DNA from: a virus
Reading direction: 5' to 3' (one strand)
IMG/VR virus record: IMGVR_UViG_3300030202_003916
Coordinates: 1 to 20,149 of that record
DNA length: 20,149 nt
Part shown: positions 1-20,149 of the stretch, one piece after another
Layout: each line of letters begins with the position of its first letter
Numbering within the stretch: position 1 is the first letter of the stretch
Notes under the pieces: model-generated
What the model was told of the DNA's origin: nothing
The model's database searches: none
Seen by the model: only the letters and a program-made list of their open reading frames with translations
Translations under genes and position numbers: made by a program

Positions 1-493
1 TGTCTTCAAACTTACCCCACATACCGGAGGAAAGCTGATGAATAAGCATGTGTGAATGCTCGTAAATAAATCTTTTGTCTCCTACCGCACTGATTAAGGT
101 TGCTGCTGAAGCGGCAGATCCATCAATATAAGTATGAACTGGAGTTTTACAATTTAATATTACATCAACAGTTGAGAACCCCGCAAAAACGGATCCTCCA
201 TATGAACTGATATGTAATTTAATTGGAGGTGGTTCGGAGTCATATTTGACTTTGAATACTTGCAAATCTTTATCAACTGTTCTGAGTGCTTTATTTAAAA
301 GCTTCGCATTTTTTTCGCTAACTTCTCCATAAAACATGATTACATTATCCATCACATCTACTGAATCTGGCATTTGTGGAGCACCTCCGTCGCCGGTCAT
401 TAATATGATTGGTGTTACTCCACCATCATCGTGGATATCTTCTTCTTCGATTTTCTCTTTGGTTTTATCGTCGCACCAATAATATCTTGTCAT
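1..493 (-). CDS. ClpP-like serine protease (partial, C-terminus beyond window)
   Basis: An open frame starts at ATG 493-491 and runs off the left edge, giving 164 residues. The ClpP/crotonase-like signature is clear: SSYGGSVFAGFSTVDVI near residues 96-112 (substrate-binding Gly-rich loop), GSAASAATLISAVG at 125-138 with Ser129 as the likely nucleophile, and MLIHQLSSG at 149-157 with His152 as the likely catalytic His. The third catalytic residue lies beyond the window. The first ~90 residues form an acidic extension not found in bacterial ClpP. A Shine-Dalgarno AAGGAAA precedes the ATG. In phages, ClpP-like proteins can be prohead proteases or accessory peptidases; the sequence does not separate these roles. 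It is the last gene seen of the minus-strand run that includes purA. Confidence 0.85.
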   Translation of the reverse strand, partial: MTRYYWCDDKTKEKIEEEDIHDDGGVTPIILMTGDGGAPQMPDSVDVMDNVIMFYGEVSEKNAKLLNKALRTVDKDLQVFKVKYDSEPPPIKLHISSYGGSVFAGFSTVDVILNCKTPVHTYIDGSAASAATLISAVGDKRFIYEHSHMLIHQLSSGMWGKFED

Positions 494-505
494 GTTGTTT
501 CCTTT

Positions 506-514
506 TATAATTAG
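506..514 (-). promoter_or_regulatory. CTAATTATA element upstream of the ClpP-like gene
   Basis: The minus strand reads CTAATTATA followed by AAAGGAAACAAC and the ATG at 493. The same nine bases occur before the genes at 3433 and 18991, each followed by a purine-rich Shine-Dalgarno. It differs at one position from the CTA(T/C)TTA(T/C) element found directly at other starts. It may be a promoter -10-type element. It overlaps the stop codon of the preceding gene. Confidence 0.3.
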
Positions 515-735
515 TTAAGTTCTCTTGGAACTGAATTGTCGTGAGAGTATAAAATTTCATATACTCCAACTATTCTATACTGACCCGGTTCTGTATCGGG
601 TTTATCATTAAGCGTATCAAGATAATCATAGGCGAAGCTCATGGCTTCAGTGAAACTATCTAAAATTTTATGGCAGCTTGTGCCTCGCTTTGCTTTATCA
701 TTCTTAAAATGAAATTTAAAAAATTTGTTATTCAT
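511..735 (-). CDS. small hypothetical protein, 74 aa
   Basis: I place the start at ATG 735-733, where TAGGGAGA lies about six bases upstream. A longer frame back to 900 exists but would run inside purA, so I reject it. The product is a 74-residue mixed alpha/beta protein (starts MNNKFFKFHF, contains EAMSFAYDYLDTL and QYRIVGVYEILYS) with no signal peptide, membrane segment or metal motif. The 10-base gap to purA indicates the same operon. I do not recognise the family. Confidence 0.6.
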   Translation of the reverse strand: MNNKFFKFHFKNDKAKRGTSCHKILDSFTEAMSFAYDYLDTLNDKPDTEPGQYRIVGVYEILYSHDNSVPRELN

Positions 736-745
736 TTTATTCTCC

Positions 746-1756
746 CTAAATTTTATGTGGGCTATCTGAAAAGAAAATATCAATATCCTTACCAGTACTA
801 GCCAAGAATTCTTCAATTCTGTTAGTGAAATCTTCTTCTGTCGAAACATATTCAAAGAAGTCAGATTTGCCATCGTTGTTTCTAAGACTCCAGTTGCCAA
901 CGATGCGCATAATATCCATTTTATTAATTACAACACGATTCACACCGTTCAGTTGAACTGACTTTTTAAGAAACGGAAGGCTAATCCAGTTACACTGTCT
1001 AACTCTTCCAGTTGTAGCACCAAATTCCTGCCCAGCTTCTTGGATGTGGGCAAAAACTTTATTATGTGGTGGTTGGAACTGTTTTGTACCAACATAAGTC
1101 TCGTAAGCTTTGGCAACTCCCCATACATCACGGATGGCATAGTGAGGAATAGCATTTAAAAGCACCGAGGATGTCAGACAATGGCTTGAAGTGACAAAAG
1201 GGTAGTCTCCCCAGTCAATATCCAGTCCAAAGCCTTGAGCACCTTCACAGAGGATTTTAACATCAGTCTGATTCCAGAACTCATCATGTAGATCGATCAA
1301 GTATGGTTTAAGCTCTGGAATGTCCTTTGCCATGATGCCCGTTCTAGCATACTTATCTCTGTAAGCGGGACCATTACCTCGTTTGGTGGTACCGATCTTT
1401 TTATCTTTGCCGTCTTCTTCTTTGTGGTCATCTGTGATCACATGACAGTTTTCAGCGATGTAAATAAGTCCCTCAGTGTCGATTCCACCTGACTTAAGTT
1501 CATCCAACTCTCGGAAGAATTGTACAGGATCAAGAACACAACCGTTCCCAATAATACTTTTAATCCCAAAGAAAACACCCGCTGGAATGTGGTGAGTAAC
1601 AAACTTGTTACCTTCATGAAAAATAGTGTGCCCAGCATTGCAACCGCCATTGTAGCGTAAGACATGTGTGTAACCTCCTGTTTTACAAAGATGGTGAGTA
1701 ACTTTTCCTTTGCCTTCATCACCATATTGAAGACCAACGACGACATCAGCTATCAT
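746..1756 (-). CDS. purA: adenylosuccinate synthetase, compact phage/archaeal-length form
   Basis: PurA joins IMP and aspartate using GTP to make adenylosuccinate, the first dedicated step to AMP. Visible motifs: GLQYGDEGKGK at 8-18 (P-loop-like, with catalytic Asp13), NAGHTIFHEG at 40-49 (catalytic His43), RGNGPAYRDKYARTG at 126-140 (IMP site), EGAQGFGLDIDWGDYPFVTSS at 171-191, TTGRVRQCNW at 248-257, and INKMD at 277-281 (guanine recognition). At 336 residues it is about 90 shorter than typical bacterial PurA and close to archaeal PurA and phage PurZ. PurZ, the diaminopurine-pathway paralogue, is reported to replace the catalytic Asp; here Asp is kept, favouring ordinary PurA activity. The usual SSNTTAGG segment reads SSHCLTSS, a departure in the IMP site. 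The start overlaps the preceding gene by 11 bases. Confidence 0.88.
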   Translation of the reverse strand: MIADVVVGLQYGDEGKGKVTHHLCKTGGYTHVLRYNGGCNAGHTIFHEGNKFVTHHIPAGVFFGIKSIIGNGCVLDPVQFFRELDELKSGGIDTEGLIYIAENCHVITDDHKEEDGKDKKIGTTKRGNGPAYRDKYARTGIMAKDIPELKPYLIDLHDEFWNQTDVKILCEGAQGFGLDIDWGDYPFVTSSHCLTSSVLLNAIPHYAIRDVWGVAKAYETYVGTKQFQPPHNKVFAHIQEAGQEFGATTGRVRQCNWISLPFLKKSVQLNGVNRVVINKMDIMRIVGNWSLRNNDGKSDFFEYVSTEEDFTNRIEEFLASTGKDIDIFFSDSPHKI

Positions 1757-1973
1757 TGAGCTTCTCCTTGCGTTGCTTCTTACGACTGAGACGTTTTGGT
1801 TGTTCTCCTGATCTCGATCTGGTCTTTACTACAAAACCTTTCAATTGTTTCTTAACTTTAACTTGTAAATTTTTGTTTGAGGAAAGTTGATTTCTCTTCT
1901 TATCCGCACCCTCAAAAGTGTCAAAACGACCTGCGATTTTCCATGGTCGTCCGAATGATGGATCTGCCTCCAT
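1746..1973 (-). CDS. small basic hypothetical protein, 75 aa
   Basis: A strong Shine-Dalgarno, AGGAGGT, lies five bases before ATG 1973-1971, so expression is likely. The 75-residue product has an N-terminal part PWKIAGRFDTFEGADKKRNQ, of the kind seen in small phage proteins with an alternating strand-helix layout, and a very basic C-terminus (KRLSRKKQRKEKL) that could bind nucleic acid. Its last 11 bases overlap the start of purA, suggesting translational coupling. No family recognised. Confidence 0.6.
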   Translation of the reverse strand: MEADPSFGRPWKIAGRFDTFEGADKKRNQLSSNKNLQVKVKKQLKGFVVKTRSRSGEQPKRLSRKKQRKEKLNDS

Positions 1974-1981
1974 AGTACCTC

Positions 1982-2293
1982 CTATTTCTTTGGCTTAATA
2001 AAATATGTCTGAATGTAATAACCAGCTACTTTGAACTTTTCACCAGTTTTAATACAAACCATAATGTGTGGTTTATAAGTATAAACTTCTTCTCTTTTGC
2101 TGTCAACCTTTTTTATAACTCTTTCTGTTATTTGTCCAGCATAAATAAAAAGAGATTGTTTATATTTTAAATTTTCTTTGTACACAGGAGAAAAACCTCC
2201 TAATGTTAATCTATCTTCTTTCACCACTACTTGCTTCTTAGTGGTTGGTTTAATAATATAGAATTCACCTATTACTAGATCTGAAATCTTCAT
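1982..2293 (-). CDS. hypothetical protein, 103 aa
   Basis: Begins MKISDLVIGEFYIIKP and is rich in beta-prone residues (KQVVVKEDRLTLGGF, SLFIYAGQI, PHIMVCIKTGEKFKVAGYYI), suggesting a small SH3-like or OB-like barrel; that is inference from composition only. No signal peptide. No Shine-Dalgarno precedes the ATG. Instead a good sigma70-type promoter ends seven bases upstream, so the message may be leaderless. It leads the set of five genes running to the left edge. Confidence 0.6.
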   Translation of the reverse strand: MKISDLVIGEFYIIKPTTKKQVVVKEDRLTLGGFSPVYKENLKYKQSLFIYAGQITERVIKKVDSKREEVYTYKPHIMVCIKTGEKFKVAGYYIQTYFIKPKK

Positions 2294-2299
2294 AAGAAG

Positions 2300-2328
2300 A
2301 TTATATCATCCTTTTGTAACTTTGTAAA
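2300..2328 (-). promoter_or_regulatory. sigma70-type promoter upstream of the 103-aa gene
   Basis: On the minus strand: TTTACA (2328-2323), a 17-base spacer, then TATAAT (2305-2300) preceded by TGA, an extended -10. The expected start site is 2293, exactly the A of the downstream ATG, predicting a leaderless transcript. The promoter overlaps the stop codon of the LamG-like gene. It would drive the unknowns, purA and the ClpP-like gene. Confidence 0.55.
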
Positions 2329-3433
2329 CTGTGTTACGAAATCTTAGGTTGGCTGGTCCACGAACTTTCATTCTAAATGGAACAAATTCAGCTAGTTTTT
2401 CGCTTGTGTCATATTGAGAACTTAGGTTTGACATTTCATCATCAACAAAATCTTTAGAATATCTTTTTTTGGTTACTTCGCCTTGCTTGTTTGGAAAAGC
2501 TACATAAGGGGTTAACCCATTTGTTGGCGCGGAACTTTTAAAAGGATGATCGGCGGCTAAATCTCCAGTTAATCCCCACTTGTGAGCTAAATACCCCTCA
2601 ACCCTTTGACGATCATCGGTTGAAAATCCACTGCCAGTGATCATGATCATTTCAGCAAGGATAAATTCCATTCCTCTACCACCGCCACCAATCTCTTCAC
2701 CAATCCAAAACTCTAAATCTTGATCAAAATTATTTGTGGTTAGAGTTGTTGATGAATAGGTACCTTCGGTCTGTTTACCATCCTTAGTCAGATAACCAGA
2801 GGTGCCAGAGTGTTGGTGATAAGTAAGGTTACCTACACCAGTTTTGTTGTAATAAAAACTATTACTATCACTTTCATTTGGGCGATATTCTTCACCGCCG
2901 CCCCAAGATGCCATAAAATAATAATGATCAGTATCTGAGAGGTCGCCTGAACCAGTGACCCACAGGGCTAATCCGTACCCTTTTCCTGTTTGACCTTTAC
3001 CATATTGGTAAAGATAATTTGCACCAGCATAATAATCCATTGGTTTATAAACATAAAATGCATATCTTGGGTCATTCAATTCTGCTAAGTGTCCATCAAA
3101 AGCATCTAAAGTTGCAGTTAATGCTGTATCTGGTGTGCTTTGCTGACTTGCTTCCCAGAAATGCAAAGTATTTCTGTTGTTAATTAACAACGAGTCTGTA
3201 TCATTTGAAAATCTTGGTACTTGGTAAGTTGCGGGTGCTCCAAAACTAATGTCATTAATTTTATCTTTTATGATACTGACATAAGAGTGATCGCCGTCAA
3301 CAAAAGTTGTTATTTGATCAGTATCTTCGCAATCGATCCAAGCAACAACATCAGAACTCAAAGCCTGGGACCCAGTGGCTGATGGTGTCCACAAGCCTAC
3401 ATTATCTGATCCATATTTAGCACTAGCTGCCAT
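2306..3433 (-). CDS. LamG/concanavalin-like phage structural protein
   Basis: A 375-residue protein with a beta-rich jelly-roll composition and the signature STDDRQRVEGYLAHKWGL followed by LAADHPFKSS (residues 271-301). That signature is common in phage tail or virion proteins with a LamG-like domain. It is preceded by EFILAEMIMITGS, the usual final strand of such folds. The glycine-, aromatic- and Asp-rich N-terminal 250 residues fit a carbohydrate-binding or decoration role. The C-terminal ~70 residues (from GLTPYVAFP) are a separate basic region ending RFRNTVYKVTKG. Shine-Dalgarno GAGGAT lies eight bases upstream of the ATG. It is probably a virion surface protein, perhaps head decoration or tail fibre; which one cannot be read here. 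Confidence 0.75.
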   Translation of the reverse strand: MAASAKYGSDNVGLWTPSATGSQALSSDVVAWIDCEDTDQITTFVDGDHSYVSIIKDKINDISFGAPATYQVPRFSNDTDSLLINNRNTLHFWEASQQSTPDTALTATLDAFDGHLAELNDPRYAFYVYKPMDYYAGANYLYQYGKGQTGKGYGLALWVTGSGDLSDTDHYYFMASWGGGEEYRPNESDSNSFYYNKTGVGNLTYHQHSGTSGYLTKDGKQTEGTYSSTTLTTNNFDQDLEFWIGEEIGGGGRGMEFILAEMIMITGSGFSTDDRQRVEGYLAHKWGLTGDLAADHPFKSSAPTNGLTPYVAFPNKQGEVTKKRYSKDFVDDEMSNLSSQYDTSEKLAEFVPFRMKVRGPANLRFRNTVYKVTKG

Positions 3434-3444
3434 ATTTTATCCTC

Positions 3445-3741
3445 TTAATCATTATAATTAGCCTTCTTTTTTAAAAATCCCCAAGTCTTGATGTCGACAC
3501 CTAGGAATCTACTGGCTGAACTATTCGTGCTGAAATGTTGTTTTGTGAAATTAATCAAACTAGTTTTAATCATGTTGGGAAGTACAAACCAGATCTTAAA
3601 ACCATATGGCTCGCCTTTTAGAGCTTTAGCACCTATTTCTAATTTTAAATGGACCAGTTCTTCTACAGTTAAATTAGCAATTAGAGCTTCAACATCTTTA
3701 CTAATTCTTTTTTGTTCTCTAAGACTTTTTAAAATACTCAT
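3445..3741 (-). CDS. small hypothetical protein, 98 aa
   Basis: The start overlaps the 3' end of the upstream gene by 23 bases with no Shine-Dalgarno, suggesting translational coupling. The N-terminal half is helical and charged (LREQKRISKDVEALIANLTVEEL); the C-terminal half carries GFKIWFVLPNMIKTSLINF and SASRFLGVDIKTWGFLKK. The latter resembles helix-turn-helix or adaptor-like segments but not strongly enough to name. No signal peptide or catalytic motif. It sits between the scaffold-like and LamG-like genes, suggesting a virion-related role. Confidence 0.55.
   Translation of the reverse strand: MSILKSLREQKRISKDVEALIANLTVEELVHLKLEIGAKALKGEPYGFKIWFVLPNMIKTSLINFTKQHFSTNSSASRFLGVDIKTWGFLKKKANYND
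3453..3461 (-). promoter_or_regulatory. CTAATTATA element upstream of the LamG-like gene
   Basis: The minus strand reads CTAATTATAATGATTAAGAGGATAAAATATG, ending at the LamG-like start. It is the same nine-base string as at 506-514 and on the plus strand at 18974-18982, in each case followed by a Shine-Dalgarno-like run. It overlaps the end of the 98-aa gene. Candidate internal promoter for an abundant structural protein. Confidence 0.3.
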
Positions 3742-4672
3742 GATTTGGAGCTAGCTTTCTTAGAACCTTGAGGACACTGAGACCTTCTTCAAGAGTAGCA
3801 CCCTCTTCACCAGCAGCAAAGCGGGCAGTGTTAGCCTTTGCTTTCTCATATTCTGGAGAAGTTGGTTCCGGAAGCTCTACATTCTCTTCCTGATCGAACT
3901 GATCAAAGTACATTTTGAGGTTTGCTACTAAGAAGTCAGCATAGTCTTCTTTATCTTTCTTGAGTGAGAGCATGGCATAGCCATCTGCGATCTGCTTCTG
4001 AACCTTGGGGAATGTTCTCTGAGCCATTTCCATGCCTGTGTCGTCTAGACCACCAAGCTGAACAAATTCTTTTTCACCAGTAACTGCTTTCGCTACATCA
4101 GTAGCACCTTCTGGTTCTGGTGCTTCTTCTGGTTCATCGTCAGCTTCGATATCAATAAATTTATCTTCATCATCACCAACAGACACATCGATCGCATCCT
4201 GCTCTTCTAGTTCATCAACAGGCTCTTCTAGTGGTTCTTCGATATCGAGTTCAGCCTCTACTTCTGGATTATCAGGCATTGTGACTTCTTCTCTTTCCTC
4301 ATCGCCGGCTCTTCTTTCTTCTTCTGAGCCAGTAGTAAGATCGACTCTAACCAAAGTATTAATGGAGTTTTGAATCACATGGGCTCTAAAAGATTTTCTT
4401 TGTTCTGGGCTGGAAGTTAATTGTTCATAGCCTTGTTTAATAATAGGAATTACTAATTTAAGAGTAGTAGCTAGTACATTAATACCTGTAGATCTATTAG
4501 GAGTATCAGTATTTACATCTGTATCTTCTCTTAGTAATATATTTTTTACTATAGATCTAAGTTTATTTATATATAAGGCTTGCTTAATTTGTTCTTCTAA
4601 TCTTTCTTTCTTTTTCTTTATAATACCAGCTTTAATAAAAGCTCTTAGTTTTTGTTCTTGTAATTTTTCCAT
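3719..4672 (-). CDS. acidic scaffold-like / internal virion protein, 317 aa
   Basis: The layout is three-part. Residues 1-50 are very basic and helical and contain INKLRSIVKNILLRE (35-49), matching the shared (L/I)(L/I)xE helix of this genome. Residues ~110-195 are extremely acidic (runs such as EEPLEEPVDELEEQDAIDV). The C-terminal ~120 residues are a folded-looking helical domain (GMEMAQRTFPKVQKQIADGY, YADFLVANLKMYFDQFDQEE). Such acidic central regions are seen in phage scaffolding and DNA-mimic proteins. The start sits directly on the CTATTTATACTATG element with no nearby Shine-Dalgarno. The function is inferred from composition only. Confidence 0.6.
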   Translation of the reverse strand: MEKLQEQKLRAFIKAGIIKKKKERLEEQIKQALYINKLRSIVKNILLREDTDVNTDTPNRSTGINVLATTLKLVIPIIKQGYEQLTSSPEQRKSFRAHVIQNSINTLVRVDLTTGSEEERRAGDEEREEVTMPDNPEVEAELDIEEPLEEPVDELEEQDAIDVSVGDDEDKFIDIEADDEPEEAPEPEGATDVAKAVTGEKEFVQLGGLDDTGMEMAQRTFPKVQKQIADGYAMLSLKKDKEDYADFLVANLKMYFDQFDQEENVELPEPTSPEYEKAKANTARFAAGEEGATLEEGLSVLKVLRKLAPNHEYFKKS

Positions 4673-4683
4673 AGTATAAATAG
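4670..4683 (-). promoter_or_regulatory. CTATTTATACTATG start element (candidate leaderless promoter)
   Basis: It lies in the 18-base gap between the 1292-aa gene and the 317-aa gene, with its final ATG as start codon. It matches cTA(T/C)TTA(T/C)(T/A)nTATG, seen with identical spacing at 10110, 14753, 16098 and 17529. Confidence 0.5.
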
Positions 4684-4690
4684 CCCCTAC

Positions 4691-7600
4691 TTAATCTTCC
4701 TCTCTGATTAGAGAAAACTTGTTTTTGTTTCCACCAGCATATCCTTGTACATTGCCACCTGACATCGAGGACATTTCTACAATCTGGTATTCTTCAATCT
4801 CTTCACCTTCAGCCATGGCTCTTGCCTTAAAACCTTCTACCTGACCTAATCTTTTGTTAGCTGCTTTTCTACTTCTGTAACAGCCATACTTTCTAAGCTT
4901 ACCTTCTTTAGTTTTCTTATTCTTAGAAACAACACAGTATTCTTCTTTACCTTTAGTTTTTCTAACCTTTTCAGTAAGTAATACTATATCTAATGCTTTC
5001 TCAATAGTCTCCAGTATAAACCTAACAGATTCATTCAAAGTATTTAACTCTTCATCTTCAAATTTATTAGAAAGGCTATCATCTACAAGCATTTCGAAGG
5101 TAGCCAACTTATCTGCTGTGGACATCTTTTCAGGCATATGATCGACAGCCTTTGTTAAATCTTGTAAAGTGATGTCTGGATAAGAGTCTACAATCTTTCT
5201 GATTGTTGTAGCACTAACTTTTTCTGTTGTGTCGCAGCCCTCATCTCTACAAACTGGTAATACAAAACCTCTAACTGTTAAAGTCTCAGCATTCTTATTC
5301 ATACCAGCATATTTGTCTAAGCTTTCCTGTGGGTATCTCTTAGAATCTGCTTCAGAGGTTAACAATAAAACATTCTCATTCGGACCAGCTTGATCAACAA
5401 TGTAATCATAAGCTGCTGTGATTGGACTTGGTTTGCTTGAAACCTCGACACTCACAGGTTTTGAGATGTTAGCTGCTGAAATAAACTTTTCGAAAATAGC
5501 TTTTGCTTTTTCAGGTGTAATCTTAGCACTGCGAACATTCTTGCCGGGAGCCGAAATGATTACCTTCACTTCATCAACCTCTGGATTTTTAGCAACTCTT
5601 TCGATAACACTAAGGTGTCCTTTATGTGGTGGCTTAAAAGAGCCGGGAAATAAAGCAATATTTTTAGCTTTAACTTCTTTCTCTGCTTCTGGTTCGCCTG
5701 CTCTAAATGAGGTTGCTTCACCACCTAAGATAAACTCACCAGTAATCTTGGTATCGAAGTCATCGCCGGATAGCCTAATAACGAGCCCCTCGTGCTCTGT
5801 AGCGGGTCCTGAGACCGCAGGGTGGTCTACTACCATGTTATTCATAATAACATTGCCTAAGAGCCTTGTAGCATGCCAAAAAACAGCACCATCAATAGCT
5901 CTTTGGTAATCTTCATCAGAAGCTAATAATTCATCTAATGGGATCTGTCTTTCAGGATCAGCATTGGTATCAGCAGCGGAAGCACCTAGAACAGCCTTGT
6001 AGATCTCTTTACCTTGTGCTGGCGGTGTACGACCATCAACAGTACGGACTTTCTCTTTAATTCTATTCTTAGCTGCTTTAAGTCTATCGCCAAGTGTTTC
6101 TTCTCTGATATCACCAGTTGAGTAAGTCACAGGAACTGGGACATCCATGACAGGGCTGAAATCAAAATCACCAGTTGATGTAGAAGGAATCTCGGAGTAC
6201 ACTTTGAAGCCGTATTTATCAGCTACTTTATTTAATTTTTCTACTAGCCTATCCATAACTTCTTGATCGTAAGCTACAGGAACTGATGGATCTTTAATTG
6301 TCTTGTTAGTCTCTGGATCTATTGGTCTTTCTAAGCCGGGTCTTACTGGCTGACCTTTTCTGTTTTTCTTTTCATAGAACTGATTGATACCATGAATCTT
6401 TAAGAAGTCGTGATCGTAAGCTAAGACATTCGTTGTGCCCTTTACATACTCCATATTAAAGAATTTTGTTGGGTCATCAAGAACACCAAGCTCTTTCAAT
6501 TCAGAAGAGGCTTCTTTTAATGCATCGTTAAAAATACCTAACACATTTTCACCAGCAGGAATCATTCCATGTCCAGCACTGAATCTTTCAGGTAATCTAT
6601 CTGTAGTTATACCTTCAACATCAATAGACTTTCCTGACCCACGATCCATTGCAAACTCTTTGCCTGTTGGAGTATCAATAATCTTAATACTTGTGTTGAC
6701 ACCATCAATTTTAGTGTCAGGCTGTTTGCCACCTTTGATCTCTGAGCCCATTTGTTCAAACTTTTTGATTAGATCTTCGCCAGTTTTGACGTCATCTAAA
6801 TCAAATGGGTGGCGCATATGACCGCCAGCCCCACCTTCGGTGAGCAGTTCTTCAGCAACAATTTCGTATTCTTCTTCAATAATTTCGTTAATGATAGATC
6901 TAAGTCTGGTCATATTCTTTTTATGTTCTTTCAATTTGATATCATTTGCTAAAGCAATTTTACCTAATAAAAAATCAAACTGACTTTTATCTGTTATTGT
7001 GCCATCATTGTTGGCAAAATCACTAGCTATTTTTTGTGGAGGATCTTTAACTAGATCTTCTTTCACCCCTAAAGTCTGAAGGGCATCGTTCATTCCTTTC
7101 ATTTCAGTATCGTCGATGCTAACAATTGCCTTTTCAATAAAATCTTTTAGCTCTGGTGTATAAATTTTATCATTGAAGAGTTTTGTAAATTGTTCTTTGT
7201 TCGCAACAAATTGAGCTTTGCCAAATTCGGTACCCCTCAATAAAATTGCCAATGTGGTGGCAGGCTGCTGCCCTTTGCACCCAACTGTCATTGGGTAGCT
7301 GTCACACTTCTTTGTACCAGTGACGGGTCCTACCACAGTCCCCGGTACTTTATTTAAGGTTGTTTTCCTTATTCTCTTAAGTTCTTTAAAAGTAGGAAAT
7401 TTCATTACAGCTTGTACAAGAGCATAATTTGACTCCAACCATTTATATTTAGCCATGGCTGCCCTTGATACTGGGGCTCTTAATATTTCTTTAATACAAC
7501 CTGTAAACCTTGCAAAATCTGCACCACCGCCAACAACATATTCTTTTTTAGATGCATCATATGTAATGTTACCACTTTCTATATCATGCTTGATTAATGA

Positions 7601-8569
7601 GTTGGCTAATGCCAACATCATGGCAACATCGTTTACATGAAACTGTCCCGGTGTTTGGATATATCCTTTTTTAGCATCTGAAGTCAGCGGTCTTGCTAAT
7701 TTTTGTATGACTGCAAGCGGAGATGAAATGATAGCTGTCGCAGTATGCCCTAGACTAGCAGCCATCTTTTTTTGATATTCTTCTCTTTCAAGCTCGCTGT
7801 CTGTGGACATTAAACGACCATCGCCAATGCCTGGACCTTCGCCGCCTTCATAAACATAACCACCAACGAAATTTTTATTAGGACCGTATTTCTTAACCCT
7901 TCTTACAGTTTTACCATCTTTTCTTTTAAACGGTACTGCTTTGGCACATCTTGTATTTCCACCGTTTCTTCTACATAGCTTGCCTGCACCTTCGCAGTAA
8001 ACTAATAATTCGTTTATAGCAGCTTTTGGATTATTTAAAGCTGCACTAATTCTTTCTTTCGCTTCACCATCTAAATCTTTTGATCCGATCTGATTTAATT
8101 TTTTGCCAAAATAAGCTCCAACACCACCACCTACTCCAGCAGCTAATAGATATAATGCAGCCATGCCGCCTTTCGTCGCAGCAAATCCTAATACTTTTGC
8201 GGTTTTGGGGCTAGATAGAACCTTGTTTAAAAATGCAAATTGGAAAAAACTTAGAAGACCACCTAAGCCAGCCTCGCCGTCACTAATCATACCCATCATT
8301 CTGAATCTCATGAGATCAGTGATCATACTACTTTTCTGTGCAGGGGTGCCTTTTTCAGCAACTTGTTTAACCTCTTGAGGTGTTGGTACTGCCGTATTAC
8401 CTGTTTTAGTTTTTGATCCTGTGCGATTTTTGGCGAGTGTGGGTCTAGCAGGTCTCCGAGGGAATCGCGGTGCTTCTTCCAAGTTGGCTTCTCTGTTAGA
8501 TTCATAAAGCATTGTTAAACTTACTGAATCATCTTCCATTATTTGTTTTAATACTGATAATTTTGACAT
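4691..8569 (-). CDS. 1292-aa fusion: ligase-like AMP-transfer domain + HxGH nucleotidylyltransferase
   Basis: Residues 1-20 (MSKLSVLKQIMEDDSVSLTM) resemble the shared N-terminal helix. Residues ~105-155 hold a Gly/Ala-rich hydrophobic stretch, perhaps membrane-active. Residues 553-578 (MTRLRSIINEIIEEE then AEELLTE) repeat the helix-plus-LLxE pattern internally. Residues ~585-955 look like a covalent nucleotidyltransferase of the DNA/RNA ligase type: KIDGVN at 620-625 (motif I, candidate AMP-linked Lys620), FNMEY at 704-708 (motif III-like), EGLVIR at 927-932 (motif IV), Lys941 (motif V-like). Residues 971-1146 are an HxGH nucleotidylyltransferase: GSFKPPHKGH at 976-985 and SATTIRKIV at 1119-1127, as in NMN or pantetheine-phosphate adenylyltransferases. 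The tail has a small Cys/basic module (YCVVSKNKKTKEGKLRKYGC) and SSMSGGNVQGYAGG. Substrates are unknown; the two enzyme motifs are clear. Confidence 0.8.
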   Translation of the reverse strand: MSKLSVLKQIMEDDSVSLTMLYESNREANLEEAPRFPRRPARPTLAKNRTGSKTKTGNTAVPTPQEVKQVAEKGTPAQKSSMITDLMRFRMMGMISDGEAGLGGLLSFFQFAFLNKVLSSPKTAKVLGFAATKGGMAALYLLAAGVGGGVGAYFGKKLNQIGSKDLDGEAKERISAALNNPKAAINELLVYCEGAGKLCRRNGGNTRCAKAVPFKRKDGKTVRRVKKYGPNKNFVGGYVYEGGEGPGIGDGRLMSTDSELEREEYQKKMAASLGHTATAIISSPLAVIQKLARPLTSDAKKGYIQTPGQFHVNDVAMMLALANSLIKHDIESGNITYDASKKEYVVGGGADFARFTGCIKEILRAPVSRAAMAKYKWLESNYALVQAVMKFPTFKELKRIRKTTLNKVPGTVVGPVTGTKKCDSYPMTVGCKGQQPATTLAILLRGTEFGKAQFVANKEQFTKLFNDKIYTPELKDFIEKAIVSIDDTEMKGMNDALQTLGVKEDLVKDPPQKIASDFANNDGTITDKSQFDFLLGKIALANDIKLKEHKKNMTRLRSIINEIIEEEYEIVAEELLTEGGAGGHMRHPFDLDDVKTGEDLIKKFEQMGSEIKGGKQPDTKIDGVNTSIKIIDTPTGKEFAMDRGSGKSIDVEGITTDRLPERFSAGHGMIPAGENVLGIFNDALKEASSELKELGVLDDPTKFFNMEYVKGTTNVLAYDHDFLKIHGINQFYEKKNRKGQPVRPGLERPIDPETNKTIKDPSVPVAYDQEVMDRLVEKLNKVADKYGFKVYSEIPSTSTGDFDFSPVMDVPVPVTYSTGDIREETLGDRLKAAKNRIKEKVRTVDGRTPPAQGKEIYKAVLGASAADTNADPERQIPLDELLASDEDYQRAIDGAVFWHATRLLGNVIMNNMVVDHPAVSGPATEHEGLVIRLSGDDFDTKITGEFILGGEATSFRAGEPEAEKEVKAKNIALFPGSFKPPHKGHLSVIERVAKNPEVDEVKVIISAPGKNVRSAKITPEKAKAIFEKFISAANISKPVSVEVSSKPSPITAAYDYIVDQAGPNENVLLLTSEADSKRYPQESLDKYAGMNKNAETLTVRGFVLPVCRDEGCDTTEKVSATTIRKIVDSYPDITLQDLTKAVDHMPEKMSTADKLATFEMLVDDSLSNKFEDEELNTLNESVRFILETIEKALDIVLLTEKVRKTKGKEEYCVVSKNKKTKEGKLRKYGCYRSRKAANKRLGQVEGFKARAMAEGEEIEEYQIVEMSSMSGGNVQGYAGGNKNKFSLIREED

Positions 8570-8570
8570 T

Positions 8571-10112
8571 TTAACCGCGCATAGCCTGTGTGATGAATGA
8601 TCTAATTTTTTGTGCTGTCTTCAAACGACTGATTTTGTCGCCTGCAAGATATTCCTCTCTCTTGTCACTTCCCAATTCAGTGCGAATATTGTTCATAACT
8701 TGCCTTCTGACTCTTTTGTACTCTGGGTCTCTCTCATTTTGAGGAACTAATGGGTAATTTGTGACTACCTGCTTAAAGATATTATCTATCTCACTTCCAG
8801 GTCTAGCAAGACGATCGATATCTCCTGCTGGTCCTTTTGGGCTTGCGATTCCTAGCTTCCCTGCCACTGCTGCATCAAGAGCCTTGAGTGTGTTTGGTCC
8901 TGCAACACCGTCGACACCTAGCTTGGCTGCTCTTTGGAATGCCTTAACGGCTCTTTTGGTTCCTGGTCCAAACTTTTTATCAGCAAAGGAATCTACATTA
9001 GATTTAAGTTTGAGAACATTGTGTAATTTTCTTTGCAATACTTCAATATTATCACCACCACAACCCATTCTGAGAATTCCAGTGCATTTTCTATATTTGC
9101 GCGGTCCTTTTGAAGATGCGGCTAATTTTTTACCTTTTGATGTTGCAGCTAATTTTTTAGCTTGAGCAGGGCTTACTTCTTTTCCCTGACTTTTAAACAA
9201 GTCCATAAGTACTTTTGCAGTTTGTTCAATATCACCTAAATCTACTGGTTTTGCCTCTGCTGGTGCAATTGATAGTATTCTAACAATTTCATTTCTCTTT
9301 TTTCTATCAAGAGGTGCTGAGAAGAAAGTATCACTAAGTCCCTTGACAATATCTCCTTTGTAATCATTTGCTGGAGTGTAAACTGGCATAAATCTGCCTT
9401 TCGCGAATCCACCTTTTTGTTTTTTGGTCTTTTTCATTAATATATTCTTTAAATTGTCCAACATACCTTTCTTTTCAGCAGATTTAATTCCTTGAAAGAT
9501 TACAGCTAATTCAAGTTTGCTTAGAACTGTATCATCAGCCTTATCAACAATGAATCTTGCTAATAAATTTAAATCTTCAGCATCCATGATTTTAGATCTG
9601 ACTGGTTCATAAATTTTCCCTAGTGTATCCTGTTCCATTAAAAGACCATTTAGTTTTTTTAGTCTACCCTCTTGCAACTCGCTCATTTTGTGTTTCCTCT
9701 GTTTATAAATATCTTCAAAGTCTCTAAAATGCATAACATTTCCTGAGTTGAAGGCTTCAGTCTCCATATCTCTCATATGCTTGTCTCTTTGAGCATATCC
9801 CAATTTAGTATCGTCTGTACTATCTAAATCTCCACGACAATTCTGAACATGGTGAATTAATTCGTGGGAAATTGATCTTAAAATGTCTTTTAAGTGTCGC
9901 CCTGTAACATAAACAACAACCTTCATTTCTTCTGGACTATAGTAAGCAGTCATACCCAATGGGTTTTTAGCATTTCTTTCATCATCCAAAAGCTCAATGG
10001 TCACAGGTTTATCAAAGTCTAAATTTTTAGATGAATAATTAACAAAACTATCAATTAACTCGTTATTAGAATCATAAATTTTATTTTTTGATTTATCTAC
10101 AACTTTTATCAT
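8571..10112 (-). CDS. HELIH zinc metallopeptidase with peptidoglycan-binding domain
   Basis: The N-terminal domain (1-140) has ISHELIHHVQ at 81-90, a zincin HExxH site (His83, Glu84, His87), and METEAFNSGN at 116-125 supplying a likely third ligand, as in gluzincins. Residues 144-161 (SELQEGRLKKLNGLLMEQ) repeat the shared helix ending in LLME. Residues ~354-412 form a PG_binding_1 module: NIEVLQRKLHNVL, KKFGPGTKRAVKAFQRAA and DGVAGPNTLKAL. A basic linker (317-340) holds two near-repeats of KKLAATSKG. No signal peptide. Together with the SGNH/transglycosylase gene it suggests virion-borne cell-wall or protein processing. The ATG lies on CTACTTATTGTATG without a Shine-Dalgarno; one base separates its stop from the next ATG. 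Confidence 0.78.
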   Translation of the reverse strand: MIKVVDKSKNKIYDSNNELIDSFVNYSSKNLDFDKPVTIELLDDERNAKNPLGMTAYYSPEEMKVVVYVTGRHLKDILRSISHELIHHVQNCRGDLDSTDDTKLGYAQRDKHMRDMETEAFNSGNVMHFRDFEDIYKQRKHKMSELQEGRLKKLNGLLMEQDTLGKIYEPVRSKIMDAEDLNLLARFIVDKADDTVLSKLELAVIFQGIKSAEKKGMLDNLKNILMKKTKKQKGGFAKGRFMPVYTPANDYKGDIVKGLSDTFFSAPLDRKKRNEIVRILSIAPAEAKPVDLGDIEQTAKVLMDLFKSQGKEVSPAQAKKLAATSKGKKLAASSKGPRKYRKCTGILRMGCGGDNIEVLQRKLHNVLKLKSNVDSFADKKFGPGTKRAVKAFQRAAKLGVDGVAGPNTLKALDAAVAGKLGIASPKGPAGDIDRLARPGSEIDNIFKQVVTNYPLVPQNERDPEYKRVRRQVMNNIRTELGSDKREEYLAGDKISRLKTAQKIRSFITQAMRG

Positions 10113-10123
10113 ACAATAAGTAG
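10110..10123 (-). promoter_or_regulatory. CTACTTATTGTATG start element (candidate leaderless promoter)
   Basis: It occupies the 29-base gap upstream of the zincin gene, with its final ATG as the start codon. It has the same pattern and spacing as the copies at 4670 and 14753, with C in place of T at position 4. No Shine-Dalgarno is present. Confidence 0.5.
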
Positions 10124-10141
10124 TTTTAAACCGCTCAAATA

Positions 10142-10804
10142 CTATTCTTCAAATTGTTTAAAAAAGTCAACAACATCGCCGGCTGCATCTGATGCAAATT
10201 TAGCGGCACCACCAAACTGACCAAAGACATCTCCAAACATTTTCTCGTAATCAATATCACATAACTGATCAGCGATTTGTTGGTTTAAAGAATCCTTTGT
10301 ATTTTCAGTGAATATTGCACCTGCAATGTTTGTTGCTAATGCACCACCTGATAAAGCCAAACCAGCTAAATCACTAAAAATAGATAAAAATGGTGAGTCA
10401 TCACCAGATGGTAAATCTGCACGAAAGTCTCTTAATTTCTGAGATACCAAGCCAATCATTGTTTTTTCGAGCCCTTGTAAAACTACTTCTGCAACATTTT
10501 CACAAGCACTTCTTTTATTTTCGCCTTTTCCAACAAGGGCTAAAACTTGATCTAAATCAATAGCTGAAACTGTATTAACAAAAACATTATAAAGCTTTTT
10601 CTCTTTTAAGAAGGATTCAAGGCTAGCAGGAACAAACATTTCAACAACCTGTTTTGCTATCGTTGTTCTTATAGCAGCCCCGATGTTCCCACCCTTTTCG
10701 CCTGAAAGAAAGCCAAGGACATCACTAGCCTGCTGTTCAGTCAGAACAATGTTACTCTCTCTACAGCAACTTTTTTTTGATTTGATTTCTACAATAATAG
10801 CCAT
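10142..10804 (-). CDS. hypothetical phage protein, 220 aa
   Basis: Predicted mostly helical. The N-terminus AIIVEIKSKKSCC resembles that of the Nudix protein (LIIEIKSKRTR). The middle has FVPASLESFLKEKKLYNVFV and a Gly/Ala-rich weakly hydrophobic segment LAGLALSGGALATNIAGAIF (residues ~145-164) that could be membrane-active or a buried helix. The C-terminus is small and Gly/Ala/Asp-rich, ending DVVDFFKQFEE. The start directly follows the upstream stop, so translation is probably coupled. Possibly an internal virion or tail-associated protein by position. No family recognised. Confidence 0.55.
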   Translation of the reverse strand: MAIIVEIKSKKSCCRESNIVLTEQQASDVLGFLSGEKGGNIGAAIRTTIAKQVVEMFVPASLESFLKEKKLYNVFVNTVSAIDLDQVLALVGKGENKRSACENVAEVVLQGLEKTMIGLVSQKLRDFRADLPSGDDSPFLSIFSDLAGLALSGGALATNIAGAIFTENTKDSLNQQIADQLCDIDYEKMFGDVFGQFGGAAKFASDAAGDVVDFFKQFEE

Positions 10805-11980
10805 TTATTTTTTTCCTTTTTTATTTCCACGATAGCAGTCTTTAATATCCTGTGACTTACAACTTGCTTTTTGTGTGAAGCCCATTTTTTTACAAGGGGT
10901 TTTTCTACAATATGCTGGGGTCGCTCCTCGCTTATCTTCCTTCTCATAAATAGTTTCTTTCTCCACTAAGAACTTACCACGATTGCCTGTATTGGGATCG
11001 ACTGAGCCAGCATAGCCAACATAAGCTATTTTTTTATAAGGTTTTGGACCGGGGAAACGTGTACCATAAATTTCAATATCCCCACCAGCCATTGAAGAGG
11101 TTTCCTCTAAACCACCCGCTGCACCGGGGGGTGCCGATAGATAATTTGGTTTTGGTTGCTTGGTATAAGGCTTCATTTTTTTGTTCTTTTTATGAGGCAT
11201 AAAAGCTTTACCGCCACCTTTTAATCCTAACAGAATTGGGATGTTAATTTTATTAATTTTAATCGACTGTCTTTGATATTTTTCCATCTCATCGAGCGAG
11301 AGTGTTTTATCAATGTTCTTGTTTATAGCAGTTAGAAGCTTTTCTAGAAAGCCGTTGTTCCTCAATTCTTTAAACACTAGGTTTTCAGTTGAGAACTCGC
11401 CACCCTTTTCTAAACCAGCCTTTCTCATATTCATAATTCTTTCTTTAAATTTATCAAGCCTCTCAGCCTTATCATCTAGATCTTCTGTGTTGATGACAAG
11501 CTTTCCTTGATCAATCAACTCTTCAGCCTTTCTACGAATCATATCATCATCGATATCAACATAAACTGGTGTAGGTTTAGTAATCCACTCACCATCTTTA
11601 ACACTATAAACAGCCGTAGAGTAGTGTGGCTCGCTCGCATCTTGTGGATACAACTCTACCTCCCTATCTTTGATTGTAATGTCACGACGGTCATTGTAGA
11701 GGGCTTTCTTGGCTCGCAACATCTTCTTGACTAATTCAATATTATCATCGATATCTTTATAATCTACGATGACATGGAGGTCGATGTCTGATTTCTCGCC
11801 ATAGTGAAAATTTGCCATGCTCCCTGTGAAGGTTACATCTTTAATTGATTCGTTTGGGATATCCAAGTATTCAGCGAAGTGTTTAGCAATATCTAAAAGC
11901 TTCTCACGAATCTCTGGTTTTAAGATCATACCATCCCAGAGTAAAGGGTTTAAAGTTTTGCCAACAGTAATAGAAATCAT
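10805..11980 (-). CDS. Pol-beta-type nucleotidyltransferase with Cys-rich tail, 391 aa
   Basis: The N-terminal domain has FTGSMANFHYGEKSDIDLHV at 51-70, the GSxxN...SDIDLHV motif of the Pol-beta nucleotidyltransferase superfamily, with Asp65 and Asp67 as metal ligands; an acid in KDREVEL (~105-110) may be the third. This domain transfers NMP to a target not evident here. The middle (~190-270) is helical and basic. Near 285-305 is LEETSSMAGGDIEIYG, echoing the tail of the 1292-aa protein (VEMSSMSGGNVQGYAGG). The last ~40 residues are Cys/Lys-rich (TPAYCRKTPCKKMGFTQKA then CKSQDIKDCYRG), possibly metal-binding. The start overlaps the upstream stop by one base. It may be packaged with the neighbouring virion enzymes. 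Confidence 0.72.
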   Translation of the reverse strand: MISITVGKTLNPLLWDGMILKPEIREKLLDIAKHFAEYLDIPNESIKDVTFTGSMANFHYGEKSDIDLHVIVDYKDIDDNIELVKKMLRAKKALYNDRRDITIKDREVELYPQDASEPHYSTAVYSVKDGEWITKPTPVYVDIDDDMIRRKAEELIDQGKLVINTEDLDDKAERLDKFKERIMNMRKAGLEKGGEFSTENLVFKELRNNGFLEKLLTAINKNIDKTLSLDEMEKYQRQSIKINKINIPILLGLKGGGKAFMPHKKNKKMKPYTKQPKPNYLSAPPGAAGGLEETSSMAGGDIEIYGTRFPGPKPYKKIAYVGYAGSVDPNTGNRGKFLVEKETIYEKEDKRGATPAYCRKTPCKKMGFTQKASCKSQDIKDCYRGNKKGKK

Positions 11981-13440
11981 TAGTAACCCTCTTTAAATCC
12001 TTTTCTTCTAGTTCTGCCAGTTATACCATGTTTGTATGTCGCTTTTTTGCCATAAACACTTCTAGCGACTTCTGGTGAGCCATATCGTTTTCTGATATAA
12101 GAAAGCATTCCAACAGCCTCGTTGAATGCATCACCGATGCCTTGTAAACCATCTGGATAATACCTTTTAGCATTTCTAGATAATAGCTGTCCCAGTCCAG
12201 TTGCTGTACTTCTAGTCCAGATTTCACCCTTTCTTAGTCTGTCCCAAATCCCAGCCCATTCATTAGCATTTTTGTTTTTGTGGGACTCACCAAAGGTATA
12301 ATTTGGCTTACCGACGATACCCTTGCTCTCTCTATCTAGAATGTATTGTAGATCATCGGAGGTACCGAACTCTTCTGGCAAGCCTAAATATCTTGCTGCT
12401 TTACCAAAGAGTTCAAGAGCTTCACTGCTACCCGGTTTGAATTGTCTTATTCCAAAAAATTGGTCACTCAAATCTGATGTTGTTTCTTTTTCTACTGACC
12501 TTAAAGTTTCTGGACCAACACAACCATCTGTTCTAATATTGGCATCCTGCTGGAGAGCAAATATATTTGCCAAAGTATTTTCACCAAACTCTCCAAGTTC
12601 GTCTGTGATGTCATAGCCCATGGTTTCAAGTGATTTTTGTAAATCTTCAACTCGTTCACCTTCGGAACCAATCGTTATATATCCAAGCCGACGACAAACT
12701 CTAGATCTGCTAAAAGCATATTTAGCAAGTTGATCAGCATTTAGCTTTGTTAGCTCTGAAGTACTAAGTCGAGCACCAGTAAAAGTTCTGGATGTCTTTG
12801 ATGGTGTAGGAATGTTAACTAGGTCTTGATCAACTTGAGATGCTATAGCACTCGCAAACTTTTCCGCTAGCTCCCCACGAAGGTGAATACCATCCCCAGT
12901 TGTTATAGAACTTGGATCTGATATGAAACTGCGAGGGTCGATGGCTGCTACTCCCATCGATGCGGCTTTATCAGCTATAGCTTGAGCCATCCTGTCTCTT
13001 TTCGCCGCATAATCTTCGCTGTGTGATTCTCTACCAAAGACTTTTTTAATGCTTGCTGGGTTGCCTTTAGTTGCCGGCGGCGCAACACCAAAAATAATTT
13101 GTGGGTTACCATATTTTTGCCTAATAGTATTAATAAGTTCTTCTGTTTTATCCGCACTGAATGTTTCACTTGGGTTGTTGCCACCTGTGAAAACCACTAC
13201 CAAATCTACTGGAGACTTTGGGTTGATCTTTCGTAACCTGCTAATAGTTTTAGCAGTATTTTCACCAGCCTTAAAGTTTCTAACAACTTCATATCCACCT
13301 GACTCCAACTTCTTCTCTAAAGCCCCGCCACTAAAAGCAGTTTGACTATCACCAACTATAACAGCTAATTTTGGTCTATCCTGTTCAGTTAATAACTTGA
13401 GAAATTTATAAGTTAAATTTTCACCCTTCTTATCCCACAT
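11980..13440 (-). CDS. SGNH hydrolase + peptidoglycan-binding + lytic transglycosylase protein
   Basis: Three modules are visible. Residues 23-205 are an SGNH/GDSL hydrolase: IVGDSQT (catalytic Ser32), TGGNN at 85-89, and DGIHLRG with Asp183 and His186. Residues ~255-315 are a PG_binding_1 module (GERVEDLQKSLETMGY and DGCVGPETLRSV). Residues ~362-470 are an SLT-type lysozyme-like domain: LDRESKG with candidate catalytic Glu371, TGLGQLL at 414-420 and ARSVYG. The SLT domain would cut glycan strands; the SGNH domain could remove acyl groups. The N-terminus YKFLKLLTEQ (11-20) matches the shared helix with LLTE. No signal peptide, consistent with virion delivery. One-base overlap with the next gene. 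Probably a tail- or capsid-carried wall-degrading enzyme. Confidence 0.82.
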   Translation of the reverse strand: MWDKKGENLTYKFLKLLTEQDRPKLAVIVGDSQTAFSGGALEKKLESGGYEVVRNFKAGENTAKTISRLRKINPKSPVDLVVVFTGGNNPSETFSADKTEELINTIRQKYGNPQIIFGVAPPATKGNPASIKKVFGRESHSEDYAAKRDRMAQAIADKAASMGVAAIDPRSFISDPSSITTGDGIHLRGELAEKFASAIASQVDQDLVNIPTPSKTSRTFTGARLSTSELTKLNADQLAKYAFSRSRVCRRLGYITIGSEGERVEDLQKSLETMGYDITDELGEFGENTLANIFALQQDANIRTDGCVGPETLRSVEKETTSDLSDQFFGIRQFKPGSSEALELFGKAARYLGLPEEFGTSDDLQYILDRESKGIVGKPNYTFGESHKNKNANEWAGIWDRLRKGEIWTRSTATGLGQLLSRNAKRYYPDGLQGIGDAFNEAVGMLSYIRKRYGSPEVARSVYGKKATYKHGITGRTRRKGFKEGY

Positions 13441-13691
13441 TACTTATTCTTCCTTACTATCTTGATTAGCATGTTGTAAATCTCACGGACAAACTCTTCC
13501 AGCCTATCAACTGAATCTTGAGTCGTGTGAAGGTCAGTTTCAATTCTCTTCATTGGATCTTTAGCTTTTGACTTTCTCTTTGCTGGTCTTCTTAAAGAAA
13601 CAATACGAGGAACATCAATACCAGTTGTTGTAAATTCAACCAGTAGCTCCTCACGAATGATGTTTTCAAGTTTTTTCTTAGTTATCTTCAT
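13440..13691 (-). CDS. small coiled-coil protein with shared N-terminal targeting-like helix, 83 aa
   Basis: Starts MKITKKKLENIIREELLVEF, one of the clearest copies of the shared N-terminal helix, with LLVE at residues 16-19. Then comes a basic linker (RRPAKRKSKAKD) and a C-terminal amphipathic helix DSVDRLEEFVREIYNMLIKI likely to oligomerise. No catalytic motif. The start overlaps the upstream gene's end by 14 bases. Its similarity to the next two small proteins is limited to the N-terminus, so they are not simple duplicates. Confidence 0.65.
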   Translation of the reverse strand: MKITKKKLENIIREELLVEFTTTGIDVPRIVSLRRPAKRKSKAKDPMKRIETDLHTTQDSVDRLEEFVREIYNMLIKIVRKNK

Positions 13692-14073
13692 TTTCCATCA
13701 CAACAACAACAGGGATATCTTTTTCTTCACCATCTGTCTTATACTCGTATTCTAAATAGTGTTTCACTGAGCTTAGGTAATCAGCAGCCTTAGTGATCTT
13801 TGACTGAACCCAGCCCTCTAATTCATCATTATCGCCAATGTTATTCATAATCTCTTGAGCATTTTTAGCGGCTCTGTAGAGTTGAGACTTAGCCATTCTA
13901 CCTTCTTCGTCATGATGGTCCAATTGTCTAACTGGACTTTGATCACCACCAACTGGCTCTGGCATCATAGTCTTCATATCCACTGGCTTCATCTGTGGTG
14001 GCTGAGTTCTGCGCATCATATGACCGCATTCTTCTTCAATGATTTTTATTAGCTCTTCTTTGGTAATTTTCAT
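13678..14073 (-). CDS. hypothetical protein with shared N-terminal helix, 131 aa
   Basis: I choose ATG 14073-14071: GAGGGA lies about eight bases before it, and the protein then begins MKITKEELIKIIEEECGHMM like its neighbours. An in-frame ATG five codons upstream lies inside that ribosome site. The product has a His/Met/Pro-rich segment (HMMRRTQPPQMKPVDMKTM, RQLDHHDEEG), then a helical domain (AKSQLYRAAKNAQEIMNNIG, LEGWVQSKITKAADYLSSVK) resembling small phage proteins of unknown function. Possibly an internal head protein. It overlaps the 83-aa gene. Confidence 0.65.
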   Translation of the reverse strand: MKITKEELIKIIEEECGHMMRRTQPPQMKPVDMKTMMPEPVGGDQSPVRQLDHHDEEGRMAKSQLYRAAKNAQEIMNNIGDNDELEGWVQSKITKAADYLSSVKHYLEYEYKTDGEEKDIPVVVVMENEDN

Positions 14074-14087
14074 TTTATATTCCCTCA

Positions 14088-14390
14088 TTAAAGTCTTGTG
14101 TTAACAAGGTCAATAATAGCTGTAGCTTTCTCTTTTAATTCGCCATCTAGTTCTTTTTCTAAGTCTTCTGCTAGCTCACGAATCTCATCGGCGGCTTTTT
14201 TAGCTTCGTCTTTATCGTCAACTTCTTTTTCCGGTGCCTTACTGCTGGCTCCAGCTTGCTTTGCCAACATCTGAGCAAAAGCATCGTCGTCTCGCTCCAT
14301 ACCAGCCATACCAGAGCGACCTTGCTCTGAGATGATGTTGGCTAATTCTTCACTGATTAATTGTTTTAATTTATCTTTTGTGGTTTTCAT
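14088..14390 (-). CDS. acidic helical protein with shared N-terminal helix, 100 aa
   Basis: Begins MKTTKDKLKQLISEELANII followed by SEQGRSGMAGMERDDD, the shared helix with a candidate cleavage after Glu22 (IISE|Q). The rest is a long charged helix (EIRELAEDLEKELDGELKEK) likely to form a coiled coil. Shine-Dalgarno GAGGAAA precedes the ATG by six bases. Its first four bases overlap the end of the DUF5872-like gene. Small acidic internal or scaffold-like role suspected from composition. Confidence 0.65.
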   Translation of the reverse strand: MKTTKDKLKQLISEELANIISEQGRSGMAGMERDDDAFAQMLAKQAGASSKAPEKEVDDKDEAKKAADEIRELAEDLEKELDGELKEKATAIIDLVNTRL

Positions 14391-14755
14391 TTGTTTTTCC
14401 TCAACCTTTCGGTTTTTTTCTTTGAAGCTTCTTTTCGCTTTTTAGCATAATCAAAAGCCGTCTTAAGTCTCTTTTTAGTGTCTGGATCTTTAGCATTTTG
14501 ATATGCTGCTCTAACTCTTTGGTGTATTAGATTAATTATTTGTGATTGCCTTTTATGTGACTTAGCCTTAAAACTTTTTTTAGATAAGGTCTTTCTAATG
14601 TCTGCGGCGGTGCGGAACTTGACTGAAACGGTATCTGTTGGGTCCTCATCGGTATAAAGACGACGGCTAGACCCCTTTGGCTTCTTTCCAGTTCCAACTT
14701 TCGGGTCCTTAGCTTCTTTTATAAATTGTTCCCAAAGTTTTAGAATTTTATCCAT
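14387..14755 (-). CDS. DUF5872-like basic protein, 122 aa
   Basis: Contains KGSSRRLYTDEDPTDTVSVKF (from residue ~27) followed by SHKRQSQIINLIHQRVRAAY (from residue ~66), which I recognise as the pattern of DUF5872-type proteins of marine phages and giant viruses; the family name is from memory. It is strongly basic, ending KKRKEASKKKTERLRKNK, suggesting nucleic-acid binding or packaging with DNA. The N-terminus MDKILKLWEQFIKEAKD closely resembles the T4 internal-protein capsid-targeting pattern (xxFIxEA). The ATG lies on CTATTTATTCTATG with no Shine-Dalgarno. Confidence 0.7.
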   Translation of the reverse strand: MDKILKLWEQFIKEAKDPKVGTGKKPKGSSRRLYTDEDPTDTVSVKFRTAADIRKTLSKKSFKAKSHKRQSQIINLIHQRVRAAYQNAKDPDTKKRLKTAFDYAKKRKEASKKKTERLRKNK

Positions 14756-14766
14756 AGAATAAATAG
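14753..14766 (-). promoter_or_regulatory. CTATTTATTCTATG start element (candidate leaderless promoter)
   Basis: It fills almost the whole 13-base gap between the Nudix stop and the DUF5872-like ATG, and its final ATG is the start codon. It is the best match to the consensus shared with 4670, 10110, 16098 and 17529. Confidence 0.55.
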
Positions 14767-14768
14767 AG

Positions 14769-15194
14769 TTAAAGTACTGAAAGAGCCTTTTTAATCAGCG
14801 GCATTGAATTGTCTGGCATATCATACTCACCAAGCTCCTCAATGGCTACCCAATCATAGCCGTCATGCTCCTCATAAACCTTTTGACTATTAACTTTTCC
14901 TTCAAATTTATTACAGGCGAAGATGTGTACATCTCTGTTATCCGGTGATAAAACTTTCTCTAAAAAAACTAAGTCATCTGCCAGAACTTTAATTCCAGTT
15001 TCCTCTACAGTTTCTCTTACGGCAGCCTCTTCTGGTGTTTCATCTTTTTCTGCACCGCCACCGGTAAATCCCCATAATCCACCATATGGTACATTATCTT
15101 TTCTTTTTAAAAGTAAAACTTTTCCATCGTCAAGATAAATTACTATAGAAGAAAACTGTCGGGTTCTCTTCGATTTTATTTCAATAATCAACAC
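14769..15194 (-). CDS. Nudix hydrolase
   Basis: A complete Nudix box, GGAEKDETPEEAAVRETVEE continuing TGI, fits GX5EX7REUXEEXGU apart from Thr at the first U. It is flanked by LLLKRKDNVPYGGLWGFTGG, the typical lead-in strand, and by VYEEHDGYDWVAIEEL. At 141 residues it is of usual single-domain length. It hydrolyses nucleoside-diphosphate-linked substrates (NTPs, NADH, ADP-ribose or capped RNA; not decidable). The start is GTG 15194-15192, preceded by GGAGA and overlapping the upstream TAG as TAGTG. The N-terminus LIIEIKSKRTR resembles that of the 220-aa protein. Confidence 0.88.
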   Translation of the reverse strand: MLIIEIKSKRTRQFSSIVIYLDDGKVLLLKRKDNVPYGGLWGFTGGGAEKDETPEEAAVRETVEETGIKVLADDLVFLEKVLSPDNRDVHIFACNKFEGKVNSQKVYEEHDGYDWVAIEELGEYDMPDNSMPLIKKALSVL

Positions 15195-15406
15195 TAAGCT
15201 TCTCCATCCGTTGTAACAGTCATTAAACTTTGGTACCTAAGCTTTTCATAAACCTCTTCAAACATTTCTTTGTACTCTGGATTATGAATATTAGATTTTT
15301 CAAATTCATCTAGCAAAAACCATAATGAAGCATTCTCGTCTTCTAATCTTCTCTTTTCTTCCTTGAGCTTTGCGACCTCTTCTTCTAGTTTTTTATGGTA
15401 TTCCAT
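15194..15406 (-). CDS. small coiled-coil protein, 70 aa
   Basis: A 70-residue protein whose first 35 residues are a near-continuous heptad pattern (LEEEVAKLKEEKRRLEDENA), followed by LWFLLDEFEKS and a helical YKEMFEEVYEKLRYQS. Probably a dimeric coiled coil. The start overlaps the lipoprotein protease gene by 14 bases, with GGAGC upstream. The stop overlaps the Nudix GTG. Function unknown. Confidence 0.6.
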   Translation of the reverse strand: MEYHKKLEEEVAKLKEEKRRLEDENASLWFLLDEFEKSNIHNPEYKEMFEEVYEKLRYQSLMTVTTDGEA

Positions 15407-16100
15407 CTTTAATTAGCTCCTTTATTGATTTGAGTGTTGATGCCATAACTAAATTGTTGAAATTTTTAGTTACGGCACTGATAACTCCGATTACTTCACC
15501 ATTTTTGTTCAATACTGGCGATCCAGAGGACCCACCAAAGGCAGGAATTGAAAAAATAGAGCGACCATGGGCTTGTCCACTGTAATGTCCGCTGAATAAA
15601 GGCACCATACCTTTACCAAAAATGTCTCTTGGAGCGGCAATATTATAGACATATTCACCCAATTTTGGGTTCTTTCTTGCTATTTTATACGGTTTTTTCT
15701 TCATTCTTTTAGTAGAAACTAAGCATAAGTCGTTTTCAAAGTCTACTTTCTCGATTTTATAGTTATATTTCTTTAAATTTAAGTCCAAACCATAGAATTT
15801 AACTGTTGCTTTGAACTTTGGAAGGTGAACCAACCTTCCATAATCATCAACACAGACATGTGCTGAGGTCAATAGGTAAGATTTATCCTTTTTATGCCTT
15901 ACAAGGAACGATGAAGCGGTTGAACCATACTTTTTAGTTATACAATGTTCAATATTCTCAGGATTACAGACAGATATTTCAGTTATTTTTTCAATTTTCA
16001 AGAAAGTCCCCTTAAAAAAGGGTAGATTTTGGTAGTTTAACCGATTTGAACAACTACTTAAAATTGAAATTACCGCAATGGTAAAAATAATTCGCCTCAT
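15393..16100 (-). CDS. trypsin-like serine protease lipoprotein
   Basis: The N-terminus MRRIIFTIAVISILSSC is a type II signal peptide with lipobox LSSC (lipidated Cys17). The chymotrypsin-fold triad is readable: LLTSAHVC (His81), DFENDLCLV (Asp124) and FGGSSGSPVLNKNGEVIGV (Ser192 in GSSGSP). There is no PDZ domain, and at 235 residues it is shorter than HtrA/DegP. It should sit in the periplasm or on the outer membrane of the infected cell. Such a phage gene could act on host surface proteins, superinfection or release. The start is ATG 16100-16098 on the ATAGTTATTATATG element without a Shine-Dalgarno. It is nearly back-to-back with the small plus-strand gene. Confidence 0.85.
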   Translation of the reverse strand: MRRIIFTIAVISILSSCSNRLNYQNLPFFKGTFLKIEKITEISVCNPENIEHCITKKYGSTASSFLVRHKKDKSYLLTSAHVCVDDYGRLVHLPKFKATVKFYGLDLNLKKYNYKIEKVDFENDLCLVSTKRMKKKPYKIARKNPKLGEYVYNIAAPRDIFGKGMVPLFSGHYSGQAHGRSIFSIPAFGGSSGSPVLNKNGEVIGVISAVTKNFNNLVMASTLKSIKELIKDGIP

Positions 16101-16111
16101 ATAATAACTAT
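16098..16111 (-). promoter_or_regulatory. ATAGTTATTATATG start element (variant)
   Basis: A variant of the start element (A at position 1, G at position 4) with the ATG of the protease at the same position as in the other copies. The plus strand of the same bases reads TATAAT at 16100-16105, so it may also be the -10 of the divergent gene. Confidence 0.4.
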
Positions 16112-16130
16112 GAGGACAGAGGGCAAAGTT

Positions 16131-16331
16131 TTGAGCAAATTAATAACAGTAATCGCAACAGTTCTAGTTTTAAGTCCGGTCTACGCATCAAATAACATAA
16201 TGACAGAGGATAAAACTGGCGACCAAACGACATATTTTATGAATAAATTCGAAAAAACTTATGAAACTAAACAATTTAATCAATTTAAGGCTGATTTCTT
16301 TGAAAAGTTTGAAAAAGTTTTGAAAAAGTAG
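16131..16331 (+). CDS. small secreted protein, 66 aa
   Basis: The frame is open from ATG 16110, but I prefer TTG 16131: GAGGG lies seven bases upstream, and ATG 16110 lies only five bases after a TATAAT, before the expected transcript start. From TTG the product is MSKLITVIATVLVLSPVYA followed by SNNIMTEDK, a textbook Sec signal peptide. The mature part of ~47 residues is aromatic- and lysine-rich (YFMNKFEKTYETKQFNQFKADFF, then FEKFEKVLKK), likely one or two helices. No homologue recognised. It could be a small exported effector; that is inference. Confidence 0.6.
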   Translation: MSKLITVIATVLVLSPVYASNNIMTEDKTGDQTTYFMNKFEKTYETKQFNQFKADFFEKFEKVLKK

Positions 16332-16337
16332 TATAAT
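16309..16337 (+). promoter_or_regulatory. sigma70-type promoter for the 98-aa gene
   Basis: TTGAAA (16309-16314), a 17-base spacer, TATAAT (16332-16337). The predicted start site is 16344, exactly the first base of the GTG start codon. It overlaps the last codons of the upstream gene. Confidence 0.6.
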
Positions 16338-16343
16338 AGTAGT

Positions 16344-16640
16344 GTGGATATATACAGTATAATAAGAATTTACTCTATAACTAAGTCATTTTATGATAGA
16401 ATGGTTGAGATAATGAGAGATATGTCTAGCTATGGGGATCTTACCATAGAAGACATGTCAGAATTTGTAATTGTTCTAAGTGAAACCCTAATGTTTTTAG
16501 AAGATATACTCGATTCGGTAGATGAACATACTGAAATGATTACAGATCATATTATTTTAAGTGAATTTCATCGATTACTAACAATAGCATCACAACTTGA
16601 GATGGGATTAGAAAATTATTCACCAATTTACTTACAGTAG
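16344..16640 (+). CDS. helical hypothetical protein, 98 aa
   Basis: Starts at GTG 16344. No Shine-Dalgarno is present and the promoter places the transcript start at the GTG, so translation may be leaderless; a later ATG at 16401 also lacks a ribosome site. The product is almost entirely helical and acidic (FVIVLSETLMFLEDILDSVD, ILSEFHRLLTIASQLEMGLE), without signal peptide or membrane spans. It looks like a small helical-bundle regulator or inhibitor. Not recognised. The stop directly abuts that of the convergent gene. Confidence 0.6.
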   Translation: MDIYSIIRIYSITKSFYDRMVEIMRDMSSYGDLTIEDMSEFVIVLSETLMFLEDILDSVDEHTEMITDHIILSEFHRLLTIASQLEMGLENYSPIYLQ

Positions 16641-16874
16641 TCACTTTAAAAGTGATTCTTTACCAGTCATCAGTAGTCTTGGGATGAAAGACTTCTTCAA
16701 TGTTAACAATTTAGCAAATTTAGCACGAGTTCTAGCTTCCATGTAGATTGTTGATGGCTTTTTTATGTTTCCATCAATCAATTGGTCGCTAAAATCATAA
16801 AATCTTGTCTTTGATTTAGCAAAAACTGGTGTAGAGATGAATAAAATTGCGATTAAGGCTAGTATTTTTTTCAT
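16641..16874 (-). CDS. small secreted protein, 77 aa
   Basis: A Sec signal peptide MKKILALIAILFISTPVFA precedes KSKTRFYDFSDQLIDGNIKK. The mature ~58 residues are basic with a helical C-terminus (ARTRAKFAKLLTLKKSFIPR, LLMTGKESLLK). The pattern (R/T)RFYDFxxxLIDG...KK looks familiar from marine phage small exported proteins, but I cannot name a family. The start lies on CTATTTATATAAATG with no Shine-Dalgarno. Its final 15 bases are an inverted repeat at the junction with the convergent plus-strand gene. Confidence 0.65.
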   Translation of the reverse strand: MKKILALIAILFISTPVFAKSKTRFYDFSDQLIDGNIKKPSTIYMEARTRAKFAKLLTLKKSFIPRLLMTGKESLLK

Positions 16875-16886
16875 TTATATAAATAG
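16872..16886 (-). promoter_or_regulatory. CTATTTATATAAATG start element (shifted one base)
   Basis: A seventh-of-a-kind copy of the start element in which the ATG lies one base further on than in the other five start-overlapping copies. Read on the plus strand, the core is TATAAATAG, 36 bases before the plus-strand zinc-ribbon gene, so it could act in either direction. Confidence 0.4.
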
Positions 16887-16921
16887 TTAAACATATTAAT
16901 ATATTATGGTACCATTAAAAT

Positions 16922-17242
16922 ATGAGTAACAACTTAGGAAGAAAGATTAAAAGAAAAAAGATGCTTAAAGAGGAAAAAGAAGCTGAAAAACAATTAGAAA
17001 AGAAGCTTCAAGGTATCTTTCTTCCAGATGAATGTTCCAATTGTAAAGAACCATTCGATAAAAAAAGTAGAGAGATGGCTATGACATGGAAAGTTATTGC
17101 TAACCCTAAACGAAAACACTTAATATGCCCAACATGTTGGGATGCTATAGAAAAAATTGATCCCCTACTCGGAGAGCGAGAGCCGAAGCCTCACCTGCAT
17201 CAAACTCAATCACATACTGAGCAGGAACAGGAGACTCAATAG
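16922..17242 (+). CDS. zinc-ribbon-like small phage protein, 106 aa
   Basis: A basic helical N-terminus (RKIKRKKMLKEEKEAEKQLE) is followed by two Cys pairs, CSNC and CPTC, about 36 residues apart, forming a likely four-Cys zinc site. MAMTWKVIANPKRKHL lies between them and WDAIEKI after. I recognise this overall plan from marine phages, but no function is established. The C-terminal 30 residues are polar and low-complexity (HLHQTQSHTEQEQETQ) because they are read antisense to the end of the DUF192 gene. No Shine-Dalgarno before the ATG; TATTAT at 16902-16907 may be a -10. Confidence 0.68.
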   Translation: MSNNLGRKIKRKKMLKEEKEAEKQLEKKLQGIFLPDECSNCKEPFDKKSREMAMTWKVIANPKRKHLICPTCWDAIEKIDPLLGEREPKPHLHQTQSHTEQEQETQ

Positions 17243-17531
17243 ACTCCTCAGATTCGGGTTTTGCATTTAAATGAATACCTACAATCTCACCATTTTCATC
17301 TAAAAACACAATGTCGAGTGGGATGTAAGTGTTCTTCATCCAAAATGATCGCATTTCAGGCTTATCATAGATAAAAAGACCGGCTGCATTGGGTCCTAGT
17401 GGCTCTTCGCGGTACATTAAACCCTTAGCTTGCTCTGCTGGGCTTACAAATGGGATGAAATTCATGTTTCTACCGCGAAACTTTAGACTTGATGTTTCTA
17501 AAATTTGCCACTTTTTCCATGTGTAGAGCAT
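17145..17531 (-). CDS. DUF192 family protein, 128 aa
   Basis: The DUF192 signatures are complete: AKGLMYREEPLG (35-46), AGLFIYDKPEMRSFWMKNTY (50-69), IPLDIVFLDENGEIVGI and QYVIEFDAGEASAL. This is a small beta-barrel family of unknown biochemical function that usually has a signal peptide in bacteria. This copy starts MLYTWKKWQILETSSLKFRG with none, so it is probably cytoplasmic. The start sits on CTACTTACTTTATG with no Shine-Dalgarno. Its last 98 bases overlap the convergent zinc-ribbon gene, so both 3' ends are constrained. Confidence 0.85.
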   Translation of the reverse strand: MLYTWKKWQILETSSLKFRGRNMNFIPFVSPAEQAKGLMYREEPLGPNAAGLFIYDKPEMRSFWMKNTYIPLDIVFLDENGEIVGIHLNAKPESEESIESPVPAQYVIEFDAGEASALALRVGDQFFL

Positions 17532-17542
17532 AAAGTAAGTAG
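17529..17542 (-). promoter_or_regulatory. CTACTTACTTTATG start element (candidate leaderless promoter)
   Basis: Same spacing and pattern as the copies at 4670, 10110, 14753 and 16098, with C at positions 4 and 8. The final ATG is the start codon of the DUF192 gene. It is separate from the plus-strand sigma70 promoter that begins 20 bases to the right. Confidence 0.5.
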
Positions 17543-17562
17543 TTTGAGATGGTTAAACTGTC

Positions 17563-17591
17563 TTGACATGTAAAGTACTTTTTGATATAAT
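17563..17591 (+). promoter_or_regulatory. consensus sigma70 promoter
   Basis: TTGACA (17563-17568), a 17-base spacer, TATAAT (17586-17591) preceded by TGA (extended -10): a perfect consensus in both hexamers and spacing. The predicted start is near 17598, leaving a 16-base leader with GGAG before ATG 17614. Confidence 0.8.
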
Positions 17592-17613
17592 AAAACATAT
17601 CATGGAGACCACA

Positions 17614-18285
17614 ATGAAGAAGCTGTTACTTATTTTTTTCACACTATATTCGATTCCTGCACACTCAACCGATATTTATAGATCTGGAAACGAAAAATAC
17701 ATTGCTCATGATACCTGCGAGGCTCATGTTGTCACCTGTAAAAGTCCATCAAGAAGACTTTTTAAACAAAATCAAATTAAAATTAAGCAGTTTATTGGCT
17801 TATACAACAAAACTACAATCAACAAACACCTAACAAGAGTTGTTATTTGTCGCGACCTCCGAATCAATGGACACAAATGGGTTCGTGGCACATACAATAT
17901 AAAAACAAAAACTGTCTTTGTTGAGGTCGACCGTCAGACTGACGACACCGAATATGTTTTCCATCATGAATTTAGCAGTGTGTTACTTTTAAAAAATAAA
18001 AACTTTCTTAAAATCAAAAAACATTGGTTATCCCTAAATAAAAATTCTTATAGTGGGTCATGGGGTCCTAGCTCTAATACTAATTGGAATTCAGAAAATA
18101 AAAATTTGAGAACAAAGGGGTTTTTATTCCCGTATTCAACAACTAGTTTCGAAAATGATTTCAATGTAATGGCTGCTTTCTACAAATCAAGAATGCTGAA
18201 GTATAGATTATACAAAGCCTCCAAAAAATATAAATTAATTGGAGGCAAGTATAAAATTATAAAGAAGTTTTTTAGTGAACTGTAA
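17614..18285 (+). CDS. secreted zincin-like protein with HHEFSS motif, 223 aa
   Basis: I start at ATG 17614: GGAG lies six bases upstream and the consensus promoter lies before it; the longer open frame would begin inside the promoter. The product has a Sec signal peptide (MKKLLLIFFTLYSIPAHS), two Cys near residues 35 and 42, a strand-rich middle (KTVFVEVDRQTDD) and YVFHHEFSSVLLLKN at 114-128. HHEFSS resembles a zincin HExxH helix in which the second His is replaced by Ser. Downstream FENDFNVMAAFY at 179-190 has acidic residues that could complete a metal site as in related secreted peptidases. Whether it is an active metallopeptidase is unclear. It meets the next minus-strand gene tail-to-tail. 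Confidence 0.62.
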   Translation: MKKLLLIFFTLYSIPAHSTDIYRSGNEKYIAHDTCEAHVVTCKSPSRRLFKQNQIKIKQFIGLYNKTTINKHLTRVVICRDLRINGHKWVRGTYNIKTKTVFVEVDRQTDDTEYVFHHEFSSVLLLKNKNFLKIKKHWLSLNKNSYSGSWGPSSNTNWNSENKNLRTKGFLFPYSTTSFENDFNVMAAFYKSRMLKYRLYKASKKYKLIGGKYKIIKKFFSEL

Positions 18286-18287
18286 GC

Positions 18288-18935
18288 TTACTTTAAAAAT
18301 CTTTCGAAGGATTCTTTAATTGGCATGAGTGGTTTAAATTCTTCTTCAGCATCTTCAAGTGCTTTCTCGATCGGGTCGAAAGCTTTTTTAAGCTCGGCAT
18401 CAACTTCCTTCTGGTCATCTGGGGATAATCCAGCAGACTTTGGACCAGCAGCAGTTGCAACAGCTTGAGCAGCACCCCTGCGAGCTAACATACTACCTAC
18501 TAGTTCCGCTGTAGCAGTTGGCTCACGACGCATTATGTTTTTTAAGACAGGAATAGTCATTGGTTCCGATGGCTTAATCTTCATGTTATAAGCAGCGACA
18601 GTCTTAGGTCCGATAAGTCCATCGGCTTTTACACCTAGCTGCTTCTGTACTGCCTTAATGGCACTAGTGTTTCTAGGCTTTGCAGCTTTTGCAACACTCT
18701 TAGTTTCACCAGCTTTTTCTAATTCTCCAGCAGCCTTGGCTAACATGTCTGTGGCAACATTAACACCACCAGATTTTTTATCAAGAAATTTAGCCACAGC
18801 ACCGGGACCTTCCATTTCTTTGGCTTTCTTTCTAGCAGCATCACGACCAGCTTGAGAAAATGATGTTTGCTCTTCTAGAGCACTTTCAAGCTCTTCTTTA
18901 ATGATCTGTTTTACAAGTTCTTTATTAATTTTCAT
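18288..18935 (-). CDS. protein with targeting-like helix and partial peptidoglycan-binding motif, 215 aa
   Basis: The start is ATG 18935-18933, with GGGGAT eight bases upstream; an earlier in-frame ATG gives only five extra codons and would lie in the leader. It begins MKINKELVKQIIKEELESAL then EEQTSFS, the shared N-terminal helix with candidate cleavage after Glu22. Residues ~91-118 (AIKAVQKQLGVKADGLIGPK) match the core of PG_binding_1 repeats seen in two other proteins here. The rest is Ala/Lys-rich helical, ending IKESFERFLK. It is probably a structural or internal virion protein. It is separated from the main minus-strand block but has the same N-terminal signal. Confidence 0.68.
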   Translation of the reverse strand: MKINKELVKQIIKEELESALEEQTSFSQAGRDAARKKAKEMEGPGAVAKFLDKKSGGVNVATDMLAKAAGELEKAGETKSVAKAAKPRNTSAIKAVQKQLGVKADGLIGPKTVAAYNMKIKPSEPMTIPVLKNIMRREPTATAELVGSMLARRGAAQAVATAAGPKSAGLSPDDQKEVDAELKKAFDPIEKALEDAEEEFKPLMPIKESFERFLK

Positions 18936-18963
18936 TGATATAATCCCCAATCTGTGGTAGAAT
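18935..18963 (+). promoter_or_regulatory. sigma70-type promoter for the membrane-protein gene
   Basis: TTGATA (18935-18940), a 17-base spacer, TAGAAT (18958-18963) preceded by TGG (extended -10). The predicted start is near 18970. The leader holds AAAGG before ATG 18991. The -10 overlaps the minus-strand CTATTTATTCTA element. Confidence 0.6.
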
Positions 18964-18969
18964 AAATAG
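18958..18969 (-). promoter_or_regulatory. CTATTTATTCTA element upstream of the 215-aa gene
   Basis: The same twelve bases as at the DUF5872-like gene, but placed 23 bases before the ATG and followed by GGGGAT as Shine-Dalgarno. This placement argues that the element is a promoter rather than a translation signal. Confidence 0.45.
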
Positions 18970-18973
18970 GCTG

Positions 18974-18982
18974 CTAATTATA
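18974..18982 (+). promoter_or_regulatory. CTAATTATA element upstream of the membrane-protein gene
   Basis: The plus strand reads CTAATTATAAAGGTTCTATG up to the start codon. It is the same nine-base string as at 506-514 and 3453-3461. It overlaps the probable leader made by the sigma70 promoter, so it may be a second promoter. Confidence 0.3.
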
Positions 18983-18990
18983 AAGGTTCT

Positions 18991-19344
18991 ATGTCAAAAA
19001 CAACTTTAATACTTTTAGGGTCCCTGATGCTTTTACTAGGGCAGGTTTTCGCTTGGTTTCTTAACAACTCTCAGTTTGCTTGGGACTGGTGGAAGGACAA
19101 ACCATTGTTAACGGCAGTTTTGTGGGCTTTTCCTGTGTCACTAGCCTTTTGGTGGGGATCCAAGTGGTCTTATGAGGGACTTGGTACTGCTTGGTCTTCA
19201 AGATTGTTGGGATTTGGACTATCATATATTAGTTTCCCAATATTGACTTGGATCTTTTTAGGAGAGTCAGCTTTTACTCCAAAAAATATTGTTAGCTCTT
19301 TACTCGCTTTTGTGCTTGTTGGTATTCAAATTTTCTGGAAATAG
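18991..19344 (+). CDS. four-helix membrane protein, 117 aa
   Basis: Four hydrophobic segments are visible: ~5-24 (LILLGSLMLLLGQVFAWF), ~40-56 (LTAVLWAFPVSLAFWW), ~70-90 (LLGFGLSYISFPILTWIFLG) and ~97-115 (IVSSLLAFVLVGIQIFW). The N-terminus has FLNNSQFAWDWWKDKPLL between helices 1 and 2. The size and four-helix plan resemble half-size drug/metabolite-transporter or SMR-type proteins, and similar proteins occur in marine phages, but no transport motif is decisive. It would sit in the host inner membrane. AAAGG precedes the ATG and a sigma70-type promoter lies upstream. Confidence 0.7.
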   Translation: MSKTTLILLGSLMLLLGQVFAWFLNNSQFAWDWWKDKPLLTAVLWAFPVSLAFWWGSKWSYEGLGTAWSSRLLGFGLSYISFPILTWIFLGESAFTPKNIVSSLLAFVLVGIQIFWK

Positions 19345-19353
19345 TGTTATAAT
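19325..19353 (+). promoter_or_regulatory. sigma70-type promoter for the Cys-rich lipoprotein
   Basis: TTCAAA (19325-19330), a 17-base spacer, TATAAT (19348-19353) preceded by TGT (extended -10). The predicted start is near 19360, with AGAGG seven bases before ATG 19375. The -35 lies inside the upstream gene. Confidence 0.55.
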
Positions 19354-19374
19354 GGTTATACTAGAGGTATGACT

Positions 19375-20149
19375 ATGCGAAAACTATTATTTATTTTATT
19401 AATCCTTGGTGGCTGTTCTAAGGCTCCAACTTATACACCCATTAAGATTGTTGATGCGGGGATATACAATCCCCCGACAGATATTATAAACATTTCAAAG
19501 GACACTGTTGAGGATATTGCCTCAATTCCTGAAGATACAACGGGTACAGTTGATGCACTCGGACCACCACCTGATGTAATTATACAATTTATTGATGCTG
19601 GTGGAGTCGATACTATTCTTCCAGACCCTCCAAAAAAAGATACTTCTTCTGGTCCCCCGGCTGGTGGACCGGATACAAAGGGTGGCTTACCTGACACTGG
19701 AATGTGGCAGCAATGCATAGATAAAGACGGTGACGGCTATGGGCTCGGTTGTATCAAGGGTGGTGATTGCAACGACAACAATCCAAATTTTGCTTCTATT
19801 TGCCCCGACTGTTCAAAACAAAACTGGGAAGGCTGTCCTTGTAAGTCAAACGCAGCAAACTGTTATTCAGGTCAGCCACAGTGGATAGGCAAAGGCATAT
19901 GTCAAGCTGGAGTACAAATCTGTAAATCTGGTTATTGGGGAATGTGTACTGGTGAAAAACTACCTGAACCCGAAGCCTGTGATAGTAAAGACAATAACTG
20001 TAACGGACTTATCGACGAGGGTGTTCTTTCTTCTTGTGGAACTTGTGACCTCTCTTGTATCAAACAAAAAATAGGACCGGACTTCGGTGTACCCTTTGAT
20101 GTTGGTACTAAAAAGGGTCTTAAAATAAATGCTAATGGTTACATAGAGT
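19375..20149 (+). CDS. Cys-rich lipoprotein with DGDGYG and CDxxDNxCNGxIDEG repeats (partial, 3' end beyond window)
   Basis: I start at ATG 19375, where AGAGG lies seven bases upstream; an ATG six bases earlier is too close. The N-terminus MRKLLFILLILGGC is a lipoprotein signal (Cys14). Then comes a ~90-residue Pro/Asp/Thr-rich linker (PPDVIIQFIDAGGVDTILPD), followed by DKDGDGYGLGCIKGGDCNDN (calcium-binding-like Asp repeats), a paired-Cys region (CPDCSKQNWEGCPCKS) and PEACDSKDNNCNGLIDEG. This combination is characteristic of surface proteins of Myxococcota, Bradymonadota and relatives (MopE-like Cys-rich repeats). The remaining 3' end is outside the window. An outer-surface protein is likely; the ligand is unknown. 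Confidence 0.78.
   Translation, partial: MRKLLFILLILGGCSKAPTYTPIKIVDAGIYNPPTDIINISKDTVEDIASIPEDTTGTVDALGPPPDVIIQFIDAGGVDTILPDPPKKDTSSGPPAGGPDTKGGLPDTGMWQQCIDKDGDGYGLGCIKGGDCNDNNPNFASICPDCSKQNWEGCPCKSNAANCYSGQPQWIGKGICQAGVQICKSGYWGMCTGEKLPEPEACDSKDNNCNGLIDEGVLSSCGTCDLSCIKQKIGPDFGVPFDVGTKKGLKINANGYIE

Follow-up and report, generated by a model that had tools for sequence, protein, structure and literature searches.

An RNA-ligase-like nucleotidyltransferase domain joined to an HxGH nucleotidylyltransferase in a probably head-packaged phage protein

The window analyzed here, a stretch of 20,149 bases that makes up an IMG/VR virus record and comes from a phage of bacteria, encodes what is probably a head-packaged, early-acting protein composed of an RNA-ligase-like AMP-transfer domain and an HxGH nucleotidylyltransferase (Table 1). 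Relatives of this protein appear to be packed in the virus head, which suggests that they act in the first moments of infection. We give about even chances to the fuller reading that the window protein is a two-domain enzyme that would be released by a protease, injected, and then seal nucleic-acid ends (likely of RNA) while making a dinucleotide cofactor.

Table 1. Coordinates of the features discussed in the text (window positions unless a relative is named; the arrow marks a predicted cut)
Feature	Position	Strand	Remarks
ORF with all modules, 1,292 aa	4691..8569	minus	
Upstream module, aa 1-552	6914..8569	minus	function unassigned; separate gene in relatives L004/L005
Leader-like segment, aa 553-578, MTRLRSIINEIIEEEYEIVAEELLTE	6836..6913	minus	ends LTE; predicted prohead-protease site LTE↓GG
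RNA-ligase-like covalent nucleotidyltransferase domain, aa 579-958	5696..6835	minus	predicted; GGxxGHMxHPFD family
Motif I KIDGVN, aa 620-625	6695..6712	minus	Lys620, candidate nucleotidylated residue
Motif III FNMEYV, aa 704-709	6443..6460	minus	holds E707
Motif IV EGLVIR, aa 927-932	5774..5791	minus	holds E927
Motif V FDTKITGEF	5732..5758	minus	holds K941
HxGH nucleotidylyltransferase domain, aa 969-1175	5045..5665	minus	PF01467
HxGH motif GSFKPPHKGH, aa 976-985	5615-5644	minus	
HxGH motif SATTIR, aa 1119-1124	5198-5215	minus	
C-terminal tail, aa 1176-1292	4694..5044	minus	with EMSSMSGGNVQG motif
Second LLTE site	4970-4981	minus	inside C-terminal tail
Short adenylosuccinate synthetase, 336 aa	746-1756	minus	conserved in L004, L005, L099
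Protein with HELIHH zincin-like motif and peptidoglycan-binding domain	8571-10112	minus	
Pol-beta-type nucleotidyltransferase gene	10805..11980	minus	homologue of S-CREM2 gp156
SGNH/GDSL hydrolase with peptidoglycan-binding domain	11980-13440	minus	
Three consecutive small genes with K..L..II.EE leaders	13440-13691, 13678-14088, 14088-14390 (span 13440..14390)	minus	
NUDIX hydrolase	14769-15194	minus	near nucleotidyltransferase genes
Trypsin-like serine protease	15393-16100	minus	phage-encoded; PF13365, E 1.3e-11
Cys-rich protein with DGDGYG...DCNDNNP repeats	19369-20148	plus	
DUF6267 (PF19782) examples with ligase-like motifs	L005:6003-8948; L179:2962-4167; L180:2471-3664		

A previous, sequence-only reading of this DNA had described ligase motifs I, III, IV, and V followed by the motifs of an HxGH nucleotidylyltransferase in a single chain encoded at positions 4691-6913. 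All of these motifs were found in this order with invariant catalytic residues, and the predicted folds of both domains agree with the assignment, but the gene is longer than had been thought: The ORF runs on to position 8569, and position 6913 is its internal Met553, precisely where a separate gene begins in the relative L004. Indeed, the three closest relatives (L002-L004) encode the ligase-HxGH protein as a separate gene of 737 aa starting MIDSKVLKLLIEEIINEELLTEGG, which in L004 overlaps the stop of an upstream gene of 834 aa, while no stop separates the upstream module from the ligase-HxGH part in the window. We therefore view aa 1-552 of the window protein as a different gene fused in front, with a boundary at around aa 553; this fusion may be real or an assembly effect. 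The upstream module shares no more than 24-32% identity with its counterparts in relatives, and the ligase part shares 93% identity with that of L004 (88% in the best segment with the whole protein as query). At the other end of the protein, the C-terminal tail has a nearly identical counterpart in L005. There, this locus encodes a 981-aa protein in which a ligase-like domain of another type, DUF6267 (E 1.5e-35), precedes HxGH, so that the ligase-like module differs between the two while the tail is kept. The fusion boundary, the size of the phage family, the predicted prohead-protease site, and the capsid-targeting leaders of the relatives described below all go beyond the sequence-only reading.

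Judged by its motif set and its predicted adenylation-domain fold, the ligase-like domain belongs to the covalent nucleotidyltransferase (ligase/capping) superfamily. Across an alignment of 39 relatives, many of which are only 15-20% identical to the window protein, K620, D622, G623, E707, E927, G928, K941, T943, and G944 are invariant. Besides these residues, N714, Y718, H726, and F946 as well as the N-terminal signature GxxGHMxHP are invariant in alignments of 23 and 39 relatives. Comparison with L004 yielded dN/dS values of 0.046 for the ligase part, 0.079 for the HxGH part, and 0.23 for the tail, and both domains are thus under strong purifying selection. One could imagine that the ligase-like domain has lost catalysis and acts in the head as a module for packaging or scaffolding, given that leaders and LxE sites target its relatives there, but four catalytic residues that stay invariant over so divergent a set of sequences and the low dN/dS of this part make such a role highly improbable. 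A related caveat of the sequence-only reading was that a wide spacing of around 220 residues between motifs III and IV and a single motif V lysine might betray a diverged or inactive ligase. The spacing was estimated correctly, but it is common to the whole family and therefore no sign of decay; both features appear to be constrained family traits, which answers this caveat in part.

Because a structural alignment of the two-domain model covered only the HxGH part, the ligase domain was modelled by itself. The resulting AlphaFold2 model of aa 579-958 (pLDDT 90, pTM 0.86) matches covalent ligases, as the sequence-only reading would have it when it proposed structure prediction as a check: They account for 48 of the 50 PDB matches listed, led by T4 Rnl1 (Z 8.7, 175 residues, rmsd 4.3) and followed by Naegleria RNA ligase (Z 8.1), REL1 (Z 7.3), and T4 Rnl2 (Z 7.0), while DNA ligases rank below these RNA ligases at Z 5.6-6.6. 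Foldseek matches of the domain were weak (best E 0.063, to 1xdn), and sequence profiles compared with PDB sequences reached no ligase, only helical stretches that look like chance matches, so that the remote kinship to ligases is drawn from fold and catalytic residues. No Pfam, PHROG, or NCBIfam model matches the family above threshold, and the RNA ligase model PF09414 hits just 4 of the 23 members compared, with E 0.0078 at best; the hit of L127 scores 14 bits where the cut-off is 27 bits. No C-terminal domain follows motif V, since HxGH begins around 25 residues further on and stand-alone members simply end there. We did not assign the domain to the Rnl1/Rnl2 families for want of a significant profile match and of this C-terminal domain; given that an OB domain is absent as well, sealing activity could have been lost. 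The higher rank of RNA ligases and the missing OB domain lead us to infer RNA rather than DNA as the substrate. The same two observations, with HxGH following so closely after motif V, speak against a role in repairing the phage DNA on entry by sealing its nicks or ends, which we consider distinctly improbable even though DNA ligases do appear among the structural matches.

The second domain carries the GxFxPxHxGH and S-x-T-x-I-R motifs, a predicted Rossmann-like fold, and a match to PF01467, all of which place it in the HxGH nucleotidylyltransferase superfamily. This was the only Pfam match of the window protein (aa 973-1011, 22.1 bits against a cut-off of 21), and among PDB structures PPAT and NaMN adenylyltransferases (NadD) match the HxGH part equally well (Z 10.6-11.0). 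NMNAT-specific NCBIfam models scored 14-27 bits against cut-offs of 112-341 (the best one 27.4 against 240), and with no score above cut-off we did not assign the domain as an NMN/NaMN adenylyltransferase equivalog (NadM, NadR, or NadD). Phages with NAD salvage encode NAPRTase along with NadM (PMC9503650), whereas no NAPRTase gene was found in any of 15 related records, of which the Mel-JY01 genome is complete and the others may be fragments; on this basis we did not assign the protein to the phage NAD-salvage (NadV-NadM) group, and NAD synthesis is possible but disfavored. These results weaken the link to NAD that the sequence-only reading had suggested, including a role against NAD-depleting defense. 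In such a scenario, the HxGH domain would rebuild NAD from NMN early in infection, with the ligase-like domain as a consumer or sensor of adenylate. The fold matches to NaMN/NMN adenylyltransferases and the presence of NMNAT-like proteins in cyanophage virions would suit it, but the missing NAPRTase, the low NMNAT-specific scores, and an equally good match to PPAT leave us to consider it unlikely.

The ligase-like family is large, with at least 486 confirmed relatives in viral contigs detected by our scan, and its members are very common in marine viruses. Few named phage records contain it, i.e., Microcystis phage Mel-JY01 and two uncultured phages; a tblastn search of named phages with the whole protein gave nothing at E 1e-3, and it was a relaxed search that led to Mel-JY01. 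A prokaryote genome collection contributed 5 matches in MAG contigs of possible phage origin. Almost everywhere, the ligase-like domain is fused or adjacent to HxGH. Both domains form one chain in the order of the window protein in L004, L094-L100, and L104 and in reversed order in L101 and Mel-JY01, while 26 of 30 loci with a stand-alone ligase-like gene have an HxGH ORF downstream, usually immediately. Among the other 4 loci, 2 show a PF01467 match just beyond on the same contig and 2 are cut short; L102 and L103 have no adjacent HxGH. By comparison, none of the other candidates that we considered is a constant partner, with canonical RNA ligase (PF09414) in just 3 of 15 related contigs, KptA in none of 15 related records, and a Pol-beta neighbor in 4 of 21 related contigs. 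This near-universal pairing, a minimal domain devoid of known substrate-binding appendages, and the family-specific insert between motifs III and IV would also suit a transferase that couples AMP or the dinucleotide product of the HxGH enzyme to protein, RNA, or a small molecule and seals no ends. However, the nearest folds are those of RNA ligases, and we deem this improbable. An equally long shot is a phage-specific covalent nucleotidyltransferase family, not yet covered by models and abundant in marine T4-like phages, that would be capsid-delivered with HxGH and, as infection begins, cap or tag RNA or protein of the host with the dinucleotide that HxGH makes (or with AMP); if true, this would be chemistry not yet known from phages.

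Our preferred reading of an early-acting, sealing enzyme also covers the way in which these proteins seem to be delivered. In T4, the prohead protease gp21 cleaves behind L/I-X-E; leader residues 4 and 7 are important for targeting, and residues 8 and 10 for processing (PMC9026906). A predicted L/I-X-E site after an N-terminal leader, as in T4-type capsid-targeted internal proteins, is present in the family, and in the window protein the sequence LTE↓GG spans aa 576-580. The residue in front of the GG of the domain is Glu in 77 of 90 distinct members (mostly within [LIV]xE) and Met in 12, being the initiator in about half of these 12. An initiator Met before Gly is normally removed, and both routes would therefore leave an N-terminal Gly-Gly. 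A leader of the form [YF]xxF[LIV]xE with T4-type spacing starts 21 of 22 stand-alone ligase-like proteins compared to 0.14% of random control segments, a pattern that was picked after the sequences had been seen. The window protein's own leader is of another dialect: The segment aa 553-578 resembles a K..L..II.EE type that, likewise as a post hoc pattern, occurs in 4 of 22 window genes (shuffled mean 0.06), including three consecutive small ones. A T4-type prohead protease is encoded in 10 of 21 related contigs including that of L094, and none was found in several of the nearest contigs or in the window itself, a 20-kb fragment.

Virion data from cyanophages concern the partner domain and a neighbor. 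Virions of S-CREM2 hold the cytidylyltransferase gp154, which has the leader MKNFSSFLTE↓A, and mass spectrometry found gp156, a 38.7% homologue of the Pol-beta-type gene of the window, in the same virions. Those of S-SZBM1 hold the cytidylyltransferase _140, whose DUF6267 neighbor is not among the listed virion proteins, and NMNAT-like proteins occur in cyanophage virions (e.g., the NMNAT of S-SCSM1); the authors of such work caution that co-purification is possible. In the mechanism that we propose, the protein would be targeted into the prohead and cut by the phage prohead protease at LLTE↓GG, probably also at LLTE↓K near the tail, to give a ligase-HxGH unit with an N-terminal Gly-Gly that would enter the host along with the DNA. 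The Rnl1-like domain would then take AMP onto Lys620 and seal nucleic-acid ends, most likely of RNA such as tRNA cut by host defense nucleases. With ATP, the HxGH domain would make a dinucleotide-type cofactor, for which NMN-to-NAD conversion is possible but not favored over other substrates.

A second family may combine with HxGH in a similar way. In those T4-like cyanophage records that we examined (P-HM1, MED4-213, and S-SZBM1), DUF6267 is encoded immediately upstream of a gene annotated as cytidyltransferase, and by eye it displays KWDG, GDLLY/GEVLY, PEGxV/EGYV, and KLVDR in ligase order with a similarly wide gap. These motifs raise the possibility that HxGH has a second ligase-like partner family, DUF6267, in cyanophages. 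PF19782 has no match in the window protein, and comparing the profiles of DUF6267 and the GGHM family gave no significant match, so that we make no claim of common ancestry and offer this as a lead only; we found no mention of DUF6267 in the literature as far as it was covered. The L005 protein additionally shows, again by eye, a possible Pol-beta-type nucleotidyltransferase motif (SGDLDIAI) in its N-terminal part before DUF6267 and HxGH.

Other genes of the window deserve brief mention. A short motif, E[EM][ST]SM[AS]GG[ND][VI] or close to it, recurs at the C-terminus of the ligase-HxGH protein, in the Pol-beta-type protein, and in the relatives L094-L104. The adenylosuccinate synthetase scored 122 bits with the PurZ model against a cut-off of 300 and also stayed below cut-off with PurA models; its product may be PurA or PurZ-like (2-aminoadenine DNA). 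The HExxH part of the zincin-like protein is fused to ligase-HxGH in L099 and to NMNAT in Flavobacterium phage immuto, and the L004 relative of the SGNH/GDSL hydrolase also has a transglycosylase (SLT) domain. The repeats of the Cys-rich protein resemble metal-binding proteins of deltaproteobacteria-like hosts, a possible hint at the host.

If our interpretation is true, many marine phage genes labelled as hypothetical or "cytidyltransferase" would encode head-packaged RNA-ligase-like enzymes, and RNA repair or modification could start with the injected DNA instead of after early gene expression. The combination of leader, LxE↓GG, and motif I lysine provides a sequence handle for finding such proteins, and whether the protein is in the head, is cut, and takes up AMP at Lys620 is directly testable on a cultured phage.

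Precedents exist for multi-domain effectors packaged in heads, for RNA ligases of phages, and for NMNAT-like proteins in virions (PMC5512222, PMC7824862, PMC9602691). What appears to be new is a ligase-like family without a model, and neither its capsid-targeting leaders and constant coupling to HxGH nor any description of the ligase-HxGH pair was found in the parts of the literature that were searched. With RNA ligases of the Rnl1 and Rnl2/REL1/Trl1 types, the family shares a predicted nucleotidyltransferase core that gives its best structural matches and motifs I, III, IV, and V in order, but it differs from them by the long III-IV insert, the lack of a C-terminal domain, the GxxGHMxHP N-terminus, the one motif V lysine, the fused or adjacent HxGH, the packaging leader, and the absence of a significant sequence match. 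The phage NMNATs NadM (HxGH-Nudix) and NadR (HxGH-kinase) likewise have an HxGH domain in a bifunctional protein, yet the partner here is a ligase-like domain rather than Nudix or kinase, and no NAPRTase gene was found in related records. Polyvalent proteins and T4 internal head proteins (Alt, IPs) are similar as multi-domain, predicted head-packaged early effectors with a leader and LxE cleavage (PMC5512222, PMC9026906), and the pair of an RNA-ligase-like and an HxGH domain was not found in those parts of their surveys that were covered. The cyanophage "cytidyltransferase" virion proteins (S-SZBM1 _140, S-CREM2 gp154, and S-SCSM1 NMNAT) share the HxGH domain and the location in virions, and the first two also a leader ending xxE↓A; in these phages, however, HxGH is a separate gene, and the upstream DUF6267 neighbor in S-SZBM1 is ligase-like by eye only. 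Mel-JY01 WWT39297, annotated as "cytidylyltransferase like protein", unites both domains in one chain of 639 aa with a ligase part of the same GGHM family, though in reverse order and with 22% identity in this part.
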